DNA of 51,834 bases from positions 1-51,834 of IMG/VR virus record IMGVR_UViG_3300035130_000145; one strand, 5' to 3'. Positions within the stretch are counted from its first letter, which is position 1. Every line of letters begins with the position of its first letter. The stretch is from a virus. The translations under genes and the position numbers were made by a program. Below are positions 1 to 51,834 of this stretch, piece after piece. Under the pieces are notes generated by a model. The model worked only from the letters and a program-made list of their open reading frames with translations, was not told the DNA's origin and made no database searches.

Positions 1-16
1 GTACGCATATAAACAC
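1..16. repeat. terminal redundancy, copy 1 (circular closure)
   Basis: The 16 bases GTACGCATATAAACAC that open the window are repeated exactly as its last 16 bases (51819-51834). This is what a circular contig cut open with a short overlap looks like. The genome is therefore probably circular or circularly permuted, and genes near the two ends are neighbours. Confidence 0.9.
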
Positions 17-317
17 GGCAGGGGGGTACCCCGGGTGTCACAGGACCCGCTCGACTTCTACCAACGAGTGGGTAACATTTCAAGGCCACAAGAAGTGAGT
101 TTGAAACAGGAATAGGGTTCGGTGTTATCCTCTTTTTCTGGTCCACTCCTTTGTACGTTTTCTTTTTCATTATCGACGTTCGATCCTTCCTGTTGCGCAG
201 GTCGCCCACCCTCAGCGCCCCACAGTGTATATGAGGTTCTCGGGTTCGACAAGAATTCCCAGGTCGGTATCGGTGTCGGTGCATCTCGGATGGAAATACC
301 ACGCGCTCTCAGAAGTG
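1..317. other. gene-poor stretch at the contig junction; cos-like candidate
   Basis: Together with 51643-51834 this forms roughly 500 bases with no convincing gene, lying upstream of the small terminase on the circle. It holds a 10-bp palindrome GGGGTACCCC (23-32), a 5-bp stem CGGGT/ACCCG (32-36 with 45-49) and a CTCG/CGAG inverted pair just after. In lambda-type phages with a GpA-family terminase, cosN followed by cosB lies just upstream of the small terminase, so this is the natural place for cos. A minus-strand open frame at 58-252 has a TTG start and no good ribosome site and is not called. Confidence 0.35.
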
Positions 318-506
318 CTACATGCTGGCGGAAATGCCATATTCCGGCCTGGGTGGCGGCATCATCAGCACCTCTACAGGAACACCAAGCTCGGCGGCCA
401 CAACCTCACACAGCGCCCTCGAGAATCGCTCAAAACCAGAGTCTCCCGTGGGCTTCATGTTCTCCAGGAATATCTTCCGCTTCTTCTTTCTTAGTCGCTT
501 TCGCAT
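318..506 (-). CDS. small basic hypothetical protein (62 aa)
   Basis: Last gene of the minus-strand left arm. The ATG at 506 follows the TAG of the upstream gene (511) by a few bases, which suggests translational coupling. The N-terminus is very basic (residues 1-12 mostly R and K). The remainder is a likely amphipathic helix and ends in a Pro-rich tail (MMPPPRPEYG). No family is recognised. Confidence 0.5.
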   Translation of the reverse strand: MRKRLRKKKRKIFLENMKPTGDSGFERFSRALCEVVAAELGVPVEVLMMPPPRPEYGISASM

Positions 507-510
507 TCGC

Positions 511-801
511 CTACCAAATCTCCCAGCTATCCGGATCCGCAATCCTCTGCAGGGCTGCGGTGGCCTCCTCGCTCAATGGCTCGTCAATCCACGGGTCATA
601 GTCACCATCTTCATCAATGAGCCAATCAGCATACTCGATGGACAGCAGTAATGGACACTGACGAGTCAGCAGCAACGTAGAAAAGCCAACCGAACAGCCC
701 TTTAGGCTTGGTGGCGTCAGTCGTTTCATCGGTGGGGCCGGTGGGGGCGAAGGTCGTTTCGATATGCTTGGAGGTGGAGGGTTGGGTTGCTTTTTGCTCA
801 T
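511..801 (-). CDS. proline-rich hypothetical protein (96 aa)
   Basis: Starts at ATG 801 behind a GAGAAAGGC ribosome site of the type used repeatedly in this genome. Residues 6-33 are rich in Pro, Ser and Lys, as in a disordered tether. The C-terminal half is acidic and Trp-containing (DEDGDYDPWIDEPLSEEA). It precedes the 62-aa basic gene with almost no gap. No homologue is recognised. The contrasting basic and acidic proteins might pair, but that is a guess. Confidence 0.5.
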   Translation of the reverse strand: MSKKQPNPPPPSISKRPSPPPAPPMKRLTPPSLKGCSVGFSTLLLTRQCPLLLSIEYADWLIDEDGDYDPWIDEPLSEEATAALQRIADPDSWEIW

Positions 802-819
802 GGTTTGCCTTTCTCATCA

Positions 820-1041
820 TCAGAGTGTAGAGCAACTCTCCATCCCTCTCAAGTGCTGGTGATACGGGCAATGCGGGCATCCCGGCCTGAGGGCGCCGTC
901 CTCGATAAGGAACCCAATCACAGCTCTATCGGCCGACGTTGAGTCCGTATACGACCCCTTGAGTCGCGCCGTTACCACGTCGATAACTCGGTAAATAGAC
1001 TCGATTTCGACAATTATGTACCTTTTTGTCCTGTTGTGCAT
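820..1041 (-). CDS. hypothetical protein (73 aa)
   Basis: The ATG at 1041 gives a compact protein with a central beta/alpha-looking segment (RYIIVEIESIYRVIDVVTAR) and a C-terminal CPHC pair near residues 58-61 that could bind a metal. A longer frame to 1137 exists but its extra N-terminus is low complexity. It lies 58 bases after the Cys-rich lipoprotein gene on the same strand. Function unknown. Confidence 0.45.
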   Translation of the reverse strand: MHNRTKRYIIVEIESIYRVIDVVTARLKGSYTDSTSADRAVIGFLIEDGALRPGCPHCPYHQHLRGMESCSTL

Positions 1042-1099
1042 GTTTTCATTTTCTTTCTCTGCCTTTCTGGTTTGGAGTGTAGAGTCATCATCTTCCCCT

Positions 1100-1717
1100 T
1101 TATTCAGCATCCACTCCAGGCCCGCAGCATCCTCCATATCTTATGAATATGGTGCCTATACTTGACTCGCTCTCATACCCGCATAGATAGTCCCACCTGG
1201 TTGAGCCCCCCTTTGCTCGGCATTGATCTGCTATTTTAGACCCATCGTCGCCATCTATGCACTCAAAACGTGAATCATCTGTGGGACAAAGCGACAACAT
1301 TTGACAGCAACCGCTATGCTCACAGTCCGGCGATATGAAAGTCTCTCCGCCATAGTAAACGCAATCCTGATACCAGAATCCGCTCAGTGTTCCACTGCCA
1401 TCATTACAATACCGCCCATCCGCCTCGTTGCACGAATCCCCATCCGTAGGAACGTCCGCATCCGTGTCGGTATCTGTATCTGTGTCCGTATCAGAATCGG
1501 TGTCACTATCGGTATCGGTATCGGTGTCTGAGTCAGTATCCGCGTCCGTGTCGCTGTCTGTATCGGCATCTGTATCCGCATCTGATTCCGGCCCTGTATC
1601 AGACTCAGAATCGATGACCGCGATTGCCCCGTCGAGCTCTTCTTCTGACTTATTCGGATCGGTATCACACCCCATAACCGCCCAAAAAATCACCAAAATC
1701 CATGTTTTTACTTTCAT
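1100..1717 (-). CDS. Asp-Thr/Asp-Ser repeat lipoprotein with Cys-rich domain
   Basis: A 205-aa predicted surface lipoprotein. The ATG at 1717 follows an AAAAAGGCAAG ribosome site. Residues 1-17 form a lipoprotein signal ending at the lipobox cysteine (AVMGC). Residues 47-90 are an almost pure D-T/D-S dipeptide tract that acts as an extended acidic linker. The C-terminal ~110 residues hold about 12 cysteines and probably form a disulfide-rich extracellular domain. Such linkers are common in Deltaproteobacteria/Myxococcota lipoproteins, which hints at the host. In a temperate phage this is a likely lysogenic-conversion or superinfection-exclusion gene (inference). A longer frame to 1879 lacks a signal peptide at its start and is rejected. 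Confidence 0.75.
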   Translation of the reverse strand: MKVKTWILVIFWAVMGCDTDPNKSEEELDGAIAVIDSESDTGPESDADTDADTDSDTDADTDSDTDTDTDSDTDSDTDTDTDTDTDADVPTDGDSCNEADGRYCNDGSGTLSGFWYQDCVYYGGETFISPDCEHSGCCQMLSLCPTDDSRFECIDGDDGSKIADQCRAKGGSTRWDYLCGYESESSIGTIFIRYGGCCGPGVDAE

Positions 1718-1793
1718 TTTCTTGCCTTTTTCTTTCCTCACCCGTGTTAAAATCGACGTGGAGGTGAAGCTTTTGTTCAAAATTGTACTGGAT

Positions 1794-2519
1794 ATGCGAC
1801 CAATTGAACAGCTCGAAAATGACCTCGACCGATTCGGGAAGCACGCCCTTCCATACGCGATCAAAGACACGCTGAACACTGCGGCCTATAAAACCGCCGA
1901 TCTCGCAAAACGCAATATTTCCAGAAAGTTCACTGAAAGGAACACTTTCACAAGGCGCTCCGTCCGATTCAAAAAGACCTTTGCCCGTCGTATCGACCAG
2001 ATGGAATCCGTCGTGGGCTCCACCCAGGAATACATGGCCAAACAGGAGGAAGGGTTCACCCAGCAGAAGACGGGCAAGCACGGTGTCACCATCCCCACCA
2101 GCGCGGCCGCGGGACAAGGGCAAGCCCGAAAGCGCACCCGTAAGCTCCAGCGCCGTAACTGGCTGAACATGGTCAAGCCCCCATCGACCCGGGTGCGCGG
2201 CAGGGGGCGGACAGTCGTTGCCGTCAGAGACGCCGTAGCAAGCGGCCAGCGGGTTGTATTCGTCACCAAGCGTAACGACCCATGGGGACGACCCACTGGA
2301 TTCTACCGCGTTCTCGGTGGACGTAAAAAAGGCTCCGGATGGCCGAAGGGGGCCAAACTCCAGATGATCTACTCTGCCGAGCGCCCCACTGTGCGGACCT
2401 CGCCTCATCGCTGGCTCGAACCGGCCGTGGCGGTCATCGTTAAAAAGCTCGACACGATCTATCGAGATGCCGTGATTCGGCAGATCAAAATCAATCGCTC
2501 GTTCCGGGATAGGGGCTGA
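1794..2519 (+). CDS. minor tail / tail-completion protein (gp10 or Z-like), inverted
   Basis: A 241-aa protein encoded against its minus-strand neighbours. It begins MRPIEQLENDLDRFGKHALP and contains the pattern typical of phage minor tail proteins of the HK97-gp10/lambda-Z sort: a K/R-rich region with FTERNTFTRRSVRF, the VGSTQEYMAKQEEG motif near residues 70-90, and a C-terminal helix after RWLEPAVAVI. No clear Shine-Dalgarno precedes ATG 1794. GTG starts at 1759 or 1765 would add VEVKLLFKIVLD and may be the true start. Its place outside the tail cluster and its reversed orientation are odd. Family assignment rests on pattern memory, not on a search. Confidence 0.65.
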   Translation: MRPIEQLENDLDRFGKHALPYAIKDTLNTAAYKTADLAKRNISRKFTERNTFTRRSVRFKKTFARRIDQMESVVGSTQEYMAKQEEGFTQQKTGKHGVTIPTSAAAGQGQARKRTRKLQRRNWLNMVKPPSTRVRGRGRTVVAVRDAVASGQRVVFVTKRNDPWGRPTGFYRVLGGRKKGSGWPKGAKLQMIYSAERPTVRTSPHRWLEPAVAVIVKKLDTIYRDAVIRQIKINRSFRDRG

Positions 2520-2565
2520 TGTCGCTACGGTACCGGGACGACATTTAGGTATCGCCCTGAGATCC

Positions 2566-2726
2566 GGACGACGTCGGCGCCGAGCGACACACGAGGACCT
2601 TGGCGACACCGCCATCACCGGGCGACACTCCCGCAAGCTGCTCTGGACGACGTCTGCTGAGGGGCCCCAACGACACTGTCGTCTCCGGCCGACGACGACG
2701 CAAACTCCCTCCAGGACGCCGACACA
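2566..2726. repeat. degenerate GCGACAC / GGACGAC iteron-like repeats
   Basis: The 7-mer GCGACAC occurs at 2584, 2603 and 2622, exactly 19 bp apart. It is flanked by related GGACGAC (2535, 2566, 2645), ACGACAC (2670) and CCGACAC (2719) copies. The array overlaps the 3' end of the methyltransferase gene, where the protein becomes low-complexity, and runs on into the gap after it. It may be a protein-binding array such as origin iterons or operators. Confidence 0.55.
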
Positions 2727-3304
2727 ATCCCAGTGCCGGGAAACAGATCATCAAAGCTGTCGCCCGGCGCCGCTGCAAGCGCCTGGAATAGAAACGCACA
2801 GAATGCAATCGGCTTTCGCCCCATAAGCCTCCCTCCAAACCTGGCCGGTTGAGCTGAGATCCAGTCGCGGACGCCGGCGTGAACGACACGAGCCTGTTTC
2901 ACAATCAGTGGCTCCCATGTCGAGTGTAGACCTCGAGTCCTCGGTGACGCTCCGATAGGCTTCACCCAAGCGCACACCCTGACTTCCGATGGACATAGGG
3001 GGAGGATGTCGCGCAAGGCCTTCGACGACGTTGACAACGCCCACCCATCGTATGTCGCCAGCTGCTCAAGCAGACGCTCATGATCTACCTCTCCCTGGTA
3101 GGTGTCTTCATGCTGGTAGTACTTTTTCGCCATCCCGGGGTAGGGTGGGTCGGCGTAGGCCAGTCGCTTCGATTCCCTGGCCGTCGCCTCGATGTGCGAC
3201 AGACGCCGAAACCGATAGGCGGCTTGCCTGCACCGTTTGGAACAATAGGTTTGGTGCTTCTCGACGGGCACCACCCCGCACCATTTGCAGATCTGCTGAA
3301 TCAT
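2615..3304 (-). CDS. beta-class DNA methyltransferase with N-terminal zinc knuckle
   Basis: A 229-aa predicted amino-methyltransferase. The ATG at 3304 overlaps the upstream stop (ATGA). An N-terminal Cys cluster (CKWC near residue 7, CSKRC near 21) precedes the DPPY motif at about 52-55 (ADPPYPG). The SAM-binding FxGxG-type motif (DLFPGTG, about 186-192) comes last, the beta-class order. The target base is N6-adenine or N4-cytosine; the sequence does not say which. The last ~30 residues are low complexity and coincide with the GCGACAC repeat array. No restriction enzyme is nearby, so it probably protects phage DNA. Confidence 0.75.
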   Translation of the reverse strand: MIQQICKWCGVVPVEKHQTYCSKRCRQAAYRFRRLSHIEATARESKRLAYADPPYPGMAKKYYQHEDTYQGEVDHERLLEQLATYDGWALSTSSKALRDILPLCPSEVRVCAWVKPIGASPRTRGLHSTWEPLIVKQARVVHAGVRDWISAQPARFGGRLMGRKPIAFCAFLFQALAAAPGDSFDDLFPGTGIVSASWREFASSSAGDDSVVGAPQQTSSRAACGSVAR

Positions 3305-3552
3305 TGATTGGTGCCTCGACCGGTCGTTTTGAAATCGATGACTTCCCACAATTCATCGAATTGCTTCAGGGTAACAGGGAGAAGATAGTCAATAACATTG
3401 ACAATCGGGATGCCGCGATCAAAGCCGGTGACGATCCCATCCATGCCAAATTGGATGTCTGCTATCTTTTTCCCTCTCCCGTCGATAATCAATCTGACCG
3501 GAAAGCTACTTTTCGCCCGAACGTGCATGCCGAGCTCAATTTTCGTCGTCAT
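3301..3552 (-). CDS. hypothetical protein (83 aa)
   Basis: The ATG at 3552 is preceded by GGAGG, and the gene overlaps the upstream gene's end by 17 bases. The predicted fold is mostly beta strands with a hydrophobic middle (IPIVNVIDYLLPV). A GMDGIVTGFDRG segment looks like the small SH3/KOW-like 'conversion' folds seen in phage proteins. The stop overlaps the methyltransferase start. Function unknown. Confidence 0.6.
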   Translation of the reverse strand: MTTKIELGMHVRAKSSFPVRLIIDGRGKKIADIQFGMDGIVTGFDRGIPIVNVIDYLLPVTLKQFDELWEVIDFKTTGRGTNQ

Positions 3553-3721
3553 CGTAGAAATCCTCCGTATTGCCGTGTATCGGTGAAAAGCCATCACAAG
3601 ACCGATCTTGATGAATACGGTCTGCGTAGTGCTCACTCTCTGGGTTCTCGCAATCTCCCTCATTGCCTGAGCCGCCATAGAAGAAGTAGGAGCATTCCCA
3701 GCAAGACTTTTTTCTCTTCAT
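3536..3721 (-). CDS. Cys-rich small protein, probable zinc binder (61 aa)
   Basis: Starts MKRKKSCWECSYFF at ATG 3721 behind AAGGGAG. It has CxxC near residues 7-10 and two more cysteines (GDC, RSC) that could complete one zinc site, then a very acidic tail (EDFYDDDEN). Many phages carry such short proteins of unknown role. It overlaps the next gene by 17 bases, typical of this operon. Confidence 0.6.
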   Translation of the reverse strand: MKRKKSCWECSYFFYGGSGNEGDCENPESEHYADRIHQDRSCDGFSPIHGNTEDFYDDDEN

Positions 3722-3776
3722 GATGTCTCCCTTGAAAAACACCAGGAGGGGTCATCCCCTCCCAGCGCAGTCAAAC

Positions 3777-4130
3777 CTACAGAGCCGAAGCCCTCTCCGC
3801 ACGGTCCAACTGTCCGACCCAGTCCCGAACACATTTCAGAATCCCCTGGACATCCGCCGCTTTCATGACGCAGTCAACCGGCAGAAGCCCGGTCATCAAT
3901 GTGATGTCACAGTACGTCTTAAATTCCACTCCATCCGGCATCCGACTCGTAATATGCTCTTTCACGATCTCGCGCACGAAGCTCGCGCACTGCTCGTTGT
4001 TGAAGCAGCCGACCTCCACCAGATGGGCCTCCACCGCGTCACACTTCGGCGCCGCAAGATCGGGGGTGATCCTCGCGCCGCTGCATCCCAGAAATACAAA
4101 CATCAGTCCAATTATAAATAGCACTTTCAT
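3777..4130 (-). CDS. small lipoprotein (117 aa)
   Basis: A signal peptide (MKVLFIIGLMFVFLGC) ends at a lipobox cysteine at residue 16, and a helical domain with six more cysteines follows. The ribosome site GGAGGAAGC precedes the ATG, which overlaps the upstream stop (ATGA). Possible roles are an outer-membrane spanin component or a superinfection-exclusion lipoprotein. Its length exceeds most o-spanins, and the endolysin lies 3.8 kb away, so the role stays open. Confidence 0.65.
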   Translation of the reverse strand: MKVLFIIGLMFVFLGCSGARITPDLAAPKCDAVEAHLVEVGCFNNEQCASFVREIVKEHITSRMPDGVEFKTYCDITLMTGLLPVDCVMKAADVQGILKCVRDWVGQLDRAERASAL

Positions 4131-4339
4131 GCTTCCTCCTTGCCCCGTTGGGGCGGTTGATTAGTTTCTGAAAACATTAACTTAAAATTCAATTCCAATT
4201 GCCCATAAATCACAACGCCCCATTCGTAAGCCTGGCACTTGTTTTTTTTCGCATGCGCGATCGCTTCCATGGCGGTTTCAAAACATTTTATCCGACCGTT
4301 AAGAATTTTTAGTCGTGGGTTTATTGTTGAGTATTTCAC
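4127..4339 (-). CDS. hypothetical protein (70 aa)
   Basis: Read from GTG 4339, which overlaps the methyltransferase stop as GTGA and has AAGGAG ten bases upstream. An ATG-initiated version to 4384 would run into the methyltransferase. Residues 12-35 contain an amphipathic helix (FETAMEAIAHAKKNKC), and the rest is strand-like. No family recognised. Confidence 0.55.
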   Translation of the reverse strand: MKYSTINPRLKILNGRIKCFETAMEAIAHAKKNKCQAYEWGVVIYGQLELNFKLMFSETNQPPQRGKEEA

Positions 4340-4980
4340 ATCGCAAGCACTCCTTGCGCAAGACGCTGCATAGCTGACCGACAATGCGCCTCTTCTATTT
4401 CAATACCAACAGCTCGATACCCAAGCGCCTTTGCCGCAACCAGTGTTGTCCCAGATCCAGCGAACGGATCCAGGATTACACCGCGATGGCAACAGGATAT
4501 TAAGTCCATCATTAGAGACACGGGCTTTTCCATTGGATGCCATCTTGATTTTCTTCGTCCTACGCAGCCCGCTACAGCCAGATGTCGCAACACGGAGCCT
4601 CTTCGCCTTCCAAAGAAACCTCTTCCGATTACATATATCTCCTCATGGTTTGGCTTCCATGGCAACGAAAGATCCCCCATGCCAACATGTTCACCTTTCT
4701 CCCATATAAGTAAGTGTCGAGTATTTATCGGGCGAGCAATTTTCCATGTTCCAAACACAAGAGCAGGGCGTTCACCCCATGCGTCAAGCAGTGTGTCACG
4801 GGCAACGGTATCCAGATCGCCTTTTATTGAGCAGTCGCCTAACCGTCCTTTCATTCCACTGCTAAACCCTATCCCATATGGCGGGTCGGTAACCAGTACG
4901 TCAGCGCATATCGAGTCAAACACATCCCGGAAATCGCAATTAAAAATTGTAATCCCTGATTCCTCGTAATAGGGTTTCAC
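4336..4980 (-). CDS. beta-class DNA methyltransferase (adenine-N6 or cytosine-N4)
   Basis: A 214-aa SAM-dependent DNA methyltransferase. DPPYGIGF sits at about 32-39 and the DPFAGSGTT SAM motif at about 171-179, giving the DPPY-first order of the beta class. The HPMEKPVSL segment before motif I is also typical. The start is GTG 4980, overlapping the upstream TGA (GTGA) and following GGAGATAGAG. No cognate nuclease is present. It is the second of three methyltransferases in 3.3 kb and is likely anti-restriction or regulatory. Confidence 0.85.
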   Translation of the reverse strand: MKPYYEESGITIFNCDFRDVFDSICADVLVTDPPYGIGFSSGMKGRLGDCSIKGDLDTVARDTLLDAWGERPALVFGTWKIARPINTRHLLIWEKGEHVGMGDLSLPWKPNHEEIYVIGRGFFGRRRGSVLRHLAVAGCVGRRKSRWHPMEKPVSLMMDLISCCHRGVILDPFAGSGTTLVAAKALGYRAVGIEIEEAHCRSAMQRLAQGVLAM

Positions 4981-5162
4981 TCCTCTATCTCCTCTCCGTG
5001 CGCATTCCAGCACGCTTTAACATTGCCGACATACCAATGACAGCATGATGCATCCGTATTGAACGGTCTGATTTCGCATCCTGCAAAGTCTTTGAGAGTG
5101 CAACGGCAACTGTGCCAACTGTACCAAGCGCATGCGCCGCAGAATTTACAGACACATCCCAT
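4977..5162 (-). CDS. Cys-rich zinc-knuckle protein (61 aa)
   Basis: Begins MGCVCKFCGACAWYSWHSCRC, with nine cysteines in the first 41 residues and a His, suggesting one or two zinc sites. The start lies inside the last codons of the C5 methyltransferase gene with GGAGG ten bases upstream. The stop overlaps the next methyltransferase start. A competing frame at 4985-5179 lacks these features. Being wedged between two methyltransferases, it may assist one of them (guess). Confidence 0.6.
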   Translation of the reverse strand: MGCVCKFCGACAWYSWHSCRCTLKDFAGCEIRPFNTDASCCHWYVGNVKACWNAHGEEIEE

Positions 5163-5868
5163 CGCTCAAAACCTCCCATGCGAGCACAACCACTCGTGGA
5201 ACTTGCCCATTTCCAATGGCTTTAAGTCGGTCCATGACATGGGCCACCCCATGGCGGCCTCGTTTTGCTCTGGAGATGGACTCCAACCATTCTCTTCGTA
5301 GCAGGTAACTCCGTTTCGATAGCGTCTCGAGCTCTTCGAAAACCCGAACCCTCTTTTTCCCATTGAAGCCGTTGGCGTTGGCCACAATGAACATTCGTCG
5401 TCGCATGTGTGGCGCACCCATTGAGCACGCCGAAAACACACCCCATCTTGCATCAAACCCCATTGAGGCCAGGTCTCCGAGAACTCGTCCGAGTCCGCGA
5501 GTAGTGAGCATTGGGGAGTTCTCCACAAGGACGTATCGGGGTTGTACTTCGCGAACCACCCGAGCCATCTCGAACCAGAGCGAAGATTTCGACCCTTCGA
5601 TCCCGTCTCCTCGGCCGGCTGCACTGATGTCTTGGCACGGGAACCCGCCTGTGACGACATCGACGTGTCCGCGCCACGGCCTGCCTTCGAATGTTTTGAT
5701 ATCGTCCCAAATAGGAAATGGTTCGAGGCATCCATCTCTTTGCCTCGAAAGTAGTACTTCCCTGCAGTAGGGATCAATCTCGACAGCGCAGACGGTACGC
5801 CATCCGAGCAGGATGGATCCCAAGATGCCACCTCCCCCGCCTGCAAATAATGCCAGCTCATTCAGCAC
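5146..5868 (-). CDS. DNA (cytosine-5) methyltransferase
   Basis: A 240-aa C5 methyltransferase that methylates cytosine within a short, unknown DNA target. Motif I is LALFAGGGGG (about 5-14). The catalytic Pro-Cys lies in GGFPCQDIS (Cys about 78). The ENS motif is near 115 and motif X-like AIGNGQVP is near the C-terminus. It is shorter than typical bacterial enzymes, with a reduced target-recognition region between residues ~150 and 200. The chosen start is GTG 5868 with GAGGG upstream, overlapping the previous stop; a TTG at 5898 is less likely. All core motifs look intact. Confidence 0.85.
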   Translation of the reverse strand: MLNELALFAGGGGGILGSILLGWRTVCAVEIDPYCREVLLSRQRDGCLEPFPIWDDIKTFEGRPWRGHVDVVTGGFPCQDISAAGRGDGIEGSKSSLWFEMARVVREVQPRYVLVENSPMLTTRGLGRVLGDLASMGFDARWGVFSACSMGAPHMRRRMFIVANANGFNGKKRVRVFEELETLSKRSYLLRREWLESISRAKRGRHGVAHVMDRLKAIGNGQVPRVVVLAWEVLSDGMCL

Positions 5869-6133
5869 CTTTTGACCCTCGCTGTATGATTGTTTCAATC
5901 GCCAGAATCAGCCTGGCCACCGCGTGCGCCCAGTGGGGCTCACCGGTATCCTCATCGCTTCCATGTTGCGCCAGATGAGCGAGTGCATGTTTGATGTGTT
6001 CTTGCGCGCTGGCTTCGTCTTCGGCGTGCTTCTCGTCTCCATGGATCAGTAATTGCAAGACACCTGTGCAGGCCCTCCAGTCGTGTTCCAGGTAGTAATA
6101 AATCCTCCCCCACTGGTGATTGGTGATAATCAT
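5858..6133 (-). CDS. small helical protein, possibly dATP/dGTP diphosphohydrolase N-domain-like
   Basis: A 91-aa protein from ATG 6133 (ATGA overlap with the HTH gene). It has a His/Glu-rich helical core, EHIKHALAHLAQHG followed by DTGEPHWAHAVARLIL. This resembles the short N-terminal domain annotated DUF5664/dGTP_diPhyd_N in phages, which usually shows a GxPHLAHALxxLL pattern. The match is by eye only. It could be a small nucleotide hydrolase or an orphan helical domain. Confidence 0.55.
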   Translation of the reverse strand: MIITNHQWGRIYYYLEHDWRACTGVLQLLIHGDEKHAEDEASAQEHIKHALAHLAQHGSDEDTGEPHWAHAVARLILAIETIIQRGSKGAE

Positions 6134-6582
6134 TGGAACGAGCCCCCCTGCTTCACACTCCCCCATCCCATGGCGTACTCAATCGTCGGCTGATCGTCCG
6201 CTTCGTCATACCCAAGGAAGCACTTCAGGCAGAGCTTCTGCCCTTTCCATTTCTCGAGCTTCCCCCTCGCTCCGCACTCGTCGCATCGGCCGTACCCGGT
6301 TCTTCGGTATTCATGGATGTAGCCCTCGACTATCGCGCGCTTTATTCCGAACTCTTTGGCAATCTCCATCGGTGTCGCACCGAGATCGGCAAGTCTTCCA
6401 GCAGCGATTACATTGTCCCTGTGGTTTGTCTTCTGGGAGTACCCGCTGTTGTGCAGGTAAACGTTCACCGTGCTCTTGGCGATGCCGAGTATCTCCATGA
6501 TCTCTTCGCGGCTCTTGCCCTGTCGGAACAGCCTTATCGTTTCTTTCATGCGATAGTGCTTCATTTCTTTTGAACCACTCAT
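6130..6582 (-). CDS. DNA-binding protein with two HTH segments and a zinc ribbon
   Basis: A 150-aa protein. Residues ~12-47 form a resolvase/LuxR-like HTH (RLFRQGKSREEIMEILGIAK). A second HTH-like segment (LADLGATPMEIAKEFGIKRA) is near 62-85. CDEC and CLKC pairs (about 99-120) form a probable zinc ribbon. The start overlaps the upstream stop as TAATG. It is one of the few regulator candidates in a genome with no evident CI repressor, and may control the lysis/methylation arm (inference). Confidence 0.65.
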   Translation of the reverse strand: MSGSKEMKHYRMKETIRLFRQGKSREEIMEILGIAKSTVNVYLHNSGYSQKTNHRDNVIAAGRLADLGATPMEIAKEFGIKRAIVEGYIHEYRRTGYGRCDECGARGKLEKWKGQKLCLKCFLGYDEADDQPTIEYAMGWGSVKQGGSFQ

Positions 6583-6977
6583 TATGGTTTACTCCTCTGG
6601 CATTTGTTGATATTCCAGTATTCCACCGCTTCATCTGGCGTCGGAAATGCAGGTGAGCACAATCCACAGGAACCACATTTAATGAAGTACTCCTTTTTGC
6701 CGGGCACCTTGTATGGCCTGGATGATCCATCACAGTATTTGCAGTGTTCTGCTCGCTTTGATACATCTGGGACATCTTCTTCTATCAATTGGCCAAGCAT
6801 CTCATATAGTGTTTCTTTGTTGTCGAAGATGAATGAAATTGGGGAATCCTTCCACGATCCACGCTTCGACATCAGCAATTCCATGTCACGCCAAATGACA
6901 TTGGAAATTTTTTCATCGCCGTGACCACATCCATCAATCGAACTAACCCATACTTCTTTTCTTTTCGCTGTTGCCAT
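6582..6977 (-). CDS. restriction-alleviation (Lar)-like zinc-ribbon protein
   Basis: A 131-aa protein from ATG 6977 behind AAAGGCAGGAAG. Its C-terminal ~50 residues match the Lar pattern: CKYC, then KCGSCG, then DEAVEYWN. Lar proteins modulate type I restriction-modification in favour of unmodified phage DNA. The N-terminal half is an unrecognised domain (VWVSSIDGCGHG, RDMELLMSKRG). Its neighbourhood of three methyltransferases supports an anti-restriction role. Plain Lar proteins are shorter, so this may be a fusion. Confidence 0.6.
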   Translation of the reverse strand: MATAKRKEVWVSSIDGCGHGDEKISNVIWRDMELLMSKRGSWKDSPISFIFDNKETLYEMLGQLIEEDVPDVSKRAEHCKYCDGSSRPYKVPGKKEYFIKCGSCGLCSPAFPTPDEAVEYWNINKCQRSKP

Positions 6978-7170
6978 CTTCCTGCCTTTCAAAGTCATAC
7001 CCATCAATTTCTTTGACTATCTCCCACACCTCTCGCTTGGTCACATTTGGCCACCGCAGCTTGCAATCATCGTGAATCCATTGGAGTAAAAATCTCAGCT
7101 CGTGGCGATTGCGCGGTTTCCCAGTGCGGGATTCTTGGAGCTTGATGAGATGTTGAATAAACTCGTTCAC
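6943..7170 (-). CDS. hypothetical protein (75 aa)
   Basis: Mostly helical and basic. The N-terminal helix MNEFIQHLIKLQES is followed by an Arg/His-rich segment. It overlaps the start of the Lar-like gene by 35 bases and follows the upstream gene by 3 bases. No family recognised. Confidence 0.5.
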   Translation of the reverse strand: MNEFIQHLIKLQESRTGKPRNRHELRFLLQWIHDDCKLRWPNVTKREVWEIVKEIDGYDFERQEDGNSEKKRSMG

Positions 7171-7173
7171 AGA

Positions 7174-7377
7174 TTATTCATCCTTTAGTCGCATAAAGTG
7201 TTCATCAACCAATGCCAGAATAACAGCCTCGGTTTCCTCCATAGATACCGGCTCGATTTGGCAGGCTTTGGCGGTGATCTTTTCTAACGTCTTATAGTCA
7301 ACAACCCATCCATCAGTACCGCGATCACGCCGCATCACCCTGATTTCGGTAAGTTTTCCTTTTGTAAAATCTTTCAT
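7174..7377 (-). CDS. hypothetical protein (67 aa)
   Basis: The ATG at 7377 is preceded by the recurrent AGAAAGGCAAAC ribosome-site cassette. The protein starts basic (MKDFTKGKLTEIRVMRRDRG) and ends with an acidic helix (MEETEAVILALVDEHF). No motif recognised. Confidence 0.5.
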   Translation of the reverse strand: MKDFTKGKLTEIRVMRRDRGTDGWVVDYKTLEKITAKACQIEPVSMEETEAVILALVDEHFMRLKDE

Positions 7378-7404
7378 TTGTTTGCCTTTCTTGTTAAATA
7401 TTTT

Positions 7405-7767
7405 TCATATGCTCCCACTACCCATCGTGAAATCAGGAAGCGGATCGCCATCCAAACAACAGAACAGATGCAGACATCTCGGATGGATATTCACGTGCTC
7501 CTTCGCTTCTGGGAGCACCATGACCGCTTTCCTGTCGTCGCCTATCCAGTGGCGCTTAAGGTAGGCCAGTTCGTCATATGTCGGCACTCTGCTCTTATGA
7601 GACATCGACAGATGCAGCCAGAATTTCCCGTCACTGTATTGCGCGAATGAGGCGATCACCCCAAGGTTCTTTTTATTGTTGCGCCATACTCCATGATAGT
7701 TGCGCGATGGAATCTCAACCCAACCGGGTGGTAGGTTCCTTCCAGTCAATGGTAATCCTTGATCCAT
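7405..7767 (-). CDS. DUF7694-like phage protein
   Basis: A 120-aa protein with a pattern common in phage early regions: KFWLHLSMS, then PTYDELAYLKRHWIGDDRKAVMVLP, then NIHPRCLHLFCCLDGDPLPDF. I recall this arrangement as the DUF7694 family of unknown function. The ATG at 7767 has GAGGCAG upstream; a GTG sits directly before it. Confidence 0.6.
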   Translation of the reverse strand: MDQGLPLTGRNLPPGWVEIPSRNYHGVWRNNKKNLGVIASFAQYSDGKFWLHLSMSHKSRVPTYDELAYLKRHWIGDDRKAVMVLPEAKEHVNIHPRCLHLFCCLDGDPLPDFTMGSGSI

Positions 7768-7774
7768 CACTGCC

Positions 7775-7975
7775 TCACTGTTCCTCTTGAAGGGCGAACA
7801 TGTGCATCGCGACCATGCCAGCTACTGTTGTCGCAGCCTTGAACGCTTCAAATTTCAATTGAGCAATGGCGTTTATCTTCTCGAGAAAATCCATTTCTTC
7901 GTTCAGAACCTGCTCGATTTCCGGATTTATCTTCTCCAGAATTGCGCTGTAGTAGTAATCAATCCCTTTTTCCAT
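7775..7975 (-). CDS. small amphipathic protein (66 aa)
   Basis: The start overlaps the end of the endolysin gene by 17 bases. Acidic helices (KINPEIEQVLNEEMDFLEKIN) are followed by a more hydrophobic C-terminal stretch (FKAATTVAGMVAMHMFAL, about 45-62). That stretch might associate with a membrane. Adjacent to the endolysin, it could be an accessory lysis protein such as a pinholin or antiholin, though the hydrophobic segment is weak. Confidence 0.5.
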   Translation of the reverse strand: MEKGIDYYYSAILEKINPEIEQVLNEEMDFLEKINAIAQLKFEAFKAATTVAGMVAMHMFALQEEQ

Positions 7976-8438
7976 TGGCTTTCCCTTTCTGGACTCTTCC
8001 TCTGAGCCTTTCCAGCCGCCGCAGTCTAAACGCCGTTATCCTCCGCGCCCTCGGTGTCCCCCTGCATCGGCCAGACGCATATCGCCACAGGCCGCGCTCC
8101 AGGCTCCCACAGAAGCGCCTATCCATGTCGATGAGCATTGCCCCACACATCACCTGCCCCCGTGCCGTGGATAGGTCGTGCTCGCCCTCGCAGGCCTTCC
8201 GGTGCTTCCCGTGAACCTGGAAGAGACCGACCTCTCCTAGTGCCCCCTCGGCGTCCACGCGAAATGATGACTCGTAGAACGACCAGGTGACGAGTAGGGA
8301 CGGTTCGATGTTGTATCGTTCGCCCGCGTCGACAAAGTGACGTGACATCGTATCCCGCGCATTGGCGTCACGGTACAGGAGACGATTGGGAGTAGTGGAT
8401 AACAGGATGAATATTATTGCCGATACCGAGGTCATCAT
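7959..8438 (-). CDS. SLT-type lytic transglycosylase endolysin with N-terminal signal
   Basis: A 159-aa muralytic enzyme cleaving the glycan strands of peptidoglycan. Residues 1-14 are hydrophobic (signal or signal-arrest). The SLT core follows: PSLLVTWSFYESSF with probable catalytic Glu 56, then GEVGLFQVHG (about 68-77). The C-terminus is strongly basic. AGGAGGT precedes the ATG. The location is in the replication/methylation arm rather than beside the tail genes. The signal-arrest type would not need a large-hole holin. Confidence 0.75.
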   Translation of the reverse strand: MMTSVSAIIFILLSTTPNRLLYRDANARDTMSRHFVDAGERYNIEPSLLVTWSFYESSFRVDAEGALGEVGLFQVHGKHRKACEGEHDLSTARGQVMCGAMLIDMDRRFCGSLERGLWRYASGRCRGTPRARRITAFRLRRLERLRGRVQKGKANGKRD

Positions 8439-8448
8439 GCAGCACCTC

Positions 8449-8715
8449 CTAGAACTTCGGATCCTTCATTGGACCACCGGGTGACTTGGATTCCACTTTC
8501 TTATTTGCTTTAGGCGGGGGTGCTACGGCCTCCACCTGCTGCTCGTCAAACCACTCTGGCTCCAACGGCTTCCCGTCCTTGAGTGTTTTGGATTGGACAC
8601 TGACTCGAATACAGCCGTTAAGCCAAAAGGTGAGGCCGGTCACCACCCCTTCATATCCGGTGATCGTATCTCGAACTTCCTGCCTTAGTGCGAATTTGCT
8701 TTTCAAAGTTGCCAT
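8449..8715 (-). CDS. small beta-barrel-like phage protein (88 aa)
   Basis: Starts MATLKSKFALRQEVRDTITGYEGVVTG behind AAAGGATG. The phrase FWLNGCIRVSVQSKTLKDGKP...EWFDEQQVE is a recognisable pattern of a small phage protein widely found in replication or accessory regions, likely an SH3/Tudor-like fold of unknown role. A Lys/Pro-rich tail follows. An upstream in-frame ATG at 8751 with GGAGG would add 12 residues. Confidence 0.6.
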   Translation of the reverse strand: MATLKSKFALRQEVRDTITGYEGVVTGLTFWLNGCIRVSVQSKTLKDGKPLEPEWFDEQQVEAVAPPPKANKKVESKSPGGPMKDPKF

Positions 8716-8747
8716 CTTACATCCTTTCTTTTTAGTGTCTGAAATAA

Positions 8748-8879
8748 TCATAGCGCCCTCCAGATCTGTTCGATTAGAGCTGTTATCGATGCCAGAGCCC
8801 CGAAGCCGAACAGGAACACCAGCATCCAGAACATGATTTCGATTCTCGACTTTTTGGTTTTGGTTTTTATTAGTCGCAT
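8748..8879 (-). CDS. single-pass membrane protein (43 aa)
   Basis: A short ORF tiling perfectly: its ATG (8879) overlaps the upstream TAA as TAATG and its TGA overlaps the next possible start (8751) as ATGA. It begins MRLIKTKTKKSRIEI, a basic head. One transmembrane helix of about 20 residues follows (MFWMLVFLFGFGALASITAL) and a short tail ends ...RAL. Being 0.4 kb from the endolysin, it is a candidate holin-like or anchoring peptide, but no family is recognised. Confidence 0.6.
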   Translation of the reverse strand: MRLIKTKTKKSRIEIMFWMLVFLFGFGALASITALIEQIWRAL

Positions 8880-9085
8880 TAGTACACCCCTCCTTGTCTT
8901 CGAATGTAGTCTCTCGGTATCCATCCGAGGCGTTCCATTGCCCGCCAGGCAGTATCGGCTTTATCCGGGTCTATTCTTGGTTGGCCTGATGATACTTTAG
9001 ATAATCGTCTCTCAAGCATCCTTATTTTCGCTTCCAATAGGATAATATATTCCCTGTCGGTCAGAAGCCCCTGTTCAATAGTCAT
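8879..9085 (-). CDS. coiled-coil hypothetical protein (68 aa)
   Basis: The ATG at 9085 overlaps the helicase stop (ATGA). Residues 10-31 form a helix likely to coil (DREYIILLEAKIRMLERRL), and the C-terminal half carries DKADTAWRAMERLGW. As the gene just downstream of the helicase it might be a helicase-loader accessory, which the sequence cannot show. Confidence 0.55.
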   Translation of the reverse strand: MTIEQGLLTDREYIILLEAKIRMLERRLSKVSSGQPRIDPDKADTAWRAMERLGWIPRDYIRRQGGVY

Positions 9086-10386
9086 CAGTATTCCGCCTCC
9101 CCAGCCCGCTGGTAATCGCCAACGTGCATGTGCTGTAGGTCGCAATGCAGACGCAGTTTGCCAGTCCGCCCATGCGAATTCTTCGCGATGATAAAAGTCA
9201 GCTCGTTCTCATCCTTCGATTCGTCGTAATACCTCGGACGATGAAGCAACCAGACCACGCGCGCGAGCTGTTCGAGCTCTCCGGTCTGTCGGAGATCGCC
9301 CAGCTCGGGAATTTTTGAAGACCGCTTTTCCGTCTCTCGGCTGAGTTGGTGTAGGCAAAGCACTGGGATGTTCAACTGTTTCGGAATCTCGACAATCGTT
9401 CGAGCGGCCGCCGTTGTGGATTCATAGAGATCCTTGCCCTTGTCACGGAGATGCCCGAGGTGGTCGAGTACCAGTAGGTCAAGACCGTGCTCCTCAGCGT
9501 GCTTAAATGCGACATTTCGGACATCGGCCGATGTTATTGACGTGGTGTCGTCAATCCAGATTGGAAGACATCCCACGACATCACGAACATTGTGAAGTAG
9601 TGTTCGCTCTTCAAAAGACAACCGTTTGGCGACGATACGGTCGAGTGCGACATTCGCAAAACGCGCAAATAACCGGTACAGAACGAAGCGTCGTGAATCC
9701 TCAGGACTGACAATCAGTACACGCTTGCCCGCCAACGCCGCGTTGGTAGCAATATTGAGGGCGAGGGTGCTTTTCCCCATTGACGGCCGTGAAGCCAATA
9801 CGCTGAGCAACCCGGGCCACAACCCGCCAAATTCGGCGTCGATAGTGCCAATGCCGGTTTTAATCAATCCGGCCGGTTCACCCTGCTCTTCGAGTTCCTG
9901 AAGTGTGCTGTCTATCAGGCTTGCGACTGAAATGGCGTTAGCGTTTTTGGTTTGCTGGTCGGCAACACCGGTCACCGCGGCCCGGGCCCGAGCGAGGAAA
10001 TCAGGAGTGTCGATGGACTGCTTGCTCCCCTCCTCAACGATATTCATCGCAGCCTGCATCATCACACGGCGGCGTCCTATCTCCCGAAGCTCGTTGAGAT
10101 AGTGATCGAAGTTTGCGGTCGTGGGCAATTCATCAGCAAGATGGTTTAGCCCCTCCATACCACCGACAAGGCGCTTCTCGTCGTCCCCAAGAGCCGAAAA
10201 CAGTGTGACCGGGTCAACTGGCTTACCTTCCACCAAGAGAGACTGTGTCGTTCTGTAGATGGTCTGATGCGGTATGTGATAGAAATCATCGGCCTCCAGT
10301 TCTGCAAAGAACCGTCCGAGTCGGTTATCCACGATGACGGCACCGAGCACGGCCCTTTCGGTTTCTATGCTGCGTGGAAGCTGCAT
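9085..10386 (-). CDS. dnaB: replicative DNA helicase, DnaB family
   Basis: A 433-aa hexameric helicase for phage DNA replication. The N-terminal DnaB domain opens with IETERAVLGAVIVDNR and DDFYHIPHQTIY. The RecA-like core has Walker A (SRPSMGKST, about 199-207), Walker B (LLVLDHLGHL, about 300-309) and the DnaB motif 3 to 4 region (LCLHQLSRETEKR, DLRQTGELEQLA). The length fits the family. The start overlaps the initiator gene's stop (TGATG). Together they form the replication module. Confidence 0.92.
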   Translation of the reverse strand: MQLPRSIETERAVLGAVIVDNRLGRFFAELEADDFYHIPHQTIYRTTQSLLVEGKPVDPVTLFSALGDDEKRLVGGMEGLNHLADELPTTANFDHYLNELREIGRRRVMMQAAMNIVEEGSKQSIDTPDFLARARAAVTGVADQQTKNANAISVASLIDSTLQELEEQGEPAGLIKTGIGTIDAEFGGLWPGLLSVLASRPSMGKSTLALNIATNAALAGKRVLIVSPEDSRRFVLYRLFARFANVALDRIVAKRLSFEERTLLHNVRDVVGCLPIWIDDTTSITSADVRNVAFKHAEEHGLDLLVLDHLGHLRDKGKDLYESTTAAARTIVEIPKQLNIPVLCLHQLSRETEKRSSKIPELGDLRQTGELEQLARVVWLLHRPRYYDESKDENELTFIIAKNSHGRTGKLRLHCDLQHMHVGDYQRAGEAEY

Positions 10387-11138
10387 CAGGTGTCCATCCC
10401 GTATTTGACTGGAGCCAGTTTCGGTTTTGACTGTTCAGCCTGTTTCCGGATCGTGTTCTTCAGACAGTTCATGAGCCACTGGTGCAGCTTGTTTCGGCCT
10501 TGAACGTACACTGGGTCATTGGGCGACCTACTGGTCGCCACATCCCGTATCCACTCCAGCGAGTCGCCTTCGAGCTGGAGGAGATAGTTCTTTGCCTGCT
10601 GAATCCATGCGATAGCGTCTTGGACTGTACAGTCAGGCCATGCAGTCAGGATGAATTTCGCCAGTAGTCTGTCTTGTTCGATTGGAAGAAACTCCAATGC
10701 TTCATCGATTGGCTGTAGATCAACTTTCGATGTCTCCTTAACTTGATCCTTCGATGCCTTATTGTTTTTATATATATATTCTGTCTCTCCCTCTCCCTCT
10801 ATCTCTGTCTCTGTCTCTGGATCAGCACATTGCTCCACTTTTGCTAGCAAGCTGTTATCATCATAAATAATCCAATGTTTTAGCTTCCGTATATGTCCTG
10901 CTAGCACTGTGCTATCAATTCGCAAGCGCCATGCTATCTCATCGAGTGACGGCAAATTTCCGACCTTCGCCTTATCCTCTGCTGCAAGCATCCAGAGAAG
11001 AACGAGTGTCTTCACGACGTCACCCTCAAGATCGTTGAACTCTTTGTCGTCCAGGAGCTTGCGATGAAGTTTTATCCATGGCGGACATCTGTCCTTGTAA
11101 TGTTGAAATTCGTGCCAGTTTTTAATTCTTAAAGTCAT
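10386..11138 (-). CDS. phage replication initiator/organiser (lambda O-like N-terminus)
   Basis: A 250-aa protein beginning with the conserved initiator pattern LRIKNWHEFQHYKDRCPPWIKLH. A winged-helix region (about 30-115) includes WMLAAEDKAKVGNLPSLDEIAWRL. A Glu/Thr/Gly-rich linker encoded by a hexanucleotide repeat follows, then a C-terminal helical domain that probably loads the DnaB-like helicase encoded just downstream. The longer frame to 11300 adds Arg-rich sequence without a good start. Confidence 0.75.
   Translation of the reverse strand: MTLRIKNWHEFQHYKDRCPPWIKLHRKLLDDKEFNDLEGDVVKTLVLLWMLAAEDKAKVGNLPSLDEIAWRLRIDSTVLAGHIRKLKHWIIYDDNSLLAKVEQCADPETETEIEGEGETEYIYKNNKASKDQVKETSKVDLQPIDEALEFLPIEQDRLLAKFILTAWPDCTVQDAIAWIQQAKNYLLQLEGDSLEWIRDVATSRSPNDPVYVQGRNKLHQWLMNCLKNTIRKQAEQSKPKLAPVKYGMDT
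10761..10820. repeat. AT-rich tract plus GAGRNA hexamer repeat inside the initiator gene: candidate origin
   Basis: On the minus strand six tandem hexamers (GAGACA, GAGACA, GAGATA, GAGGGA, GAGGGA, GAGACA; 10781-10820) are followed by an AT-only tract of alternating TA within 10761-10780. In lambdoid phages the origin lies inside the O gene and consists of repeats beside a strand-asymmetric AT-rich region. The placement and composition here match that design, though the repeats also simply encode the protein linker. Confidence 0.4.
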
Positions 11139-11190
11139 GGCGTACCTGCGAACAGCTTGGAGTATCCACCCATAATCGAGCCCCCTCTGC

Positions 11191-11409
11191 TTACGCCATC
11201 GAGGTATCACTCGGCTGTTCGGTTGCAGTTGGAAACGCACTCGAATCAATCCACTCTTCAATATCCGATTCTCGATATCGAACAGAACATCGAATGCCAT
11301 CTCCGAACTTGAAGGCCTTCAGTTTTCCCTCTCTGGTCCATCTACGAATTGTATCGACATGAATTGATAATCTATCGGCCACTTCTTGTGCGGTGAGCAG
11401 TTTTGACAT
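11191..11409 (-). CDS. excisionase / MerR-type HTH protein (72 aa)
   Basis: Starts MSKLLTAQEVADRLSIHVDTI with AGGAGGT upstream. The helix-turn-helix (TAQEVADRLSIHVDTIRRW) and the wing (FGDGIRCSVRYRESDIEEWID) match the DNA-binding excisionase-type helix_turn_helix_17/MerR fold. It is the first gene of the minus arm, divergent from the integrase across attP, so it may direct excision, regulate the divergent promoters, or both. Confidence 0.75.
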   Translation of the reverse strand: MSKLLTAQEVADRLSIHVDTIRRWTREGKLKAFKFGDGIRCSVRYRESDIEEWIDSSAFPTATEQPSDTSMA

Positions 11410-11423
11410 ATCGGCATACCTCC

Positions 11424-11437
11424 TGCGCAATAGCGCA
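11424..11437. promoter_or_regulatory. inverted repeat before the HTH gene
   Basis: TGCGC-aata-GCGCA lies immediately upstream of the AGGAGG ribosome site of the 11191-11409 gene. It could be an autoregulatory operator or an mRNA hairpin controlling that gene. Confidence 0.4.
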
Positions 11438-11449
11438 AATTAACTGCTC

Positions 11450-11465
11450 AAAATGTATGACTGGC
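11450..11465 (+). repeat. direct repeat AAAATGTWTGACWGGC, copy 1
   Basis: AAAATGTATGACTGGC here and AAAATGTTTGACAGGC at 11581-11596 differ at only two of 16 positions and are 131 bp apart. Both lie on the same side of attP, as arm-type integrase/excisionase sites do. The second copy also carries the candidate -35 element. Confidence 0.5.
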
Positions 11466-11580
11466 GGGTTGGAAAATATCCTTTTGATTTCTGGGGCGAA
11501 TTCAAAAGCAAAAAATTGGTGGCAGTATTGCTCCAAATACGTAAAACAAATGGCGGCAAAAAAGTGCACATACTGCGCAT

Positions 11581-11596
11581 AAAATGTTTGACAGGC
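11581..11596 (+). repeat. direct repeat AAAATGTWTGACWGGC, copy 2
   Basis: Second copy of the 16-bp repeat. It contains TTGACA (11588-11593), so a protein binding this repeat would cover the predicted integrase/early promoter. Confidence 0.5.
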
Positions 11597-11616
11597 AAAT
11601 TTTCGGTGAGTAGGGT
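11588..11616 (+). promoter_or_regulatory. candidate sigma70 promoter for integrase/early operon
   Basis: A perfect -35 TTGACA (11588-11593), a 17-bp spacer and a weak -10 TAGGGT (11611-11616). It points toward the integrase and would give a leader of about 350 bases passing through attP. In the integrated state attP is split, so this promoter would be separated from the integrase if integration occurs at the tRNA core. Confidence 0.35.
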
Positions 11617-11667
11617 TAAGATATGTTCAGAAACGGCGCAAATCAGGAATTTTTAGCGACCCTAGTT

Positions 11668-11712
11668 TTCCTAAACCGAGGGTCGCAGGTTCGAGTCCTG
11701 CTGGGCGCGCCA
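11668..11712 (+). other. attP: attP core: 3' part of a tRNA-Arg(CCT) gene
   Basis: The sequence matches the second half of a tRNA: anticodon loop T-CCT-AA (about 11669-11674), the 3' anticodon stem and variable region, T-arm GCAGG-TTCGAGT-CCTGC (11685-11701), 3' acceptor strand TGGGCGC (11702-11708), discriminator G and encoded CCA (11710-11712). No 5' half is present, so it is not a functional tRNA here. Tyrosine integrases commonly recombine at tRNA 3' ends and restore the tRNA, and the integrase gene starts 260 bp away. Confidence 0.85.
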
Positions 11713-11972
11713 AACAAAACATCAAAAAAACCAAATAAATACGAGGATATACTGAAAATATTTTCAGGGATGGTCCATGGCCTCAGAACGTCAATCTCGC
11801 TCCAAAACTACATATTTTCTGTCAGTCTTGATCGTTTTCTGAATATCTGGCAATTCCTGGAAATTTGCATTCTTTTCGAAACGATACATGCTTATCATCT
11901 GCGAAACAAATCGAAGACTTGGCGGGGAATACAGGTGGCACTGGTGCGCCAAATCAACAGGAAAGGTGCGAG

Positions 11973-13082
11973 ATGAGTAAGCATGTAAGACAGTCAAAAC
12001 CCGCCAGGCATGGCAATCAATGGCAAATCAGATGGACCGATGAAACGGGACATAGGCGAAGCGAGACGTGGAGCAACTACGAGGACGCCGAGCACGCCTT
12101 AGTGACTCACAAACTCCACGTGATGGAGATACGCCGTGGTCTCCGAGTAAGACCACCCAAGAGCCGTGGCTTTGAGGAACTGTGCCGGCAGTGGCTCGAG
12201 ATACGCACAGTCAAAAAGCGCACTCCAAAGGACGACACATCAATTATCAGGGTGCATCTGCGGCCGACCTTCGGCCATTTGGATATCGACCAAATCACTG
12301 CTGAACGCATCGATATTTTTTCGGCGGCGCTTTCAGCGAAGCGTGCACCACAGACGGTGAGAAACATTCTAATTCTTCTGGGGGCCATGTTGAGACAGGC
12401 GGTAGAGTGGGGGTGGCTCTTGGGCGTTCCTAAGATTCATCTTCCACGAGTTCGACTATTTCCTGCTGACTGCAAATGGCTACGCACTATCGATGAGCGA
12501 GATCAATTCCTGCGCGCGGCGCAAAATCACGCATTGCAGGTTGTCTACCCTATGTACGCCACCGCTGTGCACACCGGAATGCGCGCCGGCGAGCTCGCGG
12601 GTTTACAGTGGCAAGATATAGACTTCGAGCGTCGCCTTATTACCGTTCAAAGGTCATATGGTGGCCCTACAAAAAGTGGTGATATCCGACGCATACCAAT
12701 TGGTGACGGCCTACTTCCCATTCTGCGGGAGTGGCGGCTGGCCTGCGGCAACCGGCTGGCGTTTCCGAATACTGCCGGTCAGATGTGGGATCCGCGCGGG
12801 CGTATTTTCAAGACAGTATTCCAAAAAGTGCTTCAGCTCGGCGGATTCCCGCCGAAACATATCACCTTCCATTCGTTGAGGCACACGTTCGCGAGCTATT
12901 TCTTGATGAATGGTGGCGACTTAGAAGGCCTACGACGGATTCTTGGTCACAAAGACTCGAAGACAACCCAGCGGTATGCCCATTGGCGGCCCGATGCCTT
13001 TGACAAGTACTGGGGAATCATGGGGCCAACGAAGTGCCACGACGGCGAGGTGATCGAGATGCGCAAGAAGGAGGAGGCATGA
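11973..13082 (+). CDS. int: tyrosine-family integrase
   Basis: A 369-aa site-specific recombinase. An N-terminal arm/AP2-like region begins HGNQWQIRWTDETGHRR. A SAM-like core-binding domain covers about 65-160. The catalytic domain has Arg 204 (HTGMRAGE), Lys about 235, His 300 and Arg 303 (HSLRHTFA), His 326 (LGHKD) and nucleophile Tyr about 335 (TQRYAHW). ATG 11973 is chosen because AAAGGTGCGAG precedes it and the N-terminal domain begins there; 36 further upstream codons look unconserved. It adjoins attP. Confidence 0.93.
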   Translation: MSKHVRQSKPARHGNQWQIRWTDETGHRRSETWSNYEDAEHALVTHKLHVMEIRRGLRVRPPKSRGFEELCRQWLEIRTVKKRTPKDDTSIIRVHLRPTFGHLDIDQITAERIDIFSAALSAKRAPQTVRNILILLGAMLRQAVEWGWLLGVPKIHLPRVRLFPADCKWLRTIDERDQFLRAAQNHALQVVYPMYATAVHTGMRAGELAGLQWQDIDFERRLITVQRSYGGPTKSGDIRRIPIGDGLLPILREWRLACGNRLAFPNTAGQMWDPRGRIFKTVFQKVLQLGGFPPKHITFHSLRHTFASYFLMNGGDLEGLRRILGHKDSKTTQRYAHWRPDAFDKYWGIMGPTKCHDGEVIEMRKKEEA

Positions 13083-13312
13083 ACACCGAAGAGACAATCA
13101 GGGCTGAACGAGAAGCTATAGTCAAGCACCTCGGCAAAAAAGCCACAGAGCACCGTTTGAAGGCCGTTGTAATTCGGGCACGTACCGAGAAGGGAACCCT
13201 TAGTGTCGAGTTTAACACTTGGATCGCTCACACGCATAAGATGCAAGCCAGCGAGCTCGACCGCATGTCCCTTCATATCCTAACCGGTCGCCACGTGGAG
13301 AGCGCAGAATGA
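13079..13312 (+). CDS. hypothetical protein (77 aa)
   Basis: The start overlaps the integrase stop (ATGA) with GGAGG just upstream. A basic helical N-terminus (TIRAEREAIVKHLGKKATEHR) and a short beta segment (GTLSVEFNTWI) follow. The stop overlaps the next gene. Unknown function. Confidence 0.6.
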   Translation: MNTEETIRAEREAIVKHLGKKATEHRLKAVVIRARTEKGTLSVEFNTWIAHTHKMQASELDRMSLHILTGRHVESAE

Positions 13313-14001
13313 ACACCGCCCCCGCCATGCGCCCCGACGACGAGCTGCTCGACGACTTCGCCCTGGCCGCGATGGACTTCGAAAACGTCGATGAAGGCCC
13401 GGCAGCCAAGGCGCTGCGCAAAGCTTTCGATGCGATGCGGGAAGCCGTCGAGATTGCTCGCCAGGAAGAGCAGGCGGCAGCGTGGTGGACAAAGAAGGTA
13501 AATGACTGGGTAGCCTGGTCGCGAATAAAAAAGCCAGAGACGCGGCGACGTGCTGCGTCTCTGATATGTCGAGACTTCGACGATATTCCCACCGCTATTG
13601 ATTTCCTCACGTGCCCCCCATTGGACAGTCTTTCTATCCTTTCCCTGTCCGATGGGGGGCGCATCCCCACCAACGCCTACGAAGCTTTCGCGGCGCGTCG
13701 ACGTGGGGCACTGGCTGATGAGCTTGAGCTCGCCGAGAGGCGAGGCCCGGTGGAGCGATACACCTACCGGTTGCGCATGTTGCGCGGACTGGGGGAGTCG
13801 AGAACGAAGATATACCGATGGCGAAGCCTTGTAGGTCGATGCGGGTTTCGTCTTCTCAATAAGTCCGCTGATACACCCCAGGAGGCGCCCCTGGGGATTC
13901 AGATTAAACCACTCGTCCGCGTTCGTCGGGCGACAACACCGGGGGTGAACAATGACGCACTATCTAGTGACGGTATGGCGCGGGCCAGAGATGGTCCGTG
14001 A
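13309..14001 (+). CDS. hypothetical protein (230 aa)
   Basis: A mainly helical N-terminal half, rich in Ala/Glu/Arg, then an Arg-rich region (AFAARRRGALADELELAERR and RYTYRLRMLRGLG) that could bind nucleic acid. The segment GESRTKIYRWRSLVGRCGF near 165-183 looks like a weak helix-turn-helix. It could be a regulator in a genome where no CI-type repressor is seen. No family is recognised. Confidence 0.55.
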   Translation: MNTAPAMRPDDELLDDFALAAMDFENVDEGPAAKALRKAFDAMREAVEIARQEEQAAAWWTKKVNDWVAWSRIKKPETRRRAASLICRDFDDIPTAIDFLTCPPLDSLSILSLSDGGRIPTNAYEAFAARRRGALADELELAERRGPVERYTYRLRMLRGLGESRTKIYRWRSLVGRCGFRLLNKSADTPQEAPLGIQIKPLVRVRRATTPGVNNDALSSDGMARARDGP

Positions 14002-14146
14002 GCTTTGGAACGAAATCGAAAAACATGGCCAGTGTGAGACTTCTGCAAAAGTTTACGCACTGCAACTCGAGCGAGATTTCAATGATTTCGAATACACGGT
14101 CCGACCAGTAACGGATCAGGAGCTACAGGAGGCAATAACCGCATGA
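13952..14146 (+). CDS. hypothetical protein (64 aa)
   Basis: Begins MTHYLVTVWRGPEMVRELWN, overlapping the previous gene's tail by 50 bases. The beta-alpha-alpha-beta pattern with a VYALQLERDFNDFEYTVRPV ending resembles many tiny phage proteins of unknown role. The stop overlaps the next start (ATGA). Confidence 0.5.
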   Translation: MTHYLVTVWRGPEMVRELWNEIEKHGQCETSAKVYALQLERDFNDFEYTVRPVTDQELQEAITA

Positions 14147-14325
14147 GGGATGGATATTACGTAATCACGGGAAGCGATGAATTTTGGTGCCCGACAAGGG
14201 CGTGCGCCAAGGAGACACAGCGAGTATTTGGCGGCGAGATCATCACTGCCGCAGAAAGGGATAGGAGATGGGCACAACAAGCAAGGAAGTTAAGGACAGC
14301 ATTGCCATGCATCTCACAACGATAG
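14143..14325 (+). CDS. hypothetical protein (60 aa)
   Basis: Starts by ATGA overlap. MRDGYYVITGSDEFWCPTRAC suggests a small strand-rich N-terminus and a basic helical C-terminus. It overlaps the following gene by 58 bases, which is large for this operon. Either its C-terminal third or the next gene's start could be misjudged. Confidence 0.45.
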   Translation: MRDGYYVITGSDEFWCPTRACAKETQRVFGGEIITAAERDRRWAQQARKLRTALPCISQR

Positions 14326-14531
14326 TTTCGGAGGCAATCGATTACTTCGAGGCCAGCGGCGAAAGGATCGAAGAGGCGGTAGGGAAATTCAATCGCGCCA
14401 GGACAGGTGTCCTGATGGCGATGAAAGAATCGAACGAGATGAGACCCGGGGATTCCGTATCGATGAAGTTGTATGAGGCTTGCGGTTTCATTGAGAGCGG
14501 CATCGAGCTGCTGACGGGGGTTAAGGCATGA
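14268..14531 (+). CDS. helical hypothetical protein (87 aa)
   Basis: Almost entirely helical (IVSEAIDYFEASGERIEEAVGK...). It sits directly before the ATPase gene with an ATGA overlap, so translation is coupled to it. AGGGATAGGAG precedes the start. It may be a partner of the ATPase (inference from coupling only). Confidence 0.55.
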   Translation: MGTTSKEVKDSIAMHLTTIVSEAIDYFEASGERIEEAVGKFNRARTGVLMAMKESNEMRPGDSVSMKLYEACGFIESGIELLTGVKA

Positions 14532-15940
14532 AGGTCATTCATTTTCGGATGCAAAACGTACTTGGCCTTAAACTCCTCGAGGTCGAGCCGGGGAAGATCA
14601 CGGTTTTCGAGGGCGAGAACGGAACAGGCAAGACTTCGGTCGTGGAGGGGCTCCAAACTTTTTTCTCGAAACGATCGCTTAAGAGCCTGAAGAACATCGA
14701 CGCCGGCGACGAGGAGGCCGAGATCGTTCTCACATTTGAAGGAGAGGACGGCCGCGTCATCGCCAAGCGTGGTGAGAACGCCATCACAGTGAAACGTCAA
14801 GTTGGTGATACAGCGGCGTTTGAGAAAGTCCCCTGCCCAGCACAGTATCTTATGGACATTGCTCCAAGGGGAGCCGTGTTGAATCCAGTCAAGTTTCTGA
14901 GCACCGACGACAAAGAGCGGATCGACATGATTCTGAACGCTCTACCGGTGGAGTTCAACGAGAATGATTTCTGGGCAAGTATCGGCCTGAACCCGGTGGA
15001 CTACGACCCAGCACCGGCCACCGCGCACCCCCTCGTCAAGGTGGGGCTGTATCGCAAAAGCATCTTCGACCGTCGCACCTCGATAAACAGGGATGCAACA
15101 CAGAAGCGCGGCGCGTGCGAGCAGACGCGGCGCAAGGTCCCCATGGAGATCCCGACGGTGGAGGGGCTGGAGGGAAAGCGCGAAGAGCTCATGGAGCTCA
15201 AGGCGCGGCATGCACAAAGTGTTGCAAACATCAGCAATACCGCTCGCAGTGATGAAGCGCAAATCAAAGCGGAAATAATTCATGCCGAGCAATTGGCTCG
15301 TTCGGAGATCAGCGCATTCCAGCAAATGGTCTACCGCGAAGCAGAGGAACGAATTGCCGCAAAACAGCGAGAGTTGGATAAAACTCTCCAGGAGAAGAGG
15401 AAAGCCGCCGAGCAGCGCATTGGGGTAATCCATGTGGCACGGGACGCCTCGATGGAAAACATCAACAAGCTACTACCCAAAATAGAATCGCTCGCCGAAG
15501 AGATCGGCACCCTGAACGAACGGGTGAAAGATGCCGAGCGAATCCGGCAGACCCACGAGATTGCGGACGGCTTTGAATCGGAGGCAATCGCCCTCGAGGA
15601 GGATGCCAAGGCGCTCACCGCGGCTCTTGCGAGACTGGAAGCCTACAAGGCGGAGATGGTCGAGCATCTACCAATCCCTAGGCTCGACATCACAGACGGC
15701 AAGGTCACCGTGGACGGTGTCCCATGGTCTCAAGTCAATACGGCCCGAAGAATATCGATTGCCGTACAGGTGATTTGTCTCCGCTTCGGTGACGCGAAAT
15801 TCAAGCCAGTGTTCATGGATGGCGCTGAAGCACTCGACTCCAAGTCCATGGATATTTTGGAGGCCGAGCTCGAGCGTTACGGCGCACAGGGATTCATCGC
15901 CCGGGTGGCGGATGAGAATCGGATCAGGAAGGTGGGGTGA
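14528..15940 (+). CDS. SMC/RecF-like ATPase (AAA_23 type)
   Basis: A 470-aa DNA-repair style ATPase. The N-terminus carries MKVIHFRMQNVLGLKLLEVEP, and the Walker A GENGTGKTS (29-37) is joined to the C-terminal Walker B region VFMDGAEALD (about 428-437) by a coiled coil (about 205-375). Such short SbcC/RecF-like ATPases occur in phage recombination operons beside annealing proteins and nucleases, as here. Its role is probably DNA end processing or recombination. There is no zinc hook and the coil is short, so it is not a full SbcC. Confidence 0.8.
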   Translation: MKVIHFRMQNVLGLKLLEVEPGKITVFEGENGTGKTSVVEGLQTFFSKRSLKSLKNIDAGDEEAEIVLTFEGEDGRVIAKRGENAITVKRQVGDTAAFEKVPCPAQYLMDIAPRGAVLNPVKFLSTDDKERIDMILNALPVEFNENDFWASIGLNPVDYDPAPATAHPLVKVGLYRKSIFDRRTSINRDATQKRGACEQTRRKVPMEIPTVEGLEGKREELMELKARHAQSVANISNTARSDEAQIKAEIIHAEQLARSEISAFQQMVYREAEERIAAKQRELDKTLQEKRKAAEQRIGVIHVARDASMENINKLLPKIESLAEEIGTLNERVKDAERIRQTHEIADGFESEAIALEEDAKALTAALARLEAYKAEMVEHLPIPRLDITDGKVTVDGVPWSQVNTARRISIAVQVICLRFGDAKFKPVFMDGAEALDSKSMDILEAELERYGAQGFIARVADENRIRKVG

Positions 15941-16110
15941 TGAAAAAGAACAAGACATTGGTCTCAACCAGGAGAAAACGGAGAAGCACAGCAAAGTACT
16001 TGGAGGGTGGTGGTGAATCTCAATACGCCAGGAAAAAAGCATATTGCCACAAAAACGGCGTATGGGGTTTTGAGGTACCCGAGCCCAAGCCGTGGAGGTC
16101 AAACAAATGA
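15940..16110 (+). CDS. small basic protein between ATPase and annealing protein (56 aa)
   Basis: Its ATG at 15940 overlaps the ATPase stop (TGATG) and its TGA overlaps the next start as ATGA at 16107-16110, so it tiles the operon perfectly. The product starts MKKNKTLVSTRRKRRSTAKY, has an acidic/glycine patch (LEGGGESQYA) and ends VWGFEVPEPKPWRSNK. It is strongly basic and probably binds nucleic acid or a partner. Family unknown. Confidence 0.65.
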   Translation: MKKNKTLVSTRRKRRSTAKYLEGGGESQYARKKAYCHKNGVWGFEVPEPKPWRSNK

Positions 16111-17234
16111 ACCAAGAGATACAACAATACCAACCGCCCGCCATCGAGATGGGCGGCGATACAAGCATGGTGCAGGCGGCCGAAACCATATCGAGCGTCT
16201 TGGCCGCGCAGGCCGAAGCGGAGGTAAAGGCCCGCTACATCGTGGCGATGCAGCGACCGCGCAATATCGAGCGGGTTCGGCAAGCACTCAAGCAAGAATG
16301 CGAGAGACCGGGTTTCTCGGATGTCGCTTTCTATCGCCTGCCCCCTCGCAGCAAAAAACGAGATGCGAAACCAATCCAGGGACTATCCGTCCGGTTTGCC
16401 GAAGCGGCATTCAGGGCGATGGGCAATCTCGACATGAAGGCTATCGTCACCTACGAGGACGACGAGATGAGGATTCTCCGGGCCACTGTCATCGACATCG
16501 AAAGTAACGCCGCAGTCTCCACCGATATCCCTGTCAAGAAGACTATCGAAAGGCGATACCTGAAGGATGGAGAAACAGCCATCTCGCAAAGGCTTAACTC
16601 AGATGGGAAGGTTGTTTATCTGCGACGGGCAACCGATGATGAAATCACCCCAAAGCAGAACTCGGCGATCTCCAAGGCATTCAGGAACGGAATACTTCGG
16701 TTGTTGCCCGGAGACATCCAGGACGAGTGCGAAAGGCGGATTCTACAGATCCGTCAAGGCGCCGTGCCAACTGACCCCAAAGAGCAGGTTCGAAGGGTCA
16801 TTGACTCCTTCGGTTCCATCGGGGTCGATGCAGACGACTTGGTGAAATACCTCGGACACAAGGTGGAGACCTGCTCTCCCGCCGAGCTCCAGGGGCTACG
16901 TGACCTCTTCGGTGCAATACGTGCCGGTGAGACGACATTCCATGAGGAGCTATCGGCCCGGGAGGGGCCCGAAGAACCCAAAAAGACAAAGACCGAGCAG
17001 CTCAAGGACAGCCTGAGAAGCGAGGCAGATAAAAAACTAAACCGATTGCGCGATGATGCCGTCGACATGGCCAAGGAGATTTGGGGTGATGACGCAATGC
17101 TGGAGCTCGGGAAAATAGCCCGTGGATACGGCACGTCAATTATGAGCGCAGAGGAACCGACTCTACAGGCAATAATAAACGACTTAAACAGCATGCTCAG
17201 CGGAGCATTGAGTGAGGAGACAGATAAGAAATGA
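16107..17234 (+). CDS. predicted single-strand annealing protein (Rad52/Erf/RecT-type)
   Basis: A 375-aa protein. Conserved-looking blocks include ARYIVAMQRPRNIERVRQAL, GLSVRFAEAAFRAMGN and KQNSAISKAFRNGILRLLPGDI. A small C-terminal helical domain (YLGHKVETCSPAELQGLRDLF) recalls the RecT/Erf C-terminal wing. Such proteins anneal ssDNA in phage recombination. Neighbours (ATPase before, YqaJ-type nuclease 2.5 kb after) fit. The exact superfamily cannot be fixed by eye. The start is MNQEIQQYQ at 16107, overlapping the 56-aa gene. Confidence 0.6.
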   Translation: MNQEIQQYQPPAIEMGGDTSMVQAAETISSVLAAQAEAEVKARYIVAMQRPRNIERVRQALKQECERPGFSDVAFYRLPPRSKKRDAKPIQGLSVRFAEAAFRAMGNLDMKAIVTYEDDEMRILRATVIDIESNAAVSTDIPVKKTIERRYLKDGETAISQRLNSDGKVVYLRRATDDEITPKQNSAISKAFRNGILRLLPGDIQDECERRILQIRQGAVPTDPKEQVRRVIDSFGSIGVDADDLVKYLGHKVETCSPAELQGLRDLFGAIRAGETTFHEELSAREGPEEPKKTKTEQLKDSLRSEADKKLNRLRDDAVDMAKEIWGDDAMLELGKIARGYGTSIMSAEEPTLQAIINDLNSMLSGALSEETDKK

Positions 17235-17584
17235 GTTGGGAACCAGTAGATGTGAATCTCATCAATCATGGCGAGGTGGTGGGCCAGGTGAATCACCACA
17301 TCAATGAAGCCGTCAAGGACGCCCTCGACCCGAACAAGCCGGCAAACAAGGTCCGAAGGGTGACCTTGAAGATCGAGATCTTACCGACAGAAGATAGGCA
17401 ACAGGCGGCAATCAAAGCCACCGTCGAAACGAAATTCCCGCCCGATGTTCCCGGTGTCGACATGCTGACGATCTACCGAGATGGGAAGCGCGGATTCATC
17501 AACACCGATGAACAGCTTGATATTTTTGACCCAGAAACGGGCGAAGTACCGAGCCTGATAAGAACGGAGAAAACCAATGATTAG
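17231..17584 (+). CDS. hypothetical protein (117 aa)
   Basis: ATGA-coupled to the annealing protein. A middle block KVRRVTLKIEILPTEDRQQA followed by ATVETKFPP and FINTDEQLDIFDPETGE looks like a small beta-sandwich. This pattern is frequent in phage recombination operons, but I know no function. Confidence 0.55.
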   Translation: MSWEPVDVNLINHGEVVGQVNHHINEAVKDALDPNKPANKVRRVTLKIEILPTEDRQQAAIKATVETKFPPDVPGVDMLTIYRDGKRGFINTDEQLDIFDPETGEVPSLIRTEKTND

Positions 17585-18272
17585 AGAGGCAATAGATAGA
17601 ATTTTGGACCTACAGCGACCACCGACATTTAAAGACTGTGAGGGTGTTGAGCGAAGCACCAATAACAAAGGTGTGATATCGCCGACAGAGATTCCGCCTA
17701 CTGAGGGCTCGACGCTTGATGGGGCCATTGCGGCAGCCGAGGATCATCGCTATATACAGTGTTCAATGAACAAAGTCATCGTCTTTGGCTTCGAGCATTA
17801 CAACAACCGAATGTTCCGACGCGATGTGCACATCGCAAAGCCGATCCTGCCCGACAACTTTCGATTTGGCCATGCAATGGATATCGAGAGTTTCATTATC
17901 AACACCTCAGATTTCTTCATCCGAGATGACCCCTACAAGCAGATGATTGCCGCCATCTCCTGTATCACCGACGTGCAAGAGCAGGTCATCGATGATGACG
18001 GAATATCTCAGACCGTCTCATACAAGGCCAGGGTGGGGCGCAAAGGTGAAGGAAAGCTTGAACCATTCGTGACGCTTCGTGCCTATCGCACATTCCGGGA
18101 GGTTGAACAACAGCCCGAGGCGACTTATCTGATCCGAATCGGCAAAGGACGGGACGGCCCTACGATTACGCTCCATGAGGCAAGCGGCTACGACTGGAAG
18201 ATCAAATGCACCAACGCTGTCTACCAATACATCCGGGGGCACGTAGGCGACGACGTGACGGTTATCAGGTGA
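17577..18272 (+). CDS. hypothetical protein, DUF2303-like context (231 aa)
   Basis: Overlaps the previous gene by 8 bases. A likely alpha/beta protein, with EGSTLDGAIAAAEDHRYIQC near residue 45 and a C-terminal strand-rich half (TLRAYRTFREVEQQPEATYLIRIG). Phage proteins of similar size in this operon slot are often annotated DUF2303. The resemblance here is positional plus weak sequence feel, so treat as unknown. Confidence 0.5.
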   Translation: MIREAIDRILDLQRPPTFKDCEGVERSTNNKGVISPTEIPPTEGSTLDGAIAAAEDHRYIQCSMNKVIVFGFEHYNNRMFRRDVHIAKPILPDNFRFGHAMDIESFIINTSDFFIRDDPYKQMIAAISCITDVQEQVIDDDGISQTVSYKARVGRKGEGKLEPFVTLRAYRTFREVEQQPEATYLIRIGKGRDGPTITLHEASGYDWKIKCTNAVYQYIRGHVGDDVTVIR

Positions 18273-18297
18273 TGTTTTACCAAAGGAGAATATCAAA

Positions 18298-18840
18298 ATG
18301 AAAGTCAGTTGTGAATTTGAATTGGACTGGGTCGATGAAGACGAAACCATCGATAGTGAGATTGAGAAACGACTTGTTCGCGCGGTAATTGATAAGATGC
18401 CTAAAAGCATAATGGAGGGCATCGAAAAAAAAGCATCTGACCTGATGGCCGATAAGGTCGATAGCACAATCGACACAATACTTGATCGGTTCATGAATAA
18501 GGAAGTGATGGTCACCGATCGATGGGGGGATATTCAAGAGAAATACGAATCCGTCAACGAGCTATTGAAATCAAAGTTCGATTCCTTCGTTTCACAGCCA
18601 GTCGACAAAAATGGAAACCCAGCTAAGGGGTGTTCGTACGGCAAAGTGTACACACGAATTGAGCATCTGATCGACGCGAGAATACAAGATAAGGCCAGCA
18701 GATTTACAAAGAACATACTTGACGGAGTTGAGATACAGCTGAAACAGCACTTGAATGAACAGATCAAAAAGGGTACCGAGGAGGCATTCAAGAAAGCTAT
18801 GAATCTGGATGAGATCCTGTCGGGAAAGAAAACAGGGTGA
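18298..18840 (+). CDS. helical acidic/basic hypothetical protein (180 aa)
   Basis: Starts MKVSCEFELDWVDEDETID behind AAAGGAG. Long amphipathic helices follow (EIEKRLVRAVIDKMPKSIME, SRFTKNILDGVEIQLKQHL). It ends in a Lys-rich tail. It may oligomerise through its helices. No family recognised. Confidence 0.55.
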   Translation: MKVSCEFELDWVDEDETIDSEIEKRLVRAVIDKMPKSIMEGIEKKASDLMADKVDSTIDTILDRFMNKEVMVTDRWGDIQEKYESVNELLKSKFDSFVSQPVDKNGNPAKGCSYGKVYTRIEHLIDARIQDKASRFTKNILDGVEIQLKQHLNEQIKKGTEEAFKKAMNLDEILSGKKTG

Positions 18841-18844
18841 TGTC

Positions 18845-19069
18845 ATGCAGCAAGTGGAAGGATACATAGCTGAAATAAGAAGCGAAGTCAGGGAATGCCT
18901 CGGATGCGGAAACCTCGTCGTTGGCGGTTCAAGCTGGTGCATGAACTGCGTCAGGGCGGCTGAAGGCCCTCGAAAGATTTTCGGCATAACAGCTGTAGGT
19001 TGGATGGTCATCTTCGTTGCGAATATGATCTGCGCTGCCGCAGCCGTGGCAATCGCCCTGCTCGCATAG
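18845..19069 (+). CDS. zinc-ribbon plus single-TM protein (74 aa)
   Basis: ATG 18845 follows the upstream stop by 4 bases. CLGCG and CMNC pairs (about 17-36) form a probable zinc ribbon. A single transmembrane helix follows (GWMVIFVANMICAAAAVAIALLA, about 52-74). Membrane-anchored zinc ribbons of this kind are found in phages without known role; membrane exclusion is possible. Confidence 0.6.
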   Translation: MQQVEGYIAEIRSEVRECLGCGNLVVGGSSWCMNCVRAAEGPRKIFGITAVGWMVIFVANMICAAAAVAIALLA

Positions 19070-19099
19070 AACTATTATCGGAAGTAAGGAGTAGATGAA

Positions 19100-19189
19100 A
19101 TGGATGATTTGACACTACCAATAATCGCGATAGTGGCTTCGGTTATATCACTCGCGTACAGTATTTACAGAACATATAAACCATTTTAG
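19100..19189 (+). CDS. tiny membrane peptide (29 aa)
   Basis: A 29-aa ORF with AAGGAG seven bases upstream. The product MDDLTLPIIAIVASVISLAY is one transmembrane helix, followed by a short basic tail (SIYRTYKPF). It directly follows another membrane protein. Candidate regulator of membrane processes or toxin-like peptide; unproven. Confidence 0.55.
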   Translation: MDDLTLPIIAIVASVISLAYSIYRTYKPF

Positions 19190-19216
19190 CCGATAACTTC
19201 TGAACATTATCGGTAA

Positions 19217-19429
19217 ATGATCGATAGACACAAATTCTACGAACGGATCGCAATCTGCCTCGAGAGTCGCATGTCGCAACGAGACTCCGAGGCGGTTGCA
19301 GCCCGTGAGTTTTTCGCATCGTGCAATCTGCCGACTGCCGAAGACAAAGCCGATGCTGACCGGCTCGGGTGGTCGAAACTGAAGATGTTTCGCACGATGA
19401 ATCAAGAAGGATTAAAGGAATGGATGTAA
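19217..19429 (+). CDS. hypothetical protein (70 aa)
   Basis: Helical, starting MIDRHKFYERIAICLESRMSQ. It overlaps the next gene start by 10 bases. It has no obvious Shine-Dalgarno (TTATCGGTAA before ATG). Unknown. Confidence 0.45.
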   Translation: MIDRHKFYERIAICLESRMSQRDSEAVAAREFFASCNLPTAEDKADADRLGWSKLKMFRTMNQEGLKEWM

Positions 19430-19734
19430 CTGAAAACAAAATCGAAAAAATGAAGGCTCAAATAGTGATTCTTGAGCATGAAATATCGCGACTGAAATCA
19501 CGTCTCAATATGCCGACCTCACCAGGATGGTACTGGGCGTTGGCGCAAGGTGAACCTGAGCCGGTTGTTATGCAGGTGATAGAATCCGACAGCCATCATG
19601 GACTAAAGGAGCTTATCTGTAGAAGAGATGGTAATATTTGGGGGCCAGTTCAGAAAAGCGACTGCATCGTCAAATGGCTCGGTCCGGTGGCTCCGTGTGA
19701 ATACAAAGAGGGACATCCCGATGAAAACCCGTAA
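19420..19734 (+). CDS. PGWYWA-type small phage protein with N-terminal coiled coil (104 aa)
   Basis: From ATG 19420 (AAAGGA upstream). Residues 5-26 are a coiled coil (NKIEKMKAQIVILEHEISRL). Then comes a small beta domain: TSPGWYWALAQGEPEPVVMQV ... IWGPVQKSDCIVKWLGPVAP. This 'GWYWA ... EPV ... W-GPV' domain is frequent in phages as a stand-alone protein of unknown function. The genes at 21868 and 22157 look like more divergent versions. Confidence 0.6.
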   Translation: MDVTENKIEKMKAQIVILEHEISRLKSRLNMPTSPGWYWALAQGEPEPVVMQVIESDSHHGLKELICRRDGNIWGPVQKSDCIVKWLGPVAPCEYKEGHPDENP

Positions 19735-20608
19735 ACAATGGCTGAAAGAACGGAAGCGTTTCATCACTGCTTCGGATGTTGCCGCGGTGCTCGGTGTACT
19801 GACCGCATTCAAAAACATCCTCGACGTTTACATGGACAAAACAACCGATGACGTCGAGGAGAGCGACAGCCCGATTCTGCGATACGGCCATTACATGGAG
19901 CCTTTCACGGCTGAGCTCTACGCCGAGCAGACAGGCCGGGAGGTGCGCGACCCGGGGGCAACGGAGATCGCCGTCCACCCAGACATCCCTTGGCTTGGGG
20001 CCACACTGGATCGAGAGACACTTGTGGATGGTCGCTGGATACCGCTGGAGATAAAGCAGGTCAATGACCCACGCTACATCTTCAAGGCCGCAGAGTGGGC
20101 AGAGGAGCCACCCGAGCAATACTGGATACAGTGTCAGACACAGGCGGCCTGTAAACAAATGGACTTGTGCGCTATCACCGGTCAGTTCCCGGGGTGCATG
20201 CTCGCCAACGCCGATCTGGAGTTTGACGGGGAGTTTTTCGAACTGGCGTATCCGGTGCTCGATGAGTTTTGGAACTACAATGTAAAGAAGCGGATCCCTC
20301 CCGAGGTGCCCGACCATCCGAAGGCACTGGATTCTCTGAAGCGACTCTATCCAAAGGAGAACGGCTGGACCGTCACCCTCAATGACAACGCGCTCCAGTT
20401 GGCCAACGATATGCGCGCCCTCAGAGCGGAAGCGCGCGAGAACGACAAAGAGGCAAAGCGGATCGAAGCGATACTGAGAGGGCAGATGGGGAAGGCTTCT
20501 TATGGTGCTTTGAGAGACGGAACAGTCCTTCAACTTACCACGGTCAATCGGAAGGGCTACACCGTTGAGCCCAAAAGTTTCCGTCAGATGACAAGAAAGA
20601 GATACTGA
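19721..20608 (+). CDS. YqaJ-type phage recombinase/exonuclease
   Basis: A 295-aa PD-(D/E)XK nuclease of the YqaJ/lambda-Exo kind, which resects dsDNA to feed the annealing protein. Motifs: RFITASDVAAVLG (about 13-25), Glu in YMEPFTAELY (about 58-67), catalytic Asp in LGATLDRE (Asp 97), LEIKQ (Glu 110 and Lys 112) and YWIQCQTQAACKQMD (about 134-148). The start MKTRKQWLKERKR at 19721 has GAGGGAC upstream; the longer frame to 19628 is a read-through of the prior gene region. Confidence 0.85.
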   Translation: MKTRKQWLKERKRFITASDVAAVLGVLTAFKNILDVYMDKTTDDVEESDSPILRYGHYMEPFTAELYAEQTGREVRDPGATEIAVHPDIPWLGATLDRETLVDGRWIPLEIKQVNDPRYIFKAAEWAEEPPEQYWIQCQTQAACKQMDLCAITGQFPGCMLANADLEFDGEFFELAYPVLDEFWNYNVKKRIPPEVPDHPKALDSLKRLYPKENGWTVTLNDNALQLANDMRALRAEARENDKEAKRIEAILRGQMGKASYGALRDGTVLQLTTVNRKGYTVEPKSFRQMTRKRY

Positions 20609-20609
20609 G

Positions 20610-21254
20610 ATGAAAACAACATACGTCACATTCAAACGGGAGATGGCGCGCGCCTATGCCGAGGGTAGGAAACGGATGACACGACGGGTGATCAAGTATA
20701 TACCGGCCCTCGGCGATCCAAAAACCTGGTGTCACAAAATCGGTTCTGGAAAATTCTGGATAGCAGTAGGTAACTATAGAAAATATTGCCCCTATGGCCA
20801 ACCCGGAGACCAGATCATACTCGGGACGACTTGGGCTGTCTACTGCGGATTTGATCATCTTAAGCCCAGCGAATTGCCGAAAGACGTGATTATAGACGGA
20901 GTTCTGCAACCTATACCAATCTGGTCCTACTTCGACTCGGAAGAGAAACCAGAAGGATTCGGAAAACTGCGTCCTGGTCGGTTTCTGCCTGGATTTCTTC
21001 GCGACCGGATGCCGCGTGAGACGTTGAAGATCGTTCGGGCTGAGAGGGTGCAGGACATCACGAATGAAGAGGCAATCTTGGAGGGCATTTTTGAAACACC
21101 AAGGGATCCTGGGTTTGATTGCTGGTCAACGTACGGAATGAGAGACTATTACCCAATGCCACGAGATGCCTTCAGGGCGCTTTGGGATCGTATTAATGCA
21201 GGCAGAGGTTTATCATGGGATTCGAATCCGTGGGTTTGGGTTTTGGGGTGGTGA
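20610..21254 (+). CDS. ASCH-like 'morphogenetic' phage protein
   Basis: A 214-aa protein matching a common phage family with an ASCH-like RNA-binding fold. A KRMTRRVIK N-terminal block is followed by CPYGQPGDQIILGTTWAV, then KLRPGRFLPGFLRDRMPRETLKIV, RAERVQDITNEEAILEGI, and the hallmark ending FRALWDRINAGRGLSWDSNPWVWVL. The family is often labelled morphogenetic protein but its role is unproven. It starts two bases after the nuclease stop. Confidence 0.75.
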   Translation: MKTTYVTFKREMARAYAEGRKRMTRRVIKYIPALGDPKTWCHKIGSGKFWIAVGNYRKYCPYGQPGDQIILGTTWAVYCGFDHLKPSELPKDVIIDGVLQPIPIWSYFDSEEKPEGFGKLRPGRFLPGFLRDRMPRETLKIVRAERVQDITNEEAILEGIFETPRDPGFDCWSTYGMRDYYPMPRDAFRALWDRINAGRGLSWDSNPWVWVLGW

Positions 21255-21255
21255 G

Positions 21256-21576
21256 ATGAGGATTGTCGTAGAGTATATTGATGGCAAAACAGAATCGTTT
21301 TGCGAACCACTTGATAACTGGGGAGATGTTGACGCTAATGCAGAGTATTTAAGTTCGTGGCTTGTAATAAATATTGGACGAAAAAAACGTGTATCGATAC
21401 CGATTGAAAAGATTCGACGCGTTGAAGTATTTCCGACATTGCGCGGTCATGAGCTAGATCTGATAAAAACTGATAAGGCAAGAATGGATGGTGACGAGAA
21501 AGTAGCTGAATTCAAAAGGCTATTGGATAATACGACACATGTGACAGCCAAAGATCTACACACACCTCTAAAGTGA
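21256..21576 (+). CDS. hypothetical protein (106 aa)
   Basis: The ATG at 21256 follows the previous stop by one base. The N-terminal half is strand-rich (MRIVVEYIDGKTESFCEP, SWLVINIGRKKRVSIPIEKIRRVEV). The C-terminus is helical. Unknown. Confidence 0.5.
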   Translation: MRIVVEYIDGKTESFCEPLDNWGDVDANAEYLSSWLVINIGRKKRVSIPIEKIRRVEVFPTLRGHELDLIKTDKARMDGDEKVAEFKRLLDNTTHVTAKDLHTPLK

Positions 21577-21656
21577 TGAAGCGGATTCTGGATCGGAAAT
21601 TTTGCTGGAAGATGCAGAGTCACCAACTGGCGCGAAACACTCACGAAGGTGAAGTG

Positions 21657-21881
21657 ATGAGCATACCGGATCCAATTGAGATAATGAAACGAAGACAAGA
21701 AGAATCTATAGATAGAATTGTGATCATAGATGGAATTGAATACTACCCATGCGATGATTGCGGGAAAGCGACGCCACTCGATGACATCGTATGCATGGAC
21801 CCGTTAGGTGTATCAGGCGGCATCTGTGGAGATTGCTTGGATAGATGGGTAGCAGAAAGGGAAAAAAATGAGACCGGATAA
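21657..21881 (+). CDS. zinc-finger-like protein (74 aa)
   Basis: The ATG at 21657 has GAAGGTGA upstream; an upstream GTG/ATG at 21573-21576 would add about 28 residues coupled to the previous stop. CDDCGK and CGDC pairs (about 35-64) around a GVSGG loop suggest one zinc site, like the small HNH-less treble-clef proteins in phages. Function unknown. Confidence 0.55.
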   Translation: MSIPDPIEIMKRRQEESIDRIVIIDGIEYYPCDDCGKATPLDDIVCMDPLGVSGGICGDCLDRWVAEREKNETG

Positions 21882-22167
21882 GCCAGGGCATTGGTGGTAC
21901 AAAACATCATATGGGCCGGAAAAGATAGCTTATATTGCGAGCGGGTTTTCTTTCGAACTGTGTGTCATTGATAACCAGCATCCCGTTTGTATTTCTGTAT
22001 TCGAATGTTCGTCAGAGTTCGGAGAATGGCTCGCCCAGGCACATCCACCGAAGAAGATTGGGAACAGAGTCAATGAGGCCAGAGTGCTAAATACGGATGA
22101 TGGACTGGTCATTCCCTATGAAGACGTAAAAGAGTTCCTGCTAAATGGAGATTATAATGAAGAATAG
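21868..22167 (+). CDS. RPDKPG-type small protein, paralogue 1 (99 aa)
   Basis: Begins MRPDKPGHWWYKTSYGPEKIAYI and contains EFGEWLAQAHPPKKIGN and the ending IPYEDVKEFLLNG. The next gene shares the order RPDKPG.W, W..AHPPKK and YEDVKE(F/Y)LLNG, so the two arose by tandem duplication. It is probably a small beta domain related to the GWYWA family. Role unknown. Confidence 0.6.
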   Translation: MRPDKPGHWWYKTSYGPEKIAYIASGFSFELCVIDNQHPVCISVFECSSEFGEWLAQAHPPKKIGNRVNEARVLNTDDGLVIPYEDVKEFLLNGDYNEE

Positions 22168-22486
22168 ACCAGATAAACCAGGATGCTACTGGTGGGAAGA
22201 CGACTGCGGACGATATCACGTCGCAGAGTTTGACGAGGAAATGAAGACCCTTGATTCTTGCGATACTGGTTTTATTAGTCCAGAAAAGTTTGAAGAATCG
22301 GTCTGTTTTATTCGATGGGTAAGCCCGGCGCACCCTCCTAAAAAGGTGGATCGTTATATTATGGATACCGTATCTGATGGTGGCGGGTTAACGACTGAGA
22401 GCGCCATGGAGAAATATCAGACTGGCGATTGGGTTCGCTATGAAGACGTCAAAGAGTACCTGCTGAATGGTGGTGAGAATGACTGA
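22157..22486 (+). CDS. RPDKPG-type small protein, paralogue 2 (109 aa)
   Basis: Starts MKNRPDKPGCYWWEDDCGRYHV within the last codons of paralogue 1. Shared blocks are RWVSPAHPPKKVDR and VRYEDVKEYLLNGG. It carries an insertion (MDTVSDGGGLTTESAMEKYQTG) that its neighbour lacks. The two may act as a pair or be undergoing diversification. Confidence 0.6.
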   Translation: MKNRPDKPGCYWWEDDCGRYHVAEFDEEMKTLDSCDTGFISPEKFEESVCFIRWVSPAHPPKKVDRYIMDTVSDGGGLTTESAMEKYQTGDWVRYEDVKEYLLNGGEND

Positions 22487-23411
22487 CAAATCAAAGATAG
22501 AGTGGTGTGATGCGACCTGGAACGTAGCGTATGGATGCTCAAAGGTCTCTGCGGGCTGTAAGAACTGTTACGCCCATAGGATGATTTCGACGCGGTTCCC
22601 GCATCTGACTGGTGAACATTTTAACACCGATACAACACCTGATTTCATGCGTGAACCACCGACACCAATCGGTTGGGACGGCCGTGCCCATTTCAAGCCT
22701 GAGCGACTGGAGATCCCGTTTCACTGGAAGAAGCCGCGGCGTATCTTTCCTTGTTCGATGTCCGACCTGTTCCACGAGAGCCTCACCAACGATCAGATCG
22801 CGGCCGTGTTTGGCGTGATGGCCGCTACACCGCAACATCAGTATGTGATTTTGACGAAGCGGCTACAGCGGGCGGTGAAGTGGTTCAACTGGGTAGATAG
22901 TATTCGGCATCCACGATACGGGGAAATAGAACCATCTGTCGAGTGTGCTTTTCAACTTCTTAGGCAAGCGGAGCCTGATGGGGATGGACCTATTCACTGC
23001 AAGTACGGGCCGAATCCAGATGCGAAATGGCCTCTCCCCAATGTCATCATGTGCGCCAGTGTGGAAAATCAGCCGACAGTAGATGAGCGGGCACCACTCC
23101 TCTTTCAGATTCCCGCGAGATGGCGCGGGATTAGCGTTGAGCCGATGTTGTCTGGTATTAATATCGGGCCTTGGTTGCTTGACGAAGACGGTTTAGACGT
23201 CGATGGAGGTTGGCCGCAAAATCATGATGGCCTAGATCTCGTCATTTGTGGTGCTGAGACCGGTCCGGGCAAACGGACGTTCAAAGACGAGTGGGCGCTG
23301 GATCTTCGAGATCAGTGTCGTATGGCTGGCACTCCATTCTTTTTCAAGAAGGACGGCTCAGGAAAACCGACTCTTTGTGGGGTCAAGTATCACGAGTGGC
23401 CGGAGGATTGA
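22479..23411 (+). CDS. Gp37/Gp68 family protein (DUF5131), radical-SAM-like
   Basis: A 310-aa protein with the family signature KIEWCDATWNVAYGCSKVSAGCKNCYA near the N-terminus; three cysteines (about 20, 27, 30) are placed as a radical-SAM-type cluster. Later blocks HFKPERLEIPFHWKKPRRIF, YVILTKRLQR, GISVEPMLSGINI and ICGAETGPGKR are also typical. The biochemical role of this widespread phage/mobile-element family is not established. It overlaps the previous gene by 8 bases. Confidence 0.85.
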   Translation: MTDKSKIEWCDATWNVAYGCSKVSAGCKNCYAHRMISTRFPHLTGEHFNTDTTPDFMREPPTPIGWDGRAHFKPERLEIPFHWKKPRRIFPCSMSDLFHESLTNDQIAAVFGVMAATPQHQYVILTKRLQRAVKWFNWVDSIRHPRYGEIEPSVECAFQLLRQAEPDGDGPIHCKYGPNPDAKWPLPNVIMCASVENQPTVDERAPLLFQIPARWRGISVEPMLSGINIGPWLLDEDGLDVDGGWPQNHDGLDLVICGAETGPGKRTFKDEWALDLRDQCRMAGTPFFFKKDGSGKPTLCGVKYHEWPED

Positions 23412-23412
23412 G

Positions 23413-23655
23413 ATGAAAGTAGACATGAACGGAATAAGAATAAATCTGGCAAGAGCCTACAATGGCCTATTTGAAGCCTCTCCATATGCGGATAATGACC
23501 ATATCGAAGTATCACGAGACCGCTTGGCCGAGATGTGCGAAATGGTCGGCGCATTTTTGTGTCTATACGACGATACAAATATGAGGGAGTTGAGCGATGA
23601 CATCTTGTTACGAGACCCATATAGCGGCGAATGGCCACTGGCTGATGAGGACTGA
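23413..23655 (+). CDS. hypothetical protein (80 aa)
   Basis: Starts MKVDMNGIRINLARAYNGLFE one base after the DUF5131 stop. Helical core with ISVSRDRLAEMCEMVGAFLCL-like spacing, then an acidic tail. A small phage protein type often found at the end of recombination operons. Unknown. Confidence 0.5.
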   Translation: MKVDMNGIRINLARAYNGLFEASPYADNDHIEVSRDRLAEMCEMVGAFLCLYDDTNMRELSDDILLRDPYSGEWPLADED

Positions 23656-23656
23656 G

Positions 23657-23860
23657 ATGAAAATAGGAGACATGGTCTGCGTCACAGTGCCGTGGCCATC
23701 CGGGTCGAAGAGCGACATTGCAAAGATAACGCACATTGATGATGACAGCGTGGATATGTCGGTGAACCTCGGGGATGGATGGAAGATCGCGATAACAGCA
23801 CCTCGGCACCAGGTCGTGACGTCACTATGGACCGACATGCTCCACCTAGAGCAGGAGTGA
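23657..23860 (+). CDS. small beta-barrel hypothetical protein (67 aa)
   Basis: Starts MKIGDMVCVTVPWPSGSK, with a SH3/KOW-like strand pattern (KITHIDDDSVDMSVNLGDGWKI). It is the last gene before the structured RNA. Its stop codon (23858-23860) overlaps the first alternative stems, so ribosomes finishing this gene could affect the RNA fold. Confidence 0.5.
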   Translation: MKIGDMVCVTVPWPSGSKSDIAKITHIDDDSVDMSVNLGDGWKIAITAPRHQVVTSLWTDMLHLEQE

Positions 23861-24014
23861 TAGGTGACAATAACAAATAGGCCGAACACCTATTTGCCCA
23901 ATGGTGGGTGGCTCTTTATGCCGCGCCGCGAAACAACATGCAGCAAACTATGAGTTTGATGCCAGTAAAAAACGACGATATTGTTCAGTTTTAATCAGCG
24001 GCGCGGCATTTTTT
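23843..24014 (+). ncRNA. structured RNA / attenuator ending in a strong terminator-like hairpin
   Basis: Three competing short stems occur in order: CACCTA (23843-23848) with TAGGTG (23861-23866); ATAGGTG (23860-23866) with CACCTAT (23887-23893); CAAATAGG (23874-23881) with CCTATTTG (23889-23896). A perfect 12-bp GC stem follows, ATGCCGCGCCGC (23918-23929) with GCGGCGCGGCAT (23998-24009). It encloses a 6-bp hairpin CAAACT-atg-AGTTTG (23944-23958), and six T residues follow (24009-24014). This looks like a regulated terminator or small RNA before the 24034 gene. No reverse transcriptase is nearby, so a retron is unlikely. Confidence 0.55.
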
Positions 24015-24033
24015 AAACAAAAGGAAGATCGTC

Positions 24034-24288
24034 ATGAACAATCCTGTATCAAAAAATCATAGACATTTGCTTGAGCACACCCTTGGTGGACCAGGCCCCG
24101 CAAAATGGTACCGAAATCATTTCGTGGCCGGCGACGGACACACTGATTTGCCAGCACTGAGAGAGATGGAAGACCTCGGGTTTATGAAAGAGGTTCCCGC
24201 TCCTACTTTTTGTCCGGACAGTATCGTCTTTGTGGTGACCGAAAAGGGCAAAGAAGAGTTGAGAAAGGAACCATCGAGTAAGCCCTAA
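24034..24288 (+). CDS. hypothetical protein (84 aa), possible winged-helix tail
   Basis: Preceded by AAAGGAAG and by the structured RNA. MNNPVSKNHRHLLEHTLGG is followed by a helix-turn-helix-like half (LREMEDLGFMKEVP ... VVTEKGKEEL) reminiscent of small winged-helix phage proteins. It converges with the late operon, ending 8 bases from the fibre gene's stop. Because of its upstream attenuator it may be a regulator (inference). Confidence 0.5.
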   Translation: MNNPVSKNHRHLLEHTLGGPGPAKWYRNHFVAGDGHTDLPALREMEDLGFMKEVPAPTFCPDSIVFVVTEKGKEELRKEPSSKP

Positions 24289-24295
24289 ACCACAC

Positions 24296-25759
24296 CTATC
24301 TCATCCCGGGATTGGTGATGCGGCAGAGAAAACCGCTCCGTGAAACAAACCACATATCCATGCCGTCAAAGAGCAATCGGCCTGGTTCGTCTCCTGTGAC
24401 GATGCCTGTCGGTATATTGGTCAACACCATGCTGGCCGTATAATCCTGTTGCGATGTCGACGTGTTTGATTTCATAAATTGTGTCAACGGAATTTTTGCA
24501 AACGCAAGTCTTGCCTCATCATACACCTCGCTCTGTTGGTGCAGTTGCAACCACAAATTGTATCCATCACATCCAGATACGATATTGTAGTCTTGGACAT
24601 CAGAATACCATTCATGATTATCGATTGTTATACAATACTTTATCTCATCTTCAGATTTTACTAGAAGATGAAAAGATCCAGTTGGACCAGCACACACCAC
24701 GGTTCCATATGACCCGCCGAAATTGCAAATCGCCTTAGGAAGATAGTTATAAAAAGCAGAAAGAGCGGAATATATAACGCCGCCAGTGTAATCACTTACC
24801 GTTGGATCTACTATTTTTGCCGAACAAAGACGAACATCATGATTTGTTCCATTGATGACTCGTGACAACCAATAGACATGGCTTCCATCGGAAACGATCC
24901 TACCATTAGATGAAGAAACAGGCGATGAAACACCATTTCCGCTCCCTTTTGCCGCGGATCCGGTACCTGCACGGGGTACAATAGCGACGCCGCATTTGCC
25001 TGAGATATTGTCGCTCGATACAGCCAGATGCAAAGAACTTGCAATGATAATCTTGGAGTATTCCTCGTCCGTCGAGTAATCCATATTAAGATTATAATTC
25101 CATTGTGGCACATATCCGCTGGAGCTCTGGGTGTAGAAACTTGTCACCCAATAGGTATTGCTTGTCGCCCTCCAGAGGACATAAAGACTCTCTCCGTCAC
25201 AACAGATACTCCTGATACTCTCCACTGTTCCAGCCGAAAATTCTAAATCCAACGCTGATCCTACGCCTGGGAAATTGTCGTACCGGAATGGACCTATAAT
25301 TGGCAGTACACTGTCTGAATCTGTAAGCACATACAGGATGGGGAGTTGTGTTGTGCGACTGACGCCGACACATGAATCTCGAATTACTACTCCAGGTATA
25401 ACCGCAGTCAGATCCAGGAAATTGGGATATACATCTGGTCTAGAAATGGATGTATAGGACTTAAATAAGCCTTCACAGACATCTTGCATCGACCACATGG
25501 GGGGCTTGGTATTTCTGTTGAGTTGATATTGGAGCGCCTGCAGGTATTGGCTCGAAAGTGCTGTATCATCGCTACCCAACCAACCCATGCCGGCATCCGC
25601 CATGAGTTTCTGGAAATATCCATCGATGTTCCGTGCCCAGGCATGCTCGAGCGGTGTACCAGGATTGATTCCGTCTTTGTTCAGGAACGTACCGCCAGGA
25701 TATTCCGGACTGGGGGTTGTCGCCTGCGAACCGTAAGCCTGTGTTAATGATTTTGCCAT
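24296..25759 (-). CDS. tail fibre / receptor-binding protein, beta-propeller-like
   Basis: A 487-aa last gene of the late operon. The N-terminus (YPGGTFLNKDGINPGTPLEHAWARN and ALSSQYLQALQYQL) matches the start of phage fibre proteins that describe attachment to the virion. The remainder contains recurring Gly/Trp strands (VSDGSHVYWLSRV, CDGYNLWLQLHQQ, LLFDGMDMWFVSR), consistent with a beta-propeller. Likely adhesin or depolymerase-like tip; no catalytic motif is seen. Confidence 0.6.
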   Translation of the reverse strand: MAKSLTQAYGSQATTPSPEYPGGTFLNKDGINPGTPLEHAWARNIDGYFQKLMADAGMGWLGSDDTALSSQYLQALQYQLNRNTKPPMWSMQDVCEGLFKSYTSISRPDVYPNFLDLTAVIPGVVIRDSCVGVSRTTQLPILYVLTDSDSVLPIIGPFRYDNFPGVGSALDLEFSAGTVESIRSICCDGESLYVLWRATSNTYWVTSFYTQSSSGYVPQWNYNLNMDYSTDEEYSKIIIASSLHLAVSSDNISGKCGVAIVPRAGTGSAAKGSGNGVSSPVSSSNGRIVSDGSHVYWLSRVINGTNHDVRLCSAKIVDPTVSDYTGGVIYSALSAFYNYLPKAICNFGGSYGTVVCAGPTGSFHLLVKSEDEIKYCITIDNHEWYSDVQDYNIVSGCDGYNLWLQLHQQSEVYDEARLAFAKIPLTQFMKSNTSTSQQDYTASMVLTNIPTGIVTGDEPGRLLFDGMDMWFVSRSGFLCRITNPGMR

Positions 25760-25763
25760 ATCT

Positions 25764-26006
25764 CTACCTCATATGAGCAGCAATCGCCGAAGCAGCTGCT
25801 ACGATAGGACCAATGATGGAGATCCATGTCCCGATGTTCCAACGTCGACGCTGTTCGTGCCGGAGCTGGCACGCCTCGAGCTTTTCATCAACCCTTGTGT
25901 TGACGCTGTGCTCGAGGCTGTGTATGGCCTCGGTGAACTTGAGATCCAGCGTCGTCATGGCGAGCTCGACGATCAGTTCCATCTCTCTGCGTCGTTCGTC
26001 CATCAT
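25764..26006 (-). CDS. XhlA-like small membrane protein, possible holin/spanin (80 aa)
   Basis: Residues 1-55 form a charged helix (LAMTTLDLKFTEAIHSLEHS). One C-terminal transmembrane segment follows (IGTWISIIGPIVAAASAIAA, about 57-78). This layout recalls hemolysin XhlA proteins and class III holins with a single C-terminal TM. It lies between the coiled-coil gene and the fibre at the end of the late operon, a common lysis-gene location. Confidence 0.55.
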   Translation of the reverse strand: MMDERRREMELIVELAMTTLDLKFTEAIHSLEHSVNTRVDEKLEACQLRHEQRRRWNIGTWISIIGPIVAAASAIAAHMR

Positions 26007-26010
26007 TGGT

Positions 26011-26283
26011 TTATCCGGTTTCCTCGTCGTCGACGGCCGCGTCAGACTCTGCGATCAGCTCTTCCAGGATCTTGATGGCACCGCTGATATACAGGATCTG
26101 CTGGTCGGCGCTTCGGAGTTGCTGATCCAGGGTGGCCCGCTGTTGCCGGCCCTTATCGAGCTCACCCTGAAGCTTTTTCAGTTCGCCTTTCAACAACGAC
26201 ACTTTGATGACGCGTGATTCGTCCGTGACCATGTTTTTCTTGAGCTCTTGAAGAGCCGCTTCTCTCTGCTCGTTTGCTTTCAT
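26011..26283 (-). CDS. coiled-coil protein (90 aa)
   Basis: From ATG 26283 with AGGAGAAGGC upstream. Nearly entirely coiled coil (LKGELKKLQGELDKGRQQRATL...), ending in an acidic tail. It may be a fibre chaperone or a lysis accessory; similar small coiled coils sit beside fibre genes. The stop is four bases before the TM gene's start. Confidence 0.55.
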   Translation of the reverse strand: MKANEQREAALQELKKNMVTDESRVIKVSLLKGELKKLQGELDKGRQQRATLDQQLRSADQQILYISGAIKILEELIAESDAAVDDEETG

Positions 26284-26297
26284 TTGCTTGCCTTCTC

Positions 26298-27011
26298 CTA
26301 ACAAAGCATCGACTCGGAAATCCAAGGCTTCCTGCCGTCGATGGTAAACGTCGACACGGATGCATGAGCACTGTGCCGGATGATTGATTCCTTCTGTCCA
26401 TATGCCTTGATCCGATAGGGTAACTCCGGCCAGTCTGGAATGACCCAGTTGCCTCGTAATGTGGATTCAAAACATCTCAATGGAATTTGATGGTCCGTCT
26501 GAAAATACTGAATCGGCTGCATCGCCAGAATGGCGAGCTCGGCAGCGCGCCGAGAAAGCGCGTAGGCGCCCAATGTCCTCGGTGCCCTTACCTGCCCGTC
26601 CGGATATAATGATAGACGACAGCCTGGGTGTGAAGAGCCGATGAGATAGTGCCAGTCGCAGTCGTCGGGCACCTCGATTTCGGACAGGTCTCCAACGGGT
26701 TCGGTGTCGTCCTCGATGATGATGGTCCACTGTTCGTCGGTGGCAAGGAAGTGCTCCATCGCCCTGAGATGGGAGCAATTGCATCCGTACGTCGTCGAGA
26801 ACATTTTGAAATGCCTGGATGACGGATCTACATCCTCAGGAACGTCTCCCCAGCGCGGTCGTCCCTCCTCGTCAAACGCACCATCGGACCACTGCATGCC
26901 ATCGACTGCAGGGATCCGTATCAGGTCATGAAACGCCGATGACACGTGTTCCCATCGGTCCGTAGACCAGTCGAGGTTTATGCATCGAATTTTCATGTCT
27001 TGTAAAATCAT
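26298..27011 (-). CDS. glycosyltransferase family 25-like protein
   Basis: A 237-aa protein with the GT25 (LPS galactosyltransferase-type) layout. The N-terminal IRCINLDWSTDRWEHV block is the usual 'INLDRRxDRW' opening. Next come GCNCSHLRAMEHFLA (about 76-90) and the metal/sugar-binding IIIEDDTEP (Asp/Glu at about 100-102). Near the C-terminus TDHQIPLRCF resembles the family's D-x-x-I ending. It sits between two fibre genes, so it may glycosylate a fibre, or change host LPS in lysogens. The ATG at 27011 has a weak ribosome site; ATG 26996 is an alternative. Confidence 0.7.
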   Translation of the reverse strand: MILQDMKIRCINLDWSTDRWEHVSSAFHDLIRIPAVDGMQWSDGAFDEEGRPRWGDVPEDVDPSSRHFKMFSTTYGCNCSHLRAMEHFLATDEQWTIIIEDDTEPVGDLSEIEVPDDCDWHYLIGSSHPGCRLSLYPDGQVRAPRTLGAYALSRRAAELAILAMQPIQYFQTDHQIPLRCFESTLRGNWVIPDWPELPYRIKAYGQKESIIRHSAHASVSTFTIDGRKPWISESMLC

Positions 27012-28760
27012 CTAGCTGCTCTTAATCATAGACGTTTGAGATGTGAATCCTCTCAGGCGCGCCACATGCGTCAAGACCTCTGAACCGGACAAGTCAGTCA
27101 CGATCACTCGAACGTTAAATCCAGTATTCCCATTATTGGTCATAGTAATCGTGGATGTCCATGTTGCACTGTCTGATTTAATCTCAATCTGATTTGCCGT
27201 TTCATAGTCCCATGCCATATATCCAGCATTGTTCCAGCAAATTATTCTACGGGAACAAATACTATATCCATTGTCGACGTGGTCAGCAGCAAATATAGAC
27301 GATATCAGTTCTATTTCAAAGATCGCCATAACTCCATCTGGAAGAAGTATCGATATCCCGCTCCCTCCAAATGTGTCGTGTAAATTAATAGACTCATTTC
27401 CTGTGGTTACGCCAACCTGAATCAGACCATCAATCCCCTGTGCAGTCCCATCTATACTATTGTGTCGATCCATTCCCCAGTGTCTAGCGCCGGCGGCCAT
27501 GGTCGTCACATAGCGACCTCTCGCCATCGCGTAGTCATGAGTCACCGTCAAGTCTGCTCCAACCGCGCTGGAGTACTGACTCTCTGCATCGATTGTGCTC
27601 CCTATGAAGAAGCCACCCGAAGCATCGAGAACAAGATCTTCACCAATCGCAACCAATTTATCGCCTAATGAAGAGCCATGACCAGAACCTTGTCCTATAG
27701 TTAGGCTATCGCCAACCACAAGACTGTTGTCTGCGTCTACAGTCGACCCGCTCCCCATGATGAGCGAATCGCTCATGTCGCCATTCAGCGCCAAGCTGGC
27801 CCCCATGGCGATTACTCTTTGAGTTGTCGGAACAGCGGTGACCGTGTTTCCTCCTACGATACGATCCCAGGATAAGAGCAAGCCTTTGGTGTTGACCTGA
27901 TCGGCGGCCATAATAGCAATAGTTGGGTCATCTCGAGCTGGTATAGCAAAATTGTGTGGAGTAGGAGAAACAGCGCCTATGTCAGCAATTATTAGTGTCC
28001 TAGATGTCGTATCAGTCCCAATCACAAGAGCGCCTTGCGTCTGAGTAGAATCATACTCGATTCTGGCATCGCTTGAATTGCCTAAACAAATCTGTAGGTC
28101 ATCTTTAATAAATATTCCTGCATTAATATTTACCCATCCATCAAATTCAGCATTTTCATCTACCTCCAGCTTGCCACCCACGAAAAGACTATTCGCGGTC
28201 GCGCCGATCTTGTCTGGACCAGTGCCAATGAGTAGTTGACTATTGCTGTTAAAAGTCAAAGCGCTGCTTTGCTCAACCTCGCCGGTGCTGCTTCGATTGC
28301 CAAAGAGCACCTGCTCGGCAGCCAGTCCGGCCAGTGCGCTATTGTCATAGAGCCAGCTAATAGCCGCCATCAGAGAGACGTTGCCAAAGTCACTCAAGAA
28401 ATCCGCTGCCTCAGAAGCATCATCGGCGAACCTGGCTTTGATGCCGCCGGCGCTCAATAGATCATCGCTGAACTCAAGCTTGCCATCACTCGTGACGCTG
28501 TTTGAAACCGACAGGGTCGCGACATCGAACATTTCATCGAAATGCCATGAGAATTGACCATCGAGGATGCGAAATGCCTTTACGCGTGCCGGTTCATCCT
28601 TGGCGAGCAGTTTTGTGATATATCCGTTTTGATCCCTGGCGCACACCATGATGTGCCCAAGATCGGCATCAGCACTGCCATCAAAGCCAATTTGTTTGTT
28701 CTGGTACGTCGTCGGCGCGTCCGCGATATGAAAAATCCTTCGTTCAACTAAGTCGCCCAT
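27012..28760 (-). CDS. tail fibre protein
   Basis: A 582-aa late structural protein directly after the gp48-like baseplate gene. A small N-terminal region (IADAPTTYQNKQIGFDGSAD) is followed by repetitive beta segments. A central head-like run (SLVVGDSLTIGQGSGHGSSLGD, GADLTVTHDYAMARGRYVTT) resembles trimeric autotransporter/YadA-style repeats. The C-terminal beta domain may be the receptor-binding part. It could be the side fibre, with the 24296 gene the tip. Confidence 0.65.
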   Translation of the reverse strand: MGDLVERRIFHIADAPTTYQNKQIGFDGSADADLGHIMVCARDQNGYITKLLAKDEPARVKAFRILDGQFSWHFDEMFDVATLSVSNSVTSDGKLEFSDDLLSAGGIKARFADDASEAADFLSDFGNVSLMAAISWLYDNSALAGLAAEQVLFGNRSSTGEVEQSSALTFNSNSQLLIGTGPDKIGATANSLFVGGKLEVDENAEFDGWVNINAGIFIKDDLQICLGNSSDARIEYDSTQTQGALVIGTDTTSRTLIIADIGAVSPTPHNFAIPARDDPTIAIMAADQVNTKGLLLSWDRIVGGNTVTAVPTTQRVIAMGASLALNGDMSDSLIMGSGSTVDADNSLVVGDSLTIGQGSGHGSSLGDKLVAIGEDLVLDASGGFFIGSTIDAESQYSSAVGADLTVTHDYAMARGRYVTTMAAGARHWGMDRHNSIDGTAQGIDGLIQVGVTTGNESINLHDTFGGSGISILLPDGVMAIFEIELISSIFAADHVDNGYSICSRRIICWNNAGYMAWDYETANQIEIKSDSATWTSTITMTNNGNTGFNVRVIVTDLSGSEVLTHVARLRGFTSQTSMIKSS

Positions 28761-28768
28761 GCATCACC

Positions 28769-29572
28769 TCATGAATAGTCCTGAATCTCCTCGTCCGTGG
28801 GCGTGACCACGTCCTGGAATTCAAACTCTGTCGGATACGTCACGTCTTGAATGTCGTAGTCCTCGCCATCCGGATACGAAATCACCCTCAGAATACACCG
28901 GGTGTGAACCGGCTTGAGCTTGAAGATAATCCGCATCAGGGGCCGAAGCTTCGACTCCGGAATGTAGGCGTACTCCGGCCAAGTCTCCCCGCACACATAC
29001 CAGTAGACCGAGTACTCCTCCTCGACATTCGGACACGGATAGCGCTTGAGCCGGCGCACGTATCCGTCATAGTCGCCGAACTGAACGGAGTTATCGCCGA
29101 CGAACTCAGTCCCGTCTCCGAACTGGTACAGGTAGTTCTTCACAATCTCGTACAGGTCGTTGACCAGCACGTAGGATGTATCAATCAGATTGTCCGGAGA
29201 GAACGGATTTCGAGCCTCAACCGGGTCGCTCCCGGGCACCCACCATTCGTGGACATAGCAGTTGTCACAAATGGACTGGATAGCATCCTGGATGTAGGCG
29301 GGGTCTTGCCCGCCGAAAGCCCGCCACTCGAGCTCTAGATTAGGAGGGGACAAATCGTTTGGACTCCCGAATTGCTCCGACCAGTCGTGGAGATAGCTGG
29401 TCTGGAGCGGGAGCATCTCCAGGAAGACACTGGCGATGTGGTTGCGAGCGTTCAGGGGAAGGATGGACAGGCCGTGGAAGAACTTCTTCAACGTTTTATC
29501 CGGAATCAGGTTCCACGCCCTCGACCGAGGGAGGAGCCTGTCAAATACCCTTACCCAGTCGTTCAACTCCAT
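28769..29572 (-). CDS. Mu gp48-like baseplate protein (DUF2313)
   Basis: A 267-aa counterpart of Mu gp48, which caps the baseplate wedge and links to fibres. The N-terminal motif LLPRSRAWNLIPDKTLKKFFHGLS and the later AYIQDAIQSICDNCYVHEWWVPG fit. It overlaps the baseplate J gene by 10 bases. The C-terminus is acidic (QDVVTPTDEEIQDYS). Confidence 0.75.
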   Translation of the reverse strand: MELNDWVRVFDRLLPRSRAWNLIPDKTLKKFFHGLSILPLNARNHIASVFLEMLPLQTSYLHDWSEQFGSPNDLSPPNLELEWRAFGGQDPAYIQDAIQSICDNCYVHEWWVPGSDPVEARNPFSPDNLIDTSYVLVNDLYEIVKNYLYQFGDGTEFVGDNSVQFGDYDGYVRRLKRYPCPNVEEEYSVYWYVCGETWPEYAYIPESKLRPLMRIIFKLKPVHTRCILRVISYPDGEDYDIQDVTYPTEFEFQDVVTPTDEEIQDYS

Positions 29573-30762
29573 GTCAGTGTCCCAAGCTTCGCTTTCTCGC
29601 CTTCCTGAAGTGGGTAGACTTCCACGTCGACTCCGCCAGTACTGATTGAGATACTGCCGATGGATCCATTGTATCCTGCGGCTATCCTACTCACGATACC
29701 ACCTATTTCCATTTTGGAAACAACATCCTTCTTCGGTGGGAGTACTGTGTAGCCTACTTGTCCGCTCGGCTCTCGGTCGTAGAAAAACTCAGTGAGACCG
29801 TTTTGGATGGCGGTTTTGGCGGCCTCGGTTATCTCGGGGCTATCGGTGGTGATTTGGGAGATCGTCACATCAAATGCGGTTCGGGTGATCCCAAAGACGC
29901 GCACCTCTGCATTGATGTTACGACGGTTTGAAAGGCCGCCTCCGTCTCCTTCGATATGATCCTTTACATCGTTAGCGAGTTCAGCAGGCAAAGGTTCCCC
30001 GTCCGGTGTATCGTCGCTTTCGATAAAAACGAAAACTTGACCGGCTCGGCTGTTTGGTATACCTGGGTGTTCCCAGGCCGCATAAGGGTATGCATTTCTG
30101 ACCCCTGTAACTTCTTCAGCCCAGTTCTTGTAATCCGCCATGGCCCCACCCTGTGGTCGAGCCAACCAACGCTCGAGAACGCGCTCACGGTAAGCCTCGG
30201 TTGTCTCCGGGTCTACACCTGCTATTCCATCAGTAGAAACCGTCACTTCCTTTTCCACGGCATCCGGAGGGCTCACGAAGTAAAGCTCGGTGCCCAGGTC
30301 AACATTCCCGAGCACCCCAGGCCGTGTCGCCCGTATCGTCGCGTAAACCGTCGGTGCGTTGAGGGTCACGTTCCCAACGACCACATAAATCATCTGGGTA
30401 TCCGGGTTGGCGATACGCTCCCCGCTCACGATGGTCCCACCCTGGGTGAGCACGGTGATCTCCACCGTCCGCTCGGCCCGCTGCCCGGTCTTCTGGTAGA
30501 TCCCAACCAGCTCCCCGTGGGCCTGGAGGGGGTTGATGGTCTTCCCGTTGAAGTTCACTGGCTTGTTGCTCGCCGTCTTCACGAACATCTGGAGCAGGTT
30601 CCATCCGGCGAACTCGTACAGGAGGACAAATACACCACCCAAGGCTTTCGCGAGCACACGACAAAAGCTCTTGGGGAGCAGTGGGATAGTGGTGTTCAAA
30701 CTCGTTGCCATCTGGGCGATGATTTCATCAGCGATTTCATTTGCCTTTTTTTGGGAAATCAT
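29563..30762 (-). CDS. baseplate J-like protein (Mu gp47)
   Basis: A 399-aa Baseplate_J family wedge protein. Blocks AWNLLQMFVKTASNKPV-like, GKTINPLQAHGELVGIYQKTGQ and the central RVLERWLARPQGGAMADYKNWAEEVTGVRNAYPYA are highly characteristic, as is EVRVFGITRTAFDVTI. It assembles with gp46/gp48 counterparts around the hub. The start overlaps the gp46-like stop (ATGA). Confidence 0.88.
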   Translation of the reverse strand: MISQKKANEIADEIIAQMATSLNTTIPLLPKSFCRVLAKALGGVFVLLYEFAGWNLLQMFVKTASNKPVNFNGKTINPLQAHGELVGIYQKTGQRAERTVEITVLTQGGTIVSGERIANPDTQMIYVVVGNVTLNAPTVYATIRATRPGVLGNVDLGTELYFVSPPDAVEKEVTVSTDGIAGVDPETTEAYRERVLERWLARPQGGAMADYKNWAEEVTGVRNAYPYAAWEHPGIPNSRAGQVFVFIESDDTPDGEPLPAELANDVKDHIEGDGGGLSNRRNINAEVRVFGITRTAFDVTISQITTDSPEITEAAKTAIQNGLTEFFYDREPSGQVGYTVLPPKKDVVSKMEIGGIVSRIAAGYNGSIGSISISTGGVDVEVYPLQEGEKAKLGTLTWS

Positions 30763-31250
30763 AGTTCAACTCCTACGTTGATGGTGTACGGGGTGCCCCA
30801 CTTCGCCATGACATCGGCTCGCAGGTTTACCCTCTTGGGAGACGGCGCCGATGCCGATACGGACACGGATGCGAGCACATCTTTCGGCATGCCGTTCTTG
30901 ATGTCATCGGTAGCGGCCTTCTCTATCTGGGGCAGTAGAGCGCTCGTGACGGGCCTGCCATCCAAGAGCGATTGGAGCTTCCCGCGATACTGCCGCTCTT
31001 TAGGCTCTCCCTCGTTCCCCCACCACTGCTTGTGCGCCGTTGCCTGGCTGCCGTCATCATCCTCGTTGCCGCCGAACCAGCAGAGATAAACAGCCGTCTC
31101 GATGAATTCGGTCATCACGATAAAGCTGCTGACTATCGGTTCGCTGCCAAACGAATAGGAGCGCCTCTCTTCCTTGATGTCACCACCGTTTGGGCCGTCG
31201 AAGTGATAGACATCGCCTTGTTGGATTGCGTTGGTGCCGTAGTCTACCAT
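30759..31250 (-). CDS. Mu gp46-like baseplate wedge protein (GPW/gp25-like)
   Basis: A 163-aa small wedge protein in the position of Mu gp46. It contains SSFIVMTEFIETAVYLCWFGGNEDDDGS and the typical QWWGNEGEPKERQY patch, plus a C-terminal strand (RVNLRADVMAKWGTPYTINVGV). Its start overlaps the previous stop by one base. Function: links the J protein to the hub (family knowledge). Confidence 0.75.
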   Translation of the reverse strand: MVDYGTNAIQQGDVYHFDGPNGGDIKEERRSYSFGSEPIVSSFIVMTEFIETAVYLCWFGGNEDDDGSQATAHKQWWGNEGEPKERQYRGKLQSLLDGRPVTSALLPQIEKAATDDIKNGMPKDVLASVSVSASAPSPKRVNLRADVMAKWGTPYTINVGVEL

Positions 31251-31627
31251 TACGCTGCCTTCACCTTCATTTGACCTGAATCAATCACCTCGACTGGTCC
31301 TGATACAGATCCCGTGCCACCGCCAGAGAGTGTTCCTGATGCGCCCATGGTGCCTGAATCGCCAAGTCTGATAACGAGTGCTCCGCCGGCTTTCACTTTT
31401 TTGGCAGTCGCATTGATAACGCCACCGCCAGCTATTGTCCCATCGACAAATCCCGGAGAGCTGCCGCCACTGAAGGTATACCCCAGTGGAGTGACAAAGA
31501 TACCCTCTCCTTCGGCCCTTGCCTTGGCATCTGGCGTACTGGTGATGATGAATTCCCCGCCAGAGATTGGCGAACTACTGCCATGTCCAATCACACCATT
31601 GGCGTTCATGATCAACTCCAGGCTCAT
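31250..31627 (-). CDS. baseplate spike-tip/PAAR-like protein
   Basis: A 125-aa Gly/Ser-rich protein between the spike V-like and gp46-like genes. Repeated GxGG turns (SGGGTGSVSG, GTIAGGGVINATAKKVKAGG) suggest a beta-helix or PAAR-like cone that could sharpen the spike. No His/Cys metal site typical of PAAR is clear, so the assignment is positional. Confidence 0.5.
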   Translation of the reverse strand: MSLELIMNANGVIGHGSSSPISGGEFIITSTPDAKARAEGEGIFVTPLGYTFSGGSSPGFVDGTIAGGGVINATAKKVKAGGALVIRLGDSGTMGASGTLSGGGTGSVSGPVEVIDSGQMKVKAA

Positions 31628-32001
31628 GGGTCCACCGTGAAATGGCCGTTTACATCAAACTGCCCATTTGCTTTGAGTCCGAACACGCCATTGTCGTTTT
31701 CGGCTACGATGTCACCATCCGGATACAACCAAATCTTTGCCACGATCTCTCCCGATTCGTTGCGGGCAAAGATGATTCCCTCCCCGGGCTCGGTGGATGC
31801 ATCCCCATGGAGAACCGCCGAAACGACCACCTCTTGGCCGGCCTTGTGGCAGAGAACAGAATCCCCAGGCATCGGGTAGAACTCCGCTCCGGAGGCGGCC
31901 ATCACCCGGGCCGTCACCGCCTGCCCAGTCCCCGTCTCCACGATGGCTGTGATCTGCCCGTCTTCGATGGAGACCTCTTTGATGTGCCCAATCATTGCCA
32001 T
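31624..32001 (-). CDS. baseplate spike protein V (Mu gp45-like)
   Basis: A 125-aa OB-fold/gpV-type spike. GHIKEVSIEDGQITAIVETG and FYPMPGDSVLCHKAGQEVVVSAVLHG fit the domain. The C-terminal repeats (IWLYPDGDIVAENDNGVFGLKANGQF) fit the triple-beta spike. It punctures the outer membrane. ATGA overlaps link it to both neighbours. Confidence 0.7.
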   Translation of the reverse strand: MAMIGHIKEVSIEDGQITAIVETGTGQAVTARVMAASGAEFYPMPGDSVLCHKAGQEVVVSAVLHGDASTEPGEGIIFARNESGEIVAKIWLYPDGDIVAENDNGVFGLKANGQFDVNGHFTVDP

Positions 32002-33206
32002 GGCATGCGCTCCGGTATCTGTCCGCTGTACACGCCTGGAAGGACGAGGTTGAGGGATGCCGAGTGGATGCCGGCGCTCCGCTTCAGGTTGACCATGGCT
32101 ACCAGGAACTCAAACGGCTCCGGGATAAAGTCCTCTTCGCTCTTGAGCGAAACGAGCTGCCCCGGCTGGTAGGTCTTCCCGAGGTCGTTCTGCCACGTTG
32201 CGACATTCACATTACAGGACACCAACTCGGCGAACATGCGACCGGCAACGGAGTTTGTCGCTTTCTCCAGCTCCCCTTTGTCGATGTCTTCGGCATCGAA
32301 GGAGTATGCCCTAACAACGTCGGTGGCGTGGGGATTCTTTACTGTGAACTTGGCTCCAAGCGCCCACCTTCGGCTCTTGGCGGGAACGATACCCGTCACC
32401 GAAGAGTAGTACTTTGACTCGTCGAAAGAGACTGTCATCGCCTCAGTGGGGTGCTTTCCCTTCTCAAGGAACGATACCACCTCGCCACCGTCCTCCTCCC
32501 TGTGGAGGACAAGCTCTCCTGAAGCACTGTCCGAGATGACAAGCCCCCTCTGGCTGGCCAACCCGGATAGGAATGGGAGAATGCCTTGTCCCGGCTCAAT
32601 ATCGACCCGTTTGAACCGTGCCGATGTCGGCGTGTCGAAGCGAACTGAGATGCCGTGCTCTCCGCAGAGGTCTTCTGTGATCTGCTCGAGCAAAGCATCC
32701 TTCCACTCGAGGGGGAACTTCTCAATAGAGGGCGTGCAGAGCTCGAGAACCCCCGGGTTCGAATAGCACGATATGTCCAGAGTCTTGGTCGATGGATCAT
32801 TGTTCAGCCGCGGTGACTCACACCGACCGGTGAAGAGTCGCTCTCCGAGGTGGTCAACGGTGATCCGTTGGCTGCCGAGGGGCATGAAAATCTCCCGGGT
32901 CTCCGGTTCGTTCGGGACGGAGAATGCGCATTTTGATATCGCGTCAATCGCAAGGGCGAGCTCGAAGTTGTCAAAGGTTCCAATCCTGGTCCCCTCCACG
33001 CGGATGTCGAGCGCTTCGGTGCTGACGACCTCCGAGGGCCCTCGCGCCATCGGGACTTGAATCACCGTGCCGGCTGCGATCGGCTCCTGAACCGCTGGAT
33101 TGGCGCGCTTGATGGCGGCTGCATCGGTGTCATTACCGGTGGTCTGTCTGGCAACCAGGTCCCATGACTCCCCGCCTCGGGCTTTATACGTGCCAGACAA
33201 TCTCAC
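31992..33206 (-). CDS. baseplate hub / tail protein D-like (Mu gp44), with LysM-like N-terminus
   Basis: A 404-aa hub protein. Residues 1-55 form a LysM-like module (ARGGESWDLVARQTTGNDTDAAAIKRAN ... AAGTVIQVP), as in tail protein X. A gpD/Mu-P hub domain follows (FDNFELALAIDAISKCAFSVP, CYSNPGVLELCTPS, EPGQGILPFLSGLASQRGLVI). The start is GTG 33206, overlapping the gp43-like gene by 23 bases. Confidence 0.78.
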   Translation of the reverse strand: MRLSGTYKARGGESWDLVARQTTGNDTDAAAIKRANPAVQEPIAAGTVIQVPMARGPSEVVSTEALDIRVEGTRIGTFDNFELALAIDAISKCAFSVPNEPETREIFMPLGSQRITVDHLGERLFTGRCESPRLNNDPSTKTLDISCYSNPGVLELCTPSIEKFPLEWKDALLEQITEDLCGEHGISVRFDTPTSARFKRVDIEPGQGILPFLSGLASQRGLVISDSASGELVLHREEDGGEVVSFLEKGKHPTEAMTVSFDESKYYSSVTGIVPAKSRRWALGAKFTVKNPHATDVVRAYSFDAEDIDKGELEKATNSVAGRMFAELVSCNVNVATWQNDLGKTYQPGQLVSLKSEEDFIPEPFEFLVAMVNLKRSAGIHSASLNLVLPGVYSGQIPERMPWQ

Positions 33207-34434
33207 GTCCTTTCGGTATTAGAAAAAACTCGTCTCCGACCAACTCGTTCATGCTGGTAAAATGATCGAGCACGTCGAACGCAGTGGTCCCGTAGAGCTC
33301 GTAGCAAAGGTCCAGTGGTGTCCGGTCCGATGCGATCGGTTCCCGCATCTCCGTCTTTGCCTCGAATGACCGTGAGATGAGGCTGGATGCAACCGAGGAG
33401 AGAAGCCGGTTCAACTCGGCGAGCCCACCCCCGGTGTCGGTATTCGCCTCGGATATGGTGGAGAGCTCCAGGCTCTCGAAGTTGTTATCATGCCAGGCTT
33501 GATAATCCTCGCGCAACGCCAGGAGCTTCTCTGCGGCGTTGATGTAGTCGGCCTTTGTCAGATACTCGGTTGACTCATCGAGCAGCATCGCCGTGTTGCC
33601 GAGGTAGCTCTGAGCCATCATCTTGTCCAGATGGAAGAGGTTTATCACCTCTTTCGCGTACTTGCTCGGCTCGGCGAGGGTGCCTGTGAAGATGTCTTGG
33701 GCGAGATTCTGATAGGCCAACGCTTTGGAATTGGTCAAGCTGGCCTGTCGACGGGGTTCACCAATGAGGAGCTGGGTCTGCCTCGCCAGCGCGAGGGGCT
33801 CCCCGAGGAGGGTGTCCATGCCTCGGTTGATGGAGTCACCGGTATCCTCGATGGCCTCGTTGACCTTGGCCACGGCACCGCTGGCCTTCTTGATTGCGTC
33901 AGACATCTTCTTGAGGGCGCTTTTCAGCTTGTTCCTGAAGGATGCCTTGTCAACTGGGTCGGTGAGTTGGACGTTATTGGAGAAGTCCATCGCTGACACT
34001 TCCATGAGTGAATCGAATACCTGAGTGTTGCCCCCGCTCTCCCCGATCTGTAAGCCCACGGTCTCGTAGAACTCCACATCGTAGACGACCTGTCCGGCTC
34101 CGCTCTTCAATGGGTCGAGTCGCGTTATCTGACCAGCAGGAACGACCGTGATGTCCCCGAAGACCGGGTGTGTCAGTACGCCCTCTCCGTCCTCAAGAAT
34201 GGCCGACAGGAAGGTTTCTGCCAATGCCTCGTAGCTGAATCCAGAGAAGTAGCATCTCATTGGGAATCGGCCCGAGGTGTGGCCGTTGCTCTGGACGTAG
34301 GTTCCATTTCCAACTGCGGATTCGAAGACGGCGGTCTTCTTGTCCACCAAGGATTCGATGTCCTCGTAGTCAAACGTGACTACCTGGCCGCTGGGGCTCT
34401 TGTAGGAACCCTGCTGGAGGTCATCAAGACTCAC
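33184..34434 (-). CDS. DNA circularisation protein N-like (Mu gp43)
   Basis: A 416-aa protein with GYKSPSGQVVTFDYEDI and QSNGHTSGRFPMRCYFSG, typical of the DNA_circ_N baseplate hub family. A helical middle follows, and a C-terminal LysM/X-like tail (LDLCYELYGTTAFDVLDHFTSMN ... LIPKGREIVW). It acts in the hub beneath the tape measure. The name comes from P22/Mu annotation; in contractile phages the role is structural. Confidence 0.78.
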   Translation of the reverse strand: MSLDDLQQGSYKSPSGQVVTFDYEDIESLVDKKTAVFESAVGNGTYVQSNGHTSGRFPMRCYFSGFSYEALAETFLSAILEDGEGVLTHPVFGDITVVPAGQITRLDPLKSGAGQVVYDVEFYETVGLQIGESGGNTQVFDSLMEVSAMDFSNNVQLTDPVDKASFRNKLKSALKKMSDAIKKASGAVAKVNEAIEDTGDSINRGMDTLLGEPLALARQTQLLIGEPRRQASLTNSKALAYQNLAQDIFTGTLAEPSKYAKEVINLFHLDKMMAQSYLGNTAMLLDESTEYLTKADYINAAEKLLALREDYQAWHDNNFESLELSTISEANTDTGGGLAELNRLLSSVASSLISRSFEAKTEMREPIASDRTPLDLCYELYGTTAFDVLDHFTSMNELVGDEFFLIPKGREIVWHV

Positions 34435-36056
34435 GGCATGCCCCCGGTGTGAACGAGCTTCAGACGGCCGCTGGAGCCCTTGGTTATGGTGGCGCGTTTC
34501 CCGGTTGTTTCATCCTTGATTGTGATTTCGACCTCTTCTTTGGTTGTAGATGTTCCATGGTGAGTCACGATATTCCATTCATCAGATACCGGATCTCCTC
34601 CAGAGTAATGTGCAATATTGCGCGCCTGTAGTAATCTTGCCCTGTCCGACCTGAGGTTTCTTAAGGTGGCTTCAGCGGGATCCAATATGTCAGTCGATCC
34701 CCCGTACATGGATGCCATGCCGGATATGTAGCTTCTGTTTCTTCGTCGACCCTGGAGAGCTTTCTCCTCTTCTGCGATGAGTTTGTTCACCCTAGTCAGA
34801 TCACCCTCGAGCACCGCTTCGTTGCGCTTCGCCAGATCACCACTCATGGTATGCTCATGCTCGGCACGGAGCATTCTAGCCTGATGGCGGGCCTTCATGA
34901 ATGGCTCTACAAGCTTTTCGTGCAGGATGGTTCCTATAGCCCATCCAGCAACAAACGCGCCAAGCCCAATTAATGCAGTCTGAAAAATGCCGACGGCTGC
35001 TGTTGATGCACCGATTTTCATCGGCAGGGTCTTACCCATGAATGCGCCAACCGCCTTGAGCGGACCAGGGTTGATATTGGCAAGCGTATTGAATAGTGTC
35101 ATCGCCGTATTGGCAACTTTAACGGCCATGGATATCCCATAAAATATTCCAATAGCGATACCTATCTTTTTTGCATAATCGACGATTTTAGAAAAATTAT
35201 TTACTATCCACTCCAGGTAATACTTGAATTTTGAGGCGATGATTTTTCTGTTCTCAACTATCCATGCCCTCGTGTGATCCGCGACATCTGTAATGATAGG
35301 CATGAGAGGTGTAAGTCCATCAACCATAAAACCGACAACAGTCTTCTTAACGCGGTTCATCATGTCGTTGTAGGCTTCTGCTTTCTTAGCCTGCTCGGCT
35401 GTCACAATCCCGTTTTCACGCATCTGCTTTCGTAGCTTTTCGATCTCATCGGCGCCCAGATTGGCCATATTGATCATGTCAACGCCGGCACGCCCAAATG
35501 TGGCCGCAGCCAAGGACGCCTTTTTCGTTGGATCTTCCACCTTTCTGATGGAGTCAACCATGATCTCGAAAGCCTCGGATGTATCCTTGGTCCCTCGTAT
35601 TTGCCTCAAAAGTCCACGGTCGTTCTTGCGAAGAATAGTGTAGAGGCTTCCGGTGCCGTTCTTGGCATCGCCGATAACCCTAGCGAACTTCTGCATTGAC
35701 TTTTCAAATACCTCTGTCTGGACTCCAGATTGCTCCGCGACGAACCTGTATTCCTGGAACTTCTCTATTGGAAAATCAATAGTCCTTGCTCTTTTTGCAA
35801 GGGCGTCCATTGATTCGGCAGTTCTGTTTATTGCCAGGAACAACCCTGTCGTCACTGTGGCCGCAGAAGCAAACCCATACTTTAGGCCACGTGTAACAGT
35901 CTGGGTGAGCCTTGATGTGACCCTATTAAGACGACGCATAGCCCTTGAGCCAATAGCCGTAAACTTGATGAGCCTACTTTGGATCTTTCCGATGGCACGA
36001 GTCGATCTATCAACCGCTCGAAACGTAGTCTTGATGTTAAAATTCTGTGGCATCAC
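34431..36056 (-). CDS. tail tape measure protein
   Basis: A 541-aa tape measure: a coiled-coil N-terminus with the GKIQSRLIKFTAIGSRAMRRLNRVT pattern, the FLAINRTAESMDALAKRARTIDFPIEKFQEYRF domain of Mu-like tape measures, and hydrophobic segments near the middle (AIGIFYGISMAVKVANTAMTL). At 541 aa the predicted tail is short. ATGA overlaps connect it to the chaperone and gp43-like genes. Confidence 0.82.
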   Translation of the reverse strand: MMPQNFNIKTTFRAVDRSTRAIGKIQSRLIKFTAIGSRAMRRLNRVTSRLTQTVTRGLKYGFASAATVTTGLFLAINRTAESMDALAKRARTIDFPIEKFQEYRFVAEQSGVQTEVFEKSMQKFARVIGDAKNGTGSLYTILRKNDRGLLRQIRGTKDTSEAFEIMVDSIRKVEDPTKKASLAAATFGRAGVDMINMANLGADEIEKLRKQMRENGIVTAEQAKKAEAYNDMMNRVKKTVVGFMVDGLTPLMPIITDVADHTRAWIVENRKIIASKFKYYLEWIVNNFSKIVDYAKKIGIAIGIFYGISMAVKVANTAMTLFNTLANINPGPLKAVGAFMGKTLPMKIGASTAAVGIFQTALIGLGAFVAGWAIGTILHEKLVEPFMKARHQARMLRAEHEHTMSGDLAKRNEAVLEGDLTRVNKLIAEEEKALQGRRRNRSYISGMASMYGGSTDILDPAEATLRNLRSDRARLLQARNIAHYSGGDPVSDEWNIVTHHGTSTTKEEVEITIKDETTGKRATITKGSSGRLKLVHTGGMP

Positions 36057-36265
36057 TTCCTCGGCTTCGTATCCTCGATCAGCTGAGCGCGGATCCCATC
36101 ATAGAAGAATTCAATTTCATCCAGGTCCAATGTTCTTGGGTCCGGAAGACCAGGATAGCTCATGCAGATTTGGAGGAACATCTCGGTTACGACGTTCGCT
36201 CGCGTGTGCCTTGGAGTCCCATCTCTGCCTGGTGCCAATATCACTTCTTGTCCTCTCCTGACCAA
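36053..36265 (-). CDS. second tail-chaperone ORF (Mu gp42-like), probable frameshift product
   Basis: A 70-aa ORF overlapping the tape measure start. Helical features (VVTEMFLQICMSYPGL, LDEIEFFYDGIRAQLIEDT) match a tail-assembly chaperone C-terminal extension. Its frame is open upstream to 36313, overlapping the gene-36285 ORF by about 28 bases with a -2 (or +1) frame relation, as in Mu. An independent GTG start at 36244 with AGGAG upstream is also possible. Confidence 0.65.
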   Translation of the reverse strand: MVRRGQEVILAPGRDGTPRHTRANVVTEMFLQICMSYPGLPDPRTLDLDEIEFFYDGIRAQLIEDTKPRK

Positions 36266-36284
36266 TGTCGGCCCGGTTATCTGT

Positions 36285-36689
36285 TCAAGCCAGAAACAAA
36301 CTGAAAACCAAACTCACAGTCTCGAAATCGGCATAGTCCAGGCTGTTCAGTCTTACGGGGGCGATTCCGAGAGTGTCCCCCATCATGGCCAGCGTTTTTG
36401 CGCTTGCATCGCCCTGCTTGTACTTGTCCATTGCTCGCAGGGCCGTTACCTTTGGACGCTTCGTGAACTCAATGCGTGGCAGATCCTCCGATTGCGTCAG
36501 CACCGTAGGCCAGCCCTCTTCGTTAACAACGATATTTCCACGCATTACGTGGTAGATAAACTGTTCTCTGCACGTGAAAATATCCGTCCGTTCGGATTCG
36601 TCCCTTGGTTTCTCAAGATCTAATCGGGCTACGGTCGCAAACCGATTGAAATCTTGCTCTGCGATTTCTTTGCAAATTTTTTCAGTCAT
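36285..36689 (-). CDS. tail assembly chaperone (Mu gp41-like)
   Basis: A 134-aa chaperone that binds the tape measure during tube assembly. It follows an AGAAAGGC-type ribosome site. Positioned between tube and tape measure, as in Mu. It carries EKICKEIAEQDFNRFATVARL and ends GIAPVRLNSLDYADFETVSLVFS. The last codons contain slippery runs (TTTGGTTTTC and GTTTGTTTC). Confidence 0.7.
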   Translation of the reverse strand: MTEKICKEIAEQDFNRFATVARLDLEKPRDESERTDIFTCREQFIYHVMRGNIVVNEEGWPTVLTQSEDLPRIEFTKRPKVTALRAMDKYKQGDASAKTLAMMGDTLGIAPVRLNSLDYADFETVSLVFSLFLA

Positions 36690-36701
36690 CTCAATGCCTT
36701 T

Positions 36702-36756
36702 CTAAAAGGTGCCCCGGCATACGGCGAGAAAGGCAAGCAAAACGCCACCGGGACAC
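36702..36756 (-). terminator. attenuator-like hairpin between tail tube and chaperone genes
   Basis: On the minus strand GTGTCCCGG (36756-36748) pairs with CCGGGGCAC (36717-36709), nine pairs including one G-U, around a GGCG/CGCC inner stem. CTTTTAG follows. The T-run is short, so it should act as a leaky terminator or mRNA stabiliser, keeping abundant tube mRNA from equal downstream expression. Confidence 0.5.
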
Positions 36757-36766
36757 ATGATGCCTT

Positions 36767-37147
36767 TCACAGTTTCTTGATCATGCCACTTCCGCCGGCG
36801 CTCAGCGTGACTGAGGCCGTCGCCGGATTTGCCTCGATTGTTCCCGTAATGTTCCCGTTGCCAATGTAGTTGATACCGCCCGCATAGGTGATCACAACCT
36901 CGCCGCCTCCCTTCTTTTGGAAGTCAACTAGGTACTCATGATCTCCATTCTCGATGTCGAACGTAAGCTTTACCGAAGAGATTGACCACGGAACAGGTGT
37001 CCGAAGTTCGCGGTGAGTAAAATTGCCGTTCATCTCGTGGGTAATCTCGATCCCGCCCATGACCACGGTAGGGTCCGAATCGACAGTTACCGGCAGCTCA
37101 CGGCCGCCAAAGGAAACACTTTCAAGGGGTCCACCTGTTGCCGTCAT
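36767..37147 (-). CDS. tail tube protein (Mu gp40/M-like)
   Basis: A 126-aa tube subunit. GRELPVTVDSDPTVVMGGIEITHEMNGNFTHRE and DYLVDFQ-like/EVVITYAGGINYIGNGNITGTIE strands are typical of the Mu tube family. It follows the sheath gene with an ATGA overlap. Many copies stack to form the inner tube. Confidence 0.8.
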   Translation of the reverse strand: MTATGGPLESVSFGGRELPVTVDSDPTVVMGGIEITHEMNGNFTHRELRTPVPWSISSVKLTFDIENGDHEYLVDFQKKGGGEVVITYAGGINYIGNGNITGTIEANPATASVTLSAGGSGMIKKL

Positions 37148-38628
37148 GATTGACCTCCGTAGTTAAATCCAGACGCGAAATCGATTGAAATCACGTTGGC
37201 GTTGCCGGCCAGTTTGGCCACCATCTTGACATCGAGCCGTTTTGGATTTGTAAGGCCGATGTCGGCGCTGCTGTTTTCTTTTGCGAAATCCGGATCGGCT
37301 ATTATGGCGTCCAACGCCAGTACGTCGATGATTCGATGGAGCGCTGCCACCGCGTGCTTCGGTTTGCGCGCCTCGGGGTTGGTTGAGACCTGGTTGTTCG
37401 GAATCAATGGTTTCCCATCCCACTTTGAGCCATTGAACTCCAGGTCCAGCTCGTTGATGATTGTGCTCCGCTTCGCGAAGTCGACCACGTAGCGGAATCC
37501 CGGGGGCTCCTCACCGATCGGATGGTAGCAGGTCACTACGTCGCCGATCTGCACCACCCCGTCTTTCACCTGGACCGTGGAGCAGCCCATCTTGACCGCG
37601 GCATCGCGCTGTGCACTCGTCCACTGGTCGCCATCGGCCGCAGGGGTAAGCCCGGTGCACGGCAATGATCCATAGTCGTGAGCCGGGTTCTGGTTGTCCA
37701 TCTTGGCGATCTCTCGCACCTGATCCGCAGCGATGACAAACGGCAGGTCATGAGAGCCTGAGTTCGTCAGAATCACGTTGGTTCGGTCCGTTTTTCTGGC
37801 GTCGGTAACGGTCGTGACCGCGTTCCACGATGCATTGCAGCCGGTGAACACGCACAGTGGCTTGTGCACCTCTGGGTCGCGGCGGCCCTCTCCGAATAGC
37901 GCGAACTCGTCCAGCTCGTCGCTGTCGGTGTAGTCGAGGGAGTTGATGATATGAGTCTCCCAGATGTTCCCAACCTGTGCCAGTGCTGCCGAGATGTCCG
38001 GAACGCCAGCGCCACCGGTCGGCTGTACAATGGTGAAAGAGGTCTCGGAGTCGATTGGAGACACCATCTCGACATAAGCATTGTTGCCGCTGGTGCCCTC
38101 CCATTTGATCTCCAGATTGCTGACCCCGGTTCCATCCGTTGCGGCAGCCGGCATACCAAGAATGGCGTTGATTGCCGCCACAATCTTTGTAGCTATAGTG
38201 CCCGCGGTATCCGTGGACACGACAGAGAACTTGTCAGACAGAATGTTCCCAATCTTGACTTGGTGCTCCTGTGTCTTCGTGAGCGTGCCAGGAACAGGCG
38301 TGATTGACCCTGTGGCCTGTGTTCCGCCAGGCTGAGCTAGTGGATATAGGGTTACCTCTATAGAGCCAACTCCACCGCCATACTTAGGGAATAGCGATTG
38401 TACCATCAGATGGGCGGGCGACCCCCATCCCTCGACCTCGCCGACTTCTTCGGCGGAGAATACCCTCCGCTTTGTCGTCGAATAAGTATTGGCTTTGTTC
38501 CCCTGAGCAAAAACGGGTATTCTTGTCGGTCGGTATCGCGTACCGGCGGCGCCGAGGACCTGGTGATACGATCTGATCGCAACCCCTCGGGCAACTCTGT
38601 CGGGCGGATATGCGTAGGTTACTGGCAT
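37144..38628 (-). CDS. tail sheath protein (Mu L-like)
   Basis: A 494-aa contractile sheath subunit. The N-terminus has RVARGVAIRSYHQVLGAAG; the middle has IEWKWEGTSGNNAYVEMV-like strands; the C-terminal half holds NGKEPPGFRYVVDFAKRSTI-like and DLEFNGSKWDGKPLIPNNQV conserved motifs. Its presence proves the phage is a myovirus. It starts right after the neck fusion gene and overlaps the tube gene. Confidence 0.85.
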   Translation of the reverse strand: MPVTYAYPPDRVARGVAIRSYHQVLGAAGTRYRPTRIPVFAQGNKANTYSTTKRRVFSAEEVGEVEGWGSPAHLMVQSLFPKYGGGVGSIEVTLYPLAQPGGTQATGSITPVPGTLTKTQEHQVKIGNILSDKFSVVSTDTAGTIATKIVAAINAILGMPAAATDGTGVSNLEIKWEGTSGNNAYVEMVSPIDSETSFTIVQPTGGAGVPDISAALAQVGNIWETHIINSLDYTDSDELDEFALFGEGRRDPEVHKPLCVFTGCNASWNAVTTVTDARKTDRTNVILTNSGSHDLPFVIAADQVREIAKMDNQNPAHDYGSLPCTGLTPAADGDQWTSAQRDAAVKMGCSTVQVKDGVVQIGDVVTCYHPIGEEPPGFRYVVDFAKRSTIINELDLEFNGSKWDGKPLIPNNQVSTNPEARKPKHAVAALHRIIDVLALDAIIADPDFAKENSSADIGLTNPKRLDVKMVAKLAGNANVISIDFASGFNYGGQS

Positions 38629-38630
38629 TC

Positions 38631-40637
38631 TTACACCTCGTATCTGAGCTCTGCGCGGACAAGTCCGTCAGGCTCGTGGTAGAGTTTTATGTTGATAAGC
38701 TCCAGGGTCTCTGGCTCCTCGAGCTCCACAGTCTCATTGTGTCGCACTTCCAATACAACCCGAAGCCCCATGACGTTCTGTACCGCTGGATTACCCGACT
38801 GGGGTTGGAAAGCGGTTCGATTTGCAACCCAACGGTCCCATACCGGGTCACCGGCATTTGTGAATCCGAGTCGCCTGTACTTGGGGTGCATCAGGAACTT
38901 GCGTACAAATCGCCCGATCTTGTGGGCGAGCATTGCCGCGGATTCATCCCCGGGGGCGTGGCCATCGACTGTCTGTCTTGATGGCGCCCAAGCGTAGCAG
39001 TCAATATTGAATTGACTGGTAGTCGTCTGCCTCGTCGTGTTATTGGATGTCGATTTGTCGAATACATCCGAGTCGTACCAGACGTTGACGATTGGCGTCT
39101 TGTCCGCGCCGTCTCGGTAGAGTTCCCACGGGTCGATACGCTCGGCGTAGACCAGAAACTTCCAGTCATTCGGATCATATCCCGCCGCCGCCGCAAGGGC
39201 TTGTTGAGACGCCGTTTCGAGCGCCAAGATCTCGGCAATCCTGTCTCTGATAATCTCGAATCCATCCATGTCTGTCACCAATGGGATTATCCACTCTCTG
39301 GTAAATGGATACCCGGAAGCGCTCATTACCGATGCAGGCGACCATATCGCGGCGCTCGCTTTGTTCTCTTGGGTCGCGGTGGCGGTCATCATAGACGCCG
39401 GCGAATAGATGACCGCTGAAGCGTAGTTGAGGATTGCGTTGATGGCCACCGCGTGCGCTACGGACGCAGGGGAGCTGAAATCGGCCGTTGCGATGTTTTG
39501 CTGGGTCGCCGATGCGGATGCTTGCGAGGCTGGCGACGAGATGTTCGCCGATGCAATGTTGACTGCGGCATTGGTCGCCGTAGCGCTGGCCTCGGATGCC
39601 GGCGAGAAAAAAGATGCTGACGCATCGTTTGCCTGAGTAGCGTTGGCGCTATATTCTGGTGCTGGCGACAGGAAATCTGCTGACGCCTCATTTGCTTGGG
39701 TGGCGCTTGCGCTGTGCTTTGATGCGGGAGAATAGGCTTCACCAGATGCGCTATTGACGCTCGTCGTCGAAGCCTCCGCCTCCGAGGCCGGAGAGAACAC
39801 CGACACCGATACTTGATTCGACTGTGTGCCGGTAGACGCCGATATCGACGCGGGGGATTGGATATTGCCCGTGCATGCATTTGTGGACGCGGACAGCGTG
39901 ACCGCAAATCCGACAGAGTTTCTCTGGCCGCTATCTGTCGTTACAAAAGCATAGACGGTTCCTGCCGATAGACCGCCCTGGACGACGGTGCCGGTGATGG
40001 TGTCGTCTACCCATGTGGATACCGTCTGCTCTACTTTGGTCGTGGCGGAATCGTAGTTGATGTTGTCGCAGAGCTCGAACTTCCCGCCACCTTGTGCCGT
40101 TTCGAAGTCCGATCCGGTACCTGATAGCGATCCTCCAGGTGTGATGGGGTTGCCCGAGTTGACACCGCTGATCGATGGGGGAATATACCCCCATGCCTGC
40201 ATTCCAACAGTATGCCCATAGGTGCTCGGAAGATTAATCGAAGGATCAGACGCCACCCATGTAGAGTATGTCGCTGCGACATACCTCAGAGTGCCGCCGG
40301 CGCTGGAAGACAATGTACCGTTGGTATCGCAGTTGCCACCGAGCCAAACCTCGTCATTTTGTGTGACGGCAAAGTCGTCTATTGGAATTTCATTCCACGA
40401 TGAACCTGCACATGCATACCCGTCGTCATTGGCTGCCAAGAGGGCGCCGGGGTGATCGGATCCGTTGTCGAGATGGGCGGCGACTTTCAGTTCTCCAGGC
40501 GAGATACTATAATTTATAATGATTTTGGCAACACCGGTCTCGAGTACAGTGTACTTGTTCGCCCCATAGTAATTGGGTAGCCTCGATGCGGTCGGCACCG
40601 AAGACCACTCGTTTCCTATGAGGCGTCGTAGCGGCAT
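38631..40637 (-). CDS. neck/tail-terminator protein fused to a large repeat-bearing extension
   Basis: A 668-aa protein. The C-terminal ~215 residues (DGFEIIRDRIAEILALET ... RYRRLGFTNAGDPVWDRWVANRTAF ... LRVVLEVRHNETVE) match a tail terminator/neck protein. The N-terminal ~230 residues include a beta-domain and an IPT/TIG-like domain (PSISGVNSGNPITPGGSLSGTG). Between them lie nine tandem ~21-residue repeats (pattern TQxNxASA-x3-SPASxxSASA). Start ATG 40637 overlaps the upstream stop. Such an extension on a neck protein is unusual and probably decorates the virion. Confidence 0.75.
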   Translation of the reverse strand: MPLRRLIGNEWSSVPTASRLPNYYGANKYTVLETGVAKIIINYSISPGELKVAAHLDNGSDHPGALLAANDDGYACAGSSWNEIPIDDFAVTQNDEVWLGGNCDTNGTLSSSAGGTLRYVAATYSTWVASDPSINLPSTYGHTVGMQAWGYIPPSISGVNSGNPITPGGSLSGTGSDFETAQGGGKFELCDNINYDSATTKVEQTVSTWVDDTITGTVVQGGLSAGTVYAFVTTDSGQRNSVGFAVTLSASTNACTGNIQSPASISASTGTQSNQVSVSVFSPASEAEASTTSVNSASGEAYSPASKHSASATQANEASADFLSPAPEYSANATQANDASASFFSPASEASATATNAAVNIASANISSPASQASASATQQNIATADFSSPASVAHAVAINAILNYASAVIYSPASMMTATATQENKASAAIWSPASVMSASGYPFTREWIIPLVTDMDGFEIIRDRIAEILALETASQQALAAAAGYDPNDWKFLVYAERIDPWELYRDGADKTPIVNVWYDSDVFDKSTSNNTTRQTTTSQFNIDCYAWAPSRQTVDGHAPGDESAAMLAHKIGRFVRKFLMHPKYRRLGFTNAGDPVWDRWVANRTAFQPQSGNPAVQNVMGLRVVLEVRHNETVELEEPETLELINIKLYHEPDGLVRAELRYEV

Positions 40638-40969
40638 TACCCAAGCATCGCTTTCAGCTGATTGATTTGAGTGACATTGTTCTGACACCCAGAGCAAAGC
40701 TCTTCATATGTCGTGTATCCCGCAGCTGCGCACGTCTCGCACCGATTGAAGTTGCGATTGGACAAATCCAGAATGCGAGCAATCTCGTCAGCAAAACGGG
40801 AATCACTCGGGTTCACCCAGATACCCCCGGTCTCTTCTCGTGAGCTCTCGTTATTCTCGCTGCAGAGTTGGATACATATTTTTCCACGCCACTTCTCCCG
40901 GACATACCATGGAACGCTGGCCAGCTCGAATGTGTGTCCGACATCGAGCTTCTGGTAGATGGACTTCAT
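40637..40969 (-). CDS. zinc-ribbon hypothetical neck-region protein (110 aa)
   Basis: From the MKSIYQKLDVGHTFEL start at 40969. CETCAAAGYTTYEELCSGC (about 78-96) holds two CxxC pairs, an apparent zinc ribbon in the C-terminal part. It sits between head-tail genes. Role unknown, possibly accessory to the neck. Confidence 0.6.
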   Translation of the reverse strand: MKSIYQKLDVGHTFELASVPWYVREKWRGKICIQLCSENNESSREETGGIWVNPSDSRFADEIARILDLSNRNFNRCETCAAAGYTTYEELCSGCQNNVTQINQLKAMLG

Positions 40970-40978
40970 CACACCTCC

Positions 40979-41404
40979 TTACGGTGTCGGATCGTAGGTT
41001 TCGCGCTGGGTGACCGTTGGTGCCGCGCTGAACGTCACCGGGATGTCCGTAGCGAGGGTCAACGAGGTCAATTCGAATTCCTCACCAGAGCCCGTTGCTC
41101 CAACGGATCCTGTCTCTCGAACGTTGCCGTCCTTGTCGCATATGGCGACCTTAGCAACAGTGCCTGCGGCCGATGGCAACTGTTGATAACCGACCCATGA
41201 CGCCTCGCCGTCCGGCGGATTGAACGTGCTCACGGCATCGACAGCATCGGCGACGGCCTTGGTCGTGTCGAGATTGATGACCAATAGATCTGCGTCACCT
41301 GATGTCCGGTATCTCAGGGTTGGGTAGGTGCCCGATCCTGCGTCAAAAAGCGCATTGCCGGCATTTCTCATGGCGTTGCGCATTGGCATGCTTAATGTAC
41401 TCAT
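40979..41404 (-). CDS. hypothetical neck/head-tail protein (141 aa)
   Basis: A strand-rich protein (YPTLRYRTSGDADLLVINLD, ASWVGYQQLPSAAGTVAKVAICD). Tail and neck genes of this size in similar phages are head-tail completion or minor head proteins. Assignment rests on position. Confidence 0.5.
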   Translation of the reverse strand: MSTLSMPMRNAMRNAGNALFDAGSGTYPTLRYRTSGDADLLVINLDTTKAVADAVDAVSTFNPPDGEASWVGYQQLPSAAGTVAKVAICDKDGNVRETGSVGATGSGEEFELTSLTLATDIPVTFSAAPTVTQRETYDPTP

Positions 41405-41407
41405 GCT

Positions 41408-41791
41408 TCATTCACTTTCATACAACTCAAGAAAGAGCGTGTTCAGTCCGGCCCCGTTGTCCGGGTTGGATTCCGAGACCTTGAATTTCCCTGGAATGCC
41501 GTTGACATCGACGGTGTCCACCACCCATGGCCTGGAATCCTTGTCGGCAATACCTCGTATCCCCTCAAAGCCCACGACCAGCAGTTCGGAGATGAGCACG
41601 GAGATGGAGGATTGCCTCCCGGTCACGTACTGACCGGTCCCCGGGTCTATGGCGAGGTGGATGTCGTTTCCGAAAACTCGAAACGCATGGAAGGCGCCAG
41701 CGGGGCTCGTGATGGTACACAGATCCCCGCCTGTTTCTTCGTCGTTCATGATCTCGATCAGGTCGAGATGCGCTTCATCTCGAAGGGACAT
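41408..41791 (-). CDS. head-tail joining protein (gpFII/tail attachment-like)
   Basis: A 127-aa protein with SLRDEAHLDLIEIMNDEETGGDL and FGNDIHLAIDPGTGQYVTGRQ, then an extended strand segment. This resembles lambda FII-type stoppers or phage tail attachment proteins and sits where a stopper gene is expected. Confidence 0.55.
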   Translation of the reverse strand: MSLRDEAHLDLIEIMNDEETGGDLCTITSPAGAFHAFRVFGNDIHLAIDPGTGQYVTGRQSSISVLISELLVVGFEGIRGIADKDSRPWVVDTVDVNGIPGKFKVSESNPDNGAGLNTLFLELYESE

Positions 41792-42100
41792 CTACTTCTT
41801 GGCCGCCTCCTTGAGCTTCAATTCGTAGTCGGCCTTGGTGACGACATCGCCTCGTTCAACAAGATCTCGAAAAATCGCATTGGAATCGCCACGGAAGCAT
41901 TTTGGAGTAACTGCGCAACCAGCGTCTATGATACCTTTGAGGGTTCCACAAATCGAACGCCCCGGCGCGACCACGTACTCGCTTTGTTTCGCGTCCGTCT
42001 TGTCATCTGGGTTTCGCATTACGTCGTCCTTCGACGCATCAATACCCGTGGCGGTATCGGTGACAGATTCAGGCGATGGCATATGTTTTGATTTACCCAT
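41792..42100 (-). CDS. hypothetical protein after capsid (102 aa; FI-like position)
   Basis: A charged, mostly helical protein ending TKADYELKLKEAAKK. In the lambda layout a small DNA-packaging helper (FI) follows the capsid gene, and this takes that place. No sequence proof of homology. Confidence 0.45.
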   Translation of the reverse strand: MGKSKHMPSPESVTDTATGIDASKDDVMRNPDDKTDAKQSEYVVAPGRSICGTLKGIIDAGCAVTPKCFRGDSNAIFRDLVERGDVVTKADYELKLKEAAKK

Positions 42101-42102
42101 GG

Positions 42103-43206
42103 CTAGAATCCTTTCGTGGTTAGGGTCCCGAATCGGTCAATCGTGATCGGTGCCAAAGCAATGCGGGTTCCTACACCGAAATTGAACACCTCATAATCCT
42201 CAGAGAACCACATGTTGTAAGAAAGATCGGCAAGCTTATTTGGATCTGCCATTCGTCCGCCCTGTACCAGTCGAGCCGCCTCCTGGTTGATACCGAACTT
42301 GTTCAGTTTCCCGAACGTCGCATCAAGCCTCGGCTCGGCTTCACTGATCACCTTGTTGTCGGGCACGTATTTGGTAGCGGCTCCTGTCGACGGATCGTCA
42401 TAGTACCCATCGTATGTGTACAGATCCACCTCGTGTCCACGCACCTTGAGTACACCCTTGAAGATGAAATCCGCGGGCAATCTCGGATGGATTGGATCTC
42501 GACTATCGTCCAGACGGTAGATTTCACCCGTGTACGAACTGGACGCGCCGGCTTTGAATTGGTCCGTGTTTTTCATATCGTCAAAACACTTCGAATTCAT
42601 AACGGAGCGCATGACCCTCTTTTTGCCATTGGTGGAAATCACATCATAGTGGTCCGCCATGTCAGTGAACGGAACCGCGGATCCAGTAGTCGTCCATGCC
42701 ACCGATGCATTCGGAAAGTGCGTCGTTCTTGGCCCGAAGTCCTCAGTGAAAACCACCCCGTTCTCATCTGATAAGGACACCGTGGCAGATAGAAGCACCT
42801 GAGAGCCATAGAGCTCGATTGCCAGCTTGATCATTTGCTGGAGCTCCATCACTGTAGGGGCAACCTTTGTTCGGATTTGCTCCATGATCGCTGGATTTTC
42901 ATAGATTGTTTTGCCGATAGTGCGCCCCTGCATCACTTCATCAGCTCCGATTGTGAGCGCCTCCTTGTAGACTGTCGGGACAATCTCCTTGATAGTGAAG
43001 CTCTTCAGCGAATTCTTTCGATATCCCACACTGGGATCTCGAACGGGAAGCGCGATCTTGCGGGATGTCCGCATCACATGGAACTCCACCTTCGTTTTGT
43101 TGTGGATTCCACCAACTGGAACCTTGAACAAGCTGGAAAGACCAGCCGGCCCTTCATCTGCCTCGATGAACGGTTCCAGCAATTGAATCGTATCAGAAAC
43201 GGCCAT
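42103..43206 (-). CDS. major capsid protein (lambda gpE family)
   Basis: A 367-aa HK97-fold capsid protein of the lambda E type. RTSRKIALPVRDPSVGYRKNSLKSFTIKEIVPT and the P-domain region GRTIGKTIYENPAIMEQIRTK are characteristic, as is the C-terminal MWFSEDYEVFNFGVGTRIA. It forms the icosahedral shell. Next to the decoration protein gene. Confidence 0.85.
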   Translation of the reverse strand: MAVSDTIQLLEPFIEADEGPAGLSSLFKVPVGGIHNKTKVEFHVMRTSRKIALPVRDPSVGYRKNSLKSFTIKEIVPTVYKEALTIGADEVMQGRTIGKTIYENPAIMEQIRTKVAPTVMELQQMIKLAIELYGSQVLLSATVSLSDENGVVFTEDFGPRTTHFPNASVAWTTTGSAVPFTDMADHYDVISTNGKKRVMRSVMNSKCFDDMKNTDQFKAGASSSYTGEIYRLDDSRDPIHPRLPADFIFKGVLKVRGHEVDLYTYDGYYDDPSTGAATKYVPDNKVISEAEPRLDATFGKLNKFGINQEAARLVQGGRMADPNKLADLSYNMWFSEDYEVFNFGVGTRIALAPITIDRFGTLTTKGF

Positions 43207-43215
43207 TTTGCCCTC

Positions 43216-43902
43216 CTACCAGCTCTCTGTCCCGCCGAGGTCTCTTACTGCCTCGAACGTGATACCGCTGTTTTTGATGAGTTTGTCGAAGACGAGCGTA
43301 TCAATTGCCGTGCTGTCATCGAGTTTCGAAAGTTTTGTCTTGTTCAAGTGACCACCTTTGATCACCCGGACACTGAGATCGCCGCTTGCCGCGAACGTCA
43401 GCGAATGCGGCAGAACCGCTGTTGGCTCGTTCAATCCGTTTGAGCCAGAGTCACTGTATGGCCCCATCTTCTTGGTGCTCGTGTTCCTGGCCAAAAGAGT
43501 TCCCTTTGGCCAAGTGGCGCTTTGGCCCGTTCCAGCAACGGCCGCATCCCATGTGAGTGTTGCGGTACTGGAGGCGTCGATAGCGATGGAGCTGCCAAGT
43601 CCCGTGGAGTCGGAGGTGATCTTCACATGTCCGGTGTCGACCTCTACAGAGCATCCGTCGAGCTGCGCATTGGCCTGTGCGGCAATAAGCGCGGCCGTGT
43701 TTGTCGTCCCATCGAACGTGACCGTCTGGTTGGCGCCACCATCCACCGAGACAACAAGGGTCTTGGTGTCCTGATCCACCGTCTCGTTCGTTGCGGACGT
43801 GATACTCCCCGCTGTTCCTGTCAGGTCTGCTGTGATGAGCTCTGGCTCATAGTCGCATTTCCCCAGGACGAGATCGTCTCTTGTTTCGTGAGTCGTAATC
43901 AT
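43216..43902 (-). CDS. head decoration protein (gpD-like) with inserted domain
   Basis: A 228-aa gpD-family decoration protein: TTHETRDDLVLGKCDYEPELI at the N-terminus and NKTKLSKLDDSTAIDTLVFDKLIKNSGITFE at the C-terminus match lambda gpD-like sequences. Residues ~38-125 are an inserted beta domain (TLVVSVDGGANQTVTFDGTTN, AALIAAQANAQLDGC), common in phage proteins. Much longer than lambda gpD (110 aa). ATGA-coupled to the protease gene. Confidence 0.75.
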   Translation of the reverse strand: MITTHETRDDLVLGKCDYEPELITADLTGTAGSITSATNETVDQDTKTLVVSVDGGANQTVTFDGTTNTAALIAAQANAQLDGCSVEVDTGHVKITSDSTGLGSSIAIDASSTATLTWDAAVAGTGQSATWPKGTLLARNTSTKKMGPYSDSGSNGLNEPTAVLPHSLTFAASGDLSVRVIKGGHLNKTKLSKLDDSTAIDTLVFDKLIKNSGITFEAVRDLGGTESW

Positions 43903-45011
43903 TCCACCACCCATCCTTTGTGTTTGGCCAAAAAGGCTTGTCGGTCCTTCTCGTCCTGGCTGGCTGTCAATGCAGCGGCATCGCCAGCGGTATTGATCTC
44001 GGGCGGGTTGTCGTCCTGTCGAGCCTGGATCATGTTGCGCTTCATGGCGGCTGACATGTGCTGCGCCTTCACCATTTCGGTGATGCCCTCTCCGTCCTTG
44101 ATCGCCTTGTGAGCCGCCTCGACATCGCCGCTTCCTTCTGCGAGGATGAGGTGAGCACAGGCACGCTCGTGCTCCTCTTTGGAGCCCGCCTCTTTGCCCG
44201 CCTCGAAAATGGCGTCATACGTGGCCCGGTGCTCTTCCTTCAGTGTTTTCGGGTCCATCTTGTCTCCTATCTTTGCCGCCTTGGATTCGGCGGGCTGGTT
44301 GTTCATGATTCCGTCGATCATCTTCTTCTGGAGGGCGGTCCTGGCGGTCATTACGGCCCCTTGGCCGTAGTCTCGCTTGACTTTGTCGACAGTAGTCTTA
44401 CGGCCAGCTGCAATCATCTCTGCATACACCTCATAAAAGTCGTCGAGCTCCTCCTCGACAACCTTCTTCCCCTCTTCGGTGGTCACGTCCGGCCGCTTGT
44501 TTCGACTGTCACTATTGGTGATGTCGACGATTCTGTCGGACACGTACATCGCTGTTGCGATGCCGACACTTCCAACTGCCGAGACTTCGCTTTCAGCGAC
44601 GATTTCACCTGTTTGAGATGCCAACATGTAGGCTGCGGAGGCCAAGGTGTCGCCGGCAATCGTCCTTGTCGGGACGCTTGCCGAAGCAATCGCCTTCATT
44701 GCGTCATACAGGCCATCTACATATCCACCAGGGCTATCGATTTCAAAATCAATTTGCTTGGCGCCCTTGTATTGGGCTTCGGCTACATCGGAAATGATCT
44801 CCGAGTAGACCGCGTAATCTTCTTCCCAATAGTCGAGCCAAGAGTTGCGCTTCGGATAGAGCGGCCCTTTTATCTTGATGGTCGCGACACCATTCTTGAC
44901 CTGCACAGGATCGCGATCTTTCGATTTCGCCTCAGGCAGGGGCTGCCCGACGACACTGGCGAATAGGTATGTGAGTCTCTCGACTTCTTCTTGGAGCATC
45001 AATAGCTTCAT
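43899..45011 (-). CDS. S49-family prohead protease/scaffold (lambda gpC-like)
   Basis: A 370-aa capsid-maturation peptidase. Strand-turn IDFEIDSPGGYVDG (about 87-100) is the oxyanion region. Ser 125 in DTLASAAYMLASQ is the probable nucleophile, and Lys about 172 (SRNKRPDV) the base. After about 250 the sequence becomes coiled-coil and charged, like the Nu3-type scaffold. It overlaps the portal stop (ATGA). Confidence 0.82.
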   Translation of the reverse strand: MKLLMLQEEVERLTYLFASVVGQPLPEAKSKDRDPVQVKNGVATIKIKGPLYPKRNSWLDYWEEDYAVYSEIISDVAEAQYKGAKQIDFEIDSPGGYVDGLYDAMKAIASASVPTRTIAGDTLASAAYMLASQTGEIVAESEVSAVGSVGIATAMYVSDRIVDITNSDSRNKRPDVTTEEGKKVVEEELDDFYEVYAEMIAAGRKTTVDKVKRDYGQGAVMTARTALQKKMIDGIMNNQPAESKAAKIGDKMDPKTLKEEHRATYDAIFEAGKEAGSKEEHERACAHLILAEGSGDVEAAHKAIKDGEGITEMVKAQHMSAAMKRNMIQARQDDNPPEINTAGDAAALTASQDEKDRQAFLAKHKGWVVE

Positions 45012-46666
45012 GCCGCGGCCTCCTCCTCGATCATGTCCGCTGGATCGAAGACTCCCATGCCGAGCGCCTTCATCGCATCGGTGACGTTCTTCTCGCCAAA
45101 CTCGCGCTGTGCCTCGAGGATGGGACGCATCGCCTTTACCTTCATGCGGTTCTCTTTCTCTACCCTTCGGATCGTCTTATCGAATTTGGAGCCAGTGAGC
45201 GCCCTCGAGGCGTGACTATTGGTCTCCCACCCCTCGGAGACCATTGCCTTGTGGGCGTTGACCTCTTTGAGGATGTCCACCGACGGCTTGATGGAGCCAA
45301 TCCAATCGATTGACAGCCAAGCCTGTTTGACGTCGTATTTCATCGGGTCGGACAGCGCCTCGAGGAACCCTGGCGCCTCGATTTTTCCAAGCAGTAGCTC
45401 GGATATAAACCACTCCTCGACGAGATTCTGACAGTGCTGAGACGCAAACCGAGCCCGCTTCTCGTCGAGAACCATTATGAATTCGCGTAGAGCAGCTTGG
45501 GATGCAGAGTAGTTGCTGCTGAAGCTAAGCAATAAGATCTCAGGAGGAATTTCCATTGCCCATGAGAGGCCAGCTACAATGGCCGACTCGAACGACGCGA
45601 AATTCACATCCGTTCCATGGACAGAATACGGGACTGGTTCCTCGCCCGGTTGCAGTGAGCCAAACCATACCCCTGGCAGGATCCTGTTGACCTCCACGGG
45701 CCTCGTTTCGCCCGTCGTGTCATCTGTGACGCTGTCCTTGCGCACGGCGCCGTTGCCGATGTGAGGAATCATCTTGGCTTCTTGTGCCCGCTTGATGAAT
45801 CCAATGATCATAGCATTGATCGATGATTTGAGTTGAGCGCTGTCCCTATTTTTCTGGATCTCATTGAGCGGCTGGATCGCCATGCCAAGCCCGGGCATCC
45901 CACGCACGTCGTCCTCGCGCTTGTTCGGACCGTAGACAAGCCAAGCGGTGTGGCGACCCGACCTCGGCCCGTGCGCAGGCACGTAGACGTAACTGTCGTT
46001 GAGAATGTGATCGGTTCCCTGATAGACCCAGAACCCGAGGTGCTTGCCGTTCTTGTCGAGCTTTACACCGTCGACAATATTTTCGTCCATCGCGTGCTCG
46101 GGTGGGGTCTGCACACGGTTTCCGGAGACAATCTGAATCTGAGGGAGTCCCGTTGGTTTGTGCTGTCGATTGATGACCAGGCAGTCCCCATCGATAAATG
46201 CCTCTTGGTAGATCTGGGCTTGTTGCTCTCCATCGATTCGGTATCCCTTGCAATCGATAATGTCTTTCGCCTTGCCGTAGAGCCGGTAGCGATTCTCCAT
46301 TTTGTCGGCCCAGTCGACGAGGGAATCCTCTGGCGCGCCGATGACAGATTCTTCTGGCGTAAACTCCGGCTCCAATCCTTTGTGGATCACATTGGTAACG
46401 AGGCGATTTACAATTCCGATAGCATAGGTGTTCGTCCGGAATAGGGCTCCGCTTCGGGATCTGAGTGTCCAGTAATCAAGCGAGGCGATCTCATCGATTT
46501 GGCCGGAGACACCTCCCCAGAAATTCGCCCCATCGTACGTGCCTGTCGGTGGAGAAATGAATTGAGATTGGGCTTGAATCGGAACCGGTTCGGGTTCTTC
46601 AGCTGCTGGCGAATCGGGCCAGATCCAGGGGAGCTCCTCTTCCTCGATGCGGCGGCCCCAGCTCAT
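45008..46666 (-). CDS. portal protein (lambda portal family)
   Basis: A 552-aa dodecameric portal. Typical blocks: GRRIEEEELPWIWPD, RSRSGALFRTNTYAIGIVNRLVTNVI, EAFIDGDCLVINRQHKPTG, VYVPAHGPRSGRHTAWLV, and WSMEIPPEILL-like GLSWAMEIPPEILLLSFSSNYSASQAALREF. The start is ATG 46666, coupled to the gpW stop (ATGA) with GTGAGGT upstream; the longer frame to 46717 is out of the operon pattern. Confidence 0.88.
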   Translation of the reverse strand: MSWGRRIEEEELPWIWPDSPAAEEPEPVPIQAQSQFISPPTGTYDGANFWGGVSGQIDEIASLDYWTLRSRSGALFRTNTYAIGIVNRLVTNVIHKGLEPEFTPEESVIGAPEDSLVDWADKMENRYRLYGKAKDIIDCKGYRIDGEQQAQIYQEAFIDGDCLVINRQHKPTGLPQIQIVSGNRVQTPPEHAMDENIVDGVKLDKNGKHLGFWVYQGTDHILNDSYVYVPAHGPRSGRHTAWLVYGPNKREDDVRGMPGLGMAIQPLNEIQKNRDSAQLKSSINAMIIGFIKRAQEAKMIPHIGNGAVRKDSVTDDTTGETRPVEVNRILPGVWFGSLQPGEEPVPYSVHGTDVNFASFESAIVAGLSWAMEIPPEILLLSFSSNYSASQAALREFIMVLDEKRARFASQHCQNLVEEWFISELLLGKIEAPGFLEALSDPMKYDVKQAWLSIDWIGSIKPSVDILKEVNAHKAMVSEGWETNSHASRALTGSKFDKTIRRVEKENRMKVKAMRPILEAQREFGEKNVTDAMKALGMGVFDPADMIEEEAAA

Positions 46667-46926
46667 GCGGACCTCACCAGGCTTGTCCCGCTGCCGTTGA
46701 GTCTGGTATCGAGCCAATCCAAGCGGAGATAGAGCTTGTCGAGCTCGACGTTTAGCCGCGATATATCCTTCTTCGTCACCGTCTGCCGGGTCTGGCCTGT
46801 ATCAATCGTGTAGCTCTGGAGATTTCCAGTAGACAGCGCAAGAATAGCGTCCTCGATGGCCTCGATGGCCGTTTTGGTCTTATCGATCCGAGATTGGAGC
46901 CATGTTGCGGTTATTGCTGATGCCAT
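46663..46926 (-). CDS. gpW-like head-tail joining protein
   Basis: An 87-aa protein matching lambda gpW in size, place and style: a helix (WLQSRIDKTKTAIEAIEDAILALS) followed by a beta hairpin (SYTIDTGQTRQTVTKKDI) and a second helix (SRLNVELDKLYLRLDWL). Its ATG lies inside an operator half-site (TGTCTCA at 46926), and no ordinary ribosome site precedes it (TATGAGAC). It is the first gene after the inserted accessory cassette. Confidence 0.78.
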   Translation of the reverse strand: MASAITATWLQSRIDKTKTAIEAIEDAILALSTGNLQSYTIDTGQTRQTVTKKDISRLNVELDKLYLRLDWLDTRLNGSGTSLVRSA

Positions 46927-47066
46927 GTCTCATAGCCCAAAATTGAGACAAAAATGTCTCTCTGAGACAAGTATGTCTCATTAGTGTCTCACTGGTCAAG
47001 CGGGAATGCATAAAAATGTCTCACTTGCATAATTATATAATAAATACAGCTATTTAGATTGTCTCA
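46926..47066. promoter_or_regulatory. operator cluster: TGAGACA/TGTCTCA sites, two palindromes, candidate minus promoter
   Basis: Eight copies of the 7-mer TGTCTCA or its complement (one copy, at 46955, ends in T) lie at 46926, 46944, 46955, 46963, 46974, 46985, 47017 and 47060. Two full palindromes TGAGACA-N4-TGTCTCW (46944-46961 and 46963-46980) lie 19 bp apart. A minus-strand promoter, TTGACC (46999-46994), 18-bp spacer and CATACT (46975-46970), overlaps the second palindrome, so a bound repressor would block transcription of the gpW/portal genes. Confidence 0.8.
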
Positions 47067-47097
47067 AAAAAAGATTTTGCCTGATTCACTTTTTTAC

Positions 47098-47126
47098 TGG
47101 ACACATCCTGATGTGTCCGCTATAGT
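47098..47126 (+). promoter_or_regulatory. promoter with operator palindrome in its spacer (accessory cassette)
   Basis: A -35-like TGGACA (47098-47103), exactly 17 bp and TATAGT (47121-47126) form a good sigma70 promoter pointing into the small plus-strand genes. Its spacer is the perfect palindrome GGACACATC-ct-GATGTGTCC (47099-47118), so a dimeric repressor could shut it off. The palindrome differs from the TGTCTCA operators next to it, implying a second regulator. Confidence 0.65.
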
Positions 47127-47173
47127 AGGTACAGATGGTCGCAATGGAGCGGCCATGAGCAAAGGAGAGAAAG

Positions 47174-47335
47174 ATGAAAACCGGATACGAAGCAATTGAA
47201 GCCAAGAAAAACGATAACAGGGTAATCCTCTGCAAATACGCCGATCCTACTGAGGACGCGCGAGAGGACATCTCGGTAGAGGATGCTGAGGAAATCGCCA
47301 GCGAAGACCCCAGTCTCATCTACGTTGCTGAGTAA
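47174..47335 (+). CDS. small acidic phage protein (53 aa)
   Basis: An ORF of 53 codons after AAAGGAGAGAAAG. The product MKTGYEAIEAKKNDNRVILC has its conserved-looking part in the C-terminal half (ISVEDAEEIASEDPSLIYV), a small phage domain of unknown role. Its TAA touches the first repeated leader. Confidence 0.65.
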   Translation: MKTGYEAIEAKKNDNRVILCKYADPTEDAREDISVEDAEEIASEDPSLIYVAE

Positions 47336-47408
47336 CCGACCCCCACCCTGCCCGCCAGCAATGACGGGTGGGAGTGGCGGCCGATTCGGCCAGAAAAGGA
47401 GTAAGAAG
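47334..47408 (+). repeat. repeated hairpin leader, copy A
   Basis: A 75-base intergenic RNA module starting exactly at the previous gene's stop codon. It has a C-rich arm CCGACCCCCACCCTG, a hairpin CCCGCCA-gcaa-TGACGGG region, and a second hairpin GGCCG-att-CGGCC (47379-47391), then AGAAAAGGAGTAA (ribosome site) seven bases before ATG 47409. Copy B at 47654-47727 is nearly identical outside the loops. Confidence 0.75.
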
Positions 47409-47654
47409 ATGAAAAAGTATTACAAAGAAGTGTGCGGTGTCGATCCAAAATACCCCGAATGGGGATACAGCACAGAAGGAAGACTCTTTTCCTTTGAAAA
47501 AGAGTCACGAAAATGGAAATTGTTCTCCTACACTGGAGGCTGGCGCGGTTGTCCGGCACCCGACTGCACGATACTTCCTGTTGCAGCGCAAGAGGCAATC
47601 GATTTTCAGCGACGCAGACCGGCGCCTAGATTCAGATTTAAATGTGATCGCTGA
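47409..47654 (+). CDS. hypothetical accessory protein (81 aa)
   Basis: Starts MKKYYKEVCGVDPKYPEWGYS behind leader copy A. The KLFSYTGGWRGCPAPDC segment suggests a small strand-rich fold, and the C-terminus is very basic (FQRRRPAPRFRFKCDR). Unknown. Transcribed with six other small genes from the 47.1-kb promoter, counter to the late operon. Confidence 0.6.
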   Translation: MKKYYKEVCGVDPKYPEWGYSTEGRLFSFEKESRKWKLFSYTGGWRGCPAPDCTILPVAAQEAIDFQRRRPAPRFRFKCDR

Positions 47655-47727
47655 ACCGACCCCCACCCTGCTCGCCACTATGTGGCGGGCGGGAGTGGAG
47701 GCCGATTCGGCCAGAAAAGGAGTAAAA
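47654..47727 (+). repeat. repeated hairpin leader, copy B
   Basis: Like copy A it begins at the preceding stop codon (TGA 47652-47654) and ends before ATG 47728. Its first hairpin is GCTCGCCAC-tat-GTGGCGGGC (with one G-U pair), where copy A has a different sequence pairing the same way. The second hairpin GGCCG-att-CGGCC (47700-47712) and AGAAAAGGAGTAA are kept. Keeping structure with sequence change argues for RNA function. Confidence 0.75.
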
Positions 47728-47979
47728 ATGAAGATTAGAACAGGAACCAAAGCCGCCACCGGCTTTATCGTTAAAGTTGGAAATGAAAACAAGTTTCGAC
47801 CGTCTCCGAATGGAGACATAATCCGATTCACAGATACATCTTGGAACAACAGGGGCGTCAGTGGATATGCCCCGGCAATAGGGGCGAAATTGATCACAAG
47901 CGGGACTCCAGAAAGTCTCGCGACATGGGAAGTATCTTGCTATCCGCTAGATATCGATACTATGGGCAGAAAGGAGTAA
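47728..47979 (+). CDS. hypothetical accessory protein (83 aa)
   Basis: Starts MKIRTGTKAATGFIVKVGNE behind leader B, spacing five bases. Strand pattern with a polar loop region (FRPSPNGDIIRFTDTSWNNRG) and SGYAPAIGAKLITSGTPES, perhaps a small beta domain. No family recognised. Confidence 0.6.
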   Translation: MKIRTGTKAATGFIVKVGNENKFRPSPNGDIIRFTDTSWNNRGVSGYAPAIGAKLITSGTPESLATWEVSCYPLDIDTMGRKE

Positions 47980-47983
47980 GAGA

Positions 47984-48166
47984 ATGGATTTTTTTTATAA
48001 GACAGACGGAGAAAGCGGGATAATTCAGGCATCCTCGATTGAGGATGCTCGCGATAAAATGATTATCGAGGCCGACCTTACGCCGGCGGCAATCCAGGAT
48101 GGAGCATGGGGCTGGATTGAGGATTTCAATGGCGAACGAATATACGTCGCCGAAGAAAACATATAG
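47984..48166 (+). CDS. hypothetical accessory protein (60 aa)
   Basis: ATG 47984 follows GCAGAAAGGAGTAAGAG, the same ribosome-site cassette as the leader copies but without the GC hairpins. Sequence MDFFYKTDGESGIIQASSIED with an acidic helix (EDARDKMIIEADLTPAAIQDG) and WGWIEDFNGERIYVAEEN; likely alpha/beta. Unknown. Confidence 0.55.
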   Translation: MDFFYKTDGESGIIQASSIEDARDKMIIEADLTPAAIQDGAWGWIEDFNGERIYVAEENI

Positions 48167-48200
48167 TGGCCGATTATCAGCCAAGCAAAGGAGTGTAAAG

Positions 48201-48689
48201 ATGGGAGAATTCTTAGATCAAGTGATGGCCGGAGGGCCGTCGCTGATGGATTTGAATGAAAAACAACAGCGTGTCGTAAGTTGCTTGAAAGAAGATCCGT
48301 CAGGCTGGGCTTGGCAATTGTCCAGAGAGAAAATATTAAATCCATTACGAGAGGCGGTGAAAGAAGAACTTCTTTCAGATTCCTCTTGTAAATTGGATTG
48401 TGCATTTCTAACCTACGATATGTTGATTGAGTCGTGCGCCAGCGAAGACGACTCGGAGTCCTGGGCCCGAAAATTAATTGCATGGATGAGTCCAGCCCTT
48501 CCTCAATTACATTTCGGGCCAAGGGGATGGCATGCGGCTTTCCGACATGCTGTGGTATCTCAAGCTAAGTGGTTGCGAGAGCATGAAAAAAACCAAAAAG
48601 ATGTTAGGATTAACAGTCCAAGCCTTCCTCCTTGGGAAAACAAGGCATGCCTTGTACTGGCGGAGTTGGTGGAGGCGGAGACAATATGA
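48201..48689 (+). CDS. helical accessory protein (162 aa)
   Basis: The largest gene of the cassette, from ATG 48201. Its leader carries a hairpin variant GGCcGAT-t-ATCaGCC and AAAGGAG. The protein is mostly helical (EKQQRVVSCLKEDPSGWAWQLSREK, SCKLDCAFLTYDMLIES, WARKLIAWMSPALPQLHFGPRGWHAAFRH). No enzymatic motif; could be an anti-defence or exclusion protein. Stop coupled to the 25-aa ORF. Confidence 0.6.
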   Translation: MGEFLDQVMAGGPSLMDLNEKQQRVVSCLKEDPSGWAWQLSREKILNPLREAVKEELLSDSSCKLDCAFLTYDMLIESCASEDDSESWARKLIAWMSPALPQLHFGPRGWHAAFRHAVVSQAKWLREHEKNQKDVRINSPSLPPWENKACLVLAELVEAETI

Positions 48690-48763
48690 CAGACTACGTC
48701 CGAATGGAGAATCATCACAGGAATCACAGGTTGCCGTGGTCGCGGCCAAGGGGTGAGAGATGA
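48686..48763 (+). CDS. tiny coupled ORF (25 aa)
   Basis: ATG 48686 overlaps the previous TGA (ATGA) and its TGA overlaps the next start (48760). The product MTDYVRMENHHRNHRLPWSR... is basic. The perfect tiling with neighbours suggests it is translated, at least as a coupling bridge. No function inferred. Confidence 0.45.
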   Translation: MTDYVRMENHHRNHRLPWSRPRGER

Positions 48764-49038
48764 GCACCGACGCGGCCGTCACGGCCGCTCGCCTACTACT
48801 CGAAGCGAACGTCCCGAGCGGCATCACCCAAGAGCGGATCGACCGGCTCGCCGAGGTGATAAAGGGAATCACCGAAGATGAGCTTTCACGGCTCAGAATC
48901 GAGACATGTGCCCACGGGGGAGGGGACCCGGAGCGATACGGGAAACGGAGGAAGCGCGCCGGGCGGGCTGTCAAGATAGGGACCGCTGGCGTACATCCTG
49001 GTGAGAAAGGCGTCCAGATCTGGGCGGTATGGGCTTAG
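48760..49038 (+). CDS. hypothetical accessory protein (92 aa), end overlaps terminase
   Basis: Starts MSTDAAVTAARLLLEANVPSG; the N-terminal two-thirds is helical (ERIDRLAEVIKGITEDEL). The Arg/Lys/Gly-rich C-terminus (YGKRRKRAGRAVKIGTAGVH) may bind nucleic acid. It ends four bases inside the oppositely oriented large terminase gene, marking the cassette boundary. Confidence 0.5.
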   Translation: MSTDAAVTAARLLLEANVPSGITQERIDRLAEVIKGITEDELSRLRIETCAHGGGDPERYGKRRKRAGRAVKIGTAGVHPGEKGVQIWAVWA

Positions 49039-51020
49039 GCTGCCTCCTTCCAGAACACCCCGCTCTTGCAGTATTCCCAGAACTGGTGCCAATCCACACC
49101 ATCATCGAGCTCGTATACTTTTACGCACACAAGATAGGCGAGTATCTCCACCGAAGCATGCCCGTACACGAGGAGGTCCCAGAGCTCATTATCAGCGCCA
49201 CTCGGCCGGTGCCATACATACCCTTTCCGGCCGTTCGGGAGATCAACCTCTTTTTTGTACTCTCGGGTGAGTTCTTTGATCTCGTCGTCGGTAGCGTCTA
49301 CCGGCAAATTGAGGACATATGGGCGTTGAGTGCCGTGCTCTGGTCGCCACCTACGGCGCAGCGCTGGTCCGCATCGGTCTTTATATTCGTCGACGGTAAT
49401 CAAATAGTACAGCGCACCAGATTTTGTTCTTGATTCCTTGAATGGCTGGATAGTACTGGACTTCGGCGATTTGTCAGTCCCCATAATGGGATAAACCATG
49501 TGATCCCATTGAGAGCAAAAATCAACCACCACGTCGGTATTGTACCGGGCATCAATTAGGCTCAATGCCAGCCGGTACTCTCGGCCGCAGTCGTCTACCC
49601 ATGTCTCTGTGTCGATGACATCCCTGAGTTGATCCCATCCCTCCGCGTCGATGCTTTCAAACCCGGTCTCTGTCTCGTCGATAATTTGGTAGTAGTCGAT
49701 CTGCCACGGACTGAAACCAAACCCGTCGCCCTGTGTCCACCCCCAAATCGCAACATTGAGATGCGATTTGTGAACATCCACGGTCATGGTCAGAAACAGT
49801 ACGCCAGATACGCAGTATTCTTCGATTTTCTTATTTGGTATCTGTCCCTTGGTGTAGAACTGCCGTCGGTGACCGGATACGACGCGGAATGTGATCTTGT
49901 CCCCTTCCTCCTCGAATGTCTGCGCGAGAAAGTTGTTGTAAAGCCTGCGAAGAGCCTTCCTACTCTTCGTGCGTCCCGTCTTGATGTCCATGGCCTCGAG
50001 GTACATCGATACGCCTTTTGACCACCTTGTTCGGCGAGACATGAGGCCGGTGATATGGTAGCTCCTGATTCCTGGCTCAACCGGAACGGCAGTAGGCTCC
50101 CAAAAGGCATTGTCCTTCGCGATAAACCTGATTTTATCGTGCTCTGTATGTGGATTATCGCAGTATTTACAGTGGTATCGAACACTGTTTATGTCAAGCT
50201 GGTCACCATTCATATCCCATTTCAGACCATACTTCTCTCCTGTGTCCTTGTTCGTTCCGGAGAACCGCAGCTCCTGTGCCTCTCCGCACCTCAGACACCG
50301 AACCTTGTATTTCCTCCGGTCACCTCTGTTGTATTGCTCTTCAATCCGTGATGCCCCCCTCGTTGTAGGCGTACACCCAATGAAAATCTTTCTGACATCA
50401 TCAAATGCAGTTGTCCTATCACGAAAAAGCTGGATTGGGTCGCCGTCCGGGTTGTCCGGATAGGCGTCTACCTCGTCGAGCAGTAGTCCTAAAGCAGGGA
50501 TCTCTCTCATCATGTGGGCTTTCTGCCCGCCTCTCGGGATCATGTGGCCGCCGCCGACCCACTGCATGTGATCCTTGGTGACACCGCGTTTTCTACTGTT
50601 CCCGATGTCATGGCTTTGAAAGATGCCTCCGAGTCCGGATAACTGAAACATCGGTATGAACGATGAATCAATAATCTCCCTGGCAGCGTCGATTGTGACG
50701 TTCGAGTAAATGACGGGAGCGGTCCGGATATGAACAGCGAAATAAAAAACGATTGCCCTCAAGATTGTCGAGTAAGCGGATTGCACACACTTCAGGACGG
50801 ATACTTCGCGGACATCTTCACGGACATCGAAGCAGTTCAGAATCTCTATCCAGTACGGGGTACGGTCAAATCGGATGTAGCCAGGATCTTTAGTTTCTGA
50901 CGACGGCAGGAAGCGCATGCTCTCGTTGCACTCAACCGGTGTCATCTGCTGAATATGGTCTGTGAGGTCCAACGCCGTCTCGGACGCCCACTGCCTTCCA
51001 ATTGTGTCGATATTACACAT
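49035..51020 (-). CDS. large terminase subunit, GpA family
   Basis: A 661-aa packaging motor. It has the GpA-family pattern: N-terminal RFLPSSETKDPGYIRFDRTPYWIEILNCF, a degenerate Walker A (KCVQSAYST, about 77-85) and Walker B LLLDEVDAYP (about 179-188), then CTPTTRGASRIEEQYNRGD and a zinc-binding region (CLRCG ... CKYC). The nuclease part includes VDVHKSHLNVAIWGW (about 410-425). Start ATG 51020 overlaps the small terminase end. Confidence 0.88.
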   Translation of the reverse strand: MCNIDTIGRQWASETALDLTDHIQQMTPVECNESMRFLPSSETKDPGYIRFDRTPYWIEILNCFDVREDVREVSVLKCVQSAYSTILRAIVFYFAVHIRTAPVIYSNVTIDAAREIIDSSFIPMFQLSGLGGIFQSHDIGNSRKRGVTKDHMQWVGGGHMIPRGGQKAHMMREIPALGLLLDEVDAYPDNPDGDPIQLFRDRTTAFDDVRKIFIGCTPTTRGASRIEEQYNRGDRRKYKVRCLRCGEAQELRFSGTNKDTGEKYGLKWDMNGDQLDINSVRYHCKYCDNPHTEHDKIRFIAKDNAFWEPTAVPVEPGIRSYHITGLMSRRTRWSKGVSMYLEAMDIKTGRTKSRKALRRLYNNFLAQTFEEEGDKITFRVVSGHRRQFYTKGQIPNKKIEEYCVSGVLFLTMTVDVHKSHLNVAIWGWTQGDGFGFSPWQIDYYQIIDETETGFESIDAEGWDQLRDVIDTETWVDDCGREYRLALSLIDARYNTDVVVDFCSQWDHMVYPIMGTDKSPKSSTIQPFKESRTKSGALYYLITVDEYKDRCGPALRRRWRPEHGTQRPYVLNLPVDATDDEIKELTREYKKEVDLPNGRKGYVWHRPSGADNELWDLLVYGHASVEILAYLVCVKVYELDDGVDWHQFWEYCKSGVFWKEAA

Positions 51021-51642
51021 CTTCGAACAGCGCCCTTTTGATGTCACGCTTCAGCGGTTTAACAAGGGAGGAGATCTCTTCCCGGATGGCCACCTCTACT
51101 TCTTCGCGGGCGACACCCTTCTCTCCTCTCTCCTCCGCCTCGAGACCGGACCGAACAAGGGAGAACGCCGTTGAGGTGATCGTCTTGGCTCCATCTGTGA
51201 GTAGCCGTACAAGGAATGTTTCCAGTGGGTTCCATACGCCACGGATCATAATCTCCCTTGCAACGAGGCGCCCCTCAATCTGGGCATTCTTGAGTTCAAG
51301 TTGCTGGGCCTGTGCTGCCAGTTTTCGTCGCTCAAGGACGAGCTTATCCATGGCACTTGAGATGTCGTCTTCGCTTGGGAGGGGAAAAGGTGGACGGTCA
51401 ATAGATGGGCGCCCCCGCGGCGCTGACTTCTTTTTCGGACCTGGCTTCTTCTTCGCTTTGCTTGGCTTCTTCTTTTTTGACCGCTCCTTCTTAGCGGCAA
51501 TGTAGGCGCCACACTCCGGCGCTTCTGCGTCAATCGTGCCGTCTGGCAATACAGGGATCCGGTTCTCCCGTATCGCCTTCGAGACGGCCGCTTTCGAGAC
51601 GCCAGCCAGATCCGCGAAGTCCTTTTTCGAAACACGGCCCAT
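51013..51642 (-). CDS. small terminase subunit (Nu1-like)
   Basis: A 209-aa packaging initiator. N-terminal winged HTH (VSKKDFADLAGVSKAAVSKAIRE, about 4-26) for binding the cos/pac region, a Lys/Pro-rich linker (about 50-80), and a helical oligomerisation domain with LERRKLAAQAQQLELKNAQIEGRLV. Immediately upstream lie the GTTAAC repeats that could be its binding sites. GGGGAT precedes ATG 51642. Confidence 0.78.
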   Translation of the reverse strand: MGRVSKKDFADLAGVSKAAVSKAIRENRIPVLPDGTIDAEAPECGAYIAAKKERSKKKKPSKAKKKPGPKKKSAPRGRPSIDRPPFPLPSEDDISSAMDKLVLERRKLAAQAQQLELKNAQIEGRLVAREIMIRGVWNPLETFLVRLLTDGAKTITSTAFSLVRSGLEAEERGEKGVAREEVEVAIREEISSLVKPLKRDIKRALFEDV

Positions 51643-51660
51643 ATCCCCATTGTCTGCATG

Positions 51661-51784
51661 GTTAACCGGGTTGTCAATTGGTTAACTGACAGGTTAACTA
51701 ACCGTCAACTCTCAGTTTCTTGTCTTGTAAATAAGATAAGGCTGCGTGAAATTTCACGGGAAGTTAACTGTATTTTAGGTTAAC
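51661..51784. promoter_or_regulatory. GTTAAC repeat cluster: candidate cosB / terminase-binding sites
   Basis: The 6-bp palindrome GTTAAC occurs five times in 124 bases (51661, 51681, 51693, 51763, 51779), plus a GTCAAC variant at 51704, where about one per 4 kb is expected. They lie just upstream of the small terminase start, which is the position of cosB R sites in lambda. They might alternatively be operators for the late promoter. Confidence 0.65.
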
Positions 51785-51818
51785 TGGATTTTTTTCATGG
51801 GACAGCGCGAGACCCGAA

Positions 51819-51834
51819 GTACGCATATAAACAC
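51819..51834. repeat. terminal redundancy, copy 2
   Basis: Exact copy of the first 16 bases, closing the circle. Confidence 0.9.

Follow-up and report, generated by a model that had tools for sequence, protein, structure and literature searches.

A two-hairpin leader as the gene joint of a shuffling cassette array in a temperate phage

The window (the whole 51,834-nt stretch analysed) comes from a temperate phage with a contractile tail (tail type from baseplate J). Small genes lie between its large terminase gene (TerL) and gpW, and we found that they are joined by a family of two-hairpin leaders, each running from the stop of one gene to the start of the next. Among five genomes the genes behind these leaders have been replaced one by one, and the arrays occupy differing genomic locations. 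That the leader forms the joints of a shuffling cassette array is a new finding. We consider it likely that it serves early accessory genes as a portable joint for expression and crossover and has been spread by homologous recombination.

Results

Locus and gene content of the array

The array is reversed relative to the flanking virion-assembly genes (Table 1). A preliminary description had reported seven plus-strand ORFs (53, 81, 83, 60, 162, 25 and 92 aa) between a gpA-type terminase and gpW/portal; all lengths, the strand and both flanks were correct, with TerL (Pfam GpA_ATPase/GpA_nuclease) ending at 49035 and the portal gene (Phage_portal_2) starting at 46666. The 87-aa 'gpW' between portal and array was assigned from size and synteny only, with no Pfam match at E≤1e-4. 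In lambda-type modules, terminase and portal genes had been said to be adjacent normally, and in AeroV_348 and Vibrio 1.030.O TerL is indeed followed by gpW after 32-66 bp; the Scuro junction is about 345 bp long and gene-free. Because related phages have this clean TerL-gpW junction and the same genes occur elsewhere, the array is an inserted accessory cassette. Its absence from related junctions and its predicted promoter would suit a moron, but no plus-strand terminator-like site was found 3' of the array, where TerL and the last ORF share 4 bp. The phage also encodes a tyrosine integrase and a RecE-like exonuclease.

Five of the genes (53, 81, 83, 60 and 162 aa) showed dN<dS, which indicates purifying selection and supports their coding status; the 92-aa ORF has too few changes for dN and dS to be compared. 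The ribosome-binding site of the 60-aa gene lies inside the 3' end of the 83-aa gene in the window, and in G001 this gene has a full leader. As the preliminary description had stated, none of the products has a recognised function: families of known function gave no match. Pfam, PHROGs and PADLOC searches of the array products returned nothing usable, the PADLOC anti-phage defence models matching none of six array proteins or a 122-aa protein from other arrays, and tblastn of the 53-, 92- and 162-aa proteins against phage records found no match. The AlphaFold model of the 53-aa protein (pLDDT 90) matched no solved structure and one uncultured marine virus protein; that of the 162-aa protein was of low confidence (pLDDT 42). 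The 53-aa family was not found in 85,000 species genomes. In two records (L043 and L047) the 53-aa gene is present and the covariance model detected no leader.

Table 1. Features of the array and its upstream region (positions in the window)
Feature	Position	Strand	Remarks
TGTCTCA/TGAGACA cluster, 7 exact sites	46926..47066	.	at gpW start, between gpW (-) and array (+)
Sigma70-like array promoter TGGACA-N17-TATAGT	47098..47126	+	kept in G001 and G002
Palindromic operator-like site GGACACATCCTGATGTGTCC, 20 bp	47099..47118	.	overlaps array promoter
5'-UTR hairpin ATGGTCGC-AATGGA-GCGGCCAT	47135..47156	+	adjoins promoter
53-aa acidic protein, pI 4.2	47174..47335	+	family in 7 phage records
Leader copy 1	47334..47408	+	AAYCGACC box over upstream stop, hairpin 1 (bulged A), hairpin 2 GGCCGATTCGGCC, AAAAGGAG
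81-aa protein	47409..47654	+	also in G002; dN/dS about 0.15
Leader copy 2	47654..47727	+	91-96% like copy 1
83-aa protein	47728..47979	+	also in G003; 94% identity
60-aa acidic protein, pI 4.05	47984..48166	+	purifying selection
Short leader without hairpin 1 (TGGCCGATTATCAGCCAAGCAAAGGAG)	48164..48200	+	identity switch site in G001
162-aa protein	48201..48689	+	dN/dS about 0.12-0.18 vs G002 and G003
25-aa ORF	48686..48763	+	weakly supported
92-aa ORF, 63% GC	48760..49038	+	overlaps TerL stop by 4 bp; conserved in G001 and G002

Structure and distribution of the leader

The preliminary description had noted duplicated RNA leaders. We confirmed two copies of about 72 nt each by similarity (91-96% alike) and by folding, which was far better than that of shuffles (z -2.8 and -5.2); what it had missed is their role as joints of a gene-swapping array. 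The same double-hairpin sequence stands at most gene-to-gene joints of the array. Each leader comprises two hairpins together with a ribosome-binding site. It starts where the upstream gene stops, the stop codon abutting or using the first leader bases in 12 of 14 copies. Since a full leader thus starts with the stop of the preceding gene and ends with the Shine-Dalgarno sequence of the following one, it constitutes an intercistronic joint.

In an alignment of 12 copies from five phages (68 nt), the two-hairpin model paired in 95% of cells, compared with 34-49% when it was slid, and four of its pairs carry changes on both sides. The bulged A and the 5' box (AAYCGACC) are conserved, the latter deeply; hairpins plus ribosome-binding site do not account for the box. 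It can also form an alternative helix with the 5' arm of hairpin 2; this pairing is weaker than hairpin 2, includes a constant mismatch and gained no support from compensatory changes, whereas hairpin 2 has one double change. Neither of the two internal leaders contained a promoter-like site on the plus strand. A function as intrinsic terminator was ruled out, as the U-run after the hairpins is missing.

Three scans of viral contigs, 2.9 million in total, detected the leader in only four other records, so that its carriers number five genomes, three of which are close relatives in this region. All occurrences are confined to the arrays. The leader was not found in phage or plasmid records or in 85,000 species genomes, and it matched no Rfam family. 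Three of the phages have the array between TerL and gpW. In the other two (G003 and G004) it lies at another locus and in another strand context, adjoining DNA-metabolism genes: a PD-(D/E)XK nuclease gene in G003 and, on the same strand as the array, DNA polymerase, helicase and nuclease genes in G004. These two phages have unrelated head modules, with head genes absent or about 20-30% identical.

Gene replacement at the joints

Behind the first leader we found an 81-aa gene in the window phage (G000) and G002 and a 122-aa gene in G001 and G003. The next leader precedes an 83-aa gene, a 60-aa gene or a gene beginning MNTKKTW, the last of which is also present in G004. The 60-aa gene of G001 is identical in DNA sequence to that of G003, whereas in the 162-aa gene G001 has 2 differences from the window and 45 from G003; the identity switch between the two genes falls at the short leader. 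Exchange points vary, lying after GGAG, inside hairpin 2 or in the short leader, and in G003 the 162-aa gene reads into hairpin 2, ending ...EADSARKGV. Block ends fell within 5 nt of a joint in six of eight cases (14% expected, P about 2e-4), a statistic that is biased upwards, since replacing a whole gene behind a shared leader always leaves a block end at a leader. One exchange lies away from the leaders, an in-frame fusion of the MNTKKTW and 60-aa proteins in G002.

Upstream region

A promoter of its own had been claimed for the array, and the consensus match in Table 1 agrees with this, scoring 10/12, the best of the region. Every array opens with a gene preceded by a promoter, a stem-loop and a ribosome-binding site, with a different hairpin in the other arrays at the place of the window's 5'-UTR hairpin. 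As to the private operators that had also been proposed, the 20-bp palindrome does overlap the promoter. None is expected by chance, and the window holds only two further near-perfect palindromes of its size; in G001 and G002 the site is a perfect palindrome (GGACACATCCGGATGTGTCC). No second copy was found elsewhere in the window phage.

The TGTCTCA cluster may belong to the head operon and not to the array, as it lies at the gpW start and contains two minus-strand promoter-like sites. Its four plus-strand copies are spaced 11, 32 and 43 bp apart, near whole helical turns. The motif total across the whole window is about the expected number despite the seven copies here, and the Poisson probability of the cluster (about 4e-16) applies to a motif picked after the fact.

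Discussion

We propose that the array is built of cassettes, each a leader plus a small ORF, that were inserted at the TerL-gpW junction. The hairpins would insulate and stabilise both neighbouring messages, and since the leader offers a strong ribosome-binding site, any ORF behind it would be expressed. The same leader precedes unrelated ORFs and thereby also provides a homology patch, at which ordinary homologous recombination, tolerant of errors, may let phages of one gene pool trade individual genes; the RecE-like exonuclease of the window phage would fit this. Transcription would start at the array's own sigma70-like promoter with its 5' hairpin and is probably repressible. The DNA-metabolism context in G003 and G004 points to early expression, and we infer that the products are most likely host-directed accessory proteins made early; an anti-defence role is possible.

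A different reading, which we regard as unlikely, takes the leader chiefly as a regulatory RNA, a put-like antiterminator or an attenuator, with gene swapping as a by-product of a repeated regulator. The HK022 put RNA has about 70 nt and two stem-loops and acts as an antiterminator behind early promoters, in two copies per genome (PMC9378689). The leader likewise has two stem-loops, one unpaired base apart, in about 70 nt, which makes a put-like activity conceivable, and conservation of the bulged A and 5' box is in keeping with it. Unlike put, however, the leaders precede internal genes and, as noted, match nothing in Rfam. The alternative pairing of the 5' box could be a switch; the constant mismatch argues against this. 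We are highly doubtful of a stronger version, a two-conformation RNA (or single-stranded DNA) device that would be both cassette expression switch and preferred exchange substrate; if true, the arrays would be the phage counterpart of integrons, an RNA leader replacing the integrase site. A leader cut as a structured site by a site-specific recombinase is very improbable. As in integrons, there is one ORF per cassette with a structured element at the joint, here an imperfect hairpin with a bulged base, the stop codon overlaps the first leader bases, the arrays have one orientation and the phage has a tyrosine integrase. Nevertheless, a GTTRRRY or RYYYAAC core site occurs in 0 of 12 leaders, which rules out an attC site, the exchange points are at differing bases, and the scanned proteins included no other recognisable recombinase.

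The preliminary description had suggested that the array is a moron active in lysogens, and that late-operon transcription running antisense through it may silence it during lytic growth. The integrase, the promoter with its operator-like palindrome and the convergent 4-bp overlap with TerL, with no strong terminator between them, would fit this. Our comparison did not support it: just three of five arrays lie antisense to the terminase, an arrangement not kept in G003 and G004, where the neighbours are DNA-metabolism genes, and the operator-like site is a single copy. We consider this reading improbable. That the genes belong to the packaging or head module, as their TerL-gpW position in three phages might suggest, is extremely improbable, since they are missing from related modules and occur at other loci in phages with unrelated head genes.

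These arrays bear on how phages can acquire and shed small accessory genes while keeping their operons intact. They are a compact, well-bounded case in which the joint sequence, the genes swapped and the points of exchange can be seen across five genomes, among them phages with unrelated virions. As unrelated phages swapped genes along the joints, the array amounts to a natural small-scale system for the trade in accessory genes. A stop codon followed by AAYCGACC and two hairpins can serve as a search key to find more accessory genes by guilt by association. The idea that a shared regulatory patch drives shuffling is now testable beyond T4-like phages and mycobacteriophages.

Like lambdoid morons, the array adds genes, together with a promoter of their own, between virion genes that otherwise lie side by side. 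Such morons usually consist of one or a few genes with a terminator and without a shared leader. PeSL (promoter early stem-loop) elements of T4-like phages were reportedly described by Arbiol in 2010 and Comeau in 2014. They are presented as short hairpin-bearing regulatory elements that lie between small accessory genes of the early class and favour modular shuffling (PMC4503421). The array resembles them in that its elements coincide with gene-shuffling points and that its first-gene element has promoter, stem-loop and ribosome-binding site; in contrast to the promoter-bearing PeSLs, the internal leader has two hairpins and a ribosome-binding site, has no recognised promoter and begins at a stop codon. 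The SAS/ESAS repeats of cluster K mycobacteriophages have a Shine-Dalgarno core and lie just 5' of the start codons of small non-structural genes that are otherwise unrelated; about half are preceded by an inverted repeat, and they are missing from the host and from nearly all other phages (PMC3203893). The leader, too, is a repeat with a Shine-Dalgarno sequence directly 5' of unrelated small genes. The two have no sequence in common, and the 13-bp GGGATAGGAGCCC found next to the start codon in SAS/ESAS is absent from the leader alignment. SAS sites occur across half the genome, not necessarily next to a stop codon, whereas the leaders are confined to one movable array, and gene exchange at them is directly visible. 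Most likely, the leader is analogous to PeSL and SAS/ESAS but a different element.

Results

The preliminary description placed seven plus-strand ORFs between TerL and gpW/portal of the window phage, and we recovered them at the same positions and with the same sizes, flanked by TerL and a gpW-sized gene. The clean TerL-gpW junction expected of relatives is present in two phages with a related TerL, AeroV_348 and Vibrio 1.030.O, with gaps of 32 bp and 66 bp. The gap in Acinetobacter phage Scuro is 345 bp and gene-free, and Shewanella phage SppYZU01 carries one additional gene there, suggesting that the junction has taken up insertions on more than one occasion and may be a recurrent insertion site. 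In the 53-, 81-, 83-, 60- and 162-aa genes (named by product length), changes between relatives lie mostly at synonymous sites, which argues for real proteins under selection; in the 92-aa ORF, changes were too few for this comparison.

The two window copies of the leader, a repeat at gene joints, served as the starting point for pattern scans of viral contigs. The leader was found in four others (G001-G004), and repeat scans returned the same four. The alignment of 12 copies gave a model of a 15-bp hairpin 1 with a conserved bulged A, separated by a single unpaired base from a 5-bp hairpin 2; 95% of cells pair under this model compared with 34-49% when it is slid. Both-sided changes occur at four pairs, and the apex of hairpin 1 has two alleles with little sequence in common, each able to pair. 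In every record, strong matches to a covariance model lay only within the array and on the gene strand; those found antisense were weaker and came from the same palindromes. No Rfam family matches the leader, and it was not found in phage and plasmid records or, by pattern search, in 85,000 species genomes. In 12 of 14 copies the leader either directly adjoins the upstream stop codon or completes that codon with its first bases, and its 3' end is GGAG, or a near match to it, lying a few bases ahead of the next start. These two ends indicate that the element is an intercistronic joint, more than a mere leader.

Gene order in the leader-bearing arrays (L, full leader; s, short leader without hairpin 1; numbers, product length in aa)
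Genome	Record	Array
G000 (window)	3300035130_000145	53-L-81-L-83-60-s-162-25-92
G001	3300037297_000175	53-L-122-L-60-s-162-25-92
G002	3300042731_005494	53-L-81-L-(MNTKKTW fused in frame to 60)-s-162-25-92
G003	3300037126_000044	79aa-L-55aa-53-L-122-L-83-60-s-162-(hairpin 2 only)-60aa-89aa
G004	3300031652_000006	92aa-(weak L)-57aa-L-97aa(53 family)-L-192aa-(shortened L)-100aa-L-81aa(MNTEKTW)-57aa-63aa-88aa

By their gene order, the arrays are composed of interchangeable cassettes. The fusion in G002 is a natural chimera from array recombination. G003, G004 and the window phages have array genes in common despite dissimilar head genes: no relatives of the window's head genes are recognisable in G003, and TerL and portal of G004 are 22% and 21% identical to those of the window. 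The 162-aa and 83-aa proteins of G003 are ~92-94% identical to their counterparts in the window phages. Both arrays lie after tail genes, that of G003 adjoining a PD-(D/E)XK nuclease and that of G004 amid same-strand DNA polymerase, helicase, Cas4-like, DUF669 and AAA genes.

Identity switches within G001: its 60-aa gene has 0 differences from that of G003 and 14 from that of the window, whereas for its 162-aa gene the counts are 45 against G003 and 2 against the window, and the switch falls in the short-leader region between them. The 162-aa gene of G003 runs into leader hairpin 2 at the common octamer GTGGAGGC, adding the tail DSARKGV. Six of eight homology-block ends lie at joints in window coordinates (P about 2e-4), a figure to be read with caution, since any whole gene swapped in behind a shared leader necessarily has its block end at a joint. 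L043, a phage contig without leaders, encodes a 53-aa protein 96% identical to that of G001; the 3' end of the gene matches the window copy through GCTGAGTAACCGACC, the final bases of which are the leader start, and the sequence beyond is unrelated. The 53-aa gene was apparently passed to this contig as well. In G002, TerL is replaced (~47% identity) and the 92-aa ORF, which has a four-base overlap with it, has hardly changed, which suggests that the array marks a boundary of head-module recombination as well.

The array promoter (TGGACA-N17-TATAGT, a consensus match) is overlapped by the palindrome GGACACATCCTGATGTGTCC; in G001 and G002 the promoter is conserved and the site is a perfect 20-bp palindrome. 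No second copy was found in the phage, even allowing three mismatches. Between promoter and gpW, seven TGTCTCA sites lie within 141 bp, the first at the gpW start codon, and the cluster contains two minus-strand promoter-like matches. This placement suggests a possible role of the sites in driving or controlling the head genes, which are cut off from the terminase genes by the array.

Coordinates of individual features
Record	Position	Feature
Window	1-16 and 51819-51834	both GTACGCATATAAACAC
Window	4336-4980 and 5146-5868	two DNA methyltransferases, N4/N6 type and C5 type
Window	21868-22167 and 22157-22486	overlapping neighbour genes, ~100 aa each; 84% identity over a 49-nt stretch
L030 (G004)	~11870-11980 and 12300-12350	same promoter-like sequence and GCTGC-loop-GCAGC stem-loop before two different genes
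L031 (G001)	13516-14103	lipoprotein-like protein with long (D/S)T repeat
L032 (G002)	6268-6663	MNTKKTW cassette protein joined in frame to 60-aa protein
L039 (SppYZU01)	5259-5945	228-aa gene, same strand, inside TerL-gpW junction
L043	4980-6420	many dispersed AATGATTTCAA repeats
L043	4980-6420	perfect palindrome TGTCGCGAC-N5-GTCGCGACA upstream of 53-aa gene
L047 (phage contig)	3050-3175 and 4128-4240	promoter-rich stretch, CGGGATAACAAATCCCG stem-loop and ribosome-binding site, duplicated

The 51,834-base record of this uncultivated phage has 16 bases common to both ends, and a close relative was assembled from another start point, which makes a circular or permuted genome probable. Its genes include those for a tyrosine integrase, DnaB helicase, RecE-like exonuclease, lambda-type TerL and portal, S49 protease, gpE-type capsid and baseplate J. 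This gene set marks a temperate phage, and the baseplate protein points to a contractile tail. The methyltransferases possibly serve restriction evasion, and the overlapping gene pair looks like a tandem duplication. The (D/S)T repeat of G001, in a style familiar from Myxococcota and relatives, is a possible hint at the host.

Discussion

We think that the joint has two roles. It would keep each cassette expressible by supplying a stop, insulating hairpins and a ribosome-binding site, and, between genes that are not otherwise related, it would offer a ~70-base stretch of homology to the phage's own recombination functions. Alternatively, the leader could be a put-like antiterminator, which it resembles in size and shape, or an integron-like site, but the core sites of the latter were not found in it.

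Unlike the joint, the element before the first gene of each array, and likewise in L043 and L047, has a different make-up: a promoter, a stem-loop and a ribosome-binding site, presumably the arrangement of the T4 PeSL. It is duplicated within L047 and within G004. The L047 duplicates precede two unrelated genes, one a member of the 53-aa family, and by analogy L047 would be another phage with a PeSL-like element.

With pI values of 4.2 and 4.05, the 53-aa and 60-aa proteins are strongly acidic, which fits a nucleic-acid-mimic or inhibitor role without showing it. We see about an even chance that the set, expressed early, serves mainly in counter-defence or host take-over.

The leader element and the array gene families are new to the collections searched. 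Accessory-gene shuffling via shared regulatory repeats has precedents. In T4-like phages, shared regulatory repeats (PeSL) permit such shuffling, according to work cited in PMC4503421. The SAS/ESAS repeats of cluster K mycobacteriophages are a close parallel to the leader array (PMC3203893).

Follow-up and report, generated by a model that had tools for sequence, protein, structure and literature searches.

Short repeated elements placed just before start codons are known from the cluster K mycobacteriophages, where SAS, which resemble a ribosome binding site (RBS), and ESAS, which have an inverted repeat in addition, stand before many genes (2011, PMC3203893; PMC11373665; PMC12699233). The ESAS carry SigA-like -35/-10 promoters (PMC11373665). 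In T4-like phages the PeSLs (promoter early stem-loop) have been tied to gene shuffling, according to papers that refer to them (cited in PMC4177764, PMC4503421). Phages gain and lose small accessory genes quickly, which raises the question of how a newcomer comes to be expressed at once. The early region of phage T7 has intercistronic RNase III hairpins at its gene boundaries, and the gene cassettes of integrons carry attC sites. The PeSL, a name connected with work by Arbiol et al. in 2010 and Comeau et al. in 2014, reportedly combines an early promoter and a terminator-like stem-loop in one unit.

Here we describe a structured leader, composed of one or two hairpins and an open, A-rich Shine-Dalgarno sequence (SD), which in a group of tailed phages connects the members of a small accessory (moron-like) gene array that changes fast. 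We consider it reasonably probable that this leader, which has no promoter, is a portable RBS insulator and a gene-shuffling junction at the same time. The connector between the genes, though promoterless, appears to provide the joint as well as the RBS, which would be a compact system linking gene swapping with ready-made expression signals.

The window, i.e. the whole stretch of 51,834 nucleotides analysed, is an IMG/VR record of 51.8 kb and belongs to a tailed phage. Its minus strand encodes a terminase, a portal protein and a gpW-like connector. A phage-type integrase is found at 11865-13082 and a RecE/YqaJ-type (RecE-like) exonuclease at 19628-20608, and the phage is therefore probably temperate. 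The array of tiny plus-strand genes (47174-49038) lies between terL (49035-51047, minus strand) and the gpW-like gene (46663-46926, minus strand). Of two distant relatives, Shewanella phage SppYZU01 has one or two co-directional ORFs at this place between terL and gpW, and Acinetobacter phage Scuro has a gap of ~345 nt there. Searches of the array proteins against Pfam and PHROGs gave no useful match. The features are listed here in order; G001 to G004 and L032 are related phage records and a contig introduced below.

47098..47126, plus strand: sigma70-like array promoter, TGGACA-17-TATAGT, with the top promoter-like score in the array (10/12)
47100-47117: palindrome GACACATCCTGATGTGTC in the spacer of the array promoter
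47135..47156, plus strand: 5' hairpin of the g1 leader, found by folding, non-homologous to the two repeats
47161-47167: SD AAAGGAG after the g1 5' hairpin
47174..47335, plus strand: g1, 53 aa, no assigned function; first array gene in the window, G001 and G002
47334..47408, plus strand: leader copy 1, with hairpin 1 at 47343-47377, hairpin 2 at 47379-47391 and SD at 47396-47401
47409..47654, plus strand: g2, 81 aa, no assigned function; the G002 homologue (84% DNA identity) is likewise behind a leader
47654..47727, plus strand: leader copy 2, with hairpin 1 at 47663-47698, hairpin 2 at 47700-47712 and SD at 47717-47722
47728..47979, plus strand: g3, 83 aa, no assigned function; the G003 homologue (93% DNA identity) is behind a leader
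47970..47983, plus strand: leader SD remnant before g4; a full leader is at this spot in G001
47984..48166, plus strand: g4, 60 aa, no assigned function; common to the window, G001 and G003, fused behind gB in G002
48168..48193, plus strand: half-leader, a hairpin-2 variant GGCCGATTATCAGCC plus AAGCAAAGGAG; weak covariance match at 48142-48192
48201..48689, plus strand: g5, 162 aa, no assigned function
48760..49038, plus strand: g6, 92 aa, no assigned function; conserved final array gene adjoining terL, also in L032

The first-pass annotation described two modules that run from stop codon to start codon, and this is what we find: the leaders are 74-75 nt long, their opening bases overlap the stops of the preceding genes (TAA 47333-47335 and TGA 47652-47654) and the next ATG follows at 47409 and 47728. 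They are also nearly identical, as claimed (91% in the right 46 nt, 96% in the left 24 nt), and they are the only 2 full copies in the window's own record. Folding of either RNA gives hairpin 1 (15-16 bp with a bulged A), hairpin 2 (GGCCG-ATT-CGGCC) and AAGGAG in an open tail. The fold energy corresponds to z = -2.8 for copy 1 (2 of 200 shuffles as good) and z = -4.8 for copy 2 (0 of 200). The compensatory changes which had been claimed between the two copies were not found. In stem 1 C-G is replaced by U.G and G-C by G.U, and copy 1 has a C.A mismatch; each of these differences is one-sided, and further ones lie in the loop of hairpin 1; two-sided changes that preserve pairing emerge only once relatives are included. 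Partial versions had been noted before three other genes. The one before 48201 stands as a half-leader, before 47984 there is the SD tail only, and the hairpin plus SD before 47174 is non-homologous. The SD tail (47970-47979) also provides the stop codon of g3, the last residues of which lie inside it (GGAGTAA). No promoter-like or terminator-like site was found on the plus strand of either leader copy. An intrinsic terminator would be a GC-rich hairpin followed by a T-run; the leader tail reads AGAAAAGGAG, and the array has no terminator-like site on the plus strand.

The leader resembles SAS and ESAS in being a repeated RBS-containing motif just before the start codons of genes of different families, and in having two tiers, a short one with the RBS motif and an extended one with an imperfect inverted repeat and a variable spacer. 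In ESAS this repeat is ~17 bp; the leader arms are 15-16 bp, or ~23 pairs when extended, with a variable loop of 3-5 nt, which is a likeness in kind and not in sequence. The 13-bp SAS motif GGGATAGGAGCCC near the start codon is read in 0 leader copies, the leader motif being A-rich with AAGGAG. The sequence and the phage group are thus different, and the short form of the leader itself has a hairpin. Unlike ESAS the leaders are without promoter, the array promoter being at 47098-47126, and whereas SAS and ESAS are spread over the genome the leader copies stand in one array, with gene exchange visible at them. With the PeSLs, as far as the citing papers describe them, the leaders share repeated intergenic stem-loop units linked with gene shuffling; they differ from that description in carrying the SD of the next gene and in having neither the early promoter nor the stem-loop terminator of the unit. 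Because of the other sequence and the lack of promoter and terminator the leader belongs to neither SAS/ESAS nor PeSL. Its existence suggests that repeats of this start-associated kind, ESAS among them, have more than one origin. Like the T7 RNase III hairpins, the leader hairpins separate cistrons on a polycistronic phage transcript and precede the RBS of the next one; hairpin 1 is shorter, however, and the T7 case has no link to gene shuffling.

An exact long pattern gave 0 matches in viral contigs; a split pattern located the leader in the viral contigs L004 (record G001), L005 (G002), L006 (G003), L010 (G004) and L032. From the arrays 2 copies were read in G001, 2 in G002, 3 in G003 and 5 in G004, the last number including one decayed copy and one with an internal deletion. 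A covariance model (R1) built from 12 copies was used to search 256 kb of phage DNA, in which 13 full copies scored E<1e-17 and weak or decayed ones were found besides. All R1 matches lie inside one array per phage, in six phage contigs and before different genes, with 0 elsewhere in the 256 kb; matches on the opposite strand are reflections of the palindrome with much lower scores. Such a search for pairing elsewhere had been proposed as a check on the idea of a mobile unit, and the idea came through it. With the patterns used, no leader turned up in phages of GenBank, in plasmids or in bacterial genomes, a negative which is only as strong as those patterns. To judge from these searches only a narrow group of phages has the leader. 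A covariance search of 369 genomes of the class of record G005 (a Curvibacter record, class assumed to be Gammaproteobacteria) gave no leader; there is no close TerL in those genomes either, so they do not point to a host and the negative is a weak one.

A number of other matches were discarded. The split-pattern matches L003, L007, L008 and L009 are due to chance, as is L090, which lies within an integrase-like gene, and the 39 pattern matches in bacterial genomes were all judged to be chance since none had the second hairpin and the SD. Matches resembling half-leaders (L097/L103, L099, L100, L104) may be chance. Rfam gave no match to the leaders at gathering level; an HDV-like ribozyme (RF02682) scored 20.7 bits against a gathering threshold of 44 (E 0.13-0.34) for copy 2 only, and this match is absent from the leader copies of L030 and L031.

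In 15 aligned copies 90.7% of the cells expected to pair do so, compared to 37-48% when the partners are slid. Covariation is modest: the score is 0.164 against 0.126 +/- 0.012 for shuffles, and the count of two-sided pairs is unremarkable (reached in 172 of 500 shuffles). Two clear two-sided changes, both from G-C to A-U, are found in G004b (columns 21-33) and G004e (columns 47-61). In the G001b/G002a variant a further two-sided change takes in the apical stem as a block, and the minimum-energy form of G002a departs from the common structure. The pair cells in 13 copies comprise 216 Watson-Crick, 33 G.U, 8 C.A and 2 other pairs; it should be noted that the copies are related and that one nearly fixed U.G pair (12 of 13 copies) accounts for 12 of the 33 G.U cells. 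A DNA cruciform would be indifferent to G.U and C.A alike, and the excess of G.U over C.A therefore favours pairing in the sense-strand RNA. Whether this RNA has a role in translation or mRNA stability we put at about even chances.

Anatomy and folding make a translation-control element plausible. The 5' end of the leader, AAYCGACC, can pair with GGCCGATT to form one long hairpin which competes with hairpin 2, and this is the form preferred by RNAalifold. In single copies with AACCG hairpin 2 is favoured (P of the long form about 0.00-0.03 in most); the long form is favoured in some AATCG copies only and predominates in G001b and L032. The SD is open in both forms. Its accessibility was at or above the shuffled-leader mean in 12 of 12 copies tested, but taken singly most tests did not reach significance, 3-50 of 100 shuffles doing as well. 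A hairpin right before the SD is found at the array genes and not clearly at other genes of the window.

The same structures are what an intercistronic RNA processing site might look like, where RNase III or another nuclease would cut hairpin 1 or the extended AAYCG...CGATT stem and hairpin 2 would cap the downstream 5' end. This is the strongest functional rival, and the location between stop and SD fits it, as does the long hairpin that RNAalifold chooses and that dominates in G001b and L032. We still regard it as rather unlikely, since 15-16 bp is short for RNase III and most AACCG copies disfavour the extended form.

The sequence is conserved beyond what pairing asks for, e.g. in CGACCCCCACCCTG and GGGAGTGG, as would be expected of a binding site at which a phage or host RNA-binding protein controls the array genes jointly. 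We find this improbable: there is no candidate protein, the SD is not covered by the hairpins, and the two conserved stretches were also part of the search pattern and may owe their conservation to homogenisation by recombination. We hold equally little for a broader form of the idea, an RNA-level regulon of accessory genes whose leader would be recognised by a factor, of phage or host, dedicated to it, would place the genes under the same post-transcriptional control and would serve as homology for exchange, so that it spreads between otherwise unrelated phages.

The evidence for the leader as a joint comes from comparing the arrays, which are laid out as follows (L, leader; half, half-leader).

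Window: g1-L-g2-L-g3-g4-half-g5-g6
G001: g1-L-gA-L-g4-half-g5-g6
G002: g1-L-g2-L-gB fused to g4-half-g5-g6
G003: L-gX, then g1-L-gA-L-g3-g4-half-g5 fused into the half-leader before the next gene
G004: decayed L-gY-L-g1'-L-gZ-deleted L-gW-L-gB'

The window is closely related to G001 and G002. With G003 it shares some early genes only, and with G004 little beyond the leaders and ~300 bases elsewhere. The array has different genomic settings in G003 and G004; by eye, the neighbours in G004 are helicase-like, exonuclease-like and other replication genes, i.e. early genes. Since the same leaders occur in phages which share so little else, the module has moved between phage types. The gB-g4 fusion in G002 apparently arose through loss of the intervening leader; on the reverse strand of L029 (6339-6734) gB and g4 form one ORF of 131 aa. 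Two adjacent array genes of G004 are each preceded by a copy of a promoter-like block, TTGCGCTTATTAATTTAGYCCCYATACTTAATAATATGAGCTGCAA (L031 reverse strand, ~4653-4710 and 5062-5120).

The window and G002 are alike up to 47732, at the start of g3, and become similar again inside g4. The homology between the window and G003 begins at 47654, which is the first base of leader 2, and the window and G001 diverge at 47407 and rejoin at 47970 in the SD of g4. Altogether 27 of 44 ends of homology blocks lie <=10 nt from a leader or half-leader against 17% expected, this being the share of the arrays made up by leaders and half-leaders; the block ends are not independent. Between G001 and G003 the gene gA has 98.9% identity, whereas the leaders flanking it differ at 6 of 61 columns (upstream) and 12 of 61 (downstream), and g1 upstream of it has 68% identity. 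Within G003 the two leaders around gA differ at 1 of 61 columns. Genes and leaders thus have separate histories, as expected of exchange or conversion in the leaders. Scars in leader sequence support such exchange: the stop codon of g3 lies inside the SD of a lost leader, g5 in G003 passes at its end into hairpin 2 through 8 identical nt, GTGGAGGC (window 48669-48676), g1 in L084 is followed by merely the first bases of a leader, and in L032 the leader has lost its SD and passes into other sequence.

The mobile gene-plus-leader unit suggested by the first-pass annotation is well supported by all this, in that the same leader stands before different genes in six contigs, some of them from nearly unrelated phages, and homology blocks are bounded by leader edges. 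That the leader is a gene-shuffling junction we regard as very probable, with two reservations: leaders merely travelling with their genes would likewise end homology at leader edges, and the six contigs compared are few and share ancestry.

An ordinary recent duplication, in which the leader was copied along with the genes and only carried the RBS while the hairpins are a by-product, would account for the two nearly identical leaders of G003 and for the one-sided changes between the window copies. It would not lead one to expect leaders that are conserved though the genes behind them are unrelated. Neither would it explain that the leaders of the nearly unrelated G004 and of L032, a diverged sister, retain most of the pairing (e.g. 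GC to AU in G004), nor the 33 wobble cells against 8 C.A, and we think it improbable.

In having small genes lined up after a single promoter and, at the gene boundaries, an imperfect inverted repeat with an extrahelical base, the array also resembles integron cassettes; it differs in the varying positions of the junctions, in the lack of attC boxes and of an IntI in the array (the integrase found, at 11865-13082, is of phage type only), and in a repeat that holds the RBS of the downstream gene. That the leader is a DNA element, i.e. an attC-like site which as folded single strand or cruciform is used by a site-specific recombinase, the RNA hairpin being incidental, is very unlikely: the whole unit does form an imperfect inverted repeat of some length, AAYCGACC...GGCCGATT, in which one A is extrahelical, and it lies between swapped genes as attC does, but the boxes RYYYAAC/GTTRRRY are absent by eye (the ends read CTGAACCGACC / GGCCGATTCGG), the junctions are scattered over start codon, SD, hairpin 2 and first leader bases instead of one bond, the G.U excess with its U.G pair in 12 of 13 copies points to sense RNA, and no recombinase was recognised in the array, the integrase being 34 kb off.

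Returning to the leader as RBS insulator and junction, a newcomer gene inserted behind it would be provided with an RBS that is insulated and accessible within the polycistronic message made from the 47098 promoter. The hairpins would stop the SD from pairing with neighbouring RNA and might possibly stabilise processed mRNA ends. The shared leader sequence would offer short homologies for phage recombination, perhaps by the RecE/YqaJ-type system encoded in the window phage, and genes could be swapped, deleted or fused. The genes carried by the array are candidates for host-interaction roles.

The first gene of the array has its own version of the arrangement. Homologues of g1 are found in G003, G004, L084, L088 and L098/L102, and a unit of promoter-like sequence, hairpin CTCAACAAGATGTTGAG and SD stands before g1 and another gene in related phages. 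In L084 and L098 CTCAACAAGATGTTGAG is a different stem sequence, also pairing, at the place of the window hairpin 47135..47156. A search for hairpin 2 plus SD gave half-leaders in contig 3300034989_000065 (L098/L102), which also has a g1 homologue, one right after g1 and one ~1.8 kb upstream of it. In these phages a hairpin followed by an SD seems to be the usual way in which array genes are built. The repeated unit reads TTGACA ... TTAAAAT, hairpin CTCAACAAGATGTTGAG, SD in L084 (~5926-6000), L098 (reverse, ~8219-8292) and L102 (reverse, ~1507-1577), and this cassette resembles the PeSL.

The array promoter has its counterpart in L032, TTGACA-17-TATGAT with a different palindrome, GACACCCCATGGGGTGTC, and in G001/G002 the spacer palindrome is GACACATCCGGATGTGTC. 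These differences from phage to phage suggest that the accessory array may be controlled by a repressor. The palindrome thus varies from GACACATCCTGATGTGTC in the window to GACACATCCGGATGTGTC in G001/G002 and GACACCCCATGGGGTGTC in L032 (reverse strand, ~10004-10021). Between the gpW-like gene and the array there are 8 TGTCTC/GAGACA hexamers within 140 bases (46926-47065), against 37 in the whole window, and the group looks like a putative operator cluster. At this place L032 has TGTAGA/TCTACA repeats, as if the binding specificity had changed. At the other end of the window, an ORF of 363 aa opens with a serine-valine repeat (MHESPSVGTSASVSVSVSVS..., 1428-1600), which may reflect a mis-set start or a low-complexity stretch.
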